This document shows, one piece after another, positions 1 to 64,000 of a stretch of DNA of 64,000 nt; position 1 is the stretch's first letter, and the number at the start of each line of letters is the position of its first letter. The notes beneath the pieces are model-generated. The model worked only from the letters and a program-made list of their open reading frames with translations. It made no database searches and was not told where the DNA came from. Position numbers and translations under genes: made by a program. This DNA comes from Flaviaestuariibacter flavus (lineage in GTDB: Bacteria > Bacteroidota > Bacteroidia > Chitinophagales > Chitinophagaceae), in contig NZ_SJZI01000052.1 in NCBI RefSeq assembly GCF_004337505.1, positions 124,001-188,000 on the forward strand. Reading direction: 5' to 3'.

Positions 1-798
1 GCCCAGCCCGTTTTCATAAAAAATCGAGTTGCGCACCTTGAGTGTGGCGCCGCCCTCCGCACGAACCGTGTTGCTGGCATTGTGGAGGAAGGTGCAATGC
101 AGCACTTCGGGGCTGCCGCCGTTGATGGCGATCGCGCTCCCGGTCCAGTCGTTGCTGTTGGTTTTGGCAAATACGCAGTTGCGCACTTGGGGACTGCTGC
201 CCGTGGTAACAAGTGCTGCCTTGAAATGGTTCCGGAGAAAGATGATGTTTTCCAGCACAGCGTTACTGCCGTGCAGCGAAACACCGCCTTCGTTATTCCG
301 GATGATGAAGTTGCGCAGCGTTGCCTGGCTGGAACGAAGGGCGACGGGACCGGTGGTAATGGTGTCGCCGCCTTCGCAATCCTGCACCACGAAGCCGTCC
401 CATACGGTGCTGGCGTTGCTGCCTTGCCCATACAGGATGGTGGCGATGCGCTGGTGCGGGCTGGAGTTGCCGGTGATGCCGCTCAGGATCGAGGCATTGC
501 GGCGCCAGTCGCGGGCCTGCAGGGTGTCGGTGGCCGAATAGCCGCCCAGTACCACCGTGCCGTTGGGCATAAAAAAGCGTGAGGAAATAAAGATGCCCGG
601 GACATAGGTGCCGGCGGCCACGCGCACCGTGTCGCCCGCAAGGGCCACATTCAGGCCGGCTGTAAGGCTGGTGTAAGCGTGGAGCCAGGAGCTTCCGTTA
701 TTGTTCCCGGTGGCATTGGGACGGACGAAGATGGTGCGGGCCTGAACGTTCAGGAGCAGCAGGCAGCCAAGAAGGCTCGCCAGAATGCGGATTTTCAT
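1..798 (-). CDS. Right-handed beta-helix surface protein, N-terminal part (runs off window)
   Basis: The frame is open from the ATG at 798 to the window edge, so the C-terminus is missing. The protein starts with a signal peptide (MKIRILASLLGCLLLLNVQA) and then reads RTIFVRPNATGNNNGSSW...AYTSLTAGL, followed by turn-rich stretches such as TLRNFIIRNNEGG, VLENIIFLRNHFKAAL and VRNCVFAKTNSNDW. This N/G/I-rich ladder is typical of parallel beta-helix (pectate-lyase or Omp_M-like) repeats of secreted Bacteroidetes proteins, which often end in a T9SS sorting domain. Substrate is unknown and no catalytic residues can be assigned. The type call is fairly secure; the exact role is open. Confidence 0.7.
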   Translation of the reverse strand, partial: MKIRILASLLGCLLLLNVQARTIFVRPNATGNNNGSSWLHAYTSLTAGLNVALAGDTVRVAAGTYVPGIFISSRFFMPNGTVVLGGYSATDTLQARDWRRNASILSGITGNSSPHQRIATILYGQGSNASTVWDGFVVQDCEGGDTITTGPVALRSSQATLRNFIIRNNEGGVSLHGSNAVLENIIFLRNHFKAALVTTGSSPQVRNCVFAKTNSNDWTGSAIAINGGSPEVLHCTFLHNASNTVRAEGGATLKVRNSIFYENGLG

Positions 799-871
799 GC
801 AGTCAAGGTTGATACTGCTAAAATAACGCTTCCGGGGCCAAGTTGAGCTGCCTACGTAGAAATACGATAAC

Positions 872-1633
872 CTAGGCGGCCTGGGCCAGTTGTGTCTCGG
901 CGCGGGCGATCCGGATCACGCCGAAACGGGCCAGCATCCGGATAATCGGGTAGCAGGGGTCGAACTCGCCTTTGTTGGTGGCGAAGTTGGGACGCGAAGG
1001 ATGTACGTGGTGGTTGTTGTGATAACCTTCGCCGAACATCAGCCAGTCGATGCGGAACAGGTTCTTCGAGGTGTTGTCGGTCTCGAAGTTGACATGGCCG
1101 TATTTATGGGCGTACCAGTTGATCACCACACCATGCAGGGGGCCCATTATCGCGTGGATGGGCACCAGGAGCAGCCACCAGAGCGAGGGGGCAAACATCA
1201 CGTACAATGCCGTATAAATGCCGATCCAGAGCAGGCGGGAGAAGCCCGAGGAAGCAAAGCGGTCGAAACCGCGCCATTCCGGGATATTCTTTTTGAAGCG
1301 CTCTTCCACCGGCACTTTATCCTCGAGGATATTGGTGAAGATGGTCTTGGTGCGCCACATCATGGCAAACAGGTTTTTATCGTAGGCCGGGCTATGCGGG
1401 TCGAGCTCGGTATCGGTATAGGCATGGTGAATGCGGTGCATGATGCCATAGGCACGCGGGCTGAGGTAAGACGAGCCCTGTGTGAGCCACGTGAGCACAA
1501 AGAAAAAGCGCTCCCATCCTTTGCTCATCGTAAAAGAGCGGTGGGCGGCGTAACGGTGCAGGAAAAAGGTCTGTGTGAAAAGCGACAGGTACCAATGTGC
1601 AATAAACAAGAGAACAATAACAAGAACAGCCAT
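872..1633 (-). CDS. Acyl-CoA/fatty acid desaturase
   Basis: A 253-residue integral membrane di-iron desaturase that introduces a double bond into acyl chains. The three histidine clusters of the family are present in order: HRYAAH near residue 26, HRIHH near 66 and HNNHH near 205; four hydrophobic segments flank them, starting with MAVLVIVLLFIAHW at the N-terminus. The length is at the short end for stearoyl-CoA delta-9 type enzymes, and regiospecificity cannot be told from the sequence. It stands alone, divergent from the sugar dehydrogenase. The likely role is membrane fluidity adjustment. Confidence 0.9.
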   Translation of the reverse strand: MAVLVIVLLFIAHWYLSLFTQTFFLHRYAAHRSFTMSKGWERFFFVLTWLTQGSSYLSPRAYGIMHRIHHAYTDTELDPHSPAYDKNLFAMMWRTKTIFTNILEDKVPVEERFKKNIPEWRGFDRFASSGFSRLLWIGIYTALYVMFAPSLWWLLLVPIHAIMGPLHGVVINWYAHKYGHVNFETDNTSKNLFRIDWLMFGEGYHNNHHVHPSRPNFATNKGEFDPCYPIIRMLARFGVIRIARAETQLAQAA

Positions 1634-1888
1634 GAGCGATACTTAGATTTAATGAGTCTGACGCGCAAAGATCGGGTAAAAAGGCGTTTGCGACCCGATG
1701 AGCTGGGCGCATTAGCGTGGATTTAACGGCCCTGCCGGAAGGTTGGCGGTGCGCAAATGCACCCTTTTCGGAAGCGCATGCAGGTCGGGCCAGGGGCCGG
1801 TACTGGCTGTGAAGGCAAGTACAGCCCGTTTCCAGGCTGGCCGGGTCCTACTTTTGGCGAACCCATTTTTCACCCAAGACCTTACACC

Positions 1889-3127
1889 ATGACCCGTTTG
1901 TTTTTCCTGCTTTTCCCGGTATTGGCTGTCGCCTGCGGCAACAACACGGTAGCATCCGGCGGCTCCTCGTCGGGCTCCGGTACCAGCGACACCACCGGTG
2001 CACCGGTAGAAACCCGCAGCCCCAACACGGATTACCGCCCGGCATTCGCGGGGCAAACCCGTGTGCGCGGCGTACACACAGCTACTGCCTGGGAAGGGCG
2101 GGTGCTCAGCCGCGACCTGAAGCGCCCCTGGGGCATTGCCACGCTGCCCGATGGCCGGCTGCTGATCACCGAGAAGGGCGGCACCTTCCGCATCGCAAAG
2201 ACCGACGGGACGCTCAGCGGCGCTATCGGGGGGCTGCCCCCGGTGAATGCGTCCGGGCAGGGCGGGCTGCTCGGGCTGGCCATCGACCCCGAATTTGCCA
2301 GCAACCGCACGGTGTTCTGGGTATTCTCGGAGCACCTGCACGAAGGCAACCTGACGGCCGTGGCCCGGGGCAGGCTGTCGGCCGACGAGTCGCGGATCGA
2401 AGGCGCCACCGTCATCTACCGGGCCACGCCGGCATACAATGGCAACCTGCATTATGGCGGGCGCATCCTGGTGGACCGCCAGGGCTATCTTTTTATTAGC
2501 ACCGGCGAGCGCTCCGACCTCGTTACCCGGCCACAGGCGCAGCAGCTCAATTCGGCCCTGGGCAAGATCCTGCACATCACCAAAGACGGCAAGCCGGCAC
2601 CGGGCGGACCCTTTGCCGGCCGTGCCGACGCCCGTCCCGAGATCTGGTCCTACGGGCACCGCAACGTGCAGGGCCTGGCCTTTCATCCCGTCACTGGCGA
2701 CCTGTGGGAGAACGAGTTCGGGCCCCGCGGCGGCGACGAGCTCAACCGCATTGAGGCGGGAAAGAATTACGGCTGGCCGATCATCACCTACGGTTACGAA
2801 TACAGTGGTGCCCGCATCGGCGAAGCGCTGACCGGGAAAGCCGGGCTGGAGCAGCCGGTGTATTACTGGGACCCGGTGCTGTCGCCAAGCGGCATGACCT
2901 TTTACAGCGGCGCCGGCATTGGCGAGTGGAAGCACGACCTGTTTATCTGCGGCCTGAACAGCAACCACATTGCGCGCCTTGTTATCCGCGACAACCGTGT
3001 GACCGGGGAGGAGCGCCTCCTGCGGAGCGAGGGGCAGCGCTTTCGCGATATCACAGAAGGAAAGGACGGTGCGCTTTATGCCGTTACGGACGAGGGCAGG
3101 CTTTACCGCATCGCGAAAAAGGGTTAA
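1889..3127 (+). CDS. PQQ-dependent sugar dehydrogenase (GSDH/Asd family) lipoprotein
   Basis: The open frame begins at 1757, but the ATG at 1889 gives a proper lipoprotein signal (MTRLFFLLFPVLAVAC), so this start is chosen; the product has 412 residues. The six-bladed propeller motifs of glucose/sorbosone dehydrogenases are visible: RPWGIATLPDGRLLITEKGG near residue 80, GGLLGLAIDPEF near 125, NLHYGGRILVDRQGYLFIS near 186, IWSYGHRNVQGLAFHP near 250 and ENEFGPRGGDELN near 274. Members oxidise aldoses with PQQ and pass electrons to the respiratory chain from the periplasm. The lipidated cysteine should anchor it to a membrane. Substrate is not defined. It ends at a strong palindromic terminator shared with the convergent gene. 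Confidence 0.88.
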   Translation: MTRLFFLLFPVLAVACGNNTVASGGSSSGSGTSDTTGAPVETRSPNTDYRPAFAGQTRVRGVHTATAWEGRVLSRDLKRPWGIATLPDGRLLITEKGGTFRIAKTDGTLSGAIGGLPPVNASGQGGLLGLAIDPEFASNRTVFWVFSEHLHEGNLTAVARGRLSADESRIEGATVIYRATPAYNGNLHYGGRILVDRQGYLFISTGERSDLVTRPQAQQLNSALGKILHITKDGKPAPGGPFAGRADARPEIWSYGHRNVQGLAFHPVTGDLWENEFGPRGGDELNRIEAGKNYGWPIITYGYEYSGARIGEALTGKAGLEQPVYYWDPVLSPSGMTFYSGAGIGEWKHDLFICGLNSNHIARLVIRDNRVTGEERLLRSEGQRFRDITEGKDGALYAVTDEGRLYRIAKKG

Positions 3128-3141
3128 CCGTATAAATACGT

Positions 3142-3177
3142 AATCAAAAGGCGGCCGCATGCGGCCGCCTTTTGATT
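3142..3177. terminator. Bidirectional Rho-independent terminator
   Basis: A perfect 18-bp inverted repeat with no spacer: arm AATCAAAAGGCGGCCGCA and its complement, with an A-run on one flank and a T-run on the other. It lies between two convergent genes, so it can end transcription from both sides. Confidence 0.85.
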
Positions 3178-3191
3178 TTCAAATCGGCTTG

Positions 3192-6100
3192 TTAGTGAAC
3201 GATGCGGAAGCGCGCTTCGCTGCCGCGGCCCTGGAGCAGTATCAGGTACTCGCCTGCCGGCAACCCCGACAGCGGAAGGATGAGACTACGCTGGCCCGTG
3301 ATGTTTCTTATGAGAATTGTACAGCCATCAGCTGAAAGTAGCTTCAGGTGCTCCCATTTGTCTGAAAGACGCAGCCCGGACATATTGAGCTGCGTCCGCG
3401 CCGGCACGGGATACCACGAGATTCCGTATTCCGCGGCTGGTATGCCCGGGAGCGCGGTGGTGCTGCCAACGATGAAAGTGAGCGTATTGCTGTAAACCGT
3501 CGCCGGCGATGCGCAGGTCGCATTGCTGGTGACCCGGCAGCGCAGCCGGGCGCCGTTGACGGCGGGCGCATACGTGACCGACGCAGCCGTGGCTCCGCCT
3601 ATGTCGTGCCAGCCGGTCGCGCTCGTGCTGTCCGACCATTGGTAGGCCGGCGAAGTGCCGCCGTTGACCTGTGCGGCGCTGATGAGCGTGCTATTGCCCG
3701 GAGCCACCGTGGTGTTGCCGGTGATGGTGGCCGCCAGGGGCTGCGTTGGATTGATGGTCATTACGATCCGCAGGCTCGTGTCGCGCGAGTACGACGTGCA
3801 GCGAAACGAGTCGTTGTTCGTGATCTGCGCTTGGATGATGGCGCCGTTGCCCAGGCTGCTGGATGAAAATACGGGGCTGCCCGTGGAGACATAGTTGCCG
3901 TCGACAAACCATTGGATGAAGGGGTTGCTGCCCCAGTTGCTGCCGGAAGCGGTAAAGGTGACGTTGCTGCCCGAGCAGGCCGTAGTGGCGCTCGCGCTTA
4001 CCGTAACTGCCGGCACCGGGTAGGTCCGGAGAGCGAAACGGGTTCTGGCGCTGTAGCGGCTGCCGTCGACCAGGCAACGGAAGCGGGCGCCGCCCCAGGT
4101 CGCGGGGAAGCGGGTGATCGTAAGCGTCCTGGCGGCAGTGCCGGTAACGGTGGCGCTAGCCGGCACGTTCGCATAACCCGAACCGCTATCCACCTGCCAT
4201 TGGTAGCTCGTGCCGGTGAGGTCAGAAAGGAGTTCGGCATACCCGTTCACACACAGCTCGCGTTCGTCTACCCCGTTGAGGTTGTTGGTGAAGATCGAAA
4301 ACCGCTGCTCGGGCGAGGAAACGCCGATGTCGATATGGCCGTCCAGGTTGAAGTCGGCGGCGCAGATATCGTACATCGCGGTATTGTTCGGGTATGGTTC
4401 GGTGATGGAGACCGTCGGGTCGACGCTGATTTGTCCCGGGGTGGAAGTGTTGCGCACCAGGAACAGCGTGCGTCCGCCCCAGGAACAGACGGCCAGGTCA
4501 GGCTTGCTGTCGCCGCTCAGGTTCTCCACCAGGCCGCGGTTGAAGGAGCGGGCATCGTTGACGTGGAAAGCGCGCGCGAACGAAAGGGCACCGGCGGTGC
4601 TGGTGTTGCGGAAGATGGTGATGCTGTCCGACCCGTTCAGGATAATGTCTTTTTTTCCGTCGCCGTCGAAATCGGCGACGTTGATGGTGCGGCCGTTGCC
4701 GGTCCAGTCGTTGATGCCCGGCAGGTCCAGGCGGGTGGCGAAACCGATGTTTCCAGTCGTGCTGGTGTTGCGGAATACCGAAACCACCGTCACCAGGCTG
4801 TTATCGCTCATTACCACCACATCCGGCTTGCCGTCGCCGTCCATATCGTCCGTGGCGAGGCCTACGCCCGGCCCGGGAAGCACAAAGTTGCCCGGGGCGC
4901 CGAAGGAGATCCGGCCGGGGGCGCTGGTATTGCGCAGCACCGACAGCCTGGAGTCGCTGAAGCAGGCAATGGCCAGCTCCGGACGGCCGTCGCCATCCAG
5001 GTCGATGGCGTCGGTGCCGTGCGTGGAGGTAGGCGTGCCGAGGTTGAGCGGCTCGTCGAAGGCAATCGTTCCCGGCGTGCTGTTGTTCCGGAATACGAGA
5101 ACGGAGTCGGAATTGGTGGGCGAGATAAGGTCTTGCCGGCCGTCACCGTCCACGTCGCGCAGGTAGAGATCGCCGAAGTTGAAGGCCAGGCTTTTCCGGA
5201 TGAATACCGGCGGCGCGAAGTCGAAGTTGCCCCCGGTGCTGCGGTTCCGGTAAACGAACAGGGAGTCCGGTGACGACTTCAGGGTCAGCAGGTCGGGCTT
5301 TCCGTCGCCGTCCACGTCCCCGGCCGCGGCGCCCTTCGAGCCGATAGGGTAGGGGAAGCTGAAGCCGTAGGCATACCGGAAGGATTGTGTATTGAAATTG
5401 CTGCTGTCGGGGCGGGTCACGGCAAAGCGCTTTTCGGTACGGGTTTGTAGCCCGTTGAGGGTGTTGAGCACCGTGATCGGTCCGAAGGAGGCACTCACCG
5501 GTACCTGGCAAACGATCTGCGTAGCGGTGGCGGCGCTCACCGTGGCCTTCATGCCGCCGAAGTAAACGATGTTCCCCGCAGGCGTGGGCGCAAAATTATT
5601 GCCGGTGAGGGTGACCTGCGTGCCGACGGGGCCCGAGGCCGGGCTGAGGGCCGTAACAACCGGGGCGGCCGCCGATGGCGGCGCGATATAGGTAAAGCCC
5701 GGCGCGCTGATCGTCCCGTAGGCATTCACCAGCGATACGTTGCCGGAGCTGCCCCCGGCGACGATGGCATCGATGGTATTGTTGTTGAGTATCGTGAACG
5801 AGGTGGCGGACAGCCCTCCGAAGCGCACCGAGGTTACCGTGTTGAAGTTGTCGCCCTGGATCCGGACCCGTGTGCCGGTGCTTCCCGAGGCCGGGCTGAA
5901 AACGGTGATAAAGGGAATCGGCGGTACGTAGAAATACAGGATCTGCTGCAGGGTGTCGGCCTTCTGGCCGTTGCTCACGATCAGCTGCACGGTGTCGGAG
6001 CTCCGCGCCACGGCATGGCTGTAGGTGGTGTTGTACGAGGTGCTCACCTGCGTGCCGTTCACGATCCAGCGGCTGGTGTAAAAACGCTTCGAGTAATTCT

Positions 6101-7229
6101 GGAGCCGCACGATGCCCGTCGACAGCACGCCGAGGGTATCGGCAGTGAAGGCCGCGCGCGGCAAGGGCGTGCCGCCGCCGTTGGTGCTCAGCTGCAGGTG
6201 ATCGCGGCCGCCGCCCACCCAGAACTGCTGGGGCGTGAGGCATTGGACGTCGTTGTTGCCGTAGCCGAGGTAGGAGAAGTTGTTGTCGCGGGGCAGGGGT
6301 TCCCATACCTTGCCCGAGTCGCTGGTGCGGTACACATCGTACATATACAGGGCATAGCCGGTGCTGTCGTTGACGAACTCGAACTTGCCGCCGTGGAAGG
6401 GCGTCACCAGCTCGTTGTTCTGAAGCGTCCAGCTGCTGCCCCCGTTGCCGGTGTAATACACAAGCCCGTTCTGGTTGTAGTTGTACACGCTCATCCACCC
6501 CTTCTGGGCGGTCAGGAAATGAATGTACCCGAGCTTCGAGGTCGAGTTGTTGTTGTTGGGAATCGTGAGCGCGGAGAAGAATTGTCCCCCGTTGGTGCTC
6601 CGGAAGGCGCGGCTGTCGCCATACACCTTGTTGAAGGCGATAACGGTATTGGCATCGGGCGCTTCGAGGTGCTCGAGGTAAAGACCCGCCGTCACCTGCG
6701 CCGTGCTCCAGGTCTTGCCCCGGTCGGTGGAGCGCAGGATGCGGTCGGCGTCGACGGCAATGCCGGTGCTGCCGCCGCCGGGAAAGATCATGTCCATCAC
6801 CCCGGTGCGCAACTGGAAGTTGTTGAACTGCGAATGGTAAACAAGTTTGAAGGTGTTGCCCCCGTCGACCGAGTAAAGGATCGCCGGGACGAGGCCGTAG
6901 TCGCCATAAGCGATCACCGTATCCTGGCTGAAGGCATGCACCCCGTTGACCGTGAAGCCGAAGGTGAGGTTGACGGGATACCCGTTGAAATCTACGTTGG
7001 TCAGGGTGATGGGCTTGCGTACGAAGCTGTGTCCGCTGTCGGTGGTATACCCGATCCAGTCGGGCGCGCCCGACGAGGCGATATAACCTTTGGCGGGCCC
7101 GAAGAAGGAGAGCTTGGAGATGTTATTGTCGGTGGTGGACAGGTCAACATAAACCTGGCGGAGCTGGGCCGCCGCCGTCCCGGCCGCCATTACGAAAAGC
7201 AGCAGGAGGGCACTACGAAAAAAGCGCAT
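3192..7229 (-). CDS. Large T9SS-secreted protein with BNR, IPT/TIG, FG-GAP and sorting domains
   Basis: The frame opens at 7400, but the ATG at 7229 yields a clean signal peptide (MRFFRSALLLLFVMAAGTAAAQ), giving 1345 residues. Order of domains: Asp-box/BNR-like propeller at about 30-370 (RILRSTDRGKTW, GNGGSSW); two IPT/TIG domains near 441 and 525 (FSPASGSTGTRVRIQGDNF, LSPASGPVGTQVTLTGNNF); repeated FG-GAP/VCBS calcium-loop units at about 636-961 (DVDGDGKPDLL, DLDGDGRPELA, DFDGDGKKDII); Ig-like segments at about 990-1260; and a C-terminal type A sorting domain (WYPVPARTQLNMSG ... GLPAGEYLILL). It is therefore exported across the outer membrane and probably cell-surface attached or released. 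No catalytic site is recognised; adhesion or binding is an inference. Confidence 0.85.
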   Translation of the reverse strand: MRFFRSALLLLFVMAAGTAAAQLRQVYVDLSTTDNNISKLSFFGPAKGYIASSGAPDWIGYTTDSGHSFVRKPITLTNVDFNGYPVNLTFGFTVNGVHAFSQDTVIAYGDYGLVPAILYSVDGGNTFKLVYHSQFNNFQLRTGVMDMIFPGGGSTGIAVDADRILRSTDRGKTWSTAQVTAGLYLEHLEAPDANTVIAFNKVYGDSRAFRSTNGGQFFSALTIPNNNNSTSKLGYIHFLTAQKGWMSVYNYNQNGLVYYTGNGGSSWTLQNNELVTPFHGGKFEFVNDSTGYALYMYDVYRTSDSGKVWEPLPRDNNFSYLGYGNNDVQCLTPQQFWVGGGRDHLQLSTNGGGTPLPRAAFTADTLGVLSTGIVRLQNYSKRFYTSRWIVNGTQVSTSYNTTYSHAVARSSDTVQLIVSNGQKADTLQQILYFYVPPIPFITVFSPASGSTGTRVRIQGDNFNTVTSVRFGGLSATSFTILNNNTIDAIVAGGSSGNVSLVNAYGTISAPGFTYIAPPSAAAPVVTALSPASGPVGTQVTLTGNNFAPTPAGNIVYFGGMKATVSAATATQIVCQVPVSASFGPITVLNTLNGLQTRTEKRFAVTRPDSSNFNTQSFRYAYGFSFPYPIGSKGAAAGDVDGDGKPDLLTLKSSPDSLFVYRNRSTGGNFDFAPPVFIRKSLAFNFGDLYLRDVDGDGRQDLISPTNSDSVLVFRNNSTPGTIAFDEPLNLGTPTSTHGTDAIDLDGDGRPELAIACFSDSRLSVLRNTSAPGRISFGAPGNFVLPGPGVGLATDDMDGDGKPDVVVMSDNSLVTVVSVFRNTSTTGNIGFATRLDLPGINDWTGNGRTINVADFDGDGKKDIILNGSDSITIFRNTSTAGALSFARAFHVNDARSFNRGLVENLSGDSKPDLAVCSWGGRTLFLVRNTSTPGQISVDPTVSITEPYPNNTAMYDICAADFNLDGHIDIGVSSPEQRFSIFTNNLNGVDERELCVNGYAELLSDLTGTSYQWQVDSGSGYANVPASATVTGTAARTLTITRFPATWGGARFRCLVDGSRYSARTRFALRTYPVPAVTVSASATTACSGSNVTFTASGSNWGSNPFIQWFVDGNYVSTGSPVFSSSSLGNGAIIQAQITNNDSFRCTSYSRDTSLRIVMTINPTQPLAATITGNTTVAPGNSTLISAAQVNGGTSPAYQWSDSTSATGWHDIGGATAASVTYAPAVNGARLRCRVTSNATCASPATVYSNTLTFIVGSTTALPGIPAAEYGISWYPVPARTQLNMSGLRLSDKWEHLKLLSADGCTILIRNITGQRSLILPLSGLPAGEYLILLQGRGSEARFRIVH

Positions 7230-7535
7230 AAGGATTGTGTTTTGGTCAGCATCGTGCAGCTGGTCGTATAAAATTAAGGAATCGGGGCGAATGCCCCCAC
7301 TCCCGTACCCGGAAGCGGCAGTCCATACCGCCTCCTGCTCAACTAAGGCAGAAGCCCCTGGCCCCGGCGCGGCTATGTATACTGGAGCAGGGGCTGGCAC
7401 CGCCTGGAATGACGAACCGCAAGGAGCCTGGGCCGCCTGCTATACTGTGTTTTCCGGCGCCCTGATGGGAGCTTCGGAAGAGGCCATAGCCGCCTGATCG
7501 GGCAGATTTGCTATATTTAGCCAAATTATTGCATC
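7230..7535. promoter_or_regulatory. Divergent intergenic region with candidate -7 boxes
   Basis: This 306-bp gap separates the divergent starts at 7229 and 7536. On the minus strand TAATTTTA (7276-7269) and on the plus strand TATATTTA (7512-7519) each match seven of eight positions of the Bacteroidetes -7 consensus TAnnTTTG. I see no convincing -33 TTTG at the right distance for either. No coding potential of its own is apparent; the long open frames here are upstream extensions of the flanking genes. Confidence 0.35.
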
Positions 7536-8006
7536 ATGAAATCGCTTTCCAAGCTGGCGCTCCTGGCCCTTGCCCTGTATACCACCGGAGCCGTCCAGGC
7601 CCAGGGCACTGCCCGCAAAGCGGCCCCGCAGGCCGCCGCCGCTCCCGTAAAGAGCCCGGTTAAGAATTATTATGTGGTACAGCTCTGGAATCCTTCCGAG
7701 CCGCCCACTGCGCAGGACGAAGCCTCCCTCAACGCCATCCGCGCCGCCTATAAAGGCAAGAAGGTGGAAGTATTTTCGATGCGCTGGAGCAGCGAGCCTG
7801 AACTCCGCGGCATCCTCGGCAAGTTTTTCGGAAAGAACGTACAGGTGGACGCCGGCAACGAGCACAGCTTCGTACTCAACGGCGTTCCCTTCGACATGCA
7901 CAGCCTGAAGGCCACCCTGCTGATCGGCGACGATAAGCTGCTGGTGTCCAATGTCGGGAAGAGCGACGAGAGCATCAGCAACTACCTCAAGACCGCCGTT
8001 AAATAA
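7536..8006 (+). CDS. Secreted thioredoxin-fold-like protein lacking catalytic cysteines
   Basis: 156 residues with a signal peptide (MKSLSKLALLALALYTTGAVQAQ) followed by an Ala/Lys/Pro-rich linker. The core VVQLWNPSEPPTAQDEASLN aligns by eye with the TlpA/AhpC-TSA opening 'VVxFWATWCPPCRxELPxLN': strand, W, then the active-site loop, but with no cysteine. A later KATLLIGDDKLLVSNVG resembles the 'PTTFLID.DGKIV..HVG' strand pair. There is no cysteine in the whole protein, so thiol redox catalysis is excluded if the fold is right. The fold assignment is inference from motif spacing only; a hypothetical exported protein is the safe label. Followed by a strong terminator. Confidence 0.7.
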   Translation: MKSLSKLALLALALYTTGAVQAQGTARKAAPQAAAAPVKSPVKNYYVVQLWNPSEPPTAQDEASLNAIRAAYKGKKVEVFSMRWSSEPELRGILGKFFGKNVQVDAGNEHSFVLNGVPFDMHSLKATLLIGDDKLLVSNVGKSDESISNYLKTAVK

Positions 8007-8025
8007 TTGATCGGTTCCGTATTGC

Positions 8026-8050
8026 AGCCCCGCATCCGCGGGGCTTTTTT
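8026..8050 (+). terminator. Rho-independent terminator
   Basis: Stem AGCCCCG (8026-8032) pairs with CGGGGCT (8039-8045), followed by a T-run. It lies 19 bases after the stop of the preceding gene and insulates the toxin-antitoxin operon downstream. Confidence 0.85.
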
Positions 8051-8072
8051 GTGTGCCATCTCCCTGGCGACA

Positions 8073-8108
8073 TTTGGCACTATTTTTACGACATTTTTCC
8101 TAACTTTG
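8073..8108 (+). promoter_or_regulatory. Candidate promoter of the Xre-RES operon
   Basis: A perfect -7 box TAACTTTG (8101-8108) sits 15 bases upstream of the antitoxin ATG. A TTTG at 8073-8076 could be the -33 element, though the 24-base spacing is longer than the usual 19-21. The position just after a terminator supports an independent transcription unit. Confidence 0.55.
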
Positions 8109-8123
8109 GCGAAACGCACTGAT

Positions 8124-8615
8124 ATGGCACAACGTTCATCCGCGGGCCGGCGCAGCAAAGGAGCCTGGTATTCCCTGCTTCCGATCAAAGGCGGCAAGTC
8201 GCCGGCTGACGGCACCATCGCGCACCTGTCGGACGATGATAAGAACCTGCTGGCCATCATTGAGCTGGTGCGGGCGGGCGTATCGGTGCATGATTTCAAC
8301 GAGATCTCCAAGATCACCCCTTTTTCTCAGGCCGAGTGGGCGGGTTACCTGCAGGTGTCGGAGCGCACCATGCAGCGCAACCAGAAAGAGCAAAAGCCCT
8401 GGCCCGCCATTCAATCGGAACGCATTATCGAGCTGACGATGCTGTATCAATACGGTGTGTCGGTATTCGGCGACCAGGACGCGTTCAATACCTGGCTCGG
8501 TGAGCGCAATATCGCGCTCGGCGGTTATGTGCCGAAGGAATTGCTGGATACCAAATTCGGTGTCACCCTCGTTAAAGACGCACTCGGGCGCATCGAACAC
8601 GGCCTCTTCGCATGA
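8124..8615 (+). CDS. Antitoxin of the Xre/MbcA/ParS family
   Basis: The frame is open from 8007, but the ATG at 8124 follows a promoter-like box and starts where family similarity begins; product 163 residues. An N-terminal Xre-like helix-turn-helix region (FSQAEWAGYLQVSERTMQR, about residues 68-86) is followed by the C-terminal toxin-binding DUF2384 domain (GDQDAFNTWLGERNIALGG...PKELLDTKFG). Such proteins neutralise RES toxins and repress their own operon. The gene overlaps the toxin start by four bases (ATGA), indicating translational coupling. Confidence 0.9.
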   Translation: MAQRSSAGRRSKGAWYSLLPIKGGKSPADGTIAHLSDDDKNLLAIIELVRAGVSVHDFNEISKITPFSQAEWAGYLQVSERTMQRNQKEQKPWPAIQSERIIELTMLYQYGVSVFGDQDAFNTWLGERNIALGGYVPKELLDTKFGVTLVKDALGRIEHGLFA

Positions 8616-9073
8616 TCGTTTACCGCCTCAGCAAGGGTGCTTTCAAGAACGACCTTTCGGGTAAAGGCGCAGAGCTTTATGGCGGTCGCTGGAACAGCCG
8701 CGGAACGGCGCTCCTGTACACCGCTTCCTCGCGGGCGCTTTGCATGGCCGAACTCGCTGTAAACCTGCCCTATGGGATCGTGCCGAAAGATTACCACATG
8801 GTCACCATCCAGTTTCCCGACAAAGCGGCAATTCATGAAATCGACCCGGCGACGCTGCCCGCCGGGTGGAACGACTTCCCGCATGCCGACGCGACACAAC
8901 GGGTGGGAGACGCCTTTGCGCGCGAAGGCAGGTTCCTGGTGTTGCGCGTGCCATCAGCGGTGGTGGAAGGTGATTTCAACTACCTCCTCAACCCGGCGCA
9001 TACCGACTTCGGAAAAGTGATCGTAAAAGCCACGACGCCGTTCTCATTCGACAAGCGGCTGTTCCGGAGGTGA
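8612..9073 (+). CDS. RES-family toxin (NAD+ phosphorylase type)
   Basis: 153 residues. RES hallmarks are present: an early arginine (VYRLSKGAF), GGRWNSRGTALLYTASSRAL and an AELAVNL helix, carrying the R, Y and E/S positions typical of the active site; and FNYLLNPAHTDFGKV near the C-terminus where family members carry NP.H. Characterised homologues degrade or phosphorolyse NAD+ and stop growth. Overlaps the antitoxin by ATGA, so the pair forms a standard type II module. It looks intact. Confidence 0.9.
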   Translation: MIVYRLSKGAFKNDLSGKGAELYGGRWNSRGTALLYTASSRALCMAELAVNLPYGIVPKDYHMVTIQFPDKAAIHEIDPATLPAGWNDFPHADATQRVGDAFAREGRFLVLRVPSAVVEGDFNYLLNPAHTDFGKVIVKATTPFSFDKRLFRR

Positions 9074-9112
9074 CATCCGCACGGAGCGGTCCTCATTCTA
9101 TGCTAACCCAAA

Positions 9113-9886
9113 TCAGTCCTTGATCTCGATCCATACCGGCGCATGGTCCGAGGTCTTTTCCCAGCCGCGCACATCGCGGTCTACACCACCGGATTTCAGT
9201 CGTTTTACCAGGTCTTTGCTGAGCAGGAAATGGTCGATCCGGATGCCCGCATTGCGCCCGAAGGCGTTGCGGAAATAGTCCCAGTAAGTATAGATCCCTT
9301 CTTCGGGGTACAGGTGCCGGAGCGCGTCCGTCCAGCCGCTTTTCAGCAGGGCGGCATAGGCCGCGCGCGATTCGGGAAAGAAGAGTGCGTCGGTAACCCA
9401 GCGCTCGGGGCGGTAAGCATCGATGTTTTCCGGGATCACGTTGTAGTCGCCGGTAAGCACTACCGGGCCGCCCTTTTTCAGCAGACTTGCCGCATGTTGG
9501 TGGAAGTGCTCCATCCACGACAGCTTGTAGTCGAATTTGGGCCCGGGTGCGGGGTTGCCGTTCGGCAGGTAGAGGCAGCCGACCGTGATGCCGCCAACTT
9601 CCGCCTCGATGTAACGGCTATGCTCGTCTTCGTCGTTTCCGGGAAGGCCTTTCCGTATTTCTACAGGATCGCCGATGCGGGAGAGGATCGCCACCCCGTT
9701 CCAGCTCTTTTGTCCGTGCCACACGGCGCTGTAGCCCGCGGCGCGGATTGCTTCTTCCGGGAATTTTTCCTGCGGTGCTTTCAGCTCCTGCAGGCAGGTG
9801 ATATCGGGTGCCGTTTCTTCCAGCCAGCGCAGCAACACCGGCAGGCGGGCGGAAATCCCATTGACATTGTAAGTAGCGATACGCAT
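9113..9886 (-). CDS. xth: Exodeoxyribonuclease III
   Basis: 257 residues, full length for the family. Exonuclease III/AP endonuclease motifs are all visible: TYNVNGISARL (metal-binding N), LQELKAP (catalytic E), WNGVAILSR, GDYNVIPENID, RIDHFLLS and the terminal SDHAPVW (catalytic D-H). It removes nucleotides 3' to 5' from duplex DNA and cuts at abasic sites in base excision repair. Cytoplasmic. It is convergent with the RES toxin gene and apparently monocistronic. Confidence 0.95.
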   Translation of the reverse strand: MRIATYNVNGISARLPVLLRWLEETAPDITCLQELKAPQEKFPEEAIRAAGYSAVWHGQKSWNGVAILSRIGDPVEIRKGLPGNDEDEHSRYIEAEVGGITVGCLYLPNGNPAPGPKFDYKLSWMEHFHQHAASLLKKGGPVVLTGDYNVIPENIDAYRPERWVTDALFFPESRAAYAALLKSGWTDALRHLYPEEGIYTYWDYFRNAFGRNAGIRIDHFLLSKDLVKRLKSGGVDRDVRGWEKTSDHAPVWIEIKD

Positions 9887-10058
9887 GGTCGGGTTTTCTT
9901 AGGCCGACAAGCTAGCAATTTTTCGCTTGCGGTCGACAGTCGGGTATTTTGTTTACTATATAAATTTTGTAGACTAAAAGGCCTGTCTTATTTTCGGCGC
10001 CTGTCGGGCGATCGCCGTCGCCTGATTATTACCGTAGAACTACAATACTCGTTCAAAA

Positions 10059-10193
10059 GTGCATAAGCCGACAAGTCCATCATCGCCCGCAGGCAAAAAT
10101 CCCTGGCAGCTACTGGTGCAATACCTTTTGGTGCTCCTGCTCATTGGCCTGCTGCTCCTGATCGGGGCGCCGCTCAACCTGCTCAAAGCCTGA
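10059..10193 (+). CDS. Possible small single-pass membrane protein (44 aa, GTG start)
   Basis: A short frame in the 530-bp gap between xth and the M23 gene. A stop (TAG 10035-10037) closes the frame upstream and GTG at 10059 is the only start. The product has a hydrophilic, Pro/Ser-rich start (HKPTSPSSPAGKNPWQ), one strongly hydrophobic helix (LLVQYLLVLLLIGLLLLIG) and a short tail. The composition looks like a genuine single-span peptide rather than chance, but there is no clear ribosome-binding site and no homologue is recognised. The rest of this gap (9887-10058 and 10194-10416) shows only AT-rich promoter-like sequence near 9945-9970. Confidence 0.4.
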   Translation: MHKPTSPSSPAGKNPWQLLVQYLLVLLLIGLLLLIGAPLNLLKA

Positions 10194-10416
10194 TGCCGGC
10201 GGTCGCTTGTTAAAGCCGTCGCCCCGGGTCGTACCCGCAGCCGGTGGATGGGGACCATGAATATTTCGGCTTTATCTGAAAGAATGTGCCGGTAATGGCG
10301 GATGTCGCAGCAGGCTGCCAGCCGGTTTGCAGGGTGCCGCTTCATTTTAAGAATCTCTTTGCATCTCCTGTAAAATAAAAGCGCGCGAATCGGGTTATAA
10401 GCCTAAATCCTTCCTG

Positions 10417-10974
10417 ATGAAAAGAACCTCCCTGCTGTTGCTGACCGCCCTGGTCGCCTTTTCTTCTGCATTTGCCGCTCCCCGCAAGCACAAGACGTCC
10501 GTACGAACGGGCCGGACCGCTGCCGTGGTGTTCCCGGTAGCCGGTAAAAAAAGCATCATCCGTGATAAATGGGGCGCAAGCCGTGATGGCGGTATCCGCC
10601 GGCATAAAGGGATCGACATTCATGCCCGGAAAGGGACGCCCGTAGTGGCGCTCACCGATGGCCGGATTGTGGAGCGGGCACAGATGCCGATCGGCGGGAA
10701 AACGCTTTGGCTCAAGTCGGCCCACCAGGGATGGACCGCTTACTACGCCCACCTCGACAAGCAATACGTGCGCGAGGGGCAATGGGTGCACAAGGGCCAG
10801 GTGATCGGGACGGTAGGCAACACCGGCAATGCCCGCACCACGCCGTCACACCTGCATTTCGGGGTTACGAAGGGCAGCCATTGGGTAAACCCGCTGCCTT
10901 ATGTTAAGGGCGCACCAAAAGTGCTGGCGGCTGCACCATCCTCCAAAAAGAAGTCGAAAAGAGGTCAGGCCTGA
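10417..10974 (+). CDS. M23-family peptidoglycan metallopeptidase
   Basis: 185 residues with a signal peptide (MKRTSLLLLTALVAFSSAFA). The LytM/M23 zinc site is complete: H and D in RRHKGIDIHA near residue 67, the HLHFG motif near 145, and the structural YYAHLDK. The family cleaves peptide cross-links of peptidoglycan in the periplasm. There is no LysM or coiled-coil region, and the C-terminus is basic (SSKKKSKRG). Ends at a 12-bp stem terminator. Confidence 0.92.
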   Translation: MKRTSLLLLTALVAFSSAFAAPRKHKTSVRTGRTAAVVFPVAGKKSIIRDKWGASRDGGIRRHKGIDIHARKGTPVVALTDGRIVERAQMPIGGKTLWLKSAHQGWTAYYAHLDKQYVREGQWVHKGQVIGTVGNTGNARTTPSHLHFGVTKGSHWVNPLPYVKGAPKVLAAAPSSKKKSKRGQA

Positions 10975-10997
10975 CCCGATAAAGGAAAAACGAATCA

Positions 10998-11033
10998 GCG
11001 AAGCCGGCAGAAGTTGCCGGCTTCGCGTATTTT
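10998..11033 (+). terminator. Rho-independent terminator after the M23 gene
   Basis: Arm GCGAAGCCGGCA (10998-11009) and its perfect complement (11015-11026), loop of five, then GTATTTT. It sits between the M23 gene and dctA, supporting separate transcription. Confidence 0.75.
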
Positions 11034-11097
11034 GGAGCCGGAAGGCCACCCGGGCGATGCTGCTGCCGGCATCGATGTAGGGAGGCGCCTGCGCCGC

Positions 11098-12393
11098 ATG
11101 AAAATCTTCAAAGTCCTTTATATACAGGTGTTGATCGGCATTGCCCTGGGCATTCTCACGGGCTGGCTTTTCCCTTCCTTCGCACCGGCGGCAAAGCTGA
11201 TCTCCGAAACTTTCATCAACGCGATCCGTATGGTGATCGCGCCCCTGATTTTTATTACGATCGTACTCGGTATTGCCGGGGCGGGCGACGTGCGGAAGGT
11301 GGGCCGCGTTGGCCTCAAGGCGCTGGTGTATTTCGAGGTGGTCACCACCCTGGCGCTGCTTATCGGGCTGGTAACGGCCAACTGGATCCGGCCCGGCGCG
11401 GGCATCGCCCCGCCCCATGCGGCGGCTGCCGCTGCAACTGCCGTAAAAGCGGGCGCCGATATGAACTGGGGCGAGTTCTTTTCGCACATCGTGCCGGCAA
11501 ACATCGTCGAGGCCTTTGCCAAGGGTGATATTCTCCAGGTGCTGTTCTTCAGCGTGCTTTTTGCTCTCGGTCTGCGTGGGCTCGGTCTTGCCGGGCAGCC
11601 GGTGCTGCAGGGCTTCGAGCTCATCAATAAAGTGCTTTTCAATATCCTGAAGATGATCATGAAGGTGAGCCCGCTTGGTGCCTTTGGCGGGATGGCCTTT
11701 ACGATCGGCAAGTTTGGCTTCGGCACCCTGGCGGTGCTGGGCAAGCTGCTGCTGACCTTTTATGCCACCGGCCTGCTGTTCATCTTCGTGGTACTGAACC
11801 TCGTGTGCCGGTATTACCGCATCAGCCTCTGGAAGCTGCTGGTTTATATAAAGGAGGAGATCCTGATCGTGCTCGGCGCGTCCAGCAGCGAGGCCGTGCT
11901 GCCATCGGTAATGCAAAAGCTGACCGACGCCGGCTGCCGCAAAGACGTCGTGGGCCTGGTGATCCCGACGGGTTACAGCTTCAACCTCGACGGAACGACG
12001 ATCTACCTGAGTATGAGTGTCATCTTCCTGGCGCAGGTCTTTGGCGTCGACCTCAGCATTGGCCAGCAGGCAACGGTTATCGGGATCCTGCTGCTGACGA
12101 GCAAGGGGGCCGCGGGGGTTACCGGCTCCGGGTTCATCGTGCTTACCTCCACGCTGGCCGCACTCAAGGTGGTGCCGGTAGAAGGCGTGGCGATGCTCAT
12201 CGGTGTCGACCGCTTTATGAGCGAGGGCCGCGCCCTGATCAATTTCATGGGCAACACGGTGGCCACCGTTGTGATCGCCCGGAGCGAGAACGAGGTAGAC
12301 CTTGTGCGCTACCGTGCCGTAGTGGAAGGGCACCGGCCGCTAAGCGATACCTATAGCGATGCGGCCGCGCCTCCGGGCGGACCGGTTGTATAG
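11098..12393 (+). CDS. dctA: C4-dicarboxylate:cation symporter DctA
   Basis: The frame opens at 11014, but family similarity starts at MKIFKVLYIQVLIGIALG, so the ATG at 11098 is used (431 residues). Signature elements of the dicarboxylate/amino acid:cation symporter family are present: the serine-rich hairpin ASSSEAVLPSVMQKL near residue 260, GYSFNLDGTTIYLSM near 290, and GAAGVTGSGFIVLTSTLAAL near 338. These match DctA (succinate, fumarate, malate uptake with H+/Na+) better than glutamate carriers, though substrate is an inference. Inner membrane, eight transmembrane helices plus two hairpins. Confidence 0.92.
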   Translation: MKIFKVLYIQVLIGIALGILTGWLFPSFAPAAKLISETFINAIRMVIAPLIFITIVLGIAGAGDVRKVGRVGLKALVYFEVVTTLALLIGLVTANWIRPGAGIAPPHAAAAAATAVKAGADMNWGEFFSHIVPANIVEAFAKGDILQVLFFSVLFALGLRGLGLAGQPVLQGFELINKVLFNILKMIMKVSPLGAFGGMAFTIGKFGFGTLAVLGKLLLTFYATGLLFIFVVLNLVCRYYRISLWKLLVYIKEEILIVLGASSSEAVLPSVMQKLTDAGCRKDVVGLVIPTGYSFNLDGTTIYLSMSVIFLAQVFGVDLSIGQQATVIGILLLTSKGAAGVTGSGFIVLTSTLAALKVVPVEGVAMLIGVDRFMSEGRALINFMGNTVATVVIARSENEVDLVRYRAVVEGHRPLSDTYSDAAAPPGGPVV

Positions 12394-12404
12394 CAAAATG
12401 ACGG

Positions 12405-12428
12405 AGCGGCTTTGGCCGCTTTTTTTTT
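12405..12428 (+). terminator. Rho-independent terminator of dctA
   Basis: Stem AGCGGC (12405-12410) and GCCGCT (12415-12420), followed by nine or more T residues, just after the dctA stop. Confidence 0.85.
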
Positions 12429-12442
12429 GACAGCGGTGAGTA

Positions 12443-12480
12443 AACAGAAAAGGCAGCCCGACAAGGCTGCCTTTTCTGTT
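12443..12480. terminator. Bidirectional terminator between convergent genes
   Basis: A 16-bp perfect inverted repeat (12443-12458 with 12465-12480) with loop CGACAA. The arms begin and end in A-rich and T-rich tracts, so it can work in both directions between dctA and the small gene on the other strand. Confidence 0.75.
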
Positions 12481-12494
12481 GTTGCGCTGCATCT

Positions 12495-12689
12495 TTATTT
12501 CCGGTCGTCGGAAGGGGTGCGCTTGCCCTGGTGGGGCTCCTCATTGAAGCCCCTGCGATGCGTGCCGCCACCGCTCTGACCGCCGGTCTGCGTGGTTTTC
12601 GGCGCACCTTGGGTGCGGCTCTTCGTTGACGGCTTGCTGCCTTCATTTTCACGGCCCGGGTTGTTGCCGCGGTTGTTATTATTTGCCAT
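12495..12689 (-). CDS. Small hydrophilic disordered protein (64 aa)
   Basis: Starts at the ATG at 12689 (MANNNNRGNNPGRENEG); a longer frame from 12728 exists but the extra residues look like non-coding sequence. The product is rich in N, G, R, K, S, T and Q with no hydrophobic core, so it is predicted to be disordered. Short Gly/Arg-rich proteins of this kind are common in this group of bacteria, some resembling stress-induced KGG-type proteins, but no family can be assigned. A terminator hairpin lies just downstream. Confidence 0.6.
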   Translation of the reverse strand: MANNNNRGNNPGRENEGSKPSTKSRTQGAPKTTQTGGQSGGGTHRRGFNEEPHQGKRTPSDDRK

Positions 12690-12783
12690 AAATGGTAGTT
12701 TGGGAAAACGGCGCGAAAAGAATGCCATAAGTGCCGCGAAATTTTTTAACCACCCCGTGTTAGGGAAGACGGCGCGGCAATAG

Positions 12784-12933
12784 CCCGAGCTCGACCGTGA
12801 AGACGACCCGGTGCGCGCGATGGATCGCTACCTGGATTTTCGCACCCGCTTCATCCTGAAGTATCACCAGTTATTGGAACACCTCAAATCCTTTACCCCT
12901 CAAAATATGCCGGAGCAAGGGCACGGCTTCTGA
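12784..12933 (+). pseudogene. Short orphan coding fragment
   Basis: Between a TAG (12781-12783) and a TGA (12931-12933) one frame reads PELDREDDPVRAMDRYLDF followed by a helix-like stretch RTRFILKYHQLLEHLKSF. In-frame starts (GTG 12811, ATG 12820) would give only about 37-40 residues. The amphipathic composition suggests the C-terminal remnant of a lost gene or a very small ORF. The remainder of the 12690-13047 gap shows only a terminator. Confidence 0.25.
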
Positions 12934-12998
12934 TTTACAAGCGAACTCCTTTGAATGGCTGAAGTAAAGGAAGGTCCTGCTGATAGATGAAAAACACG

Positions 12999-13020
12999 AA
13001 GGGAAGCTACGGCTTCCCTT
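12999..13020 (-). terminator. Terminator of the cold-shock gene
   Basis: Nine-bp stem AAGGGAAGC / GCTTCCCTT with a four-base loop; on the minus strand it is followed by a T-rich run, 28 bases beyond the stop of the cold-shock gene. Confidence 0.7.
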
Positions 13021-13047
13021 TCTTGTTGTGTACAGTAACTGCGATGC

Positions 13048-13494
13048 TTATTGCTTGCGCACGTTCATAGCCAGCAGGCCACGATCACCCATCCGCTTGA
13101 GGAAGGTAACCTTGTCGCCTTCCTGAATGGGGAAATTGCACTGGTCTTTGTGAACGAAGATGCGCTCGCCGGTGGTGCTGTCTTCGATAAAGCCGAAGCC
13201 TTTCGATTTTCCGAAGTACTGCACGGTGCCGTTGTGCAAGGAATCGTCCGCGAAGAACTGCTCTGCCTTGGGCACAGCATCGGGGATCTCCTCGAGCTTG
13301 TACACTTTTTTCTTTTTGTAGTCGATCGGGGTAGTAGTGAGGTTGCCGTTCTCATCGAGGTAGGCAATCATGTCGTCAAAGGATTTTGCGGGCTGCTCTT
13401 TGCGGGCTGCCATGCGCTCCTTTTTTTCCTGGCGCTGCTTGCGCTTTTTGTTTTCTACTTCGCGCTTGCTGAAGGTTTCTTTTGATCTTGCCAT
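13048..13494 (-). CDS. Cold-shock domain protein with basic N-terminal extension
   Basis: 148 residues. The C-terminal about 65 residues form a cold-shock domain with RNP1 KGFGFIE and RNP2 IFVHKDQ, which bind single-stranded RNA/DNA. The N-terminal half is unusual for classical CspA: a Lys/Arg/Glu-rich helix (KREVENKKRKQRQEKKERM) followed by an acidic linker. The layout resembles extended cold-shock proteins of Bacteroidetes. Its likely role is an RNA chaperone in the cytoplasm. It lies next to an RRM protein gene in the same orientation, but a hairpin between them suggests separate units. Confidence 0.9.
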   Translation of the reverse strand: MARSKETFSKREVENKKRKQRQEKKERMAARKEQPAKSFDDMIAYLDENGNLTTTPIDYKKKKVYKLEEIPDAVPKAEQFFADDSLHNGTVQYFGKSKGFGFIEDSTTGERIFVHKDQCNFPIQEGDKVTFLKRMGDRGLLAMNVRKQ

Positions 13495-13564
13495 TTATTG
13501 TTTTTAGAGGTGACGGAAGTGCCGGTTCAAAAGGGCCGTACGCTCCCGGTTATTGTTTAAAACA

Positions 13565-13588
13565 GAAGGCCTCCCGCAGGAGGCCTTC
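13565..13588 (-). terminator. Terminator of the RRM gene
   Basis: Stem GAAGGCCTCC (13565-13574) with GGAGGCCTTC (13579-13588), loop CGCA, followed on the minus strand by TGTTTT. It lies ten bases after the RRM stop codon. Confidence 0.75.
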
Positions 13589-13597
13589 ACGGGTATC

Positions 13598-13891
13598 TTA
13601 CCAGCGACCACCGCGGCCGCCGCCATTGTTGCTGCGCTCCGGGCGATCTTCTTTCGGACGGGCTTCCATCACGCGGATGGTGCGGCCGTCAACAGAAGCG
13701 CCGTCGAGCTCGGCGATCGCCTTGCGGGCGGCTTCGTCGTCGCTCATTTCAACGAAACCAAAGCCTTTGCTTTTGTTCGTGAATTTGTCCATAATAACTT
13801 TTGCAGAGCTCACTTGGCCATAAGGCGCAAAAAAGTCTCCCAGATCTCCATCCTGGATGCCGTAGCTCAGGTTTGAAACGTAGATGTTCAT
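13598..13891 (-). CDS. RRM-domain RNA-binding protein
   Basis: 97 residues: one RNA recognition motif (RNP2 IYVSNL at residues 3-8; RNP1 KGFGFVEM at about 42-49) and a short Gly/Arg tail (NNGGGRGGRW). Small single-RRM proteins of this type occur in cyanobacteria and Bacteroidetes and behave as RNA chaperones or post-transcriptional regulators, often cold-induced. The start is the only ATG before the domain. About 250 bp without genes lie upstream up to nhaA, with a TAAAATTTG-like element on the minus strand near 14020, implying a long 5' leader. Confidence 0.92.
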   Translation of the reverse strand: MNIYVSNLSYGIQDGDLGDFFAPYGQVSSAKVIMDKFTNKSKGFGFVEMSDDEAARKAIAELDGASVDGRTIRVMEARPKEDRPERSNNGGGRGGRW

Positions 13892-14144
13892 ACGTGTAGT
13901 GTTGAAAATTCAGAAAATTATCTGAGTAAGGCAAGGAGTAAGTGAATAACTAAATTGCGGAGGCAGAGGCTGCGTTGCAGGATAATTAGCCGATACTAGA
14001 TGCGAGGCTCAAATTTTAACCCTGTAAAGGTACGATTTTACCGGCAGAATAGTGCCAATTATTTGCAAAGGCTCGGGCCTTGCCGGGGTTGTTCAACACT
14101 TTCGAACCGGCTTCCTGTTCCTATCTTCGGCGCCAATCACAGCC

Positions 14145-15308
14145 ATGAGGCGATCGAGGGACTTTTTTCATAATTTCTTCCACAGCGAGAAAGTGGCGGG
14201 CGGGCTGCTCGTCGTTTGCACCCTCGTTTCCCTGCTTATCGCCAACGGCCCCGGAGGCGCAGGGTATATTCATTTCTTTCACCAGGAACTGGGTCCCGCC
14301 GGCGCAAAGCTCCACCTCAGCATAGAGCACTGGGTCAACGATGGGTTGATGGCGATCTTTTTCCTGATGGTGGGCCTCGAGGTGGAACGGGAGCTTTATG
14401 TGGGTGAGCTGGCCAGCCTGCGCAAAGCCGTGCTGCCGCTGGTCGCTGCCGTCGGTGGTATGGTGGTGCCGGCGCTTATCCACTTTGCACTGAATCGCGG
14501 CACATCCACCCAGTCGGGCTTTGCCATCCCGATGGCCACCGATATTGCTTTTGCGCTCGGCATTCTCTCACTTGCGGGTCGTCGCGCACCCGTCGCCGTG
14601 AAAGTGTTCCTGGCAGCCCTGGCCATCATCGACGACATCGGTGCCATACTGATGATCGCTTTCTTTTACACCAGGACGATACAGTTGGCCTACCTGTTAG
14701 GAGCACTTGGCATTTTCGCCGGCCTGCTGTTGATGAACCGGCTCCGCGTACGGCAACTGCTGCTGTACCTGGTACCCGGCGTGCTGCTGTGGTATTGTCT
14801 CCTGCAATCCGGGGTGCACGCCACTATTGCCGGTGTGCTGCTGGCCTTTGCCATCCCGTTTCACGAAGTCGATGACCGCAATATATCGCTCCGGCTCCAG
14901 CACTTCCTGCACAAGCCGGTGGCCTTTTTGATCCTCCCGGTATTTGCGCTTGCCAATACGGCGATTGCGCTGCCCGCCGATATCATGGCGGCACTTTCCG
15001 GCCGCAACTCGCTTGGAGTTATCCTCGGACTGTTCGTAGGAAAAGTGACCGGTATCCTGTTCGCGTCCTGGCTTGTGTTGCGGCTGCGTATCGCCGACCG
15101 GCAGGAGGGGCTCGGCTGGCGCGCACTGACCGGGGCGGGCTTCCTGGGCGGTATCGGTTTTACGATGTCGATGTTCATCGCCAACCTCTCCTTTACCGAC
15201 GGCGCGCTGGTTACCGCGTCGAAGCTCGGCATCCTGCTGGCTTCCACATTGTCCGCACTTATAGGGCTCCTGGTTTTCTACCTTCGGAAGCCCGCGGCTG
15301 CAGCCTGA
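14145..15308 (+). CDS. nhaA: Na+/H+ antiporter NhaA
   Basis: The ATG at 14145 (MRRSRDFFHNFFHSEKVAGG) is preferred over the frame opening at 14052; the product is 387 residues, normal for NhaA. The essential aspartate pair is present in AIIDDIGAI, preceded by ATDIAFALGILSLAG; GGIGFTMSMFIANLSF near the end is the typical penultimate helix. It exports Na+ in exchange for protons at the inner membrane, controlling pH and salt tolerance. TATCTTCG (14122-14129) is a near match to the -7 consensus. Its stop codon directly abuts the stop of the convergent thioredoxin gene. Confidence 0.95.
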   Translation: MRRSRDFFHNFFHSEKVAGGLLVVCTLVSLLIANGPGGAGYIHFFHQELGPAGAKLHLSIEHWVNDGLMAIFFLMVGLEVERELYVGELASLRKAVLPLVAAVGGMVVPALIHFALNRGTSTQSGFAIPMATDIAFALGILSLAGRRAPVAVKVFLAALAIIDDIGAILMIAFFYTRTIQLAYLLGALGIFAGLLLMNRLRVRQLLLYLVPGVLLWYCLLQSGVHATIAGVLLAFAIPFHEVDDRNISLRLQHFLHKPVAFLILPVFALANTAIALPADIMAALSGRNSLGVILGLFVGKVTGILFASWLVLRLRIADRQEGLGWRALTGAGFLGGIGFTMSMFIANLSFTDGALVTASKLGILLASTLSALIGLLVFYLRKPAAAA

Positions 15309-15680
15309 TCAGGCATCACCGGCCCGCTGCAGCAGCTGCTCTTCGATCACCTGCTGAAACGCATTTTTGGGAATGGCACCTTTCTGCATCATCGGTGTCC
15401 CTTCGGTCGGGATGAACAGCAGGGTAGGGATGCTCTGGATTCCAAAAACAGCAGAAAGCTCCTGCTCGGCTTCGGTGTCTACTTTATAAATCAGCAGCCG
15501 GCCTTCATATTCCGCCGCCAGCTCTTCCAGCACCGGGGCAATGGCCCTGCAGGGACCGCACCAGTCGGCGTAAAAGTCGATGATCGCCGGTAGCGCGCCC
15601 TTATACTCCCACTCTTTGTCTTCCTCGTAATTGAATACTTTATCCTTGAAATCCTGCGTGCTCATCCGGATCGTTGCCAT
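15309..15680 (-). CDS. trxA: Thioredoxin
   Basis: 123 residues with the canonical active site WCGPC in AIIDFYADWCGPCRAIAPVLEEL, cis-proline in SIPTLLFIP and no signal peptide, so cytosolic. It reduces protein disulfides using thioredoxin reductase. An N-terminal extension (MSTQDFKDKVFNYEEDKEWEYKG) is longer than in E. coli TrxA but common in Bacteroidetes. It lies downstream of an amylase gene on the same strand with a hairpin in between. Confidence 0.93.
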   Translation of the reverse strand: MATIRMSTQDFKDKVFNYEEDKEWEYKGALPAIIDFYADWCGPCRAIAPVLEELAAEYEGRLLIYKVDTEAEQELSAVFGIQSIPTLLFIPTEGTPMMQKGAIPKNAFQQVIEEQLLQRAGDA

Positions 15681-15706
15681 AGATACTTTTTGTGCAACAG
15701 AAACGC

Positions 15707-15749
15707 CAAGGCCGTGCCAGTTCCACGGAGGGAAACCGGCACGGCCTTG
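15707..15749 (-). terminator. Long hairpin, probable terminator after the GH13 gene
   Basis: A 12-bp perfect stem (15707-15718 with 15738-15749) with a 19-base loop lies between the amylase stop and the trxA start. The T-tract after it is weak, so termination is likely but not certain. Confidence 0.5.
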
Positions 15750-15761
15750 CGCGTCTTCGTA

Positions 15762-17579
15762 TTATTTTTTTACAAGAACGACAATACCCATGGGGGCAAC
15801 CCGGGCGGTGCGGGCAGCTTTGCCGTTGAGGGCATCGCGGAAGCCACCGCCCGCGATCCGCGGATGGGTAAATTCTACCGGCTTTGCACCGCGGTTGACG
15901 GCCACCACCACTTCTTCATTGCCCAGCTTGCGGCTGAAGGAATAGACCTGTCTTGCATCATCCGTAACCAGGGTTTCATAAGAGCCGGTGCGGATCGCCG
16001 GGTATTTCTTGCGCAGGCCGATAAAGCGCTTGTACCAGGAGAAAAGGTCCGCATCGAAGGCCACCGCATCGGGGGCATGAAGACTCTGGTCGGGGTTGTG
16101 CGTTTCGGGTGAATAAGAAAGCTCTTTCCAAACCATGGGCTTGCGGCAGTCGGGATCGTTGGCGCCCCACATGCCGGCTTCGTCGCCGTAATAGATCATC
16201 GGCGCGCCCAGGTAAAGCAGCTGAAAGGCCGCGATGAGCTTTTGCTTGCGGCGCTGCTCCGGGGTAGGCTTGCGTGCGTTGTAGCCCTTATTGTTGCTCT
16301 TCTGGCTCCAGTTGAAATACTTGCCCCAGTCGCCAAAGCGCCTGCCGTCGGGGTTGGCCACGGCGCTCGCGATGCGGGTGGCGTCATGGCTGTTCATGAG
16401 GTTTTGCATATTCAGCGCAACGCCGTTTCCGAATGCTTCGCGCAGGGCCTTCAGGCGCTGGTCGAAGGCACTTGCTTTGATCGCCAGGCTGTCCTGCACA
16501 AAAAAGTCGTGCATGATAAAGGCGAAGTTGTAGTTCATCGTCGCGTCGAATTCATCACCCTGGAGGTAGGGCCGTGTTTTTTCGATGGGGTCTACGAGCT
16601 CAGCGGTCATATAGGCCTGCGGGTTGATGGAGCGGACGTGCCTGCGCCAGTCTTTCCAGAACGCATGGCCTACGTCGTAGGCCACGTCGAGACGCCAGCC
16701 GTCGATGCCATGGGCGATGCCCTTGTTCATCGGGTTCATCCAGCGTCGCGTGGCGTTGAAGATGTATTGCTTCGGACCGGCCACGATGCCGCCGCTGTCT
16801 TCGCGGAACTCGGGCAGCGTGCGTACCCCGAACCAGCCTTTGTAGCGGAACGGTGTGCCCTTGGCCGAGTCGCGGAAGCTTTGTACGATGAACCAGTCTT
16901 TGTAGGGCGAGGCCTCCTGGTTTTTCTCCAGGTCCTGGAAGGCGAAGTTGCGGATGCCCACGTGGTTGAACACCCCGTCGAAGATGATCCGCATGCCTCG
17001 GCGATGCACTTCATCAATGAGGCGCAGGGCAAGAAGGTCGGCCTTTGTCCAGCTCCAGGAGGCTGTGTCGAGCGGGTTCTCCCGTGCGATAAGCTTTTTG
17101 TCGCCTTCGGGGTCGGGACCAAAGGTGGGGTCGATATGGTGGTACATCAACGCATCGTATTTATGCGATGAAGGCGACCAGAAAAGCGGCGTTGTGTAAA
17201 TAGCTTCCACGCCCAGCGTCTTCAGGTAATCGAGGCGGTCGATCATGCCCTGGAGGTCGCCGCCATAGCGGCGGCGCTGGATGTTGAACCAGATGTCCTT
17301 TCCGTTGGCTTTTTCGTAGGGTTGCAGTTCATACCAGTCGCTGGTCCACGGGTGGATGCTGAAGGCCGAGGTGTCGTCGAAGGGATAGGCGCCGCCAAGG
17401 TCGGCCCTGGTGGGGTCATTGCCCCGGTCGCCGTTTCGGAAGCGTTCGGGAAAGATCTGGTACCATACAATGCCCTTGCTCCAGCCGGGTGTATGGTCGG
17501 CCTGCGCGGTGGCAGCAGAAACGCCGGCCACCGACGCCAGTGCAGCGAGAAGAGCGCGTGAAATAATTTTCCGGATCAT
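15762..17579 (-). CDS. GH13 alpha-amylase-family glycosidase, secreted
   Basis: 605 residues with a signal peptide (MIRKIISRALLAALASVAGVSAATA) and no lipobox cysteine, so periplasmic. GH13 regions are intact: DGVFNHVG near 203, nucleophile in GWRLDVAYD near 293, acid/base in TAELVD near 324 and NSHDAT near 395. The opening WYQIFPERFRNGD and overall layout are closest to cyclomaltodextrinase/neopullulanase-type enzymes such as Bacteroides SusA. It should hydrolyse maltooligosaccharides, pullulan or cyclodextrins, an inference from motifs. The next gene upstream on this strand is a lipidated GH13, 42 bp away, suggesting one operon for alpha-glucan use, but no SusC/SusD pair is in the window. 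Confidence 0.9.
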   Translation of the reverse strand: MIRKIISRALLAALASVAGVSAATAQADHTPGWSKGIVWYQIFPERFRNGDRGNDPTRADLGGAYPFDDTSAFSIHPWTSDWYELQPYEKANGKDIWFNIQRRRYGGDLQGMIDRLDYLKTLGVEAIYTTPLFWSPSSHKYDALMYHHIDPTFGPDPEGDKKLIARENPLDTASWSWTKADLLALRLIDEVHRRGMRIIFDGVFNHVGIRNFAFQDLEKNQEASPYKDWFIVQSFRDSAKGTPFRYKGWFGVRTLPEFREDSGGIVAGPKQYIFNATRRWMNPMNKGIAHGIDGWRLDVAYDVGHAFWKDWRRHVRSINPQAYMTAELVDPIEKTRPYLQGDEFDATMNYNFAFIMHDFFVQDSLAIKASAFDQRLKALREAFGNGVALNMQNLMNSHDATRIASAVANPDGRRFGDWGKYFNWSQKSNNKGYNARKPTPEQRRKQKLIAAFQLLYLGAPMIYYGDEAGMWGANDPDCRKPMVWKELSYSPETHNPDQSLHAPDAVAFDADLFSWYKRFIGLRKKYPAIRTGSYETLVTDDARQVYSFSRKLGNEEVVVAVNRGAKPVEFTHPRIAGGGFRDALNGKAARTARVAPMGIVVLVKK

Positions 17580-17621
17580 GATTTCGATTAAGGTTTGAAG
17601 CTTTTACAAGCGAAGCGGTGG

Positions 17622-19340
17622 TTATTGATTTTTCAGCACGAGGTATTCGTAAGCACCGAGCGATACAGACGGCGGCAGCGGCACTGCTGCGCCGGTGAAG
17701 GCATTGATCCAGTTGCCGGCCAGCGCCGCCGGAACCGTATAAGTACGGGCACCGTTGCGCAGGTTGGCGATCACCAGTACGCGCTCCGTGCCCTGTTCGC
17801 GGGTGAAGGCAGCCACGTCGGTGCTATGATAGGTGCTGAGCGTGCCGCGACGGAGCGCGGCGCTGCTGCTGCGGAAAGCGAGCAGTTGCTTGTATTGCGC
17901 CGTCACATCGGGATTGATGCCCCAGGTGATGGTGGGGCCGGTGAACGGGAAGGTGATCCGGTTGGGGTAAGCGGCTTCCTGACCGTTGTAGATCATCGGA
18001 ACGCCTTTCATATAGGCTGTCACCACAAAGGAAGCCAGCGAGCCAGGAATGCCGCCAAACAGCTGCTGCGGTGTGCCGTCCGACCCGTTCACGTCGTGGT
18101 TGGTGAGGTAGCGCACTACCTGCTGCCCGTTGGTGGCGCCGGAATATTCTGAGCTATTCAGGTTATCGAGATTCGTTACTGGCTGCCCGCCCTGTACGAT
18201 GCTTTTAAGGCCGCCATAATAGCTGAAGCCGAAGATATAGTCGAAGCCGGAGGCGAAATGGTCGGCGCGGTTGCCTTCTGCAAGCAGCAGCAGGTTGTGC
18301 GTGGTGATGGCGCGGAGGCTGTCCACGGCCTGGCGCCAGAAGGTAGCCGGCGGGCCGTCGGCATAATCAAAACGGAAGCCGTCAACGTTTGCGGTATACA
18401 CCCAGTATTTCATGCTGCGGATCATCTCCAGGCGCATGGCGGTGTTGTTGAAGTCAAGTTGCGCCACATCGTTCCAGCCGGTGCCGGGCGGGCTTACGAT
18501 TGCGCCGCTGCCGTTCTTCAGGTACCAGTCGGGGTGCGCCGAGATCCAGGGATTATCCCAGGCCGTATGGTTCGCCACCCAGTCGAGCAGCACGGTCAGG
18601 TTGCGGCTGTGGGCGCCGTCTACCAACGCGCGCAGGTCGGTAAGCGTGCCGAACTCGGGGTTTACAGCGCGGTAGTCGCGCACTGCGTAGGGTGAGTTCA
18701 CCGAGTTGACGTTGCCTACCGGGTAGATCGGCATCAGGTAAACCACGTTAACGCCCAACGCCTTGATGGAATCGAGGCGGGCCAGCACGCCCTGGAAGTT
18801 CCGCGTGCTGCTGAAGGCGCGCATATTCACCTGGTAGATGACCGCGTCGCGGCGGTCGGGCACCGCCTGGAAGGGCGTTCCGTACTGGGTGAAGTTGGGA
18901 TCCTCGTTAACGGCCAGCGGCACCGAGCAGGACTGGGTGCCGAATACGATATTGAAATAGGCGAGACCTGCCGACGATGGCGTGCCGGTGATATTGAATA
19001 CCAGGCTGCCGTTTCCGCTGGCCAGGGTACCCGCGGGCAGCGTGGCACTCAGCCCGGTGACACCGGTGGAGGCGATGGCCGTGCCGGCCGGGTAGGCCAG
19101 GCCGTTGCCGCCGCTATAGGGCATCGTGATTGTTCCCGTGTAGGAAAGACCGGCGGTTGCCGCCGTACTCACCGCGGCCGACGAGCAGCCGAATGAGCCG
19201 ACTGCCGCAGCGGTCGGGGAGGGGGCCACGGGCGTCGGGGTGGGCGTTGGCGCCGGCGATTCTTTTTTCGAGCAGGCCGTGAGGCAGAACACGAGCAGCA
19301 AAGAGAGCAGTTTGCTGCGCAGGAGTGCAGATCGGGACAT
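17622..19340 (-). CDS. GH13 alpha-amylase-family lipoprotein
   Basis: 572 residues. The signal ends in a lipobox (LLSLLLVFCLTACSKKE) followed by a Pro/Thr linker, so it is likely lipidated and possibly surface-exposed like SusG. Residues about 45-150 form an Ig-like domain with two cysteines. The catalytic barrel shows DWVANHTAWDNPW near 260, nucleophile GFRFDYADG near 325, acid/base LLLLAEGNR near 353 and LTNHDVN near 413. It probably cuts starch-like polymers before the periplasmic GH13 finishes digestion. First gene of the two-gene unit; a perfect -7 box lies about 55 bases upstream. Confidence 0.9.
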   Translation of the reverse strand: MSRSALLRSKLLSLLLVFCLTACSKKESPAPTPTPTPVAPSPTAAAVGSFGCSSAAVSTAATAGLSYTGTITMPYSGGNGLAYPAGTAIASTGVTGLSATLPAGTLASGNGSLVFNITGTPSSAGLAYFNIVFGTQSCSVPLAVNEDPNFTQYGTPFQAVPDRRDAVIYQVNMRAFSSTRNFQGVLARLDSIKALGVNVVYLMPIYPVGNVNSVNSPYAVRDYRAVNPEFGTLTDLRALVDGAHSRNLTVLLDWVANHTAWDNPWISAHPDWYLKNGSGAIVSPPGTGWNDVAQLDFNNTAMRLEMIRSMKYWVYTANVDGFRFDYADGPPATFWRQAVDSLRAITTHNLLLLAEGNRADHFASGFDYIFGFSYYGGLKSIVQGGQPVTNLDNLNSSEYSGATNGQQVVRYLTNHDVNGSDGTPQQLFGGIPGSLASFVVTAYMKGVPMIYNGQEAAYPNRITFPFTGPTITWGINPDVTAQYKQLLAFRSSSAALRRGTLSTYHSTDVAAFTREQGTERVLVIANLRNGARTYTVPAALAGNWINAFTGAAVPLPPSVSLGAYEYLVLKNQ

Positions 19341-19394
19341 GGATACGTTTTTGGGCGGGTTGATTACCGTTGGTTTCGCAATGTGTACTTAGTA

Positions 19395-19402
19395 CAAACT
19401 TA
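19395..19402 (-). promoter_or_regulatory. Candidate -7 box for the GH13 pair
   Basis: TAAGTTTG on the minus strand matches the Bacteroidetes TAnnTTTG consensus exactly, 55 bases before the lipoprotein amylase ATG. No clear -33 TTTG is seen at 19-21 bases. Confidence 0.45.
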
Positions 19403-19526
19403 ATTAATATCCAGCGCTCCCTTCCGATTCATTTGTGTCCCGGTGCGCCCCCCATCGCCTCCTCTTTTTCCGGCCCGGGATCGGGCAGTTTCTTTTCAAG
19501 GCAAAGCTTTTGCTAGACGTGCGGGT

Positions 19527-20291
19527 ATGCAACAGGCGCGCGCAACCGCATTTTATTCAGGCACCAGCAATATCCTGGTGCCGCTCAAGCAATCCGAATT
19601 TCCGACCAGCTTCGAAGGCGCGAGCCGGCTTACCTATTATGCTTCGCTTTTTACGTCGCTGGAGGTCAACTCCTCGTTCTATAAGTTGCCGCGGCCGGCC
19701 ACGGTAGCGAAGTGGCGCGACAGTGTACCCGAAGGCTTCCGGTTCACCTTCAAGGTTCCGAAGTCGGTCACCCATGCAAAGGGCCTGCAGTTCATTAGTG
19801 AAGATGTAGCGCGCTTCGCCGAAGCGGTTGCGGAGGCCGGCGATAAAAAGGGGTGCCTGCTGGTGCAGCTGCCGCCCTCGCTGAAACGGGATCATGAGGA
19901 AGAACTCGAGGGACTGCTGGAAACCCTTGCGGGCGATACTGCCGGGTGGCACATCGCGGTGGAGTTTCGTCATGTTTCGTGGTACCACAGGGAAGTGTAC
20001 CGGATGCTGCAGCGCCACGGGGCAGGTATGGTGGAGCAGGATATGCCCGCCTCGGCCACGCCGCCCGCAAATGTGTCGGAGCGCTTTGCCTACCTGCGCT
20101 TTCACGGTCCGGGAGGGCGCTACCGCGGCAGCTACGACCATGAAGTGCTCGAGGCATATGCCGCCCGCATTGCCGGCTGGCTAGGGGCGGGGAAGGATGT
20201 GTATGCTTATTTCAACAACACCATGGGCGACGCGCTGGCCAACCTGCAAACGCTCAACGGGCTCGTGGAGCGCAGCCCCGGAAAGAAATAG
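19527..20291 (+). CDS. DUF72 domain protein
   Basis: 254 residues from the ATG at 19527 (MQQARATAFYSGTSNILVP); an upstream ATG at 19443 lies in sequence that does not look like the family. DUF72 features are visible: YASLFTSLEVNSSFYKLPRPATV, FTFKVPKSVTH, LLVQLPPSLKRD, HIAVEFRHVSWYH, FAYLRFHGPGGRY and YAYFNNTMGDAL. The family adopts a TIM-barrel; its biochemical role is not established. Cytoplasmic. No operon partner is seen. Confidence 0.9.
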   Translation: MQQARATAFYSGTSNILVPLKQSEFPTSFEGASRLTYYASLFTSLEVNSSFYKLPRPATVAKWRDSVPEGFRFTFKVPKSVTHAKGLQFISEDVARFAEAVAEAGDKKGCLLVQLPPSLKRDHEEELEGLLETLAGDTAGWHIAVEFRHVSWYHREVYRMLQRHGAGMVEQDMPASATPPANVSERFAYLRFHGPGGRYRGSYDHEVLEAYAARIAGWLGAGKDVYAYFNNTMGDALANLQTLNGLVERSPGKK

Positions 20292-20526
20292 CGAAGCGTT
20301 TTTGCAGCCCTTTGGATTTCAGTGTCCTGGCTATGTTATGCACACCCCTCCTTACGCGGCCGTAGCGCGTTGAAGAAACGGGAGGCGGATAAGTAAGCTC
20401 CGAAAGCCGCTATAAAAGCCGGTAACTTACCATCGTGCGCAGAAACGTCGGAACCGGAAAGGTTATTGAAAGAGCAGGCCGTAACGGGCAATCTCCTATT
20501 TGAAACCACTCCCCGGCAGTGGTCGC

Positions 20527-20871
20527 ATGCAGCCCGTCACAAGTCACAGCGACCACTTCGGGGTTTTATCAGAAGTCATCACCGTTCGCCCGCATCTGCT
20601 TTCATTGAATCGTAAAGAAATGATGCAACTACTGGGCTATATCAGTCTTTTTTTGGAGGGCGCGGTTGTTCCGTACAAGTTGTATTACCATCCTTCCGAC
20701 CGCAAGTATCATTTCCGGCCCGAGGCCGGCATCACGCGTTTCCCCTGCGTGGTAGCCTGGCAGCTCGAGTGCAGCTGGATCTTCGAAGGTGCCGTTCCCG
20801 AATCGCTGCGGCAGCAGCACTGTTCGCACCTGGATGCCATTTTGCTGAAAAATGCCGGTCCGCTGCTCTAG
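20527..20871 (+). CDS. Hypothetical protein (114 aa)
   Basis: The frame can start at TTG 20500 or ATG 20527; the ATG is used. Codons are GC-biased at third positions over most of its length, which supports real coding. It contains MMQLLGYISLFLEG, KLYYHPSDRKYHFRPEAG and a Cys/Trp-rich middle (FPCVVAWQLECSWIF). No signal peptide or transmembrane helix is clear, and I do not recognise the family. It ends four bases from the convergent PAS gene. Bases 20292-20526 show no other feature. Confidence 0.55.
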   Translation: MQPVTSHSDHFGVLSEVITVRPHLLSLNRKEMMQLLGYISLFLEGAVVPYKLYYHPSDRKYHFRPEAGITRFPCVVAWQLECSWIFEGAVPESLRQQHCSHLDAILLKNAGPLL

Positions 20872-20875
20872 GCGT

Positions 20876-23167
20876 TCAATGGCGCACCGCTCCCGTTGCT
20901 TCCGTGTTGTTGCCTGCCACCCACAGCACGGCCGCCACATTGCCTTCTTCGTCGGGCACCGGCACGAGCGCGATATCAACCGGGTGTGCGGGATCGCCGT
21001 CGCCGGAAAGATGCACCGTCTCGCCCTTCAGTGCCCGCTTGAATTCCTGGTAGCCCGGGTCGTCGATAAAGCCGGGTGCTACCTCCAGCAGGTTGTGGCC
21101 CAGCACCGCACCGCGGGAAAGGCCGTAGTGTTTTTCGCAGGCTTCGTTCCATACCTGGTAGTTCATATGCCGGTCGAGCACGATGATCCGCTCGGGCACC
21201 GCGTCGGCCAGCTTTTCGGCCAGTTGCACGCCGCCGGCTTCGGCAGGCGGAGACGCTTCGCGCAGCAGGTGCAGCACCGCCGTCACGCAGCCCGACCCGT
21301 CGGCCACGGGCACCACATGATGGGTGCCGCCCGCGTCGCCCGGCAGCAGCGAAGGCATGGCGCCCGAAACGCCTTTGAGTGCGCGGTTCAGCAGTTCCTG
21401 GAAGCCGTGCGCCCTGAGGCGCGGAATGACCTCGAAGAGGTTTTGTCCCACCGCGTTTTTCCCGCGACCCTGCAGCCATTTCTGCGCCCCGTCATTGATC
21501 CGCGTGATGGTGTGGGCCCCGTCGGTAATAAGCAGCTTGCCGGTGAAGGTGTTGGCCAGCACCGCCAGGAGGCGCTCGCGTTCGGCCCCGGCATGCTGCT
21601 CTTGGCGCAGTGCCGTCTCGTCGTGGAAGGTGGCAACGAAGTGGGCGCCGGCAGTCTCCCGCAGCACCTGGAGATGTACGTTGAGGTAACGCAGGCTGTC
21701 TTTGGTCTGGAGCCGCAGCTGCAGGTCGGCGGCGCCCTTGGTTTGCAGTACCGTATTGACGTGTTCGCTGAATTTCTTGCGGTCGTCGGGGTGCAGGAAG
21801 CTGCTCAGCAGCTTTTGCGTCAGCGGGAGCGAGTTGGGTTTGTAGCCGAGGAGCTCGTAAAAGCCCGGGCTCCATTCCATCTTGTCGTGCCTGATGTCCC
21901 AGGTCCAGGTGCAGCCGGCGGCGGCGCGTTCGCCGAGGTGCTGCACCTCCTCGCGCAGGGCCGCCGTTTCGCGCCAGCGGGCTTCCCGCCGCTCCAGGGC
22001 ATGCTGCAGGGTGATGTCGCGCACACTCCCGATCAGCAACAGCTCGCCCGAGGGCAGCAGCGCGGTGCGCCCGCGCAGCTGCAGGTGCCGCACCTGCCCG
22101 TCGTTGCGCAGGGCGCGGTACTCGAGCTCGGGGCTCACATGCTCATCCTCGAAGCGGCGGCAGGCTTCGGCGAGCATTTCGCGGTCATCGGGGTGAACGT
22201 ATTGCAGCAACAAGGCGTCCGAAGGTTCCACCGAGCGCGGCTGCAGCCCGAGGAGGCGGTAATAGTGGTCGGAAAAACTCCATTTGCCCGTGTGTGCATT
22301 CAGCGCCCAGCTGCCCAGGTAGCCGAGGCGCTCCGCGGCGCACAGGGCTTCGTGCCTTTCCTGCGCCCGGTCGTTGGCTTCCGCCAGCTGCTCTTCCAGC
22401 GCCGCCTGCTCCGAGCAGTCCTGCAGGAGGGCGTATAAAATGTCGGCGCCGGCCTCGTCCTGGCTCCACGACGTGCACAGGCGGATGGAGCGCTCCTGGT
22501 GGCCCGCCGTCTGGATGCGGTAGGTGATGTCGAGGGGCAGGCGCCGCCGGTAAGCGCGGTCGAAGCTGTCTTCCACCGTGTGCGCGTCGGCCGGGTGCAC
22601 ATAGGCGGCGAAGGTGAACAGGTGCGCGTTGCTGCTCTGGGGCTGCAATCCGTGAAGGCGGTAGCAGTTGTCGGAATACCAGGCTTCGCCGGTGCCGGCG
22701 TTGTAGTACCAGGTGCCGGTGCCGCTTTGCCGCTCGGCCAGGTCGGCGGCGGTGGCGCGGTAGCGCAGGCGCGCGGCTTCTTTCTTTTCCGTGCTTCGTT
22801 CTTCCGCTTCGCGCCAGGGCGGCACGGGCTCCGGCGATTGCTCCTGCCCGGCTGCACTTGCGTTGACGGAAACACCTTCCACCGGCAGCACGCTGCCGTA
22901 GGTAGTGATGAGGCGGAAGCGGACGCGCAACGGCTTCCCGTTTGCCAGCTCGAGGGCGGTGCGCAGCGAAGCCACATCGTCGGGATGAAGAATGCCGCGG
23001 GTGCCTTCGAAAAACTCCGGCGCTTCGGCGGCAACGTCGCTGCCGAAGAGGGCCGTGCTTGCCGCAGGCCATTGCCAGCGGCCTTCCAGCTTCCAGGAAT
23101 GGTCATCAAGGAACAGGTATATAACGCGGCCGGCGTCGGAGTCGTTGGACGAATGGGAATGATGCAC
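20876..23167 (-). CDS. Six-PAS protein without recognisable output domain
   Basis: 763 residues, no membrane segment. PAS/PAC-like modules by eye: a degenerate one at about 15-105; then about 148-265 (GTWYYNAGTGEAWYSDNCYRL), 285-390 (GSWALNAHTGKWSFSDHYYRL), 415-525 (WTWDIRHDKMEWSPGFYELLGY), 535-640 and 650-755 (NYQVWNEACEKHYG...LGHNLLEV). Modules 2-4 have the PAS_3 HPDD motif after the core. The chain stops directly after the last PAC region (VPVPDEEGNVAAVLWVAG) with no HisKA, HATPase, GGDEF or methyltransferase domain. It may act as a ligand- or redox-sensing partner for a separate kinase, or be the sensory half of a broken hybrid protein; a CheB fragment lies nearby. Confidence 0.85.
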   Translation of the reverse strand: MHHSHSSNDSDAGRVIYLFLDDHSWKLEGRWQWPAASTALFGSDVAAEAPEFFEGTRGILHPDDVASLRTALELANGKPLRVRFRLITTYGSVLPVEGVSVNASAAGQEQSPEPVPPWREAEERSTEKKEAARLRYRATAADLAERQSGTGTWYYNAGTGEAWYSDNCYRLHGLQPQSSNAHLFTFAAYVHPADAHTVEDSFDRAYRRRLPLDITYRIQTAGHQERSIRLCTSWSQDEAGADILYALLQDCSEQAALEEQLAEANDRAQERHEALCAAERLGYLGSWALNAHTGKWSFSDHYYRLLGLQPRSVEPSDALLLQYVHPDDREMLAEACRRFEDEHVSPELEYRALRNDGQVRHLQLRGRTALLPSGELLLIGSVRDITLQHALERREARWRETAALREEVQHLGERAAAGCTWTWDIRHDKMEWSPGFYELLGYKPNSLPLTQKLLSSFLHPDDRKKFSEHVNTVLQTKGAADLQLRLQTKDSLRYLNVHLQVLRETAGAHFVATFHDETALRQEQHAGAERERLLAVLANTFTGKLLITDGAHTITRINDGAQKWLQGRGKNAVGQNLFEVIPRLRAHGFQELLNRALKGVSGAMPSLLPGDAGGTHHVVPVADGSGCVTAVLHLLREASPPAEAGGVQLAEKLADAVPERIIVLDRHMNYQVWNEACEKHYGLSRGAVLGHNLLEVAPGFIDDPGYQEFKRALKGETVHLSGDGDPAHPVDIALVPVPDEEGNVAAVLWVAGNNTEATGAVRH

Positions 23168-23374
23168 AGGCTGCTGCTTTTCCGGTAAAAGAGATAAGCT
23201 AGGCTGTAGATGCGTGGTGAAAAGACACTCCTTTCAGATCTACACTTTTCGTGCCGCCCTGCCTCAGGCCCGGGCGTCCGGGAAGGTGTTCAAAACCCAA
23301 ATGAGGCGCATGCTGCGGGCTTTTCCTAAATTGCAGGGTTCACCGCATGGCGCATTAATTGGGCACAAATGAAC

Positions 23375-23557
23375 ATGGAGAATACGGCTTCCGCACCCCC
23401 CCCGGTACCAACATCGAAACCCTACCCGATTGTAGCCATCGGCGCTTCAGCAGGAGGTATCGAAGCCATCAAGGAGCTGCTGGCCTACCTGCCTCCGAAG
23501 ACCGGGATGACTTTCGTGTATGTACTGGATGTGGAGGAATACCTCGAGCAGAAGTAA
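23375..23557 (+). pseudogene. Truncated CheB methylesterase N-terminus
   Basis: A 60-residue ORF reading PIVAIGASAGGIEAIKELLA then YLPPKTGMTFVYVLDVEEYLEQK and stop. The GASAGG motif carries the catalytic serine loop of CheB methylesterases, and the sequence matches the first strand-helix-strand of the domain as found in CheB-CheR-PAS hybrids, but the catalytic His and Asp and everything after are absent. The frame ends in TAA with no continuation in the other frames that I can see. Best read as a decayed gene; a functional micro-protein is unlikely. Confidence 0.7.
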
Positions 23558-23631
23558 GTGATCGTTTGGCAGTGGCGATTGTGATGCGTCGGGCGGCAGC
23601 CCCGTTAACCGCGCCTGCGCTAACCCGATAG

Positions 23632-23774
23632 ATCCCGATGCGGGCATCGGGATGACAAATCCTGGGTATTTCAGTGGGCGGCCCGGGCGGCAGTTGCGCG
23701 GCCGGGAGGCACACTACGGGCCGCCCCGTTATCTCTTTCAAGCCCCTGTCATCCCGATCGCAAGCGATCGGGAT
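23632..23774. repeat. Pair of inverted REP-like palindromes (BIME-like)
   Basis: Palindrome 1: ATCCCGATGC, GG, GCATCGGGAT (23632-23653), followed by GAC. Palindrome 2: ATCCCGATCGC, AA, GCGATCGGGAT (23751-23774), preceded by GTC. The ATCGGGATGAC and GTCATCCCGAT ends are inverted relative to each other, giving a head-to-head pair about 97 bases apart. GTCATCCCGA-type ends are known from REP elements mobilised by RAYT (TnpA_REP) transposases in Bacteroidetes. No RAYT gene is in the window. Confidence 0.65.
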
Positions 23775-23939
23775 CTTATTTTTCGCTGCTGCGAATACAC
23801 TTAGAAAGGATTCCTGGCAGGAAACCGGGATTATTTTTCAGCGCTATAGTCCGTTATGCTTCGCGTCTTCGTGAAAAGGGGCGCCAGCCCCGCAAGCCGC
23901 GCCTGCGCGGCTCTTATTACCTGGATAATACGTATCACT

Positions 23940-24159
23940 ACGGGCGGTAACGACGCCTTCCGCAGCTTGTCATCGGGGCGGCCTTCGTCGGCGGCCGGCT
24001 GCCCGGCGAAAAGGATCTCCTTGAGGCGGTCGATGTGCGTCCGCATCTCGGCTTCGCGCTCGCGCTTCCGGGCGGCGCTGCGCGTCCAGCCTTGGCTTCT
24101 TCCTCCTCCGCCATTTTCTTCAGCGGCAGCCGTCGCACCTCCATGATCGGCAGGGCCAC
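23940..24159 (-). pseudogene. Frameshifted coding remnant
   Basis: On the minus strand one frame starting at 24159 gives MALPIMEVRRLPLKKMAEEE, and the next frame gives KREREAEMRTHIDRLKEILF followed by AGQPAADEGRPDDKLRKAS. Both have strong third-position GC bias and together read as one charged, helical protein interrupted by a frameshift near 24085. No family is recognised. It lies in the 23558-24305 gap, which otherwise holds the palindrome pair and no intact gene. Confidence 0.4.
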
Positions 24160-24305
24160 CAGAGCGTGCCTTCGAGCGATTGGGTCATGGTGAACAACAG
24201 GTCGCCCTCGGTAAAGGAGTGCCCCACGTGTCCCGAATGCCCGTTTCCTGGTTTTCTTTTTTTCCGAAAGGAGTATTATCTTGTTGCTACCAAAACCAAC
24301 GCGCT

Positions 24306-24767
24306 ATGCCGCAACCACCCGCAACGGCAACACATCGCAGCTTATTTCATCAACCCGGTGCTTCCGGCCCGCCGGCGGACACATCCACATCCGAAAGAAT
24401 CATCCCGGCAATTTCTTTACTGCCGGCTGCGACCGCAGAAGGTCTTCCCGGAAATCCCGGAACCCCTTCCGCGACCAAAAATTGCTTTTCCGGAAATCCC
24501 GGAAGCCTCCCTGCGCCCGAAACAACCCTTCCGGCATTTCCCGGACGCCTCCCTGCGTCTGAAAAGACCTTTCCGGGAATTCCGGCTGGCCTCCCGTCGC
24601 CCGGATCCACCCTTCCCGGAATTCCCGCAATCCCTCGTGCGTACGCGGGCACCCTTCCCGGAATTCCCGCGGCACCTGCCGCGTTCGTGGCTCCCGATCC
24701 CGGATTTCCCGTAAGGTTCCGGACCGGTAAAACACCCGCTCCCGGCGAACCCCTGGCTCCGTCCTGA
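24306..24767 (+). CDS. Pro/Gly-rich tandem-repeat protein (153 aa)
   Basis: After a 46-residue lead (MPQPPATATHRSLFHQPGAS...) the protein consists of seven 14-residue units of the pattern [LF]PG[NI]P[GA]-x8, for example LPGNPGTPSATKNC, LPAFPGRLPASEKT, LPGIPAIPRAYAGT. There is no signal peptide. The repeat period is divisible by three, so several other frames also stay open, and coding is therefore less certain than length suggests. The plus frame has regular codon use and ends just before the next plus gene. Function unknown; a disordered or collagen-like repeat protein, or a non-coding repeat array. Confidence 0.45.
   Translation: MPQPPATATHRSLFHQPGASGPPADTSTSERIIPAISLLPAATAEGLPGNPGTPSATKNCFSGNPGSLPAPETTLPAFPGRLPASEKTFPGIPAGLPSPGSTLPGIPAIPRAYAGTLPGIPAAPAAFVAPDPGFPVRFRTGKTPAPGEPLAPS
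24444..24737. repeat. Degenerate 42-bp tandem repeat, seven units
   Basis: Units start at 24444, 24486, 24528, 24570, 24612, 24654 and 24696. Each opens with a variant of CTTCCCGGAATTCCCGG, itself partly palindromic (CCGGAATTCCGG-like), followed by a more variable half. Units 5 and 6 share the first 17 bases. The last unit is the most diverged. Confidence 0.8.
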
Positions 24768-24815
24768 TCCGTTCAACGCACTGTTATCATTCTTTAACCC
24801 ACAAATACCAAAACG

Positions 24816-25505
24816 ATGAAAAAACAGTATTTCTTTTTCGGGAACATTTTCGCCACCTCCGCCGCCCTGCAGCTGCAGAAGTTCGGGCGGAGCTCGATCG
24901 GCCGCCTCGCTGCCGATCACCCGGCGCGCTCGGCCCGGCTGAAGCCAAAGCTGGAGGCCTTTGAGCAGGAGGCAGGACTGGGTGACAGCGCCGAGCGCGA
25001 CAAGCAGGGCCATGTGGCCTCGGCCGACGAGCAGCTGGCAGGCTTCCGCAAGTACGTCAAGGTGGCCGAGGGCGCCATCCGCTACGCCGCCGGCGAGGGC
25101 TGGAAGAAGTCGGAACTGTACCGCGACTTCTTTCCCAACGGCATGACGGAATATGGCGATGTGAACAAGACCACCATGGCCGGCCTCGCGGAGCGCCTGC
25201 GCCTGGGGGCGGTAAAGCACGCGGCGCTGCTGCCGGCGGAGGTAACCACGCGCCTCCAGCGCATGGGCGCCGACTGGGCAGCCGCCTTCAACCGCCAGGA
25301 GAGCGGCAAGGAGCAGGTGGAGGAGCAGAAGGCCGAAACGGGCGCCGCCCGCGCCGCCCTGGAGCTGGCCCTGCTCACCGAGATGCACGAGGTGGCGGCC
25401 CTGCATCCCGGCGACGTGGCTGCTTGTTCAAGGTATTTCGACCTGCGCCTGCTGAAGGCGCGTACGGCAGCTTCCGAGGCGGCGGGTGCCGCGCCGGCGG
25501 TTTGA
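24816..25505 (+). CDS. Hypothetical helical protein (229 aa)
   Basis: Begins MKKQYFFFGNIFATSAALQL without a convincing signal cleavage site. The rest is Ala/Glu/Leu/Arg-rich and predicted almost all helical (KAETGAARAALELALLTEMH). Codon use is strongly GC-biased. A conserved-looking block KFGRSSIGRLAADHPARSAR near residues 25-44 and KKSELYRDFFPNGMTEYGDV near 100-120 could be used for searches. I do not recognise the family. Followed by a strong terminator; the preceding gene is the repeat ORF, 48 bases away. Confidence 0.7.
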   Translation: MKKQYFFFGNIFATSAALQLQKFGRSSIGRLAADHPARSARLKPKLEAFEQEAGLGDSAERDKQGHVASADEQLAGFRKYVKVAEGAIRYAAGEGWKKSELYRDFFPNGMTEYGDVNKTTMAGLAERLRLGAVKHAALLPAEVTTRLQRMGADWAAAFNRQESGKEQVEEQKAETGAARAALELALLTEMHEVAALHPGDVAACSRYFDLRLLKARTAASEAAGAAPAV

Positions 25506-25539
25506 CGCGGTTGTGCGCTGACGGTAGCTCCGCATTATG

Positions 25540-25560
25540 AAAGCCCCGATCGGGGCTTTT
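25540..25560 (+). terminator. Rho-independent terminator
   Basis: Perfect palindrome AAAGCCCCGATCGGGGCTTT (25540-25559) followed by further T residues, 34 bases after the preceding stop codon. Confidence 0.8.
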
Positions 25561-25681
25561 TGCGTCCGGACCCATCCCCCGGCGCCTTCGCAAGGAGAAG
25601 GGAGCGATACCGCCCGGGAAAGGCAGTTGAACTTTAAAAACCAATGATTTGGTATGGATACCGGGATAACCCCGGGGCGCA

Positions 25682-25828
25682 CTCATCCTGCGGCAGGCCG
25701 CCAGCGGGCTCCGTGATAAAGAGCTGTTCGCCGTCTGCGATCATATTGAAAAACACTCGCAGCGACAGGTTTCCTGGCTGCTCACCCGCATGAAGTCGGC
25801 TGCGCCGCAGACACTCATCGCTGCGTAA
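25682..25828 (+). pseudogene. Orphan C-terminal gene fragment
   Basis: Bounded upstream by TAA (25667-25669), this frame reads LILRQAASGLRDKELFAVCD then HIEKHSQRQVSWLLTRMKSA and APQTLIAA before TAA. It has no start codon before an internal Met near the end, yet reads as the helical tail of a real protein, with natural codon bias. It looks like the surviving end of a deleted gene. The rest of the 25561-26015 gap has only a terminator near 25931. Confidence 0.45.
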
Positions 25829-25930
25829 GTATTTTTTTGGTATAAAGACAACCCGGCTGACCGCTTGTTTGTTCACCCGCCGTCCGCATTCCGGAAATCA
25901 ATCCGTAAATTTTCAGGCAATTGCAAAAAC

Positions 25931-25957
25931 AGAAAAGGAGCGCGAAGCTCCTTTTCT
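25931..25957 (-). terminator. Terminator of the outer-membrane protein gene
   Basis: Stem AGAAAAGGAGC with GCTCCTTTTCT, loop GCGAA; on the minus strand it is followed by a GTTTTTG run. Located 58 bases after the stop of the barrel protein gene. Confidence 0.75.
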
Positions 25958-26015
25958 TTTCGGCGCCTGGAAAGGCGCTGTAAACCAAAACAACTGCTGA
26001 TGAGAAAACGGTTGA

Positions 26016-26669
26016 TTAAAACGCGTACTTAAGACCGACTTCCAGGCCGGTGGTCATGTTATAGGTCTTTGCGCGGCTGCTGTTGTAGCCGGGATAGGAG
26101 TCGCTTTCTGCGTTGGTAAAGTCGTGGTCGAAGCGCGCAAGCGTGTTCAGCGAAAGGCTCTTCGACAGGCGGAAGCGCACTCCGGCGGCGGCGGCGGCAC
26201 CAAAGGTGGTGTTTTCAAAAGCTCCTTTCGTATCGGAGATAATGTCGTTGCCGTTGCCATCGGTAACCTTTGACCCGGTGAGGATGCCCAGTTGCGGGCC
26301 AACTTTCGCGGTGAACGAAATCGCGCTGGCGGGAGCTGCTGTGTACGCGAAGTAGACGGGGATCTTCACGTAGTTCACCTTCTGGAAAGCGGTATTGTTG
26401 CCGCTCTCGTACTTCTGGCCCTGGAGCCCGTAAAGCAGGTCGAGGCCGATGCCATACCTGTCGCTGAAATTATAGCCGCCCGAGATGCCGAAGGCAGCGT
26501 CGAAGGTAGCCTTGCGGTTGATGCTGCTGTTGTCGTTGTCGTTTTTGTTCTGGAGAAAACTGAACTGGGGAACCGCGGTTACGCCGAGCGAAAAACCTTT
26601 CTGGGCGTGGGCGGAGGAGGTGCCGAGGATCGCTGCAAAGCCAAGTGCAGCCACTATTGTCTTTTTCAT
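26016..26669 (-). CDS. Outer-membrane beta-barrel protein (porin family)
   Basis: The frame opens at 26804, but the ATG at 26669 gives a signal peptide (MKKTIVAALGFAAILGTSSAHA), leaving 217 residues. Alternating hydrophobic strands and glycines (GISGGYNFSDRYGIGLDLLY, VGPQLGILTG, AAAAGVRFRLSKSL) and the terminal aromatic strand ending GLEVGLKYAF are characteristic of eight-stranded OMP_b-brl/PorT-like barrels. These sit in the outer membrane; the specific role is unknown. Monocistronic, with its own terminator. Confidence 0.85.
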   Translation of the reverse strand: MKKTIVAALGFAAILGTSSAHAQKGFSLGVTAVPQFSFLQNKNDNDNSSINRKATFDAAFGISGGYNFSDRYGIGLDLLYGLQGQKYESGNNTAFQKVNYVKIPVYFAYTAAPASAISFTAKVGPQLGILTGSKVTDGNGNDIISDTKGAFENTTFGAAAAAGVRFRLSKSLSLNTLARFDHDFTNAESDSYPGYNSSRAKTYNMTTGLEVGLKYAF

Positions 26670-26820
26670 TTCCTGATGTTTTTTGATTGTTCTTGTTTCG
26701 GTTTGACAGGGCAAAATTGGCTGCGGGGCAGCGCGGGGGCAATGTCCATACGGCTCCAAAACATACCTGATTTTCCCTTTTGAAGGGAAGCGGCATTTTT
26801 TCAATGTACCGGAAAAGAAA

Positions 26821-26840
26821 AGCGTCCGGAAAGGGACGCT
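26821..26840 (-). terminator. Terminator of the AraC gene
   Basis: Seven-bp stem AGCGTCC / GGACGCT; on the minus strand followed by TTTTCTTTT, 16 bases after the AraC stop. Confidence 0.7.
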
Positions 26841-26855
26841 GTTGATGACTTCGTA

Positions 26856-27824
26856 TCAGTTGCTTTCGCGGTAACCGGTGGGCGCGATGCCGGTTTGTTC
26901 CTTGAAGAATTTGCTGAAGTGAAACGGGTTATTGAAGCCCAGCCCGTTTGCTACCTGCTTGATGGAGAGATCGGGATCGTCGAGCAGTGCCTTCGCTTCC
27001 TGGATGACCATCCCGTCGATGATCGCGCTGCAGGTATTGCCGGTCACTTCCTTCACGCAGCGCGAGAGGTATTTGGCGCTCACGTTAAGCTGCGCGGCAT
27101 AGAATTGAACGCTGCGTTCGCGGAGCACATGGGCCGGCACCAGTCGGAGAAACTGGTAGGTGAGGTGCTCATTCCGGTGGGAGGGATTGACGTCGGTGCC
27201 GCTGCGGCGGCCCAGGCTGGCCGCCACCTCGAAAACGAACAGGGCGAAGGCATGCGCAACCGCTTCTTCGTAGTAAGGCGAGCGCTGCGGCATTTTACTT
27301 TTCTCCTGGAGTATGTCGAGCACGTTCTGCATCGTGCCCGCTTCCGACGGGTCGAGCTGGATCACCGGTGCCGCCTGCGCCGATAGAAAGGACAGGGCTT
27401 CCAGGTGCTTTTTGTGAATGGAAGAACGGCTGATCAGCTCCTGGGTAAACCCGAAAACGCGCACCCGGCAATCGGCGCTGAAGTGGCGTACCTGGATGAC
27501 GGCGTCCTTTGTCCGGAGCAGCAGCGAACCCGCACCGAGTGTCAGGGTAGCCGTATTGTGCCGGAGCGTCAGCGTTCCGCTGTCGACAAATAAAACATAA
27601 AGTCCCTGCGATTTGAAAGGTCGCAGCAGCGACCGGCTCATGGGTTGTTCCAAAGAGTCGGCGACGTAGAAAAAATCATTTTCAAGACCGAGGTAAGCAA
27701 GCATCTGCCGGAAGCCGACTTTGCGGATATTGATTTCGGCAGGCAGCGTAGCAGGTATGCTGGTTGTTAATCGACTGGTGGTTTTTGGAGGGACTGCTTT
27801 TTTGGTGGACTCGGTGGCGTTCAT
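26856..27824 (-). CDS. AraC-family transcriptional regulator
   Basis: 322 residues: an N-terminal cupin-like sensor portion (residues about 60-170) and a C-terminal double helix-turn-helix (YAAQLNVSAKYLSRCVKEVTG and LSIKQVANGLGFNNPFHFSKFFKEQTGIAP, about 230-318). This resembles stand-alone AraC regulators of Bacteroidetes. It begins four bases after the stop of the universal stress protein gene, so the two are co-transcribed and it may regulate that unit. Ligand unknown. Confidence 0.9.
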   Translation of the reverse strand: MNATESTKKAVPPKTTSRLTTSIPATLPAEINIRKVGFRQMLAYLGLENDFFYVADSLEQPMSRSLLRPFKSQGLYVLFVDSGTLTLRHNTATLTLGAGSLLLRTKDAVIQVRHFSADCRVRVFGFTQELISRSSIHKKHLEALSFLSAQAAPVIQLDPSEAGTMQNVLDILQEKSKMPQRSPYYEEAVAHAFALFVFEVAASLGRRSGTDVNPSHRNEHLTYQFLRLVPAHVLRERSVQFYAAQLNVSAKYLSRCVKEVTGNTCSAIIDGMVIQEAKALLDDPDLSIKQVANGLGFNNPFHFSKFFKEQTGIAPTGYRESN

Positions 27825-27828
27825 AGGT

Positions 27829-28677
27829 TTAAAACAATTTTTTCAGGATCAGCACGGGGCGCTTTGTATTGCGGCAGATCGCCTCCGAGAGGGAGCGGTG
27901 CGTGAGCTGGTACAGGAAGCTGTATTTCCCCGGCAGGGCAATGATCAGGTCGGCCGCATTTTTTTCCACGAAAGCCGAAATGGCTTTGAGGATTTCCTTC
28001 TGTTCCGAAAAATATAATGCGTGGCGCACGTTTTTCAGCGTCTCGTCCTGTTGCCTGGATTCATCCCGGGTCGTATCGCGGCTCTCATTACGATCGCCGG
28101 CGGCGTTCAGGATATCGAATTCCACATCCCGCGACAGCGGGTTGGCGGCAAGCTGGTCGATCAGGTTCAGTGCCGGTCTCGAGTAGGTATCGATGGGGAT
28201 CAGCGCGTGGCGGATCGGGCGGAACAACTGGCCCGCCGGCACGATGAGCACGCTCACGGTGCTGGCTTTTGTTATTTCGATGATGTGGCTGCTCACGTAG
28301 CTGTCGCTGTCGTATTCCCGGTTGTCGCTTCCGACCAGGATCAGCGACGGGCTTTCCCGGGCCACCAACTCCAGCGTTGCCCTCACGATCGGGCGCTCGC
28401 TCAGTATGGCTTCCACTTCGAGTGCCGGCTGCGCGGTCTTCAGCTGACGGGCCATGGCTACGAGTTGCGCTTCGGCAGCTTCGCGGTCCTGCACCCGGTA
28501 TTCGGCATTGGTGGTCTGCAGCTCCGAGCTGAGCACCATTTCATCGAAAAGCGTATCGTATAAAGATTCCAGCAGGATGACGCGTTCATAACCCAGGTAG
28601 GAGACGAGCGCCGCCGCGTAACCCACCGCATTCTGTGCTGTCTCCGAACGATCGACCGGGATGAGGAGCGTTTTCAT
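27829..28677 (-). CDS. Tandem universal stress protein
   Basis: 282 residues with two Usp domains. Domain 1 starts MKTLLIPVDRSETAQNAVGYAA and ends LILVGSDNREYDSDSYVSSHI..STVSVLIVPAG; domain 2 starts HALIPIDTYSRPALNLIDQL and ends KRPVLILKKLF. The nucleotide-binding GS-x9-GS pattern is imperfect, so ATP binding is uncertain. Cytoplasmic stress-related protein. It is followed at four bases by the AraC regulator, and the copper-storage-like gene lies 151 bases upstream on the same strand. Confidence 0.88.
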   Translation of the reverse strand: MKTLLIPVDRSETAQNAVGYAAALVSYLGYERVILLESLYDTLFDEMVLSSELQTTNAEYRVQDREAAEAQLVAMARQLKTAQPALEVEAILSERPIVRATLELVARESPSLILVGSDNREYDSDSYVSSHIIEITKASTVSVLIVPAGQLFRPIRHALIPIDTYSRPALNLIDQLAANPLSRDVEFDILNAAGDRNESRDTTRDESRQQDETLKNVRHALYFSEQKEILKAISAFVEKNAADLIIALPGKYSFLYQLTHRSLSEAICRNTKRPVLILKKLF

Positions 28678-28828
28678 TTTTCAGGCTTTTGGATCCGACG
28701 TGCCGCAACAATTTCTCCATCGGCAGCTTGTCACGGGCAGGCAAAGCGGGCTGCTGCAGCACAAAGGTATCACCCGGACATTCAGGATTCCCCGGGCAAC
28801 CGGGCGGCGCGCTGTTTTTTGCACCCTG

Positions 28829-29200
28829 TCAGCGGAGATCGGCCCCGCCGTGGTGCCGGTGGCAGGCTGCCTGGCAACGGCGGCAGGCCTCCGCGCAGCG
28901 TATGCAGTGCTCGTGGTGGTGCATGCTGCATTCTTCTCCGCAGAGACGGCAGGCTTCTTCACAAACACGCAGGTAGGCATTGGTAAGCTCCGAATCGCGA
29001 AGCAGGAGCTTTGCCCCGATGAAGCATACCTCCGCACAGTCACGATCCAGCTCAATACAATGTGCCATCATGGTAACGTCCTTTTCTTCCAGGCAGGCCG
29101 ACATGCATCGTTCGCAGGCCTGGGCGCACTCCAGCAGCGTATTGATGAGATCGATGTGCGGGTGGCCCGAATGATGGTGGGCGGGATTTTGATGAATCAT
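28829..29200 (-). CDS. Four-helix-bundle copper-storage (Csp-like, DUF326) protein
   Basis: The ATG at 29200 (MIHQNPAHHHSGHPHIDLI) is chosen over a longer frame; 123 residues. Cysteines are spaced along helices in CxxxC patterns (CAQACERCMSAC, CIELDRDCAEVC, CEEACRLCGEEC, CIRCAEACRRCQAAC), with His-rich segments at both ends. This is the hallmark of Csp proteins, whose four-helix bundles are filled with Cu(I) thiolates. No signal peptide, so Csp3-like and cytosolic. It is divergent from a metal-exporting P-type ATPase, supporting a metal-handling locus. Confidence 0.88.
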   Translation of the reverse strand: MIHQNPAHHHSGHPHIDLINTLLECAQACERCMSACLEEKDVTMMAHCIELDRDCAEVCFIGAKLLLRDSELTNAYLRVCEEACRLCGEECSMHHHEHCIRCAEACRRCQAACHRHHGGADLR

Positions 29201-29330
29201 CGTGTACTGTTTCCAACAAAGCCGCAAAAACGGCACCCAAATGGCAATGTGCCCCACTCGCCGGCAATGACGGGCTCGGCTTTTGCTTGTTGCTCAACGG
29301 CAGAAGCTACCCGATAAATTCCCGCCGGAC

Positions 29331-31835
29331 ATGGAAAAAATAAGGATCAATCTCGACATACTGCTTCCGGAAGTTCCCCATGAGCGGGACGAATGTGTTG
29401 CGCGGATCATCCGCCAGCTGCAGTTCCGGCGCGGTATCGACCGGATCCATGTCGTTACCCACGGCGACGGGCAAAAGGCGCAACTGTGTTTTCACTACGA
29501 CCCGTCCGTTACTTCGGTACACAAGGTAGAGCAACTGGCAAAACAGGCGGGTGCGGCGCTGACGGAAAACTTCGGGCACCTGCTGGTTGAAACCACCGGC
29601 GTAAGACATCCCCGCCATGCGCGGCTGATTGAAGGTGAGCTGAGGGGGCAAAAAGGCGTGAAGACCGTTTCTGTTTCGGGCACCGGCTTTATCGAGCTGG
29701 AGTATGATAAAAAGGCCACATCGGATACCGAAATGCTGGACGCCATTGAAAGGTCGGGGCTCCGGGTCGGGAACGTGGAAGATTTTCGCCGCCACGACCG
29801 CGGCGAAATAGCCGCGCAGGAGTATGCCGGCGAACACGAAGAGGCGCATCCGCAGCACCACGGGCCGCACGATCACGCCGGCCATGGTCATGCGCACGCG
29901 CACGGCGGCCTTTTCGGGAAATACACCGAAGTTATTTTCGCCCTGGCCTGCGGCATTTTATTAGCCCTCGGCTTTGCGTTGTCGTTCGCGGAGCGGCTGT
30001 CGCCTTTTGTATCCATCGGTTGTTATATCGGCGCTTATTTCTTTGGCGGCTTTTACACAACAAAGGAAGCCATCGAAGGCATCCGCAAAGGGCGCTTCGA
30101 GATTGACTTCCTGATGCTGGTTGCGGCGGCAGGTGCGGCGATACTTGGTCATTGGGCGGAAGGTGCCTTGCTGCTTTTCCTGTTCAGCCTCGGCCACTCC
30201 CTGGAGCATTATGCCATGGAGCGGGCGCGGAAGTCCATCGCAGCGCTGACGGAGCTGGCCCCGAAAACGGCATTGGTAAAAACGAGTGGTGACGTCCGCG
30301 AGATCAGCATCGGTGAGTTGAAGCCCGGCGACATCATCGTGGTGAAGCCCAATTCGAAAATATCCGCCGACGGCATCGTGGTAAAAGGAAGCAGCAGCGT
30401 CAACCAGGCGCCGATCACCGGTGAAAGTATCCCGGTGGACAAAACAGCGATTGAAGACCCGTCATTCGACCTCGAAAAAGCGGGCAGCCTTGATGAGAAG
30501 CACCGCGTGTTTGCCGGTACCATCAACGGTGGTGAAAACCTGGAGATTCGTGTGACGAAGGTAGCCGCCGACAGCACCCTGGCCCGGTTGGTAAAACTGG
30601 TCAACGAAGCACAGACACAGAAATCGCCAACGCAAAACTTCACCGACAAGCTCGAGAAGTATTATGTGCCCGCCGTGCTGATTCTGGTAGTGCTGCTGCA
30701 CTTTGCCTTCCTGGTGATCGATGAGCCGTTCAGCAAAAGCTTTTACCGGGCAATGGCGGTGTTGGTAGCGGCCAGTCCCTGTGCGCTTGCTATTTCGACA
30801 CCCAGCGCCGTGCTGAGCGGCGTGGCCCGGGCCGCGCGGGGTGGGGTGTTGGTGAAGGGTGGCGCGCCGCTTGAGGATTTAGGCGCGCTCACCGCCATTG
30901 CCTTCGACAAGACGGGGACGCTGACCGAAGGCCGGCCCAGACTCACGGGTGTTTACCCACTCGACGGCATTCCGGAGGAGCGGCTGCTGGAGACCGTGGT
31001 TGCGGTGGAGAAGCTGAGTGACCATCCGCTTGCGGCCGCCATTGTAAAAGGCGGCACGGAGAAATTACAGCGCGATATTCCGGCGGCATCGAACGTAACG
31101 GCGATCCAGGGCCGTGGCATCCGGGCCGAACACGGGGGAGCGGTGGTGCATGTAGGCAACAAGGAACTGTTTGCGGAGCGAAACGGCGAACTGTCCGTAG
31201 AAATACGGGGCCGGGTGGAAGCGTTGGAAAAGCAGGGGAACACCACCATGCTGGTACAGCAAAACGACAAGCTGGTCGGGATCATTACACTGATGGATAC
31301 CGCCCGGGGCGGCGCGGGTGAAGCCCTGACCCAGCTGAGCGGCGTCGGCATCCGGAAGATGATCCTGCTCACGGGCGACAACCAGCAGGTTGCCGAGGCG
31401 ATCGCAAAACAGATCGGGATCACGGAGGCCCGGGGCAACCTGTTGCCGGAACAGAAAGTGCAGGCCATTGAACAGCTGCGGGCGCAGGAGGGACGGGTGG
31501 CTATGGTCGGCGACGGCGTCAACGACGCCCCCGCGATGGCCCGCAGCACCGTCGGCATCGCCATGGGCGCGGCGGGCTCTGATGTGGCGCTGGAGACCGC
31601 CGACATCGCCCTGATGGCCGACAACCTGGCGAACCTTCCTTTCGCTATCGGGCTGAGCCGGAAAGCGCGCAGCATCATCCGCCAAAACCTGGTGATCAGC
31701 CTGGGCATGGTGGCGCTGCTGGTGCCGCTGACGATATCCGGCATCGCGCCGATCGGGCCCGCAGTGATCGGGCATGAAGGGTCCACGCTGGTGGTTGTCT
31801 TCAACGCCTTGCGGCTGCTGGGATACCGCCGTTAG
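29331..31835 (+). CDS. Heavy-metal P-type ATPase, P1B-4-like
   Basis: Start at ATG 29331 (MEKIRINLDILLPEVPHERD); 834 residues. The N-terminus holds two HMA-like folds without CxxC metal sites, followed by a His-rich linker (HPQHHGPHDHAGHGHAHAHGG). The core is complete: actuator TGES, membrane motif SPCALAISTPSA, phosphorylation site DKTGTLTEG, TGDN and GDGVNDAPA. SPC in helix 6 plus HEGSTLVVVFNALRL at the last helix point to the P1B-4 group (Co2+, Zn2+, Fe2+ or Ni2+ export) rather than CPC-type copper or zinc pumps. Inner membrane. Metal identity is inferred from motifs only. Confidence 0.9.
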   Translation: MEKIRINLDILLPEVPHERDECVARIIRQLQFRRGIDRIHVVTHGDGQKAQLCFHYDPSVTSVHKVEQLAKQAGAALTENFGHLLVETTGVRHPRHARLIEGELRGQKGVKTVSVSGTGFIELEYDKKATSDTEMLDAIERSGLRVGNVEDFRRHDRGEIAAQEYAGEHEEAHPQHHGPHDHAGHGHAHAHGGLFGKYTEVIFALACGILLALGFALSFAERLSPFVSIGCYIGAYFFGGFYTTKEAIEGIRKGRFEIDFLMLVAAAGAAILGHWAEGALLLFLFSLGHSLEHYAMERARKSIAALTELAPKTALVKTSGDVREISIGELKPGDIIVVKPNSKISADGIVVKGSSSVNQAPITGESIPVDKTAIEDPSFDLEKAGSLDEKHRVFAGTINGGENLEIRVTKVAADSTLARLVKLVNEAQTQKSPTQNFTDKLEKYYVPAVLILVVLLHFAFLVIDEPFSKSFYRAMAVLVAASPCALAISTPSAVLSGVARAARGGVLVKGGAPLEDLGALTAIAFDKTGTLTEGRPRLTGVYPLDGIPEERLLETVVAVEKLSDHPLAAAIVKGGTEKLQRDIPAASNVTAIQGRGIRAEHGGAVVHVGNKELFAERNGELSVEIRGRVEALEKQGNTTMLVQQNDKLVGIITLMDTARGGAGEALTQLSGVGIRKMILLTGDNQQVAEAIAKQIGITEARGNLLPEQKVQAIEQLRAQEGRVAMVGDGVNDAPAMARSTVGIAMGAAGSDVALETADIALMADNLANLPFAIGLSRKARSIIRQNLVISLGMVALLVPLTISGIAPIGPAVIGHEGSTLVVVFNALRLLGYRR

Positions 31836-31904
31836 CAGCCGCGTGCACACTTTTACCAGCTTCTTTTTGTGAACGCGGAAACCGGTCATTCAAGCAGCGG
31901 ATTT

Positions 31905-32399
31905 TTAGTCTGCCTGCTGCAGCAAATCACCGATATCGAGCGGGTCGGTCGTAATATTCAGCGAGCCGTCCTCATTACGCGGCCACTGCGCTTCGGGCCG
32001 GTCGCAATACAACTCGATGCCGTTTCCATCCGGGTCGGAGAGATACAGGGCTTCCGATACACCATGGTCGGATGCACCGGCGATAGGATAGCCCGCCGCG
32101 TGTAAGCGTTTGAGGATATCAGCGAGGTCTTTCCGCGTCGGATACAGGATGGCTACATGGTACAACCCAACGCCGCCCCGGGAGGCGGGAGGAGCACCCT
32201 TGCTGTGCCAGGTGTTCAGGCCGATATGATGATGGTACCCGCCTGCCGAAACAAAGGCGGCGCTGTCGCCGTAGTACTGCACGAGCTCGAAGCCGAGCAG
32301 GTCGCGGTAAAACCGGAGTGCCCGCTCAAGGTCGGACACCTTCAGGTGCACATGGCCGATCCGCGTTGCGGCGGGTATTTTATATGCAGCATCCATCAT
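31905..32399 (-). CDS. VOC-family (glyoxalase/extradiol dioxygenase-like) protein
   Basis: 164 residues with the paired beta-alpha-beta-beta-beta modules of the vicinal oxygen chelate fold: RIGHVHLKVSDLERALRFYRDLLGF at the start and GLYHVAILYPTRKDL ... LYLSDPDGNGIELYCDRP later. The metal-ligand pattern His (GHVHL), His (YHVAI) and Glu (GIELY) is present, consistent with a single metal site. Substrate is unknown. The SnoaL-like lipoprotein gene lies ten bases upstream on the same strand, so the two form an operon. Confidence 0.88.
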   Translation of the reverse strand: MMDAAYKIPAATRIGHVHLKVSDLERALRFYRDLLGFELVQYYGDSAAFVSAGGYHHHIGLNTWHSKGAPPASRGGVGLYHVAILYPTRKDLADILKRLHAAGYPIAGASDHGVSEALYLSDPDGNGIELYCDRPEAQWPRNEDGSLNITTDPLDIGDLLQQAD

Positions 32400-32409
32400 T
32401 GTTCTGTTT

Positions 32410-32979
32410 TTATTGCGCCAGCCCGATCTGCTTCATCATCGTCTGGTTGTCCCAATGCAGGTACTCCTCGATCATCTTCCCGTCTTTCCAGTGCCCGATG
32501 GTCGACATGGTGAGCTTGAACTTCTTGCCGGTTGGCTGGATGACCTTTCCATTGCCCAGGTTCATCGGCTTCGAAAAAGTGCCTTCCATCTCACCGATAA
32601 CCGCCGTCCAGTCGCCGGTACCAAACTTCACGGGGTGACTGGTTATTTTGGTGTCGGGTGCAAAGGCGAAGAGCGGCGTCAGCATGTTGATGTGCTGCGG
32701 GAACAGGCCGGTGGTCACCGTCCCGTCGGGGTAGATCACCCGGATATTTTTATCGTGGCTGATGGCAAAGCTGTCCCACTGCTGGTGACTGTAGAATTGA
32801 AAATCGAGGCTGTCAAAACGCCGCAGCCGCTCCTGTGTCAACTGCTCATTATTGGGCGGAGTGTTTCCGGTGGTTGCGGTTTCCATTTTATTAACCGGCT
32901 CCCGCTGCGTGTTGTTACAGGCTGTCATCGGAACCAAAAAGAGGGCAGCAAGCGCAAAAACCATTGTTTTCTGTTGCAT
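32410..32979 (-). CDS. SnoaL-like (NTF2-fold) lipoprotein
   Basis: 189 residues; a lipobox in MQQKTMVFALAALFLVPMTAC predicts lipidation. The C-terminal two thirds read like a SnoaL/ester-cyclase-type cone fold (VTTGLFPQHINMLTPLFAFAPD, WTAVIGEMEGTFSKPMNLGN, KFKLTMSTIGHWKDGKMIEEYLHWDNQTMMKQIG). The terminal 'G.I.E.....D' pattern is typical. Its reaction is unknown; a periplasmic binding or isomerase role is possible. First gene of a two-gene unit with the VOC protein. Confidence 0.82.
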   Translation of the reverse strand: MQQKTMVFALAALFLVPMTACNNTQREPVNKMETATTGNTPPNNEQLTQERLRRFDSLDFQFYSHQQWDSFAISHDKNIRVIYPDGTVTTGLFPQHINMLTPLFAFAPDTKITSHPVKFGTGDWTAVIGEMEGTFSKPMNLGNGKVIQPTGKKFKLTMSTIGHWKDGKMIEEYLHWDNQTMMKQIGLAQ

Positions 32980-33150
32980 ATAGATTCATTTTGGTGAATG
33001 ATCAAAGCGTTTTTATTTCCGCCGGTTTTCAAAGCGCACAACTTCCGCAAAGCACTTGTCGGTTCAGGTTAGATTCTATTCAAGTTAGTGAATTTCTGAA
33101 TACGACTTTTGGCTTTTTACCGCTCTTGCAGCGCGCCGGCAACCAATGGA

Positions 33151-33174
33151 AAGCCCCGGTAGAAACCGGGGCTT
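33151..33174 (-). terminator. Terminator downstream of the TerC gene
   Basis: Ten-bp stem AAGCCCCGGT / ACCGGGGCTT with loop AGAA; on the minus strand it is followed by TTTCCATT. It is about 98 bases beyond the TerC-family stop codon. The rest of 32980-33271 shows no gene. Confidence 0.6.
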
Positions 33175-33271
33175 GTTGGCGAAACACGGCCATGCCCATG
33201 GCAAGGCAACGGCCAATCACACACAGCATTCGTGATAGTGTAGCGGCCATACGCGGCAGGAGTCTTCACCG

Positions 33272-33970
33272 CTATTGGGGATGGGACCGAAAGCCGCGCG
33301 GCCACAGATTTGTAATGGCCAGTGCGAAGCCAAGTAAGAGGATGAGTATCAGTGCGAACCGGGGAACGGTAATGCCGAGCCCTTCAGAAAGCAGTGTGCC
33401 GCCGATAAGCGCCCTCGCGCCCGGGATCAGGATCTTGAAGAGCACGCGTTTGTTCAGGAGGCGGCCGACCGGCCCTGATGCTAACAGGAGTATCCCGGAA
33501 GCCACCGCTACCGCGCAATACATAATGCCGGGGTCGCGGGTAAGCCCAACTGCCGTCATCGTGCTGGCGACGGAAAAGATCAGGTTGATCGCAAGTACCT
33601 GCATGGAAACACCGGCCAGCAGCCGTTTTTCGCTAATGAGCACCAGCAGGGGCGCCGGCGCGAGCGCGCCGCGTATTTCTTTTATCGACTGGTACAGGAG
33701 AAAAGCGCCGCCGGAAAGCAGAATGATCGTCCACAACGGAACGGCCGCCCCATCCGGTAGAAATACGGAACCGTCCGGGGACATTACCGCCGAGAGCCCG
33801 CCAAGAAAAAGAAACCGGAAACAAAGCGCCAAAATAGTCCCGGCCCACCGTGCGCGGATGCGCCGCCTTCGCGGCAGCCTTTCGGTAACCATCGTAAGAA
33901 AGGCCATGTTTTCCAGCCCCAGCGCCAGTTCCAGAAAAACCAGCAGCAGCAGCGATGCCATCCATTCCAT
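33272..33970 (-). CDS. TerC-family integral membrane protein
   Basis: 232 residues with about seven hydrophobic helices. The family opening ELALGLENMAFLTMVTERLP corresponds to the TerC 'E..LGiDN..F....lP' motif, but Asp is replaced by Glu (LGLEN). A basic loop (RRRRIRARWAG) follows, and LLSGGAFLLYQSIKEI matches the conserved middle helix. TerC proteins are linked to tellurite resistance and to Mn2+ efflux or loading of exoproteins. It lies 35 bases downstream of a small membrane protein gene on the same strand. Confidence 0.8.
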   Translation of the reverse strand: MEWMASLLLLVFLELALGLENMAFLTMVTERLPRRRRIRARWAGTILALCFRFLFLGGLSAVMSPDGSVFLPDGAAVPLWTIILLSGGAFLLYQSIKEIRGALAPAPLLVLISEKRLLAGVSMQVLAINLIFSVASTMTAVGLTRDPGIMYCAVAVASGILLLASGPVGRLLNKRVLFKILIPGARALIGGTLLSEGLGITVPRFALILILLLGFALAITNLWPRGFRSHPQ

Positions 33971-34005
33971 AAAAATCCATTTAAGTTGTACTACGGAAAC
34001 GTGAA

Positions 34006-34194
34006 TCAGGAATCCTTGTTCCTGTTTCTTTTTCCCGCGATCATCGCGATGATGAACACGGGAACGGAGATGTACAGGAGTTGGTACCAGGCCGGTCCGC
34101 CGGTTAGCCCCGCTGCCAGCACCGCGCCGTTCACCAGTGCGAGCATCAGCGTTACCGTGCCGGGTACAGAAACTTCCTTCCAGTTTCTGGACAT
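34006..34194 (-). CDS. Small two-helix membrane protein (62 aa)
   Basis: MSRNWKEVSVPGTVTLMLAL begins a first hydrophobic helix, and WYQLLYISVPVFIIAMIAG forms a second, ending in a basic tail (KRNRNKDS). The positive ends suggest both termini are inside. It is 35 bases upstream of the TerC-family gene and probably co-transcribed. No family recognised. Confidence 0.6.
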   Translation of the reverse strand: MSRNWKEVSVPGTVTLMLALVNGAVLAAGLTGGPAWYQLLYISVPVFIIAMIAGKRNRNKDS

Positions 34195-34254
34195 GACGCC
34201 GATTTTTAGAAAGTGATCAGGAAAAAATAGAAAGCAGGCCCGAAACGCCTGTGC

Positions 34255-34425
34255 TTATGCAGCGACCTTGAAGTGCTTGAGGCTGGAGTAGTAGAAGAGT
34301 TCCGCGCAGAACGGAATGAATTCGGGGAAAGACCAGGTATAACAATCGCTCATATCCAGAACCAGTGCCCGGACGATCGTTGGACGATGCGTATTTATAT
34401 GAGCCGATACCATTGTTGCAAACAT
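34255..34425 (-). CDS. Small paralogous protein A (56 aa), DCYTWSFPEFxPFC family
   Basis: ATG at 34425, TAA at 34255. The protein begins MFATMVSAHINTHRPTIVRA and continues LVLDMSDCYTWSFPEF, IPFC, AELFYYSSLKHFKVAA. A second ORF 110 bases away on the other strand encodes a homologue: by hand alignment without gaps, 24 of the last 36 positions are identical, including the block DCYTWSFPEF-x-PFC. Conservation at protein level with many synonymous base differences (for example CTGGTTCTGGAT against CTCGTGCTTGAC) argues that both are translated. Two cysteines, no signal peptide. Function unknown; the family is not one I recognise. Confidence 0.72.
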   Translation of the reverse strand: MFATMVSAHINTHRPTIVRALVLDMSDCYTWSFPEFIPFCAELFYYSSLKHFKVAA

Positions 34426-34535
34426 AAGGAGGAAACTTGTGTAGAACGCCCTGGTGGATTTCCGAAACGTTAAAACTCCCGGCTGCTAACACAACCCGCC
34501 TCCGCGAACGACGATTACTTCCCCGGATTTCAGGT

Positions 34536-34712
34536 ATGTTTGTATTCGTGCAAACGGCCGTACACCATATCGTTTCCGCATCTTCGGTGAAGCATCTCGT
34601 GCTTGACCTGCAGGATTGCTATACCTGGTCGTTTCCAGAGTTTCTTCCTTTTTGTACAGACCTGTACTATATCTCCAGCTTTAAGATCTACAAGGCGGCT
34701 TCCCTTCGCTGA
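34536..34712 (+). CDS. Small paralogous protein B (58 aa), DCYTWSFPEFxPFC family
   Basis: ATG at 34536, TGA at 34710-34712. It begins MFVFVQTAVHHIVSASSVKH and continues LVLDLQDCYTWSFPEF, LPFC, TDLYYISSFKIYKAASLR. It is the divergent partner of the gene at 34255-34425; the two start with MF and differ most in the N-terminal 20 residues. Aromatic, Cys-containing and acidic in the middle, with a basic end. The 110 bases between the two ATGs presumably hold both promoters; I see no perfect TAnnTTTG there. Confidence 0.72.
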   Translation: MFVFVQTAVHHIVSASSVKHLVLDLQDCYTWSFPEFLPFCTDLYYISSFKIYKAASLR

Positions 34713-34981
34713 AGGATGTCATTGTAAATGCTTGCTGCCTGCGGCTTTCGCTGCATCGTAGCCGGTTCCCGTTGTTTCCTGTGATAACATGAATGGTCCT
34801 ATGCCGGAAAGCCCGGGGCTGCGTCTTTTTTCCTGACATGAAGAAGGCCAGCCACGGTGCTGCCCGGATGTTCCGTTCGGTACAGGGTGCGTTTGCTATT
34901 GCTGAATACAACCGGCATCGTAAAGCTTTCTGATCTCCTTCGATGGACGCTCCAATAATTTTTACAAATAATAATCTGACG
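34713..34981. other. Gap without a confident gene
   Basis: Contains one 31-residue frame (34838-34933: MKKASHGAARMFRSVQGAFA, then IAEYNRHRKAF), a basic peptide with no supporting evidence beyond its composition. Otherwise only the leader region of the glutamate synthase gene. Confidence 0.3.
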
Positions 34982-36547
34982 ATGATGTGGAAAGAAACAG
35001 TCCGGGTTCCGGCCCGGGCAATAATTCTCATTTTGATTTTTATCGCTAATGCGCTCCTGGCTGCACGGGTACTATTCAGCGGCGCCGGTGCCTGGTGGCT
35101 TTGGCTGACGGTGCCCTTGCTGGCGCTTGCGGTTTATGATATACTCCAGAAGCGGCACGCCGTGACGCGGAACTACCCCGTGCTCGGGCACCTGCGCTAC
35201 CTGTTTGAGGCGATCCGGCCGGAGCTGCGCCAATACTTTTTCGAATCGGACCTCGACGGCAAGCCCTTCAACCGAAGGCAGCGCTCCGTCGTTTACCAGC
35301 GGGCGAAAAACCAGCGCCAGACCGTTGCATTTGGTATGCAGGCCAACCCGTCGGCGCCGGGTTATGAATGGGCGGCACACTCGATCTACCCGGTGGAGAT
35401 ACCGGACCGTGACCTACGCGTGCAGATCGGCAACGCGCAGTGCCTGCAGCCTTACAGCGCCAGTATTTACAATATCGGGGCTATGAGCTATGGCGCGCTC
35501 AGTAAAACCGCGATCGCCGCCCTCAATGAAGGCGCACGCATGGGCGGCTTTGCCCACAATACCGGCGAGGGCGGCATCAGCGAGCACCACCTGGGCGGAG
35601 GCGACCTCATCTGGCAGATCGGTACCGGTTACTTTGGCTGCCGCGATGCAGAAGGCCGATTCAGCGCAGCGGCATATCGCAGGAATGCGTTGCGACCCCA
35701 GGTGAAGATGATCGAACTCAAACTTTCGCAGGGCGCAAAGCCGGGCCACGGGGGCATCCTTCCGGCCGCGAAGAATACCGCCGAGATCGCAGCGATCCGG
35801 TTGGTAGAGCCCGGCACCACGGTGCATTCGCCGAAGCGGCACGCGCAATTCGATTCGGCCGAAGGCCTCGTGGAGTTCCTGCAGCTGCTTCGGGTGCTGA
35901 GCGAAGGCAAGCCCGTCGGCTTCAAGTTGTGTATCGGGAACCAGCAGGAGTTTGTAGAAATCTGCGAGGCGATAACAGCCACCGGGATCATACCGGATTT
36001 TATCACCGTCGACGGCGGCGAAGGCGGCACCGGCGCGGCGCCCCTTGAGTTCACCGACCATCTTGGTATGCCTATTTATGATGCGCTTGCATTCGTGCAC
36101 CAGACTTTGAAAAAGTATAACCTGGCGGAGCGTATTACGGTGATCGCTGCCGGCAAAATCATCACCGGTTTCGACCTGCTCAAGGCCATGGCCCTTGGTG
36201 CCTCGGTTTGCTACAGCGCTCGTGGAATGATGATGGCGCTCGGTTGCATCCAGGCCCTGGTTTGCGACAGTGGACGCTGCCCCGTGGGCGTGGCGACGCA
36301 GAACCCGTCGCTGTACAAAGGCCTTGACCCGGCCGACAAAGCGGTGCGGATATACAATTTTCACCGAAAGACGATCGAAGCAACCTGCGAGCTGATGGAG
36401 GCCTGTGGCTTCCTCCAGGGAAACGAGGTGGATCCCGCGCACTTTTTCCGGCGCACCAGCGAGCAGGAGGTCCGGACTTTTCACCAGATCTATTTCAACA
36501 AGACAGGGGGCCTGCTGAAACCTTTATTCAAAAACACTTTAAACTGA
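34982..36547 (+). CDS. FMN-binding glutamate synthase family protein, membrane-anchored
   Basis: 521 residues from ATG 34982 (MMWKETVRVP); ATG 34943 upstream is possible. Two hydrophobic helices at the N-terminus (AIILILIFIANALLAARV, WWLWLTVPLLALAVYDIL) precede a GltB-type synthase/FMN domain: YNIGAMSYGALSKTAI, HNTGEGGISEHH, KPGHGGILPAAK, VDGGEGGTGAAP and a Cys cluster (CDSGRCPVGVATQNP) like the 3Fe-4S ligands. It has no glutaminase domain, so it is not a classic complete GOGAT alpha subunit; archaeal-type relatives use other partners, and the electron donor is unknown. Followed at six bases by a Gre-type factor gene. Confidence 0.88.
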   Translation: MMWKETVRVPARAIILILIFIANALLAARVLFSGAGAWWLWLTVPLLALAVYDILQKRHAVTRNYPVLGHLRYLFEAIRPELRQYFFESDLDGKPFNRRQRSVVYQRAKNQRQTVAFGMQANPSAPGYEWAAHSIYPVEIPDRDLRVQIGNAQCLQPYSASIYNIGAMSYGALSKTAIAALNEGARMGGFAHNTGEGGISEHHLGGGDLIWQIGTGYFGCRDAEGRFSAAAYRRNALRPQVKMIELKLSQGAKPGHGGILPAAKNTAEIAAIRLVEPGTTVHSPKRHAQFDSAEGLVEFLQLLRVLSEGKPVGFKLCIGNQQEFVEICEAITATGIIPDFITVDGGEGGTGAAPLEFTDHLGMPIYDALAFVHQTLKKYNLAERITVIAAGKIITGFDLLKAMALGASVCYSARGMMMALGCIQALVCDSGRCPVGVATQNPSLYKGLDPADKAVRIYNFHRKTIEATCELMEACGFLQGNEVDPAHFFRRTSEQEVRTFHQIYFNKTGGLLKPLFKNTLN

Positions 36548-36553
36548 TAGGTA

Positions 36554-36961
36554 ATGTCACAGGAAAACAAAGGAATCACAATGACGCGGGAGGACCATGC
36601 GCTGATACACGCGCATCTCCGGCTCGCTACGGGCCGCTTAGGCACGCGCCAGGATGAAAAGGACGATCTGGAAGAAGAGCTCCGGAAGGCAGTCCTGGTG
36701 GAGCCGGGTGAAATCCCGCCCGACGTGGTTCGGATCAACTCAGTTGTAGTAATACAGGAAGAAGGACGCCAGCCGATCCGACTGACCGTAGTCGCACCGG
36801 CTAAGGCCGACGCCTCGCGGCGCCTGATCTCCTTCGTTTCCCCGATGGCCGCCGCGCTGATCGGCTACCGGAAAGGGGATATTGTAAGTTGCCGGCTGCC
36901 CGGCGGAGTGCGGACCTTTGAGATTGTCGACGTTCAACAGGATGCGGGTATCCACGAGTAA
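36554..36961 (+). CDS. GreA/GreB-family C-terminal domain protein (Rnk-like)
   Basis: 135 residues. The C-terminal half matches the FKBP-like Gre domain (VVRINSVVVIQEEGRQPIRLTVV; SFVSPMAAALIGYRKGDIVSC). The N-terminal part (MTREDHALIHAHLRLATGRL) is short and lacks the long coiled-coil needed to reach the polymerase active site, so it is closer to Rnk/nucleoside diphosphate kinase regulators than to true transcript-cleavage GreA. Likely an RNA-polymerase secondary-channel or core-binding factor. Six bases downstream of the glutamate synthase gene, so same operon, ended by a strong terminator. Confidence 0.82.
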   Translation: MSQENKGITMTREDHALIHAHLRLATGRLGTRQDEKDDLEEELRKAVLVEPGEIPPDVVRINSVVVIQEEGRQPIRLTVVAPAKADASRRLISFVSPMAAALIGYRKGDIVSCRLPGGVRTFEIVDVQQDAGIHE

Positions 36962-37042
36962 CTCCTGGCTGCCCGTCCCAATTGCGAACCATTCCCGGTT
37001 GTGTTTTGCAGTTTCAATAAAGCAGCAACGAAACCAAGAAAT

Positions 37043-37075
37043 AAAAAGCCCCGAACTTTTGGTCGGGGCTTTTTT
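37043..37075. terminator. Bidirectional terminator
   Basis: Twelve-bp stem AAAAAGCCCCGA (37043-37054) with TCGGGGCTTTTT (37063-37074), flanked by A and T runs. Serves both the Gre-factor operon (+) and the RND pump operon (-) which converge here. Confidence 0.85.
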
Positions 37076-37130
37076 ATCGAAAGCAGGAACATCAGTTTGC
37101 GCTGCTGTATCCCTTCTTTTCAATCCGGGT

Positions 37131-40100
37131 CTATTCGTGCGGGTCTGTGGTCAGGTGAACGCTTGCCGTTGAAAAGCTGTCCGCTTTCGGCCCGCGTTGC
37201 TTCTTAGCCGTGGCCTTGCTGATCAGCACGAAGAGCACCGGCACCACGAAGATGGCCAGCGTCGTAGCGCCGATCATGCCGCCGAAGACCGTCCAGCCGA
37301 TGGTGCGGCGGCTCTCCGCGGCGGCGCCCGATGCAAGTGCCAGTGGCAGCACACCGAGGATGAAGGCCAGCGAGGTCATCACGATGGGCCGCAGGCGCAG
37401 GCGCACGGCCGTAAGCGTGGCGGCGATGAGTCCCGCGCCGTGGTCTACCCGCTCCTTGGCATATTCCACGATCAGGATGGCGTTCTTCGCCGAAAGCCCG
37501 ATGAGGGTGATCAGCCCGATCTGTGCGTAAATATTGTTGGTGAGGCTGGGCATCAGCGTCAGCGTAATGATCGAGCCCAGCGCCCCGATGGGTACGGCAA
37601 AGAGCACCGAGAAGGGGATCGACCAGCTTTCATAGAGTGCCGCCAGGAACAGGAACACGAACACCAACGAGAGGCTGAAGATGTACACCGCCGAGGAGCC
37701 GGCCTTGATCTCCTCCCGGCTCATGCCGGAGAACTCGTAGCCATAGCCGGCGGGGAGCGTCTGCGCCGCCACTTCCTTCAGCGCATTGATCGCTTCTCCG
37801 GAGCTATAGCCCGGCTTTGCGTTGCCGTTGATCTCGATGGAGCGGTAGATATTGTAATGCGACACGAGTGCAGGTGCTTCCACCTGTTTGGTGGTGATGA
37901 GCGATGTGAGCGGTACCATACCGCCGCCGCCGTTTCGCACGTAATAACCTCCAAGTTGGTCCACGCTCGCGCGGTAGGAGCTGTCGGCCTGGGCCATCAC
38001 CCGGAAGTTGCGGCCGTACAGGTTGATGTCGTTTACATAGCTCGAGCCAAGCAGCGTCGACAAGGTGCTGTAAACCGACGCGATATTAACATTCAGCTGC
38101 CGCGCCTTTTCGCGGTCAACGTCGATCTTGTACGTTGGTGTGCGCGCATTGAAGAAGGTAAAGGCCTTTTCGATTTCCGGCCGCGCGTTGACGGCTGCCA
38201 GGAACTTCTGCGCCACCTTTTCAAACTGGCGGATGTCGTCGGTGCTGGTAGTTTGCTGCAGCTGGAAATTGAACCCCGATGACTGCCCGAGACCGGGAAT
38301 GGCAGGGGGCAGGATGGCCAGCACACGCGCTTCGCGCAGGTCGGCCACGGCGGCGCGGATCTTGCCGGTAACGGCCTGCACGTGGTGCTCGGCGCCCTTG
38401 CGGTCGTCCCAGGGATGAAGCATCACGAACACGGTACCCACATTGGTCTTGTTGGAATACGAAATGATGTTCAATCCAGCGATGGCACCCGCTACGCGCA
38501 CTTCGGGCAGCTGCCGGATACGGGCCACGATCTCATTGGCCATGGCCACGCTGCGGGTGGTGGAGGCAGCTTCGGGCAGCTCATAGGTCACCAGCACGCG
38601 GCCTTCGTCCTCGGTGGGAATAAAGCCGGTGGGCTTGTTCTTAAACAGAATGCCGAGGCCCACGAACACCACCGCCAGCATCACCAGTACGTAGGGTGTG
38701 CGGCGGATCCAGGAAGAAACGCCTTTGCTATAGCCGATCGTAAGGCGGTAAAAGCCCCGGTTGAAGCCGGCGAAAAAGCGGTCCATGATTCCATCGCGCG
38801 AGGTCGCTTGGGCCGGGCGCAGCATCAGCGTGCACAGGGCGGGCGTCAGCGAGAGGGCAACGAAGGCGGAGATGAGCACCGATACCGCGATGGTGATGGC
38901 AAACTGCTGGTACAGGCGGCCAACGATTCCGGGGATGAAACCCACCGGTACAAATACGGCCGCCAGGATGAGCGCGATGGCGATCACCGGGCCCGAGATA
39001 TCCTTCATGGCCGCACGCGTTGCCTGCTTCGGCGTCATCTTGAAATGATCGATATAATGCTGCACCGCTTCCACCACCACGATGGCGTCATCCACTACGA
39101 TGCCGATGGCCAGCACAAAGGCGAACAGCGTCAGCGTATTGATAGTAAAGCCGAAGGGGATAAAGAAAATGAAGGTGCCGATGAGCGATACCGGGATGGC
39201 CAGCACCGGGATGAGCGTGGCACGCCAGTTTTGCAGGAAGAGGAACACCACCAGCACCACCAGCGCCAGCGCTTCCAGCAGGGTGTGCAGCACCTCGCTG
39301 ATGGAGGTCTTCACCACCGAGACGGTTTCGAGCGGGATGAGAAAGTCGATATCGGCGGGGAAGGTTTTGCGGGCTTCCCCGAGTGCCTTCATCACGCCGT
39401 CGTAGGTATCGAGTGCATTGGCACCGGGCGCCTGGTACAGCAGCAGGAAGGAAGCCGGCTTTCCGTTGACAAAGCTGTTGGACGCGTAGTCGAACACACC
39501 GAGCTCCACACGGGCAACATCCCGGAGGTAAACCAGGCTGCCGGTGGCCGTAGAATTACGGATGATGATATTTTCGAACTGCTCTTTTGTATTGATACGG
39601 CTGTTGGTAAGCACACTGTATTCAAAGCTTTGCACGTTGGGCTGCGGGCTGCCGCCAACGGCGCCGGCTGCCACTTGCAGGTTCTGCTCCGAGAGCGCGG
39701 CGGTCACATCGGCCGGTGTCAGGTTGAGCGCGGCCAGCTTTCGCGGGTTCATCCACACGCGCATGCTGAAGTCGGTGGAGCGCGATACGATATCGCCCAC
39801 GCCCTTCACCCGCTGCAGCGCGTCTTTCATGTAGATATTGGTGAAGTTGCCGATGAACTTGGCGTCGTGCGTACCCTTGGGCGAATAAAAGGCAAGGGCC
39901 ACCATGACGCTGGGGTTGCGTTTGCGCACCGTAAGACCGAGTCGCTTGACGGCGTCGGGGAGCGTCGGCTGGGCCACGCTCACGCGGTTCTGCACGTCGA
40001 GGGTGGCGATGTTGATGTCTGTGCCCACATCGAACGTGGCGGTGATGGAGCTCTGGCCGCTGGCCGTGCTATTGGAGCTCAGGTACGACATGCCGGGCGA

Positions 40101-40316
40101 GCCGTTGACCTGCGTTTCAATTGAAGTGGTCGTGGTTTGCTCCACGGTTTCGGCATCGGCCCCGGTGAAGTTGCCCGAGATGGATACGGTAGGCGGGGTG
40201 ATGTCGGGGTATTGCGCCACCGGCAGCGTCATCAGGGCGATGGCGCCCACCAGCACGATCACGATGGAGATGACGATGGCGGTGATGGGGCGTTTGATAA
40301 AAGTTTCTGCGATCAT
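37131..40316 (-). CDS. RND multidrug efflux permease (HAE1 family)
   Basis: 1061 residues, full length for AcrB/MexB types. Start MIAETFIKRPITAIVISIVIVLVGAI; the proton-relay segment reads AFVLAIGIVVDDAIVVVEAV (the DD pair in helix 4) with conserved GFTINTLTLF before it; GLSAKNAILIVEYAKE is the second repeat signature. It pumps amphiphilic compounds out of the inner membrane or periplasm using the proton gradient, through adaptor and TolC partners. Last gene of a co-directional set TolC - adaptor - permease behind an AraC regulator. Substrates cannot be read from sequence. Confidence 0.95.
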   Translation of the reverse strand: MIAETFIKRPITAIVISIVIVLVGAIALMTLPVAQYPDITPPTVSISGNFTGADAETVEQTTTTSIETQVNGSPGMSYLSSNSTASGQSSITATFDVGTDINIATLDVQNRVSVAQPTLPDAVKRLGLTVRKRNPSVMVALAFYSPKGTHDAKFIGNFTNIYMKDALQRVKGVGDIVSRSTDFSMRVWMNPRKLAALNLTPADVTAALSEQNLQVAAGAVGGSPQPNVQSFEYSVLTNSRINTKEQFENIIIRNSTATGSLVYLRDVARVELGVFDYASNSFVNGKPASFLLLYQAPGANALDTYDGVMKALGEARKTFPADIDFLIPLETVSVVKTSISEVLHTLLEALALVVLVVFLFLQNWRATLIPVLAIPVSLIGTFIFFIPFGFTINTLTLFAFVLAIGIVVDDAIVVVEAVQHYIDHFKMTPKQATRAAMKDISGPVIAIALILAAVFVPVGFIPGIVGRLYQQFAITIAVSVLISAFVALSLTPALCTLMLRPAQATSRDGIMDRFFAGFNRGFYRLTIGYSKGVSSWIRRTPYVLVMLAVVFVGLGILFKNKPTGFIPTEDEGRVLVTYELPEAASTTRSVAMANEIVARIRQLPEVRVAGAIAGLNIISYSNKTNVGTVFVMLHPWDDRKGAEHHVQAVTGKIRAAVADLREARVLAILPPAIPGLGQSSGFNFQLQQTTSTDDIRQFEKVAQKFLAAVNARPEIEKAFTFFNARTPTYKIDVDREKARQLNVNIASVYSTLSTLLGSSYVNDINLYGRNFRVMAQADSSYRASVDQLGGYYVRNGGGGMVPLTSLITTKQVEAPALVSHYNIYRSIEINGNAKPGYSSGEAINALKEVAAQTLPAGYGYEFSGMSREEIKAGSSAVYIFSLSLVFVFLFLAALYESWSIPFSVLFAVPIGALGSIITLTLMPSLTNNIYAQIGLITLIGLSAKNAILIVEYAKERVDHGAGLIAATLTAVRLRLRPIVMTSLAFILGVLPLALASGAAAESRRTIGWTVFGGMIGATTLAIFVVPVLFVLISKATAKKQRGPKADSFSTASVHLTTDPHE

Positions 40317-40366
40317 GGAAAGTAGTTGCGGCGAAAGCCATGAATAAATCGGTAGGTCGGCGGTGC

Positions 40367-41485
40367 TTACTTTTTCGGCGCCGGGGGCGTTGTGGTGTAG
40401 ACCGCACCTTCCTTAAGGTTCTGCTGGCCTTCGGTTACGATGCGCTCGCCGGGTTGCAGCCCCGAGCGGATGATGATGCCACTGCCTGCGGGGCGTCCGG
40501 GTTCCACCTTGCGCTGCAGGGCCTTGCTGCTGTCGCCGGCAACATACACGTAGAATTCTCCGAGCTGCTCCACGAGCGCTTTGGCAGGGATCACGATACC
40601 GCGCGTGCCGCCGGTGTTGCGTACCCGCACGGTGGCGTTCATGCCCGGGCGCAGCAGGCCTTTCGGGTTGGCAAAAAGCAGGCGTGCTTTCAGGGTCCCG
40701 GTCTGCGGGTCCACACCACGGTCCAGCAGGGCCAGGCGGCCGGGCACCGGGTACAGGTCATCGCCAAAGGCCAGCAGGAAGGTGCTGTCGGCCGCTCCTT
40801 TTTGCTGGAGCGTCGTAAAGCGGAACACATCTTTCTGGTCCACGTTGATATCAACCGCTATCGGGTCGTTGGTGGATACGGTATTCAGCAGCGTTTGCCC
40901 GGCTACCACCGCCGTTCCCGATTTTACCTGCGAGATGCCGATGGTGCCGGTGAATGGAGCGCGGATAACCGAAAAGCTTACGTTGGCCCGCATGGCGGCC
41001 ACTCCGGCGCGGGCGGCAGCCACCTGCTTGCGGGCTGCTTCCAGCGCGGCGTCGGCATAGTCTACCTGCTGCTTCGCCACCGCATCCTGGCGATCCAGCT
41101 CGTGGTAGCGGTCGGCGTCTTTCTGTGCCTTGAGCAGGTTCGTTTCCTGCACCTGCTGGGCCGCGACAGCGCCCTGCAGGTTGGCGGCGTACACCTGGCG
41201 GTCGATGGTGTACAGGGTCTGGCCCTTGGTCACCACGTCACCATCCCGGAAGTGCACACCGGTGATATAGCCGCTCACCTGCGCGGTGAGGCGCACCTCG
41301 TTGAGCGCGGTAAGGGTGGCGGGGTACTCATCGAAAAAAGTAGCGTTCCCTTCCTGCACGGTATCGATCCGTACAAATACGGGTGGCGGCGCCACGGCGG
41401 CGGCAACCTTGTGTTCGCCGCAGGCACTCAGCAGGGCGGCGGAAGCAAGCAGGAGGGAGGAAAGCGTAAGAGCGGTCGTATTCAT
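40367..41485 (-). CDS. RND efflux periplasmic adaptor (membrane fusion protein)
   Basis: 372 residues; lipoprotein signal (LLLASAALLSACGEHK). Typical MexA/AcrA layout: lipoyl-like half EVRLTAQVSGYITGVHFRDGDVVTKGQTLYTID near 65, coiled-coil hairpin about 100-170 (QDAVAKQQVDYADAALEAARKQVAAARAG), second lipoyl half IRAPFTGTIGISQVKSGTAVVAGQ, then beta-barrel and membrane-proximal domains to GLQPGERIVTEGQQNLKEG. It bridges the permease and TolC. Fifty bases upstream of the permease and 27 downstream of the tolC-like gene. Confidence 0.95.
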   Translation of the reverse strand: MNTTALTLSSLLLASAALLSACGEHKVAAAVAPPPVFVRIDTVQEGNATFFDEYPATLTALNEVRLTAQVSGYITGVHFRDGDVVTKGQTLYTIDRQVYAANLQGAVAAQQVQETNLLKAQKDADRYHELDRQDAVAKQQVDYADAALEAARKQVAAARAGVAAMRANVSFSVIRAPFTGTIGISQVKSGTAVVAGQTLLNTVSTNDPIAVDINVDQKDVFRFTTLQQKGAADSTFLLAFGDDLYPVPGRLALLDRGVDPQTGTLKARLLFANPKGLLRPGMNATVRVRNTGGTRGIVIPAKALVEQLGEFYVYVAGDSSKALQRKVEPGRPAGSGIIIRSGLQPGERIVTEGQQNLKEGAVYTTTPPAPKK

Positions 41486-41512
41486 AAAATGCGTTGATGG
41501 AGGAGTTGTTGG

Positions 41513-42826
41513 TTAATAGCTGTATTGACCGAGTGCGCGCTCGGCGTCCACTTTGGCCGAAAGCACGGCGTTAAGGGCGTTGAAGTAATTGATCTGGGCG
41601 GTGTGCAGGTCGGTTTCGGCGCTGATGACTTCGAAATAGGTTTTGATACCGGCCCGGTATTGCAGTTGCAGCACTTCAAAGACGTCGCGCGCCAGCTGCA
41701 CATTTTCCTTGATGGCCCGGTAATTCGCCAGCTGGCCCTGGTAGGCGGCGAGCGCGGTGGCAAACTGGCTGCTCACCGTGTTCCGGACGTTTTCGATTTC
41801 GAAGTCGGTGCGGGCCAGCGACAGCTGCGCGGTGCGGATAGCGGCCTTGCGGCGACCTCCCTGGAAGATGGGCAGCGCGGCGCTGATGCCGAAATAGGAA
41901 TTCGGGAAATTGTCCGCATACAGCTTACCGATCTGGTTGTTCAGGTAATTGAGGTTATAGACGGCGCTGGCCGACACCGCAGGCAGGTAGCTCCAGCGCT
42001 GGTAGCGCAGTGCCGTTTCCTGGAGACGACGCTGGGTGCTCAGTTGCTGGAATTCGATCCGCTGTGCCGCGTCGGGGCGCTGCAGGGTGTCGAAGGCGAT
42101 GTCGCGCTCGAGGCGGGCGCTGTCGTACGCAATGGCGAGCGGCGCGCCCTCAGGGTATCCCAGCAGGCTGCGGAGCACCGCGATCCGGCCGTCGAGTGCC
42201 GTTTCATTGGAGCGCCGTAGCGCCAGTGCGTTGTTGAGCGCGATCTGCGCGCGCTTGTAGTCGGTCTTGTCCGACACACCGCTGCGGTAGCGCTGGTAAG
42301 CGTCGTTATAGCTCTTTTGGAGGCGTGCGATGTTCTCGTCGGTCACACGCACCTGTTGCTGCGTGGTGAGGATGTCGTAAAATGATTTGCTGACGGCTAC
42401 CGCGAGGTCGATCTTACGCGCCGACGTTGCCTGGCGTGCCTGCAAACGCAGGTCGCCCTGGCTGCGCAGGGCCAGCAGCACATCGCGGTTGAAGAGCGCC
42501 TGGTTGAGATACAGCTGGCCCGTAGACGAATTGGCGGTGCCTACCGGTACCGGGCTCCCGTTGAAGACGCTTGTAGGCCGCTGGAAGTTGTGCTGCAGGC
42601 TCCAGGCCGCGCCTACCTGCGGGTACCAGTCGGCGAGGCGTCCACGGATATTGGCCGCCGTGATTTCTTCGTCGGTAGCGGCGCCGGCGATCAGCGGCTG
42701 GTGCGTGAGGGCATAGCGGATACATTGGTCGAGGCTGGCGGGCGCGGCAAAAGAATCGCGCGGTTGCTGCGCATAGGTGGCCGCTGCCCCGGTGAGGGCA
42801 ATAAGAAGGAGGACGATCTTTTTCAT
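41513..42826 (-). CDS. TolC-family outer-membrane efflux protein
   Basis: 437 residues with signal peptide (MKKIVLLLIALTGAAATYAQ) and the internal duplication of OEP proteins: helices with TDEEITAANIRGRLADWYPQVG in repeat 1 and QETALRYQRWSYLPAVSASAVYNLN ... YFGISAALPIFQGGRRKAAIRTAQLSL in repeat 2. It forms the outer-membrane channel of the tripartite pump encoded by the next two genes. First structural gene after the AraC regulator, 64 bases away. Confidence 0.95.
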   Translation of the reverse strand: MKKIVLLLIALTGAAATYAQQPRDSFAAPASLDQCIRYALTHQPLIAGAATDEEITAANIRGRLADWYPQVGAAWSLQHNFQRPTSVFNGSPVPVGTANSSTGQLYLNQALFNRDVLLALRSQGDLRLQARQATSARKIDLAVAVSKSFYDILTTQQQVRVTDENIARLQKSYNDAYQRYRSGVSDKTDYKRAQIALNNALALRRSNETALDGRIAVLRSLLGYPEGAPLAIAYDSARLERDIAFDTLQRPDAAQRIEFQQLSTQRRLQETALRYQRWSYLPAVSASAVYNLNYLNNQIGKLYADNFPNSYFGISAALPIFQGGRRKAAIRTAQLSLARTDFEIENVRNTVSSQFATALAAYQGQLANYRAIKENVQLARDVFEVLQLQYRAGIKTYFEVISAETDLHTAQINYFNALNAVLSAKVDAERALGQYSY

Positions 42827-42890
42827 TCGAAAAATCGGTTTCAGTTTAAAAAGCGCAAGCGATCGTTAAGGCTGTTTCCGGCGGTGGCCA

Positions 42891-43691
42891 TCACACCCGT
42901 GAAGGCGCGGTTCCAAAGGCCTTCTTGAAGGCAAAGGAGAAGTGCGACAGGTCTTCGAAGCCTACTTCGAGGTAGACATCGGAAGGCTTTCGCCGCTTGT
43001 CGTGAATGAGGTGCCAGGCCTGCTCCAGCCGTTTCTGCTGCAACCACCGGCTTGGCGTGGTATGGAAGGTCTTTTCAAAGTCGCGTTTGAACGTGGCGAG
43101 GCTGCGGCCCGTGAGGTAGGCAAAGCGCTCCATGCTGACGTTGAAATGAAAATGACTGTGCATGAACTCTTCGAGGTTGATCTTGCCCGGCTCGGTGAAG
43201 TCGAAGAGCACATCTTTCAGCCAGGGCTGCGTGCGCAGCAGGATGAGCACCGCTTCGCGCACCTTCACCTCCAACAGCGGGTCGTTGGCGGCCGTTTCCA
43301 TGTCGAGGTAGGGCTGGAGGGAGCGGAAATAATTCCCGTAAAGTTCATGGGCCTCCAGCTTCAGCATCGGCGGTCCTTCAAAATTGCCCGAGGCTTGCAG
43401 GCCGAGCTCATGGCTCATGCGGCGCAGGGTTTCCTGGTCGAGGAGCACGCCGAAAGCCTCGAAGGCCCCGCCGGCCGGCGGCTGCTTTACAAAGCGGGCC
43501 AGGTGGTTGCGGCGGCTGAACCGGAAGTGACCCGGCCCAAACACATAGCTCTCCCGCCCGTCCTGCACGGTGAGCTCCCCCGACACCTGCAGGATAAAGC
43601 GGTGGTCGGGGATAAAGTGCTCGCCTTCGTGGCTCATGTTGGTGTAACAGGAGCTCATAATGCGGGAGATCTTGGTTTCGTTCGCGGCCAT
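42891..43691 (-). CDS. AraC-family regulator, probable controller of the efflux operon
   Basis: 266 residues. N-terminal ligand/dimerisation half (FGPGHFRFSRRNHLARFV), then a double helix-turn-helix (FAYLTGRSLATFKRDFEKTF; PSDVYLEVGFEDLSHFSFAFKKAFG), with the family ending 'F..P...' as GTAPSRV. The arrangement and the motif SLATFKRDF resemble the ExsA-like group that regulates effluxes in Bacteroidetes. It is co-directional with and immediately upstream of tolC-adaptor-permease, so regulation of that operon is a reasonable inference. Confidence 0.9.
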   Translation of the reverse strand: MAANETKISRIMSSCYTNMSHEGEHFIPDHRFILQVSGELTVQDGRESYVFGPGHFRFSRRNHLARFVKQPPAGGAFEAFGVLLDQETLRRMSHELGLQASGNFEGPPMLKLEAHELYGNYFRSLQPYLDMETAANDPLLEVKVREAVLILLRTQPWLKDVLFDFTEPGKINLEEFMHSHFHFNVSMERFAYLTGRSLATFKRDFEKTFHTTPSRWLQQKRLEQAWHLIHDKRRKPSDVYLEVGFEDLSHFSFAFKKAFGTAPSRV

Positions 43692-43755
43692 GGATTGGTT
43701 TCTGCTGCAAAGGTGCGGGGAATCAACCGGTGCTGCTTTGCTGTAAAGCTCATTT

Positions 43756-43763
43756 TAACTTTG
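43756..43763 (+). promoter_or_regulatory. Candidate -7 box upstream of the GH20 gene
   Basis: TAACTTTG is a perfect TAnnTTTG match in the 261-bp gap between the divergent AraC and GH20 genes. A TTTG at 43737-43740 is present but only 15 bases away, shorter than usual. If used, the GH20 transcript has a leader of about 180 bases. Confidence 0.45.
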
Positions 43764-43952
43764 TTAAAAAGCTCAGCAGCCTTTCCCCGAAACGTGCCGC
43801 ATTGGTTTCCGGGCGGAAATATCCCGCAGGCTGAGGCCGCAGATCTTCACCCCGGTTGGCTGGAGACTGATAAAAAAAGCCCGCCCATTTCGCGCTACCG
43901 GCACACCGCGCTACATTTATCACTGCTTAACCAGGTACTCCCAACTTCCCAC

Positions 43953-45863
43953 ATGAAAAAACTCTTTGTCTTACTCTTCATCACCCTGGCCCGGCTTCCG
44001 GCTTTTGCCCAGGCCGACTCTATCGCCATCATCCCGGAACCGGTTTCGGTAAAAAGAGGCAATGGTCAGTTCATTCTTCCGAAAAGCATCGTGATCGAAG
44101 CCCCGGCCACGGGTGAACTCCAGAGCACGCTTTCTTTTCTAAAAGAGCGGCTTTCGATACCTACGGGTGCGGAGGTTGCTATTGCTGCAAAGGCGGCTTC
44201 CCCCGCCATCCGGCTGGTTTTGAACAAGCCCGCAGACAACGCGCTTCCGAAAGAAGGCTATGCATTAAGCGTTGCGGCAAAAGGGATCGTCATTCGGGCC
44301 AATGATGCCGCCGGGTTGTTTTACGGGGCGCAAACCCTGGTGCAGTTGTTCCCGAAAGAGATCGAATCGCTTTCGCCGTCGGCCCGCACCCGGTGGTCGG
44401 CGCCCGTGGTCGAGATCCGCGACTACCCGCGCTTTGGCTGGCGGGGACTGATGTTCGATGTGACCCGCCATTTTTTCACGAAGGAAGATGTAAAAAAGTT
44501 TATCGACGGCATGGTCCGGTATAAATACAATATCCTGCACCTCCACCTTACCGACGATGAAGGCTGGCGCATCCAGATAAAAAGCCTTCCCCGGCTTACG
44601 GAGGTGGGTGCCTGGAACGTTAAAAAGGAAGGATACTTCGGAACCTTTTCAAAACCCTCATCCGAAGAGCCGCGCAACTTCGGCGGATTCTATACGCACG
44701 AAGACATCCGGGAGATCGTTCGGTATGCAAAGGAGCGCTTCGTGAATATCCTGCCCGAAGTAGACGTACCGGGGCATAGCCTGGCTGCCATCGCATCTTA
44801 CCCGGAACTTTCCTGTACCGAAGGAGCGGACCGGTACGCGGTGCGCTCCGGCGAACCGATCATGGACTGGTCGCGGGGAGCTCCGCCGATCGCGCTGGTA
44901 GATAATACCCTTTGTCCCGCAAACGAAAAAGTTTACGAATTCATGGACAAAGTCATTACGGAAGTAGCGCAGCTGTTTCCCTTCGAATACATCCACGTAG
45001 GTGGTGACGAGGCCCCGCATAATTACTGGGAGCAGAATGCCCAGGTGAAGGCGCTCATGCAGCGCGAAGGACTGAAGACAATGCCGGAGGTTCAGGGATA
45101 TTTTGAAAAACGCCTGGAGAAGATCGTGCTGTCAAAGGGCAGGAAGTTCATGGGGTGGGACGAGGTGATGGAAGGCGGTGTGTCGCCGGGCGCGGCCATC
45201 ATGAGCTGGCGCGGAATGAAAAACGGCGTGGAAGCTGCGAGGCAGGGACATGAAGTGGTGATGAGCCCGGCTACGTATGCGTATCTCGACTACATGCAGG
45301 CTGACCCGGTGATTGAAACCCGGATTTACGCCTCGCTGCGCCTGAGCAAGGCATACCAGTTTGACCCCCAGCCCGACACGGTGCGCACGACCAACATCAA
45401 AGGCGGCCAGGGCAACCTCTGGACCGAGCAGGTATACAATCTCCGCCAGGCCCAGTATATGCTCTGGCCGCGCGGCCTGGCAATTGCGGAATCGGTATGG
45501 TCACCGCGGGAGAAGAAAAACTGGAAGCATTTTTTCAGCAAGGTAGAGACCCATTTCGGCCGCTTCGACGAGGCGGAAATCAAATATGCGCCCAGTGCCT
45601 ACGATCCCATTTTTACCGTGACAAAAACGAGGGACAGCCTGGTGCGGGTGGAGCTGAGTACCGAGGTGGAAGGACTGGACATTTATTACAGCTTCGACAA
45701 TTCGTTCCCCGATCGTTTTTACCCTAAATACACTACCGCCCTTACCCCGCCCAAAGATGCCGTTATGCTGAAGGTGGTAACCTACCGGGGCAAAAAGCAG
45801 GTGGGCCGTTTCAACAACATGCCGGTGGAGGAGCTGAAGCGGCGGGCGGGACTGAAGAAATAG
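43953..45863 (+). CDS. GH20 beta-N-acetylhexosaminidase
   Basis: The frame runs from 42942 across the antisense AraC gene; the ATG at 43953 gives a signal peptide (MKKLFVLLFITLARLPAFAQ) and 636 residues. An N-terminal GH20b domain (SIAIIPEPVSVKRGNGQFIL ... YGAQTLVQLFPKE) is followed by the catalytic barrel: GLMFDVTRHFFTKEDVKKFI, NILHLHLTDDEGWRIQIK, the catalytic Asp-Glu pair in HVGGDEAPHNYW near residue 350, and WTEQVYN. A C-terminal beta domain (LSTEVEGLDIYYSFDNSFPD) resembles CHB_HEX_C. It removes terminal GlcNAc/GalNAc from chitin oligomers or glycans in the periplasm. Confidence 0.95.
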   Translation: MKKLFVLLFITLARLPAFAQADSIAIIPEPVSVKRGNGQFILPKSIVIEAPATGELQSTLSFLKERLSIPTGAEVAIAAKAASPAIRLVLNKPADNALPKEGYALSVAAKGIVIRANDAAGLFYGAQTLVQLFPKEIESLSPSARTRWSAPVVEIRDYPRFGWRGLMFDVTRHFFTKEDVKKFIDGMVRYKYNILHLHLTDDEGWRIQIKSLPRLTEVGAWNVKKEGYFGTFSKPSSEEPRNFGGFYTHEDIREIVRYAKERFVNILPEVDVPGHSLAAIASYPELSCTEGADRYAVRSGEPIMDWSRGAPPIALVDNTLCPANEKVYEFMDKVITEVAQLFPFEYIHVGGDEAPHNYWEQNAQVKALMQREGLKTMPEVQGYFEKRLEKIVLSKGRKFMGWDEVMEGGVSPGAAIMSWRGMKNGVEAARQGHEVVMSPATYAYLDYMQADPVIETRIYASLRLSKAYQFDPQPDTVRTTNIKGGQGNLWTEQVYNLRQAQYMLWPRGLAIAESVWSPREKKNWKHFFSKVETHFGRFDEAEIKYAPSAYDPIFTVTKTRDSLVRVELSTEVEGLDIYYSFDNSFPDRFYPKYTTALTPPKDAVMLKVVTYRGKKQVGRFNNMPVEELKRRAGLKK

Positions 45864-45931
45864 TCGCGGCAGCCGGGCACGAGGTCGCTGCTTCATCTGG
45901 CCGGGCTATCTTTCAGAAAACGTCTGCCTGC

Positions 45932-46189
45932 TTAGCATTCCGAATAATCCGACCGGAAGATCCCGTTGATGGCGATCACTTCGTTGAGGGCGATGCGTTC
46001 ACCGCCGGTGATGCGGAAGGCCGTCCGGTCGGGCGCTGTTTTATCTTCTTCCACATCGGTGATGGTGCCTTCCATACGCGTAAGCCCGGCGCGGTCGAGC
46101 AACAAGCTGGCTTTTGTTTTTGATTGTTGAATGCCGGAGACAATGTTTTTCAGCTCGTCCAGGCTGGCAAAGGTGAGTCGGTGGTCCAT
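45932..46189 (-). CDS. Hypothetical small protein (85 aa)
   Basis: MDHRLTFASLDELKNIVSGI begins a helix, followed by a beta-rich portion (LLLDRAGLTRMEGTITDVEE, TAFRITGGERIALNEVIAIN). No signal peptide or membrane helix. The GTITDV/ALNEVIAING pattern suggests a small RNA- or ligand-binding barrel such as a Rho-N/Sm-like fold, but that is speculation. Real coding is supported by codon bias and a clean start. Divergent from the superoxide dismutase gene. Confidence 0.65.
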   Translation of the reverse strand: MDHRLTFASLDELKNIVSGIQQSKTKASLLLDRAGLTRMEGTITDVEEDKTAPDRTAFRITGGERIALNEVIAINGIFRSDYSEC

Positions 46190-46306
46190 AGCTCAGGTTT
46201 TACAGATATGATCAAATAGAAATCAGCGGTAGCAGTAAAAGCCACAAGCATCGTACCGGCCGGTATTGTCCGGATTAAAGTAACTTATGCTTCAAAATCC
46301 CGCACT

Positions 46307-47035
46307 ATGGATCGCAAAGCCTTCCTCCAAAATGCATCGATCCTCGCAGGCGCTTCCATCCTTCCTGCTTCCAGCGTCTTTGCCCATCCCTTCGAACCTG
46401 GTGGCGGCGGCCTTGACCGGCTGACGGATGCACAGGGTAACTTCATACTCAACCCGCTGCCGTACAGCGAAAGCCTGCTGGAGCCTTCCATGGATGCCGA
46501 GACGCTGCACCTGCACCACACCTTTCACCACGGCGGCGCGGTGAAAGCGGCCAACAAAGACCTGGAGATGATCCGCAGGGCGATGGATGAAAACAACCTC
46601 GAAACGGTAGACTACTGGACCCGCAAACTGGCTTACCATTTCTCCAGCCATGTGCTGCACACGATCTTCTGGACGAACCTCACGAACAGGAAAACAGAGC
46701 CGAGGGGCGAACTGCTGCGGGAGATCGACACGCACTTCGGCTCTTATGACCGGCTCAAAGGTTATATCGCGCAAACGTCGAAGAACGTGGATGGCTCCGG
46801 CTGGGGCATTCTCGGTTACCAGCCCTATGCGCGCAAGCTGACCGTGCTGCAATGCGAGAAACATGAAAAGCTTACCCAGTGGGGCGTCATTCCGCTGCTG
46901 GTGATCGACGTGTGGGAGCACGCCTACTACCTCAAATACAAGAACAAACGCAGCGACTTCGTGGACGCGCTGTTCCCGATCATCAACTGGGATAATGTGG
47001 CGGAGCGCCTGGAAGTAGCTAAGAAACTGGTGTAA
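46307..47035 (+). CDS. Fe/Mn superoxide dismutase with export signal
   Basis: 242 residues. The SOD domain is complete: first ligand region ETLHLHHTFHHGGAVKA, second in HFSSHVLHTIFWTNL, GSGWGILGYQP, and the DxWEHxYY motif VIDVWEHAYYLKYKN with the last two ligands. Unlike cytosolic SODs it starts with DRKAFLQNASILAGASILPA, a Tat-like leader (RK rather than RR) ending at ASSVFA, so periplasmic localisation is likely. It converts superoxide to peroxide and oxygen; metal cannot be told with confidence. It follows a divergent small gene and ends 30 bases from the convergent LytTR gene. Confidence 0.92.
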   Translation: MDRKAFLQNASILAGASILPASSVFAHPFEPGGGGLDRLTDAQGNFILNPLPYSESLLEPSMDAETLHLHHTFHHGGAVKAANKDLEMIRRAMDENNLETVDYWTRKLAYHFSSHVLHTIFWTNLTNRKTEPRGELLREIDTHFGSYDRLKGYIAQTSKNVDGSGWGILGYQPYARKLTVLQCEKHEKLTQWGVIPLLVIDVWEHAYYLKYKNKRSDFVDALFPIINWDNVAERLEVAKKLV

Positions 47036-47065
47036 ATATCTCCCTGGTTATCGCTGAGGGCCGGC

Positions 47066-47794
47066 CTACTCCATACCATTTAGCAATTTATAAAATGCCT
47101 CGGCGTAGGTGTCGCTAATGGGGATCAGCTGTTCGCCGATCCGGATCCGGTTCTTTTCGATGTGGTCGATCTTGTCGATCGCCACCAGGAAGGAGCGGTG
47201 TACACGGGCAAACCCGCGGGCGGGCAGCATATCCTCGAGCCGCGCAAAATTCAGCAGCGTCATGATGGCTTCGTCCCGGGTGTGTATCCGCAGGTAATCC
47301 TTCATGCCTTCTGCAAACAGGATATCCCGGGTCGCGATTTTTTGGATACGGTGGCCCACTTTCAGAAAGATGTGTTCCTGCCCGTCTTTGGGTGCCGGTG
47401 TTGTTTCCTTCGGTTCCGGCCCGGGCCGCCCGCTTTGTTCCTGGTACAGGCGCAGTACACCCTTGTAGAATCGTTCGAACAAAATGGGCTTCAGCAGGTA
47501 ATCTTTCACCTCCAGCTCAAAGGCTTTCAGCGCATACTGGTCGTAGGCAGTGGTGAGGATGATCATCGGCTTCGGGTTCAGCATCGGGATGAAGCTGAGC
47601 CCGTCGAGGTCGGGCATGCTGATGTCGAGGAAGAGCAGGTCGGGCCGCGACTCCCGGATGGCGCCCGCCGCTTCCAGCGGGCTCATAAAGACGCCCTTCA
47701 GCTCCAGGAAGGGCACCTTGGCGATGTATTCCTCCAGGATCTCCTGCGCCAGCGGCTCATCGTCAATGATGAAGCAGGTGAGCTTTTCTTTCAT
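47066..47794 (-). CDS. LytTR-type response regulator
   Basis: The ATG at 47794 (MKEKLTCFIIDDEPLAQEIL) is the receiver start; the longer frame overlaps the kinase. 242 residues: receiver with acidic pair DDEP, phospho-acceptor in LLFLDISMPDLDG (Asp 55) and K in KDYLLKPILFERF; C-terminal LytTR DNA-binding domain (FLKVGHRIQKIATRDILFAEGMKDYLRIHT; FARVHRSFLVAIDKIDHIEKNRI). Its start overlaps the kinase stop by 32 bases, so translation is coupled. Probably controls the divergent ABC transporter genes. Confidence 0.93.
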   Translation of the reverse strand: MKEKLTCFIIDDEPLAQEILEEYIAKVPFLELKGVFMSPLEAAGAIRESRPDLLFLDISMPDLDGLSFIPMLNPKPMIILTTAYDQYALKAFELEVKDYLLKPILFERFYKGVLRLYQEQSGRPGPEPKETTPAPKDGQEHIFLKVGHRIQKIATRDILFAEGMKDYLRIHTRDEAIMTLLNFARLEDMLPARGFARVHRSFLVAIDKIDHIEKNRIRIGEQLIPISDTYAEAFYKLLNGME

Positions 47795-48800
47795 GAGGCT
47801 GAGGTTGAAGACCGTGAATGGTAAGCACGACTGTAAAGGTTTCGCCCGTGTTGTGAATTGCCAGGTTGTGCTGACCCGGGTAGAGCAGCGCCAGTCTTTT
47901 CCGGACATTCGGCAAGCCGATACCGCCCGCATCTTCCAGGGCCTTCACGGGTTTGCCGCCCACCGGGTTCTGCACGCTGAAGGTAAGCGTATCGCCAGTC
48001 ACCGCTACCCGCACCTTAAGCTCGCCCGGTGCAAGGCGGGCGGTGCTGTGTTTGTAAGCATTCTCCAGGAGGTGAATGAACAGCAACGGCGCAATGTGGA
48101 TGCCTTCGGCAACGCCTTCAGTGCTCAGTCCGGCCACGGGGCTTTGCCTGTACCGCAGCTGTTGCAGGCTCATATAATCCTGCAGGTATTTCATCTCCCG
48201 CGTCAGCGGCACCGTGGGTGCGTTCGACTCGTAGATCATGTACCGCATGAGTGAAGCGAGCTGCATCACGGCGTCCGGGGCGGTGGCGGCCTGCTTGTAC
48301 ACCAGCGTATGAATGTTGTTGAGCGTGTTGAACAGGAAGTGCGGGTTGATCTGCGACTTGAGGTAGTGCAGCTCGGCCTCCGCGGCCTGCTTTTCCAGCT
48401 GCTCTTTCTTTACGGTGTTGATGAACAGGTTTTCGGTGAACCGTGCCAGCCAGCCCAGGAAGGTAAACGGGAGAACGATCGACAGGAGCGCGACGATATA
48501 ATTATCCAAAAAGCGCGCCGCGGATTCCGGCAGGCGCGGATGCAGCACGAGATACAGCAATGGCGCGGTGAGCAGGATCGCTGCCAGCCGCGAATAGTAA
48601 GGCCGCTTCTTTCCCTTGCCCGGATAACGCGTGAGCAGGATGAAATGAGTATAAAAAACATACAGGCAGGTAAGGACGACCGCCGTGGTCAGGCGCGGCC
48701 AGTACGGACCTTCCTGGCTCAGCTGAAGGGCCGCCATCAGGATAAACAGCGTCCAAAGGACGATGTGTACCACCCGGAATGCCTTTTTGATCCGATTCAT
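47763..48800 (-). CDS. LytS-type membrane sensor histidine kinase
   Basis: Start at ATG 48800 (MNRIKKAFRVVHIVLWTLFI); 345 residues. Four hydrophobic helices in the first 130 residues, then the His_kinase (PF06580) motif ELHYLKSQINPHFLFNTLNN with the phospho-accepting His, and an HATPase region (LLFIHLLENAYKHS; GGIGLPNVRKRL). This family pairs with LytTR regulators, and such a regulator follows directly. The signal is unknown; small membrane-active compounds are a common theme for pairs next to ABC exporters. Confidence 0.93.
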   Translation of the reverse strand: MNRIKKAFRVVHIVLWTLFILMAALQLSQEGPYWPRLTTAVVLTCLYVFYTHFILLTRYPGKGKKRPYYSRLAAILLTAPLLYLVLHPRLPESAARFLDNYIVALLSIVLPFTFLGWLARFTENLFINTVKKEQLEKQAAEAELHYLKSQINPHFLFNTLNNIHTLVYKQAATAPDAVMQLASLMRYMIYESNAPTVPLTREMKYLQDYMSLQQLRYRQSPVAGLSTEGVAEGIHIAPLLFIHLLENAYKHSTARLAPGELKVRVAVTGDTLTFSVQNPVGGKPVKALEDAGGIGLPNVRKRLALLYPGQHNLAIHNTGETFTVVLTIHGLQPQPHERKAHLLHH

Positions 48801-49009
48801 AGGGCAAAAGTATCCGATCCTGCTACACGGGGCCGGCCTGTTCGACTGTGGACGGCTTCCGGTCTGCGAAACACCGGTTCGGATCTGCCGGTGATCCGGC
48901 AGGGGCGAAGGAGGCACTCGTCGATTTCTTCCCGGCACCGGCATATCTCATTTTCTCCTGCGGACCGGCACGCGTTGCTTTGTAGCGAACGAATTTCTAA
49001 ACCTACATT

Positions 49010-49917
49010 ATGAACCAGCAACCGATCATCCGCACATCCGGGCTTAGCTATCATTACTCCCGCGAGGCGCAGACCCTCTTCGACGTCGACCTCCGTGTGG
49101 AGCGCGGCAGCATTTATGGCTTTCTCGGTCCCAACGGCTCCGGCAAGACCACCACTCTTTCCCTCTTGCTCGGGCTTTTTAATAAGCAGAAAGGCGACAT
49201 CGAGATCTTCGGCCAGCAATTGCACGCGAGGCCATTCTCGGCCGGATCGGATCACTTATCGAAACACCCTCGCTGTACGCGCACCTTACGGCACGTGAAA
49301 ACCTGGAAGTGTACCGCCGCACCTATGGCGCGTCGAAAGAGCGGATCGACGAGGTGCTGGAGATCGTCGGGCTCGGCGACACCGGTAAAAAAGCAGCAAA
49401 GAAATTCTCGCTGGGTATGAAGCAGCGTCTTTCCATCGCGCTGGCCCTGCTGCCCAACCCGGAGCTGCTGATCCTCGACGAGCCTTCCAACGGCCTCGAC
49501 CCCGCCGGCATCCTCGAGCTCCGCACACTTGTGAAAAAGCTGAACAGGGAGCACGGAATGACCATCCTGATTTCGAGCCACCTGCTGGGTGAGATCGAGA
49601 AAATGGTGAGCCATGTGGGCATCATCTACAAAGGGAAGATGCTGTTCCAGGGGACGCTTGGCGAGCTTCACGGTTTGCAGAAACGAAGCGCGCGCCTGCT
49701 CATTCAAACGTCAGATGACGAGGCAGCCTGCAGGCTTTTAGGTGCGCACGGACCTGAGCTTGGTGCCGGAGGTCTGAGCGTTGCCTATGAAAATGCGGAG
49801 CAGGTGGCCGCCATCAGCCGCCTGCTGGCCGACCACCGGCTCGATGTGTACCTGCTGCGCCCCAAAGAAAATGACCTCGAACAATTATTCATTGAACTTA
49901 CAACCGTCCAATCATGA
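49010..49917 (+). pseudogene. ABC transporter ATPase gene with a frameshift
   Basis: Frame one (from 49010) encodes MNQQPIIRTSGLSYHYSREA, Walker A GPNGSGKTTT and FGQQLHA, then runs off into out-of-frame sequence to a stop at 49420. The downstream frame reads REAILGRIGSLIETPSLYAH then LTARENLEVYRRTYGASKER, signature KFSLGMKQRL, Walker B LLILDEPSNGLDP and SSHLLGEIEKM to 49917. The two parts join perfectly as one BcrA-type ATPase if one base is restored between 49225 and 49226 (CAC-CGC-GAG read as CACGCGAG). So this is either a recent -1 frameshift, a sequencing error, or programmed slippage. ATGA coupling to the permease is intact, which suggests that the lesion is recent or artefactual. Confidence 0.85.
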
Positions 49918-50684
49918 AACTGCTTACCGCATTCCGCGCCGAACTGCTCAAGACAAGAAGAACCGCTTCGGTCTACCTGGCACTGATTGGTGCCCTAATC
50001 ATCCCGGCGATTCTCCTGCTCAATTTACTTACAGACGGCAGCGACATCAATGCCATCCGCAAAGACTCACTGAACGCCATTTTCGAGTTGTGCGCCGAGC
50101 GCAGCCACATCGTTTTTCTCCCGGTGTTCGTGATCCTGGTGTGCACCCTGCTGCCGCAGATCGAGTATCGTAATAATACCTGGAAACAGGTGTTGGTGGC
50201 GCCGCAGTCGAAGCGCAATGTGTTCCTGGCTAAGTTCGGCAACATCAACCTGCTTCTTTTGCTCTTTCTGCTTGCGGGCCTTGTGTTTACCTCGCTCGCT
50301 GTGGTGGTGACGCATTTTCGGTACCCCGGCCTCGATCTGTTTCACCAGCCTTTCGACATGAAAAGGTTGCTGCTGCGCACCGCAAACAGCTACGTGTTAA
50401 TGCTGGCGGTGTGCACACTGCAGTTCTGGCTCGGCCTGCGCTTCCGCAACTTCGTCGTTCCTACCGCAATCGGCTTCGTGCTTTGGGTAACGGGTATGAT
50501 GATGGCCATTGAATTCCGGTCGGACCTCGTGTATTATTTCCCCTACAGCTTCCAGGTATTCCCGTTCGCGGCGCAGCTTCAGCCCAGGCTTACGCAGGTC
50601 GCCTGGACCTCCACGGGCTATGCAGCCCTGTTCCTGCTGCTGGCTTTTCTCGATTTCAGGAAGCGAAGACTGGCCTCTGCCTAA
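49914..50684 (+). CDS. ABC transporter permease (ABC-2/BcrB-like)
   Basis: 256 residues with about six transmembrane helices (ASVYLALIGALIIPAILLLNLL; IVFLPVFVILVCTLLPQIE; LLLLLFLLAGLVFTSLAVVV). The motif YRNNTWKQVLVAPQSKRNVFLAKF is typical of single-gene permeases paired with BcrA-like ATPases in bacitracin or lantibiotic export/immunity systems. Starts within the stop of the ATPase gene (ATGA). The divergent LytS/LytTR pair makes a sensor-exporter module likely. The substrate is unknown. Confidence 0.9.
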   Translation: MKLLTAFRAELLKTRRTASVYLALIGALIIPAILLLNLLTDGSDINAIRKDSLNAIFELCAERSHIVFLPVFVILVCTLLPQIEYRNNTWKQVLVAPQSKRNVFLAKFGNINLLLLLFLLAGLVFTSLAVVVTHFRYPGLDLFHQPFDMKRLLLRTANSYVLMLAVCTLQFWLGLRFRNFVVPTAIGFVLWVTGMMMAIEFRSDLVYYFPYSFQVFPFAAQLQPRLTQVAWTSTGYAALFLLLAFLDFRKRRLASA

Positions 50685-50764
50685 GCTTGTTGCCCGCTTT
50701 ACCCGTCAAACTGAAGGAATAATGTTCGAGAGCTTTTCGCTTCCGACATTACCGATACCGGCAA

Positions 50765-50796
50765 AAGAAAGGCAAGCCGAAAGGATTGCCTTTCTT
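50765..50796 (+). terminator. Terminator of the ABC transporter operon
   Basis: Eleven-bp stem AAGAAAGGCAA (50765-50775) with TTGCCTTTCTT (50786-50796), ten-base loop, about 80 bases after the permease stop. The remaining part of the 50685-50985 gap shows no gene. Confidence 0.65.
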
Positions 50797-50985
50797 GATT
50801 TTCCGAGCGCGCTGCAGTCCTGCTTTCCAATTTTCGGCCTGGGGTACGGAAGTTCTAACTGGTTTCTAATAGAAGATCTGCAGGAGCAACGTGCTCAGTT
50901 CCGGTCGGCGCCCGGACGCCACGGCCTCCGCCGTCGCGGGTTGTGTTAAAAAAGGAAGGTCCGTAGCGTATTAGGCTTACCTTCA

Positions 50986-53900
50986 ATGTCAACCCTTATG
51001 ACCGACAACCCGCCAGGCGCCACTTTCGGTGCTGAGATTTCATATAGCGCCCTTTTTGAAGCGATGCCCGGCAGCAGCGTTTTGCTGAGGAATGATGCGC
51101 CGCGCTTTACCATTGTTGCGGCTACCCCGGCTTACATAGCGCAAACGGGCTATCCGGGTGAATACCTAGTTGGCAAGGGACTCTTCGAGGCTTTCCCCGC
51201 CAGTTCCAATCCATCAAATACGGGCGAACGCAGGGTGCATGCTTCGCTTCGGGCAGTACTGGATACAAACGAGCCGCAGTACCTGCCCCTGCAGCGTTAT
51301 GACTTAATGGATGAAGACGGCAGTTTCAGCGAGAAATACTGGGAAACCAGCAACAAACCCGTTTTTGGTGCCGATGGTGAAGTAGCCTTTATCATCCATT
51401 CGGCGACGGATATTACCAGCCAGGTCCTTGCCGGTCAACTGAAAGAACGGATAAAAGGTATAGAGCAGGCGCACCATATTTTTTTACAAGCGCCGGTTGT
51501 GATCGGCATTTTACGCGGCCCGGAGCATATCATCGAACTGGTAAACGAAGACGCGTTAAAATTCTGGAATAAGACGGATGCGATCATTGGCAAGCCCTTG
51601 CTGGTAGCCATTCCTGAACTGAAGGGCCAGCCGGTGTGTGCAGAAATAGACCGCGTTTTTCAAACAGGTGCGCTCTATCATGCAGCCGCGGTGCCGGTGG
51701 CTTCTGTCAAGGATGGAGCGCCCGTCATGCGCTATTTTGATCTCTATTACAAACCTTATTATGACGAGGGGAGCAGTATTGTCAACGGTGTGTTTACGAT
51801 CTCCAATGAAGTAACCGAAACTGTGCTGGCACGGCGAAAAGCGGAGGAAAGTGAAGACCGCTTCCGGGTGCTTGCCGACCAGGCGCCGATGATGGTCTTT
51901 ATGGCGGACACGGGAGCCGCTGTAACTTTTTGCAACCGCTACTGGCTTCAATATACCGGGCAAAGTGTTGAGGAGGCCTTGGGCAGAGCCTGGAAGGATG
52001 TTGTTCATCCGGACGATTTCGAATCCCTGCTCAATACCTACCTGCAGGCTACGGCGTCACATCAGAGCTATTCCGCGGAAGCACGAATGCGGCGACGGGA
52101 TGGAGTTTACCGGTGTTTCCTTTTTACGGGTGGCCCCAGGTACAGCAGTGATGGAAGCCTGCTCGGCAATATCGGGACCGGTGTGGATATCGAAGATCGG
52201 AAGCAGGCGGCGGAGGCGCTCCGGAAGAGCGAACAGAATCTCAGGAATACGATCCTGCAGGCTCCCGTGGCCATGGCCATCTTGCGGGGAAGCAACCACG
52301 TTATTGAAATAGCCAACGACCACATGTATGAATTATGGGGGAGAGGCGAAGAAGAACTCGTTGGAAAATCGGTTTTTGAAGGTCTTCCCGAGGTGCGCAA
52401 CCAGGGGTATGAAGAACTGCTCAACGGGGTGTTTACCACGGGTGAACGGTTTACAGCTTTCGGTATTCCGGTAATACTGCCCAGGAATAACACCACCGAA
52501 ACAGTATATATCAACCTGCTGTACGAGGCTTACAGGGAGTTTGATGGCACCATCGCAGGTATCATAGCCGTAGCCACCGAGGTGACCGAGCAGATTGCAG
52601 CACAAAAAAAGCTGGAGGAAAACGAAATTCTCCTGCAGCAGCGGGTGGCGGAAAGAACGGCGGATCTGGAAGAACAAAAAGGGCTTATTGCCAATATTCT
52701 GGAGGCTTCCCTGGACGGTATCTATGCGCTCAGGGCCGTTCGCGAAGGCGATGGAAGTATTACGGATTTTGAGTACCTGTTTGCCAACAGCAACACAGCG
52801 CAATTGCTTCAGAAAAACACAGGGGAGATCATCGGCGCCTCCATGCTCACCGTGCTCCCGGAAAACAGGGATAACGGCTTTTTCGACCTGTTTTGTACGT
52901 TGCTCCGAACCGGCGAAACCACGCAGGGCGAGACTCATTTCGTAGCGCAAAATATCAATAGCTGGTACCGGTACGCCATTGTTCCCCTCGATAAAGACAC
53001 GTTGGTGGTCTCCACCGAAGATATCACGGAGAAAAAACAGGCGGCCCTCCACATCGAAGAACAGCGAAACCTGCTGGACAGCATTTTGAAAAACTCCTCC
53101 AATGGTATTTCCGTAAGCCGGGTATACCGGGATGACGGGGGCGAGGTGATTGATGCCCGCACTATTATGGCCAATGATGCCGCGGTCAGATTCATCGGCT
53201 TGCCGAAAGAAATATACCTGACCAAAACGGCTACCGAGATAGAGCCGCATATCAAAACGTCGCCTTATTTCCGGCAATGCGTACAGACGCTGGAGACGGG
53301 CGAAGCCTTCCTGACGCAATACCTGATGGAATCCACCGATAAATGGTTGGAACTAACGGTTTCCAAACTGGACCAGGACCACCTGATTCATGTTTTTTCG
53401 GACGTGACGCCGATCAAGCAGGCGCAGCTACGGCTGGAGCGCTCCCTGGAAGATCTGAAACGGACCAATAAGGACCTGGAACAGTTTGCCTATGCCGCTT
53501 CACATGACCTGAAGGAACCCGTCCGAAAGATCCATTTCTTTTCACAACGGTTGAAAGACAGTTTGGGCGACCGGATCCTGGACAGCGAAAGGAAATACTT
53601 TGAGCGCATGGAGTCGGCGTCGATCCGGATGAAAACCCTCATTGACGACCTGTTGTCTTATTCCCAGGTGGGCCAGCGGGCTCCGGCAGAGGATACCGTC
53701 GACATGAATGAGCTGATGCAGCAGGTGCTGACTGACCTGGACCTCGAAATAGAGCAGAGAGGCGCAACCATCATTATCCCGGAGTTATTCACGATAACGG
53801 GGCACCATCGCCAGTTGCAACAGGCGTTCCAAAATATTTTCAGCAATGCGCTTAAGTATTCGCTTCCCGGAAAACATCCGGTCATTACCCTTGAATGCAG

Positions 53901-54228
53901 CAGGATCAAAGGCCAGAATACCGGCTTACAGCTGACGGAGGAAGAAAAAGCGAGGGATTTTCACCTGCTTGCCGTGACCGACAATGGTATCGGCTTTAAC
54001 CAGGCCGACGCTGAGCGGATCTTCAACGTATTTACCCGTCTTCACGGGGCCTCCGAATACATAGGCACGGGTGTGGGGCTGTCCATCGTGCGTAGAGTTA
54101 TCGAGAACCATCATGGATTCATCTGGGCGGAGTCGCAACCGGGCCAGGGAGCGACGTTCAAGGTATTGTTACCAACTGAACAGGTGGAGCATAAGCCCGT
54201 CGCTTTCTCTGCTCTTTCTGGCAGGTAG
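50986..54228 (+). CDS. Cytoplasmic multi-PAS sensor histidine kinase
   Basis: 1080 residues and no membrane segment. Six PAS-like modules by eye: about 15-140, 150-275, 285-405 (RFRVLADQAPMMVFMADTGA; HPDD), 415-535, 560-680 and 685-805, separated in the middle by a coiled coil (EILLQQRVAERTADLEEQKG). Then HisKA with LEQFAYAASHDLKEPVRKI (phospho-His) at about 825-895 and HATPase_c to the end (TDNGIGFNQAD, GTGVGLSIVRRVIENHHG). There is no receiver domain, and no response regulator adjoins it, so the partner is elsewhere. Ends at a 17-bp stem terminator. Confidence 0.92.
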   Translation: MSTLMTDNPPGATFGAEISYSALFEAMPGSSVLLRNDAPRFTIVAATPAYIAQTGYPGEYLVGKGLFEAFPASSNPSNTGERRVHASLRAVLDTNEPQYLPLQRYDLMDEDGSFSEKYWETSNKPVFGADGEVAFIIHSATDITSQVLAGQLKERIKGIEQAHHIFLQAPVVIGILRGPEHIIELVNEDALKFWNKTDAIIGKPLLVAIPELKGQPVCAEIDRVFQTGALYHAAAVPVASVKDGAPVMRYFDLYYKPYYDEGSSIVNGVFTISNEVTETVLARRKAEESEDRFRVLADQAPMMVFMADTGAAVTFCNRYWLQYTGQSVEEALGRAWKDVVHPDDFESLLNTYLQATASHQSYSAEARMRRRDGVYRCFLFTGGPRYSSDGSLLGNIGTGVDIEDRKQAAEALRKSEQNLRNTILQAPVAMAILRGSNHVIEIANDHMYELWGRGEEELVGKSVFEGLPEVRNQGYEELLNGVFTTGERFTAFGIPVILPRNNTTETVYINLLYEAYREFDGTIAGIIAVATEVTEQIAAQKKLEENEILLQQRVAERTADLEEQKGLIANILEASLDGIYALRAVREGDGSITDFEYLFANSNTAQLLQKNTGEIIGASMLTVLPENRDNGFFDLFCTLLRTGETTQGETHFVAQNINSWYRYAIVPLDKDTLVVSTEDITEKKQAALHIEEQRNLLDSILKNSSNGISVSRVYRDDGGEVIDARTIMANDAAVRFIGLPKEIYLTKTATEIEPHIKTSPYFRQCVQTLETGEAFLTQYLMESTDKWLELTVSKLDQDHLIHVFSDVTPIKQAQLRLERSLEDLKRTNKDLEQFAYAASHDLKEPVRKIHFFSQRLKDSLGDRILDSERKYFERMESASIRMKTLIDDLLSYSQVGQRAPAEDTVDMNELMQQVLTDLDLEIEQRGATIIIPELFTITGHHRQLQQAFQNIFSNALKYSLPGKHPVITLECSRIKGQNTGLQLTEEEKARDFHLLAVTDNGIGFNQADAERIFNVFTRLHGASEYIGTGVGLSIVRRVIENHHGFIWAESQPGQGATFKVLLPTEQVEHKPVAFSALSGR

Positions 54229-54247
54229 TAAAGACCGGCAATTAAGC

Positions 54248-54285
54248 ACGAAAAAGCCGCTTTCCGACGAAAGCGGCTTTTTCGT
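54248..54285. terminator. Bidirectional terminator
   Basis: A 17-bp perfect stem (54248-54264 with 54269-54285), loop CGAC, with A5 and T5 tracts inside the arms. Lies between the multi-PAS kinase (+) and the T9SS fragment (-). Confidence 0.85.
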
Positions 54286-54342
54286 TTGGTGAATTCTATA
54301 CGCTCTTTCACCCGGAAGGTATTTAAGCGTACGCAGGCTTGT

Positions 54343-54792
54343 TTATTGTTTTGTGAACCGTGCTGCGTAAAACGTGCCGCCGTTTTTGATGACGACCTGG
54401 TAGATCCCGCTTCTCAGGTTTTCGATATCAACAGATGTGGCCATGCGGGGACCCGCGGAAACAATGGTTTGTTTCTGGAGCACGCGCCCCATCATATCCT
54501 GAATTTCAAGTTGGATCGTTCCGGGTTGTGAGCTGGTTTGCACCTGGAGCAGGCTGGCGGCCGGGTTTGGAAAGAGGGTTATGCTTGCATCTGTGTCGTC
54601 GCGCACCGCAATGATCTTGCTGTAGGAAAAAGTTCCGGTCTGGCTGATGATCTTCAGGCGGTAAAAGTTGTTGCCGGGTGCCGGACGTTCGTCTGCAAAA
54701 TGGTAGGCTTTTAACGACGAGTTTGATGTTGCCACGGCCAGGTTCTGGGTTGAATTTATAGGTGTTTGGAACCAGCATTGTCTTCCATGGCC
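54343..54792 (-). pseudogene. C-terminal remnant of a T9SS cargo protein
   Basis: The frame is open from just after a TGA (54795-54793) to 54343, but the only start is a GTG (54735) inside conserved sequence. It reads CWFQTPINSTQNLAV, AYHFADERPAPGNNFYRLKI, SYSKIIAV then the type A sorting domain (ITLFPNPAASLLQVQTSSQP ... NLRSGIYQVVIKNGG). The penultimate 'YxF.D..PAPGNNFYRLK' module and sorting domain are normally the last 150 residues of very large secreted proteins. Here everything upstream is missing and no signal peptide exists, so it cannot be exported. Best read as a 5'-deleted gene. Confidence 0.75.
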
Positions 54793-54870
54793 TCAGCCGG
54801 AGGTCATGGTGTGCAACCAGGGCCCGGGAACGGCCTGCTGCCGAAGTCGTTGCAGAGGCGGGCCCCGTTC

Positions 54871-55320
54871 TTATTCAAGTTCCAGGAAGCGAAGCTTCCA
54901 GCTTTTGTCGGCCTGGAGTTCCCATACAAACGTGTAGCCGCCCGAAAGGGTATTGGGTTTGCCTTCGGCCGTCTGGATGTCATGGGTATAGGTGCCGGAT
55001 TGAACGGCGATGTTGCCGCCCGCGCTTTCGTAGAACTTGCGGGTCTTCAGGTTCAGCATGCTCCTGTAATAGTGGCTGACGAACTGTTTGGCGATCTGCG
55101 ACCTGCCGTTCATCGTTTTCGCGGAGCTGAGCATGACGGCGTCGTTGGTAAGCTGCGACGTAATGGCTGCCGAGTCCCTGTCGTTCCAACTCTTGTTCCA
55201 GGCAGCGATGAGCCGGTCGGTAGATACATTTTTTTCCGGGGCGGAATGCTTCGGCTGCGCAACGGCGTCCTTGGGGCAGGAAATGATGACTGCCAGGAGA
55301 GAGGCTAATAAGATTCGCAT
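54871..55320 (-). CDS. Secreted NTF2-like (DUF4440/SnoaL-type) protein
   Basis: 149 residues with signal peptide (MRILLASLLAVIISCPKDAVA). The mature part shows the cone-fold pattern: LIAAWNKSWNDRDSAAITSQLTND, AVMLSSAKTMNGRSQIAKQF, and terminal GGYTFVWELQADKSWKLRFL. DUF4440-type proteins are found in the periplasm with mostly unknown ligands. It follows the response regulator gene by 63 bases on the same strand and may be part of the FIST operon's extended unit. Confidence 0.82.
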   Translation of the reverse strand: MRILLASLLAVIISCPKDAVAQPKHSAPEKNVSTDRLIAAWNKSWNDRDSAAITSQLTNDAVMLSSAKTMNGRSQIAKQFVSHYYRSMLNLKTRKFYESAGGNIAVQSGTYTHDIQTAEGKPNTLSGGYTFVWELQADKSWKLRFLELE

Positions 55321-55383
55321 ATCGGTTGTTTTGCAGCGAAACTAACCGTGATGGAATCCCCGGAAAATGTGAAAAAAGTAGTA

Positions 55384-56016
55384 TCAGCGTAGTCCGGCCT
55401 TACGGAGGGCTTCCGACCGGTTGCTGGCATGGAGCTTCTCGTAGATATTGCGGATATGGGTACGCACCGTTTCAACGGAGATGAAAAGCTGGGCTGCAAT
55501 TTCCTTGTAGCTAAAGCCTTTTGAAAGCCAGGCCAGTACTTCTTTCTCGCGCCCGGAAAGAACTTCCTGGGGGCTGGTGTAGGTGACGGTTTTCTGAAAT
55601 GCGGAGACCACCATGCGGGCAATCCGGCCACTCATTGGTGATCCGCCACGATGCAGATCGTGGAGGCCTTCAATGAGCTTCGCCGCGGGAGTATTTTTCA
55701 GGATATAGCCCGACGCGCCGGCGGTCAATGCCTTGAACACATTGTCGGCATCGTCGAAAGCACTGAGTACCATGAACTGGATCTCCGGCCGCAGGGGCTT
55801 GAGCCAGGCTATGAAATCGATACCACTGCTGCCGGGAAGCTGAATGTCGCTCAGCACCAGTTCAACATCATTACCCAGGTCGTTTTCAAAGTAATGCATC
55901 GCCTCTTCGGAGCTGCCGAAGGTAGCGGCCAGGTTGAACTCGCCCGAGCCTGCCAGGAGCGCACTCAGGTAATTCCGGATCTTTTCATCGTCTTCAATAA
56001 TTACAAGGGATATCAT
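55384..56016 (-). CDS. NarL/FixJ-family response regulator
   Basis: 210 residues: receiver (MISLVIIEDDEKIRNYLSAL; phospho-acceptor in ELVLSDIQLPGSSG; KNTPAAKLIEG with conserved Lys) and a C-terminal LuxR-type helix-turn-helix (LSGREKEVLAWLSKGFSYKEIAAQLFISVETVRTHIRNIYEKL). It is the expected partner for the HisKA_3 kinase 59 bases upstream. Outputs unknown. Confidence 0.95.
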   Translation of the reverse strand: MISLVIIEDDEKIRNYLSALLAGSGEFNLAATFGSSEEAMHYFENDLGNDVELVLSDIQLPGSSGIDFIAWLKPLRPEIQFMVLSAFDDADNVFKALTAGASGYILKNTPAAKLIEGLHDLHRGGSPMSGRIARMVVSAFQKTVTYTSPQEVLSGREKEVLAWLSKGFSYKEIAAQLFISVETVRTHIRNIYEKLHASNRSEALRKAGLR

Positions 56017-56075
56017 TAGCTCAAAAATACCCGGGGCGCGGGCTTTTACCGATGTGAAAAAAGTAGTAGTACGGT

Positions 56076-57311
56076 TCAGGGCAGCGGGAGCAGGAAAGCG
56101 ACCGTGGTGCCTTTTTCAGACGATTCGATAACGCAGCTGCCACCGATATGATCCATTCTCCTGGCGAAGTTGCGCAGTCCGTTGGAGGAACTTCGTCGCT
56201 TCGCGGCATCGATGCCGCAGCCATTGTCGGTCACCCTGAAGCAAAGGCGTCGCGATTCCAGCGCGAGGCTAAGTTCGATCCGGCCGGCGCCGGAATGCTT
56301 GAGGGCATTATTCAGGGCTTCTTTTAGGACCAGGTAAAGATTGCGCCGCTGCTGGTTGTTGAGGCGGATGTCCGGAAGTTCATCCGGGAAAGAAATGATA
56401 TAGTTTACATTGAAAGATTCGAAGTAGGGAAATGTCTGTTCCCGCAGGTAGGTCAGCAGGTCTGTAAGCGTGCCAAACTGGCTATTGAGCGCCCAGATAA
56501 TCTCGCCGATGCTATCGGTCAGCGACCGGGAGGTGCTGGCAATTTTGGAAATCTCGGCCAGCGTTTCCGGGTCCGCCTGCTGCCTGATCTGAAGCAATTC
56601 GCTAAGCAGTGCAATGTGCGTCAGTCCGCTTCCGATGTCGTCGTGCATTTCCTGCGCAATCCGGTTCCGTTCCCGCTCTATGGCGTCGTGTTGCTGCAAT
56701 TGCTGTGTCAGCGATGCGATCATGCCCGCTATCGCCTCGAATACATCTACGTCGCTGGTAGAAAACGGCAGGAACATAGGCCGCACCTGGTGTTTGCGGC
56801 CTGCATACAAAACGCCCCAGCAGTTCCCGTTTATAAACAAAGGCGTCAGGATAAAATACGGTTGACCAAACAAAGCCCGGACGTTTCTTACGGGCTCGCT
56901 CATAACCGGGTCAAGGCCGGCATAGAGGGTATGCGGCTCCTGGTAAAACCGGGCGGGCAGCGGATGCGAAAGCAGCATCCGTTCGTCGGGTGCGGGAGTT
57001 CCTTTGCCCAGGTAAGGGATCATCGTTTGCCGCACCGGATCATACTTTAATAAGACGATACTGTCCACCGACATGTGCGCGATGACCGCTTCCAACACCT
57101 GCTCGTGAAAGACCTCCGGTTTTTTCAGGAAGCTGAAGGAGCGGTGCACCTCGGCAAGGATCTGAAACCCTTTTGTATATTCCTTTATCCCGGTTGTCAG
57201 TTTGGATATGACATACTGGTTACGCAGGTGATCGCCGGTAAGCTTATCAAGCTGGCGCTTGTAGTAATCGAGCTCTTTGCTGGCGCTATCTGGTTCGCGG
57301 TGCGGATCCAT
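56076..57311 (-). CDS. GAF-domain sensor histidine kinase (HisKA_3)
   Basis: 411 residues, soluble. An N-terminal coiled coil (KELDYYKRQLDKLTGDHLRN) precedes a GAF-like domain at about 60-205 (ILAEVHRSFSFLKKPEVFHE; SVDSIVLLKYDPVRQTMIPY; FILTPLFINGNCWGVLYAG). Then ERERNRIAQEMHDDIGSGLTHIALL carries the HisKA_3 phospho-His, and LYLVLKEALNNALKHS with FRVTDNGCGID is the NarX-type ATPase. Its ATG follows directly after the FIST stop (TAAATG), a tight coupling, suggesting FIST and kinase act together. Confidence 0.94.
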   Translation of the reverse strand: MDPHREPDSASKELDYYKRQLDKLTGDHLRNQYVISKLTTGIKEYTKGFQILAEVHRSFSFLKKPEVFHEQVLEAVIAHMSVDSIVLLKYDPVRQTMIPYLGKGTPAPDERMLLSHPLPARFYQEPHTLYAGLDPVMSEPVRNVRALFGQPYFILTPLFINGNCWGVLYAGRKHQVRPMFLPFSTSDVDVFEAIAGMIASLTQQLQQHDAIERERNRIAQEMHDDIGSGLTHIALLSELLQIRQQADPETLAEISKIASTSRSLTDSIGEIIWALNSQFGTLTDLLTYLREQTFPYFESFNVNYIISFPDELPDIRLNNQQRRNLYLVLKEALNNALKHSGAGRIELSLALESRRLCFRVTDNGCGIDAAKRRSSSNGLRNFARRMDHIGGSCVIESSEKGTTVAFLLPLP

Positions 57312-58514
57312 TTATTTTTCCGTTAATAAGCAAAGGACGCCCGTCCAGTCGAGCGGCTGCAGCCGGCCGCCCACTTTGGCAATTTCCACTCCTGAGTAAA
57401 ATCCCATAAGAGGGACATCGGTGCCGATGACCCGCTGCACCGCTTCCACGTCTTCGAGCTCGGTACCCGCATAGGATTTCATCCGGCCGCCACAGTTGAT
57501 ATAAAAATAGAACAGCGGTGTATTGCCGGCGGCTTTTTCCTTCAGGTTTCTGATGCCGTTTTCCACGTAGTCTAAATTGATGCTACGCGCCATGAGCTGT
57601 ACCTCGTCACCTGCTTTCAGGTCGGGTTCGAACATCACCATTGCCTTTTGTTGTTCGTCTACGGCAAGGCAAACCCTGTTGGCATATTCTTCTTCTTTGA
57701 ACGTACCGAACTTTTCGCCGCGGTTCACGCCGAAAGTAATATAGAGTGCGTACTCGCTCCAATTGATACTCCTGTCGCCAAGCAACTCGTCAACAACCTC
57801 TACCGCGGGACGGTTTTCAATTTCATAGAGCATCGGTCCCTCGGCCCGGGTGATTTTCTTGTAGCTGCTGGCAGGAGAGCAGCCGTGAATGATGGTATCG
57901 TGAAAGGCGCATTCTCCACTGATCAAGATGGCAAGCACGTGTTGGGTCACTACTTTTTCGTTGTAAAACTGGAAGCAGTTGGTCAGGGTTAAATTGGCCA
58001 TCACCCCGCCGCCAACGATAGGGAGAGACGGGTCGAGGCGCTCCGAGATGGCTTTGCATAAAGGCGTCGCGAAATTGAGCAGGGGCGGCTCCGCGCTTTT
58101 TGCCGAATCATAAAGCAGGATCAGTCCTTTTTCCTCACCTGTTTGCTCCGCCTTGATGCTGTCTGCCAGTGCGGCGCCCGCGGTGTATTCGTTTTTGTTC
58201 AGCCCTCCCTGTGCAAGGACTTTAAATGAGATGGTATCGGAAGAAAGTACCGCTACATTGCCTTCGTAGCCTTCGTAGCTCAATGCGGTATTGGTAAAGA
58301 CGCCGAATGCGGCGCCGCCCGCTACCTGTGCGCTGCCGGTTTGAGAACGGACGCCGGCTAAAAATTGCTGCGGATCGTGCTTGTCGCTGCAAAAGCAAAG
58401 AACCAGGTGCGGCAGTAGCGGTGCGATTTGTGCCATTGCATTTGCCGCCGCTTCCTTGCCCGAAAGAAAGGAGTCGATTTTGGAGCTGAATCCGGTGCCT
58501 GTTTTGGTAGCCAT
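57312..58514 (-). CDS. FIST-domain sensory protein
   Basis: 400 residues with FIST_N (MAQIAPLLPHLVLCFCSDKH; VAGGAAFGVFTNTALSYEGY; ALADSIKAEQTGEEKGLILL; LPIVGGGVMANLTLTNCFQF) and FIST_C (LYITFGVNRGEKFGTFKEEE; MLMARS-like QLMARSINLDYVENGIRNL; FYFYINCGGRMKSYAGTELE; LMGFYSGVEIAKVGGRLQPL). FIST domains were described as sensors for small ligands, possibly amino acids. No membrane helix. First gene of the three-gene operon FIST - kinase - regulator. Confidence 0.93.
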   Translation of the reverse strand: MATKTGTGFSSKIDSFLSGKEAAANAMAQIAPLLPHLVLCFCSDKHDPQQFLAGVRSQTGSAQVAGGAAFGVFTNTALSYEGYEGNVAVLSSDTISFKVLAQGGLNKNEYTAGAALADSIKAEQTGEEKGLILLYDSAKSAEPPLLNFATPLCKAISERLDPSLPIVGGGVMANLTLTNCFQFYNEKVVTQHVLAILISGECAFHDTIIHGCSPASSYKKITRAEGPMLYEIENRPAVEVVDELLGDRSINWSEYALYITFGVNRGEKFGTFKEEEYANRVCLAVDEQQKAMVMFEPDLKAGDEVQLMARSINLDYVENGIRNLKEKAAGNTPLFYFYINCGGRMKSYAGTELEDVEAVQRVIGTDVPLMGFYSGVEIAKVGGRLQPLDWTGVLCLLTEK

Positions 58515-58630
58515 TACATCTGAGTTGAGTTAATATATCGGCAAAGAAGCAGAAAACGTTCCGCCAGAGGAGCATTTCTTACCTGCAAAAGGTTGTTTTT
58601 GACACCTGAAGCCCGGGAAGCCTATCAGGT

Positions 58631-60997
58631 CTAATGAATAATAATTTTCTTTATTATCCTTTCGTTCCGGTTCACCAGCTCGAGGAAATAAATTCCGGGC
58701 GGTACATGCAGTGAAAGCTGCTTTGTCAGCTGTGGTGCCCGGTTGCTGATGTTTTCTTCATATACGGTTTGCCCGGTTGCACTGAGTACCCGCAGGCGGG
58801 CATTGTTGAGGGGCGTCCGGACATCCAGGACAAAGGTGCCGTGGTTCGGATTGGGATAGACCCGGACGAATCGTTCTGCTTCCGGTGCCCGTACCGCGGT
58901 GACGAGCCCGGTGAGTTCGGCTGCACTCCCGCGGTAGACATCCAGGTCGACGGCGCCGGAGACGCCGGCAACCGTTCCGGTGGATGAATACTGGTGAAAC
59001 AGCCAGGGCCAGCTGCTCCAGGTACAGGAGGTCGTATTGGCGGGGGCCCCGGCGGGGTTACCATAATCTGCGATCCAGAGCTTGCAGGGAATGAGGCCGC
59101 TGCTGACGTAGGGTGCAATGTAGGCTGCCTGGCAACGGCTCGTATACACGATCGGCATCACACCAGTCTGCGTATACACCACATCGGCGAAATCGCGCAC
59201 CCATTGTGCGAGCCCGTTTGCGGTGAAATAGTTGGAAAGCGCTTGCGTATTGGTGATGCAGGTGCCCGCCGGGTCTTCTATGTCGAGAACGGGCGGCAGA
59301 AAGCCAGGGCCGATATAGGCACGGGCCACGGTCAGGAAGTAGTTGGCCTCGGTGACGGCGTTATTGTCTTCCGGCAGGGCGAAGTGGTACACACCCGCTT
59401 TCAGTCCCGCATTCCGGCTGTTGGTGATATTCGAGTTCAAATAGCCGTCGGTATAGCAGGTGCCTTTCGTGGATTTGATGAACGCAAACGTCTTGCCGGC
59501 TGCGGCTACCTGGTTCCAGTTGATCGTGCCCTGTATAGCCGAGACATCGATGCCGTATTGCGTAACTGCGCAAGCCCCGGTGGTGAATGCGCCCGAAGTG
59601 GTATAGGGCGAGCTCGTGCCGTCGCAGGAGGTGCGGGCGTAAACCCGCGCATAGTACGCTGTATTGCAGTTAAGGCCGGTAGCCGAAACGCTGGTGGCAC
59701 TGGTGGAACCTTGCGCCACGCCGCTTCCATAAGCCACCGTGGGCGTTGTTCCGATCACCCAATAATACGTCACCGGTGCCGTGCCGGCGGTGCTGCCCGC
59801 CGTCCAATCCAGGTTGACCGTGATCTGTCCCGAAGGAGTGGCCGTGAGCGTAGCCGGTGCCGCCGGCGTGGTGCAATTGGCCGAATTTGCGGTGAACGCG
59901 GTCGTCCAGCCGTACTGGTCGGTCAGCACGGAGCTGCCGTTCACGTCGGTATACACCGCAGCGTAATAATAGTGCGTGCCGCCACTCGCCGGGGTAATGT
60001 TGAAGCTTGCCGTGCGGGTGCCGCCGGCCGTCGTGGGAGCTGTGGCCGATGTGACCGTATGGTCGAAGGGCGCCGCCTGGTCGCGGTCAACCCAAACCCG
60101 TACGAAGGTGGTTTGCGTCACCCCGTTGGGATTTTTCACAGACAGGTCGGTGCTGCTTTGCTGCCCGGTTTGCAGGGTCGAGGGGATGAAGCCCGGCGTG
60201 TTGCTGAGATAGGGTAGGTTTCTGCCGAAGGTGACGCTGGCATTGGCGCCTGCAACCGTTGCCGTGCCACTGCCCCAGAATTCTTCATTGGGCACCACGG
60301 GGCTGTTGGTTGCTGAAGGTGTGCGGTACACTTCATAATTATAGGCGGCGCTGGCGAGACCCGTGAATACCGCGTCTCCGGATGCGTCGGCGGAGGCCGA
60401 GGTAAGCTGGGTATTGGATGCATCCCGCAAAACCACCTTCACGCCCGGGGCCGGATTGCCCGCGGCATCGTTCACATGTATGGTGAGCGTATAAGTGCTC
60501 GATGCCACCTGGCGATATACGAGCTTGTTGTAGGGGGCGCCGGAATTGGTCTTGCAGGTGCCGCCGTTGTAGGCGGTGGTCAGCAGCCGCACGGTGCCTG
60601 TAAAGGTCGCCACCCAGCTGATATAGGGCGCCAGGTTATTGCTGCCGCAGTTGTCCGTTGAGAAACAAATCGGGGTGGTGAGGTTCGTATTGTTGAAAAG
60701 CGTCAGCTGCGCATCCCAGCCCGCGGAGGTGCCGCCGTAATTTTCGCAGTACGACCATTCATACCGGGTGCCGGCCACGACACTAAACAAAGTGTAGTTG
60801 CCGGCATTCATCAGTGCGGCATTGCCATTGGTGGGGTTCACCAGTACCTGCCAGCTAGCCGGTGGTGTGTAGGGGGCGCCTGAGCTCGGGTATTGGCTTC
60901 CGAAATTAGTGCAGCCGCCGCTGAGGCATTGCTGTGCGTTTACGAATGCGGAGTTCAGCAGGGCGAAGGCCCAAAGCAGTCGGTATAAATTCTTCAT
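58631..60997 (-). CDS. T9SS-secreted GH25 lysozyme with fibronectin-type domains
   Basis: Start chosen at the ATG giving MKNLYRLLWAFALLNSAFVNAQ (788 residues). N-terminal Cys-rich domain to about 150 (FGSQYPSSGAPYTPPASWQV ... GTCKTNSGAPYNKLVYRQV), a CarboxypepD_reg-like module (VNDAAGNPAPGVKVVLRD), a CARDB-like and an FnIII-like module (AAPATLTATPSGQITVNLDWTAG), then GH25 from about 490 (QYGIDVSAIQGTINWNQVAA, FIKSTKGTCYTDGYLNSNI, VLDIEDPAGTC with the catalytic D-x-E), and a C-terminal type A sorting domain (VYPNPNHGTFVLDVRTPLNN). GH25 cleaves peptidoglycan glycan strands; outer-surface export suggests action on other cells or on released wall. Confidence 0.9.
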   Translation of the reverse strand: MKNLYRLLWAFALLNSAFVNAQQCLSGGCTNFGSQYPSSGAPYTPPASWQVLVNPTNGNAALMNAGNYTLFSVVAGTRYEWSYCENYGGTSAGWDAQLTLFNNTNLTTPICFSTDNCGSNNLAPYISWVATFTGTVRLLTTAYNGGTCKTNSGAPYNKLVYRQVASSTYTLTIHVNDAAGNPAPGVKVVLRDASNTQLTSASADASGDAVFTGLASAAYNYEVYRTPSATNSPVVPNEEFWGSGTATVAGANASVTFGRNLPYLSNTPGFIPSTLQTGQQSSTDLSVKNPNGVTQTTFVRVWVDRDQAAPFDHTVTSATAPTTAGGTRTASFNITPASGGTHYYYAAVYTDVNGSSVLTDQYGWTTAFTANSANCTTPAAPATLTATPSGQITVNLDWTAGSTAGTAPVTYYWVIGTTPTVAYGSGVAQGSTSATSVSATGLNCNTAYYARVYARTSCDGTSSPYTTSGAFTTGACAVTQYGIDVSAIQGTINWNQVAAAGKTFAFIKSTKGTCYTDGYLNSNITNSRNAGLKAGVYHFALPEDNNAVTEANYFLTVARAYIGPGFLPPVLDIEDPAGTCITNTQALSNYFTANGLAQWVRDFADVVYTQTGVMPIVYTSRCQAAYIAPYVSSGLIPCKLWIADYGNPAGAPANTTSCTWSSWPWLFHQYSSTGTVAGVSGAVDLDVYRGSAAELTGLVTAVRAPEAERFVRVYPNPNHGTFVLDVRTPLNNARLRVLSATGQTVYEENISNRAPQLTKQLSLHVPPGIYFLELVNRNERIIKKIIIH

Positions 60998-61031
60998 CGT
61001 GCAGTTAAGGTTAAGGATTGGCCAATGCAGC

Positions 61032-61619
61032 TCAGTTCGAGACGAACCGGAAAGAAGCCAGCAGCTCCTCAAATTGTTTTACAGATCCGGCGCGGTAGGC
61101 AGCCGGGTATTGAAAAGTGATGCGCAGGTTTTTGCCGTTTCGCTGGTCCGGGGCATCTAGGATCCGCAGCTCCAGCTGTTCCGGCAATGGTTCGCCTCTT
61201 CCGTTTTTGGTAAGCAGGCACACGGTCTCTACCGAAGGTGCGTTGTCTAAGGTGCGCCGGCGGGCTTTTTGCCTGGCGGCCGACGCCAGCGCGTTTTCGT
61301 AGATCAGGCGGCCGGATGGCTGCAAGTAATATTCGAGACGAAATATGGCCCCGGTGACGCTGTCCCGGAAGTCAATCCCGATCGTGGACGGCTCATCATC
61401 CAGGTTGCGCTGCTCCGTTTCTGCCGGGTCCTTTTTCCAGGAGCCGGGATAAAGAAAGGAGAGGCCGAGACGCTTGTTTTCATAGAGGGGCGGCGCGGCC
61501 GGTGCTGCTTTCGGAAAAGCGGTTTGCTGACGCTGCGGGGCAGCAACAGGCGTCTGTGCTTCCGATTGCTGCACACCGACCACTATTGCGGCCATGCAGA
61601 AGAATAGGTGCGGGTTCAT
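61032..61619 (-). CDS. Secreted hypothetical protein (195 aa)
   Basis: ATG at 61619 gives a signal peptide (MNPHLFFCMAAIVVGVQQSEAQ). Then a Pro/Ala linker and a compact domain beginning ENKRLGLSFLYPGSWKKDPA, resembling the PsbP-like/DUF1795 'GISF.YP..W' opening, and ending FRITFQYPAAYRAGSVKQFE. Function unknown. It lies 34 bases upstream of the GH25 gene on the same strand, so the two are probably co-transcribed. Confidence 0.72.
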   Translation of the reverse strand: MNPHLFFCMAAIVVGVQQSEAQTPVAAPQRQQTAFPKAAPAAPPLYENKRLGLSFLYPGSWKKDPAETEQRNLDDEPSTIGIDFRDSVTGAIFRLEYYLQPSGRLIYENALASAARQKARRRTLDNAPSVETVCLLTKNGRGEPLPEQLELRILDAPDQRNGKNLRITFQYPAAYRAGSVKQFEELLASFRFVSN

Positions 61620-62016
61620 TCTACTTTTAGGTTTGTACGGTTTCCCTTCCTGTAAATATCGCTGTTTCAGGGCAATCACGAATTTCAATTTGGGGGAACC
61701 GCGGCCGGCAAAGTGTTGCGCAAACAAAAGGCCACCTCATCCTTAGTACCTTTTGCTTCTGTGCCCGGGACCGGATTGCCCCCGTCAACCTGGTACGTCG
61801 GCGCGGGGGCCTTCGGGCACCGAACTGGCCGGAGGCCGATTTCCCTGTCAAAAAGCAGCTAAAATGACACACGGGTGCACCATTATATTTTTGGAAACGG
61901 AAAGGAATCCGGTTCGAAAACCCATGATAGATGCACGAAAAGTAGCATGCGATGGGAGCGTAACGCAACGTGGTCAAAGATTTGCATACATCAGCTTGGT
62001 TTACCTTCTATCGACC
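61620..62016. promoter_or_regulatory. Divergent intergenic region
   Basis: 397 bp between divergent starts. TTTG (61981-61984) and TACCTTCT (62002-62009, weak -7 match) lie just before the PAP2 ATG. The open frame upstream of the PAP2 start carries no recognisable domain and is treated as non-coding. Confidence 0.3.
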
Positions 62017-62739
62017 ATGAAACAGCGGCCCGACAAAGCATCATTCCTACGCAGGTACATCCGCAAGCTGTCGCTTCGGATGATCATCTTCCTGTCCCTT
62101 TTTTTCCTGGTAGTCTTCGGTTTTACATTCATTGTTCACGAGGTCCTGTCGGAGCGGGAAGATGTGGTCGACTTCCGGATCTTCCGGTTCCTGGCAGCGC
62201 ATGTAATCACACCCGATCTTACCTCCGTGATGAAGGCCGTGACCTATTTCGCATCGGCCACATTTTTACAGGTTGCTTACGCGCTCTTGTTCCTGACCTA
62301 CCTGCTCCTAAAAAATACAAAGCGGGCATTCGAAATTATCGTGGTCGGGGTTGGCGGTTTCATCGTCAACTATTTCATGAAGCTGTCCTTTCACCGGCCC
62401 CGGCCGGTCAATCCCCTTGTTGACCCGTTAGCTAATTTCAGCTTCCCCAGCGGTCATGCTACCTCGGGATTCATTTTTTACGGGCTTCTGGCTTATCTCA
62501 TTTGGAAGACAGAACTGGCCAAGCCGATCAAATACGCCATCGGATGCCTACTGGTCGGCTTTTCCCTGCTTATTGGCTTCAGCCGCATGTACCTGCGTGT
62601 CCATTATCCGAGCGATGTCGCAGCAGGAGTTTGTATCGGCTTTGCCTGGCTGCTACTTACCATCTATTTCATGGAAAAACTGAAAAAGAAAGCAGATCGC
62701 GAGCAAAAGGAGCTCGTGACGCATCCGAATGCGACGTGA
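62017..62739 (+). CDS. PAP2-family membrane phosphatase
   Basis: ATG at 62017 (MKQRPDKASFLRRYIRKLSL); 240 residues with six hydrophobic helices. The three PAP2 motifs are intact: KLSFHRPRP, PSGHATSG and SRMYLRVHYPSDV. Members dephosphorylate lipid phosphates such as phosphatidate, PGP or undecaprenyl pyrophosphate in the inner membrane with active site on the periplasmic side. The precise substrate cannot be told; the length and DedA-free layout fit UppP-like BacA replacement or PgpB types. Not obviously in an operon with its neighbour. Confidence 0.92.
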   Translation: MKQRPDKASFLRRYIRKLSLRMIIFLSLFFLVVFGFTFIVHEVLSEREDVVDFRIFRFLAAHVITPDLTSVMKAVTYFASATFLQVAYALLFLTYLLLKNTKRAFEIIVVGVGGFIVNYFMKLSFHRPRPVNPLVDPLANFSFPSGHATSGFIFYGLLAYLIWKTELAKPIKYAIGCLLVGFSLLIGFSRMYLRVHYPSDVAAGVCIGFAWLLLTIYFMEKLKKKADREQKELVTHPNAT

Positions 62740-62811
62740 CACGATAGGGAAACCGGATTCATAAAAAGTATTTGATCGTATTTGACTTTAAAAACAATCA
62801 AAAAATCAGCG

Positions 62812-63354
62812 ATGAAGAAGCTTATCTGGAAATTAACCGCGTTCGCTGCGCTGCTGTTCTTAGTCGCCTGCCAGGAGGGCAAAGGCAAAAAGCACCACAA
62901 GAAAGAAAAAGAAGAGCAGGAGGCGAATACCGGGGATAACGCGCAAGCATCCACGGCGCCAGCCGCTCCCTGCGACACGGCCATTTGGCGCTATGTTTAC
63001 AACCCTGCCCGTTTGCAGGTGATTGAGTATTGCAAAACAGTAACAGGCGTCATTGAGGAAACCAATGCCGATGACGATGGCGACCAGCATATGTTGTTGA
63101 AACTGGACAATGGCCAGGAGTCGCTGCTCACCAAGAAAAATATGAAGAAAAAGCAGGGCGACCTGGTCATCGAGGCGGTTTGCGCCAACAAAGTCCTGCT
63201 GAAGAAGGTCGGTGCAACCTGTGAGGGCTACCTGAATCATATCCAATTGCCCAAGGTTGGCGATCATGTGCGCGTATCAGGCAGTTTGGTAAACGATACA
63301 CACAACGGCTGGAACGAAATTCATCCCATCACCCGAATCGAGCCGATAAAATAA
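62812..63354 (+). CDS. Lipoprotein with Lys-rich linker (180 aa)
   Basis: ATG at 62812: MKKLIWKLTAFAALLFLVAC is a lipobox signal, followed by a strongly basic/acidic linker (GKGKKHHKKEKEEQEANTGD) and a C-terminal domain: VIEYCKTVTGVIEETNADDD, GDQHMLLKLDNGQESLLTKK, GDLVIEAVCANKVLLKKVGA, VGDHVRVSGSLVNDTHNGWN, EIHPITRIEPIK. The end ('GD.VRV.G..V.D..H.GW.EIHPv..I') resembles OB-fold domains found in putative nucleic-acid or ligand-binding lipoproteins and in thermonuclease-like neighbours. Function unknown. Confidence 0.78.
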   Translation: MKKLIWKLTAFAALLFLVACQEGKGKKHHKKEKEEQEANTGDNAQASTAPAAPCDTAIWRYVYNPARLQVIEYCKTVTGVIEETNADDDGDQHMLLKLDNGQESLLTKKNMKKKQGDLVIEAVCANKVLLKKVGATCEGYLNHIQLPKVGDHVRVSGSLVNDTHNGWNEIHPITRIEPIK

Positions 63355-63383
63355 CCGGTCAACCCGCTTCTACACTTTCCCGA

Positions 63384-64000
63384 TCAAAATACGAAGACCT
63401 TAGAAGAGCAGCTGCGACCGCCGGCGGTTGCCTGTAAAATGTAGATGCCGGGTGTCAGATTGTCAAATTTCGCACTGCTTCCACTGCGCGGCCGCTGAGC
63501 GAGTAAGCGTCCCTGTAAATCGTAGAGCTGAAGCGCCGGAAGGTTGCCGGATGCAAGAATCCAAACGGATCCTTTACCCGGCCGGATTTGAATGCCGGCG
63601 TCGGGGCGCAGGTCTGTAACCGCGGTGGTAATGCCGGGCGTTGCCAGCCAGATGGTTGCATTCATCAGCAATCGCTGGTGGTTGCCGCCGGCGTCGGAGA
63701 AATAACCATTGAAAAGGGAACAGGCGGGATTGCCTGTGCCATCGTCCGCAGGTGAGGAGTCGCCAAGGGCAGCCACTTTGCCGTTGCCATAACGGGCATA
63801 GGCCAGCATCACACCCGTATTGCCGCTGCTGCCGGTCATATAAACCACGCCTTTCACGCTGGAGTTTGCCGTCGTATTAAGGGTCATGGACGTGCCATTG
63901 GACCATTTTACCTGGGTAACATTTCCCATGGAACCGTGGATGATGGAATCGGAAGCGGACGCAATAATGTTGGACGAGGTTTGCGAAAAATTGGCAAGGT
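63384..64000 (-). CDS. T9SS cargo protein, C-terminal part (runs off window)
   Basis: The frame is open from the window end at 64000, so the N-terminus is missing. It reads LANFSQTSSNIIASASDSII then MGNVTQVKWSNGTSMTLNTT, ARYGNGKVAALGDSSPADDG and HQRLLMNATIWLA, and ends in a type A sorting domain (PALQLYDLQGRLLAQRPRSG, NLTPGIYILQATAGGRSCSS). The GKVAALGDSSPADDGTG block occurs near the C-terminus of secreted Bacteroidetes nucleases or peptidases, but the catalytic part lies outside this window. Export by T9SS is well supported. Confidence 0.8.
   Translation of the reverse strand, partial: LANFSQTSSNIIASASDSIIHGSMGNVTQVKWSNGTSMTLNTTANSSVKGVVYMTGSSGNTGVMLAYARYGNGKVAALGDSSPADDGTGNPACSLFNGYFSDAGGNHQRLLMNATIWLATPGITTAVTDLRPDAGIQIRPGKGSVWILASGNLPALQLYDLQGRLLAQRPRSGSSAKFDNLTPGIYILQATAGGRSCSSKVFVF

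Follow-up and report, generated by a model that had tools for sequence, protein, structure and literature searches.

The window analyzed here, a stretch of 64,000 nucleotides from Flaviaestuariibacter flavus (contig NZ_SJZI01000052.1), contains two homologous small open reading frames (ORFs) that diverge from each other across 110 nt, at positions 34255 to 34425 on the reverse strand and 34536 to 34712 on the forward strand, and whose products align without gaps. An earlier note on this DNA gave their lengths as 56 and 58 codons, which is correct when counted from the ATG codons that it chose, and found 24 of the 36 C-terminal-most positions identical between the copies, a count that a comparison of the printed translations by eye reproduces. 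The ATG codons themselves had to be abandoned as starts: both fall within a promoter-type box, TATGTTTG, and the start position conserved in relatives is a different one. Because of this conserved position and the spacing rule of the promoter box, we place the start of copy 1 at the ATG at 34413 (34255 to 34413, reverse strand; 52 amino acids plus stop) and that of copy 2 at the GTG at 34548 (34548 to 34712, forward strand; 54 amino acids plus stop). The first gene after copy 1, on the same strand, encodes a 62-amino-acid protein of a type with two transmembrane segments (2-TM; 34006 to 34194), and the second encodes a TerC-family membrane protein (33272 to 33970). On the forward strand, copy 2 is followed by a gene for a glutamate-synthase-domain protein (PF01645; 34943 to 36547) and by one for an Rnk-like factor with a GreA/GreB C-terminal domain (36554 to 36961).

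The inverted arrangement, which had been taken as the unit of interest, does not hold as such, as the host genome contains a lone third copy on a different contig; a second back-to-back pair was found in one related genome (L004/L016). The third host copy precedes a 2-TM gene and a gene of a family of about 170 amino acids that we call F170. The host thus has three leaders for three operons, and in its assembly (completeness, 85.8%) a leader precedes both 2-TM genes and the sole F170 gene. A weak 2-TM match elsewhere (C9:94292; E-value, 0.145) looked like chance. The host genome also has a second GreA-domain gene (C3).

In line with the reading of the note, relatives carry homologues. The window protein alone matches 13 of 98 genomes (E ≤ 0.01), 12 of which belong to the genus of the host, the host included. 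With an alignment as the query, 76 of the 394 genomes sampled from the host's family match at the same threshold, corresponding to 35 of 101 genera, although the weakest rows are uncertain, and another alignment, in which divergent members are represented, matches 56 of 294 genomes and 32 of 101 genera at E ≤ 0.001. Carriers include Chitinophaga, Niastella, Flavisolibacter, Longitalea, Sediminibacterium, and Ferruginibacter. In a sample of 395 genomes from across the class, matches came from 3: the host, one congener, and one genome from another family. For the counts below we used a set of 67 loci (64 named loci and the three copies of the host, two of them in the window) and a set of 88 loci, which adds 21 divergent ones. 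The divergent loci are L141 and 20 that were picked by hand from the 38 lowest rows of the family search; the other 18 rows, at least 3 of which have internal stops, were left out, and the alignment A2 contains 12 of the 21. Start-based counts cover 66 loci, one locus without a start being omitted. All counts treat loci as independent and are uncorrected for the tree, though loci of the same genus are related. A mobile element was considered and rejected: a single scan of viral contigs, with the window protein as the query, and searches of phages and plasmids with the protein of one relative yielded no homologue, although distant ones could escape such searches.

The codon pattern of the small ORFs is far from chance. 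Over a block of 30 codons, copies 1 and 2 differ at a pS of 0.91 and a pN of 0.19 (ratio, 0.21), which bears out the purifying selection on translated paralogues that had been proposed for them. Among the 67 homologues, pN is lower than pS in all 2,206 scored pairs (of 2,211; 5 pairs with a pS of ≤0.1 were left out), with a median ratio of 0.24; third codon positions are the most variable (mean entropy by codon position, 0.61/0.53/1.32), and stops interrupt the two alternative forward frames of this block in 43/67 and 62/67 homologues. Both window ORFs therefore look real and translated, as far as the sequences tell. The constraint is confined to one end: the first 17 codons past the start have a pN/pS of 0.85 (53 sequences), which is near-neutral, versus 0.24 in the C-terminal block. 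A constrained C terminus behind a variable N terminus is a feature of arrest peptides, and the alignments agree with it.

The geometry of these ORFs is regular. They are usually about 54 codons long, and the start codon lies exactly 30 codons upstream of a conserved EF in 53/67 loci and 29 to 31 codons upstream in 65/67; the distance from EF to the stop is 24 codons in 39/67 loci, and the spacing between core and stop is variable. Upstream, the box TAnnTTTG precedes the start by exactly 13 nt in 31/66 loci, for which chance predicts 0.0003 per locus (from a shuffle that kept base composition only), and by 12 to 14 nt in 39/66. The same box occurs somewhere within 60 nt before the start in 42/66 loci and within 60 nt after the stop in 1/88, and its strict form is absent near the start in 24/66. 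In the window, the sigma-A-type −7 box TATGTTTG lies at 34419 to 34426 on the reverse strand (copy 1) and at 34535 to 34542 on the forward strand (copy 2), each time containing the ATG of the earlier note; consensus and position follow the description for Flavobacterium, where TAnnTTTG occupies −12 to −5 relative to the transcription start (PMC9723704). Applying this placement to a box 13 nt upstream puts the 5′ end of the transcript about 1 nt upstream of the start codon, and the small ORF is therefore probably translated from a leaderless mRNA. Such mRNAs made up 5.5% of those examined in Flavobacterium psychrophilum (PMC9723704), and 5′ untranslated regions under 10 nt are put at about 3.7% in Bacteroides thetaiotaomicron (PMC7366714). 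A further element, TTTAAC, precedes the start of copy 1 by 61 nt (34469 to 34474, reverse strand); TTTAAC or CTTAAC is present at about this distance (within 2 nt) in 18/67 loci by raw count, including copy 1 and not copy 2.

Within the near-neutral N-terminal half, one short element is conserved at the level of nucleotides. NATA occupies positions +19 to +22 of the ORF in 55/66 loci, as AATA in copy 1 (34392 to 34395, reverse strand) and as CATA in copy 2 (34566 to 34569, forward strand). In 58 of 65 loci (L118 also omitted), codon 7 is CAT, TAT, AAT, or GAT, and in 61 of the 65 the base that follows is A. In the 59 loci where codon 7 has the form NAY, its third base is T in all but one, versus 338 T to 280 C elsewhere within the same ORFs.

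The peptide itself resembles nothing in the databases searched, in line with the note, which recognized no known family. Pfam gave no match, NCBIfam gave nothing but one stray match (E-value, 0.015, in 1 of 59 members), and the best PDB matches had E-values of 1.2 to 1.3. In PHROGs, a family lacking a description was reached by 3 of 59 members (best E-value, 0.0043). The N termini are mostly hydrophilic by eye. The C-terminal core is rich in aromatic residues, and divergent members retain mainly FC..LYYFS.FK.F close to the C-terminal end; many members have Cys, Gly, His, Asp, or another residue in place of the Trp of the core. The earlier suggestion of a metal site, a disulfide, or a helical dimer fits poorly with this pattern, since the first cysteine is not conserved and divergent members keep little beyond the short core, and AlphaFold2 predicted no fold for the single chain from 59 sequences (mean pLDDT, 54.5; pTM, 0.15).

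What lies downstream is recurrent. In 85/88 loci, the ORF is followed on the same strand by a gene from one of four families, as is typical of a regulatory upstream ORF (uORF): the 2-TM protein of about 60 amino acids, F170, the Rnk/GreA-like factor, and the glutamate-synthase-like enzyme. Matches were counted at E ≤ 1e−4 and within 2,600 nt, and recognition of these families is partly circular, because the four models were seeded from the same loci (two divergent loci are among the 2-TM seeds). The open frame of the downstream family begins no more than 350 nt past the leader stop in 82/88 loci. Flanking neighbor genes, operon genes included, are co-oriented in 62/81 cases as a background (P = 2.2e−7, with loci treated as independent). 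None of the four families lies downstream in L096, L116, and L118, and no single family is common to all loci. As in the host, leaders precede differing gene sets within one genome in Niastella sp. OAS944 (L075 and L092) and Longitalea luteola (L093 and L107). Other recurrent neighbors are a Na+/H+ exchanger and TerC, and an HPF-like protein occurs in two loci; in these, L089 and L090, the HPF/S30AE-like gene sits between the leader and F170, and the protein of L089, the one scanned, matched Pfam just under the curated cutoff (E-value, 1.4e−4).

Two of the downstream families deserve a comment of their own. An F170 protein (L058:5460-5978) has no match in Pfam or NCBIfam, and AlphaFold2, run on 10 sequences, predicted a long N-terminal helix and a PH-like domain (mean pLDDT, 89.3). 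A fold search with this model returned PH-domain entries among the top rows; the PDB matches were weak, none with an E-value of ≤0.001. The model shows a PH-like order of elements, and F170 is putatively a membrane-anchored PH-like protein. No leader was present in the approximately 1.5 kb of upstream sequence read for 15 of 29 F170 matches; 8 of the 9 strongest have one. In many loci, stand-alone 2-TM proteins are matched by the model of the glutamate-synthase-like proteins and vice versa; the 2-TM protein may accordingly be the N terminus of this enzyme in free-standing form. The start context of the 2-TM-type gene is also conserved (51 loci), being roughly A-rich from −13 to −10 and followed by TTGCCATG.

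We also examined RNA structure around the leader stop. A hairpin whose 5′ arm begins in the last codons is predicted in 35/67 loci, versus 64/670 with a shuffled 3′ flank, and in these stop-straddling hairpins pair types are exchanged at 5′ positions −8 and −7. The structure is below the threshold in the other 32 loci, all three host copies among them. Few T residues follow the hairpins (mean, 3.6 of 8), and 24/67 loci have a terminator-like structure near the stop, versus 28/201 shuffles, so that a canonical U-tract terminator, although found more often than in shuffles, accounts for a minority of loci and does not serve as a general explanation. In the window, a terminator scan found 3 candidates versus 1.4 (standard deviation, 1.2) in shuffles, which is near chance. 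A terminator-like hairpin followed by CTTTCTATTTTTT lies directly after the stop of copy 1 (34235 to 34251, reverse strand), where folding is no better than in shuffles (z = −0.67, 44/200). Between copy 2 and the glutamate-synthase-like gene there is an inverted-repeat structure followed by GTCTTTTTTCC (34734 to 34822, forward strand; z = −2.2 for its fold), which the terminator scan did not flag. Rfam 15 gave no match up to an E-value of 1 in window positions 33900 to 35100, and 20 relative loci gave no known leader: one match was above the gathering threshold and corresponds to transfer-messenger RNA (tmRNA), and two were below it. The tmRNA gene (L015:2451-2825, genome G055) is about 0.9 kb from the leader. 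When a ribosome was modeled at the leader stop, the predicted access to the next start changed from 0.50 to 0.53 (up in 13 and down in 7 of 51 loci). The idea that the stop hairpin occludes the next start, which we had considered, is thus unsupported, and so small a shift speaks against a simple occlusion.

Taken together, these features make it reasonably probable, in our judgment, that each small ORF acts in cis as a translated leader, that is, as a uORF heading its own operon, and probably as one of the arrest type. The earlier picture of a free-standing pair of proteins fits less well, given the near-neutral N terminus and the cis linkage to operons. At the level of sequence, support for a leader comes from coding selection, the position of the promoter box, the linkage in cis, and, for about half of the loci, the hairpin. 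A free N terminus, a regular geometry, a constrained C terminus, a stop hairpin in roughly half of the loci, a separate copy for each host operon, and downstream families that are not common to all loci together fit a leader peptide that acts in cis, most likely with pausing of the ribosome. Beyond this, we infer leaderless initiation, a single transcript, stalling, a direction of control, and a signal. We hypothesize that a sigma-A-type promoter would start the transcript about 1 nt ahead of the start codon and that the leader would be translated off this leaderless mRNA, with its N-terminal half serving as a near-neutral spacer. The conserved C-terminal block might then be sensed in the ribosome exit tunnel and, in some condition, bring translation to a pause or stall toward the end of the ORF, and the stalled ribosome would hold the stop-codon hairpin open, where one is present, and so change transcription or translation into the downstream genes. 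The genes controlled would be those for the 2-TM and TerC proteins (copy 1) and for the glutamate-synthase-like enzyme and the Rnk-like factor (copy 2). For the route of control, we infer that transcription attenuation, or a Rho-type effect as described for TnaC (PMC8429421), remains. As to the signal, the TerC and Na+/H+ exchanger neighbors lead us to guess at ion or pH stress, and the Rnk-like and HPF-like neighbors lead to an equally speculative guess at translation or growth stress.

Could the ORF instead encode a small protein that acts in trans as the first cistron, perhaps as a partner of the 2-TM or PH-like membrane protein? Strong amino acid selection on the C-terminal half and recurrent neighbors that could be partners are what one would expect of such a protein. 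We nevertheless consider it unlikely: the loci have no downstream family in common, each of the three host operons has a separate copy, the N terminus is near-neutral, no fold is predicted, and divergent members retain mainly the core. A leader that is translated without stalling, and that acts on the hairpin or on downstream translation through ribosome arrival, coupling, or reinitiation, would agree with the stop hairpin and the regularity of the geometry, and leader genes that boost the translation of the next gene have been proposed (PMC4833913). Such a leader leaves the amino acid selection, with a pN/pS near 0.2, unexplained, and the 2-TM start, 31 to 212 nt past the leader stop in the 51 loci modeled, is far for reinitiation; we regard it as rather improbable. 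The aromatic-rich core could also bring to mind an attenuator that responds to amino acid starvation through control codons for Tyr, Phe, Trp, or Cys. However, the Trp is not conserved and is replaced in many members, and only the glutamate-synthase-like family among the four recurrent ones resembles amino acid metabolism, which makes an attenuator of this kind highly improbable.

A translated leader of the arrest type would have well-studied counterparts. The TnaC peptide of the E. coli tna operon is likewise a short translated leader acting in cis in which specific residues matter, and the ribosome held at its end permits continued transcription, as we propose for the window family (PMC8429421). 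Unlike it, TnaC is described as a peptide of 24 amino acids that senses l-Trp and stalls at its own stop codon, which blocks Rho (PMC8429421), whereas the window family usually has about 54 codons, serves several operons per genome, and is probably leaderless. The Sec/YidC arrest peptides and the NAP-stop and NSP-stop uORFs of Bacteroidota also combine a short upstream ORF with a conserved C-terminal sequence (PMC10987492). According to that report, their discovery required an N-terminal localization signal and a downstream sec or yidC gene, and many have RAPP-like motifs. The window family differs in that no RAPP-like motif, as known from the SecM/RQH group, was seen by eye in 28 alignment rows, and neither sec nor yidC is among its recurrent downstream families, the 85/88 loci being followed by one of the four others. 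The NAP-stop and NSP-stop peptides are reported to end in proline (PMC10987492), and those of the window family do not in alignment A2. The toiL uORF of E. coli topAI is a third parallel, being a uORF in cis at which stalling alters downstream expression via RNA structure; as described, antibiotics stall ribosomes at several of its positions, and the ribosome-binding site that follows is occluded by the structure (PMC12121999). It is in this respect that toiL differs, as occlusion is unsupported in the window family.

The yybP-ykoY riboswitch is the leader of TerC-family genes, and alx is a TerC-family gene. Copy 1 resembles these leaders in being a candidate regulatory leader before a gene of this family and differs from them in kind, since they are RNA sensors. 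The alx leader is described as a pH-responsive RNA element (PMC3874183).

Regulatory uORFs are an established class, of which the leader family would be a variant. The family itself is apparently undescribed: a text search of open-licence PMC literature, which mostly leaves subscription papers and preprints outside, contained no description of it among the matches listed. As far as we are aware, most known nascent-peptide switches belong to individual operons. The present peptide family is apparently reused as a cis module before several operons, in 35 of the 101 sampled genera (E ≤ 0.01). We therefore offer, as a tentative proposal in which we place less than even confidence, that a single family of arrest-type leaders on leaderless mRNAs, copied before several operons, might form a small nascent-peptide-sensing regulon, in which the near-neutral N terminus of fixed length and the nucleotide tag at codon 7 would be parts of the switch. 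The apparent reuse is in a phylum for which leaderless mRNAs are reported to be uncommon (PMC9723704, PMC7366714). Gene families of unknown function, F170 and the 2-TM protein, would gain a regulatory handle, and the C-terminal core is a candidate stall motif that is directly testable. A leader and an operon of this kind are also found in a metagenome-assembled genome titled Williamsia (L069), an actinobacterial name; the title is probably wrong, because an identical leader peptide was read in a genome of the host's own family (G132, L183).
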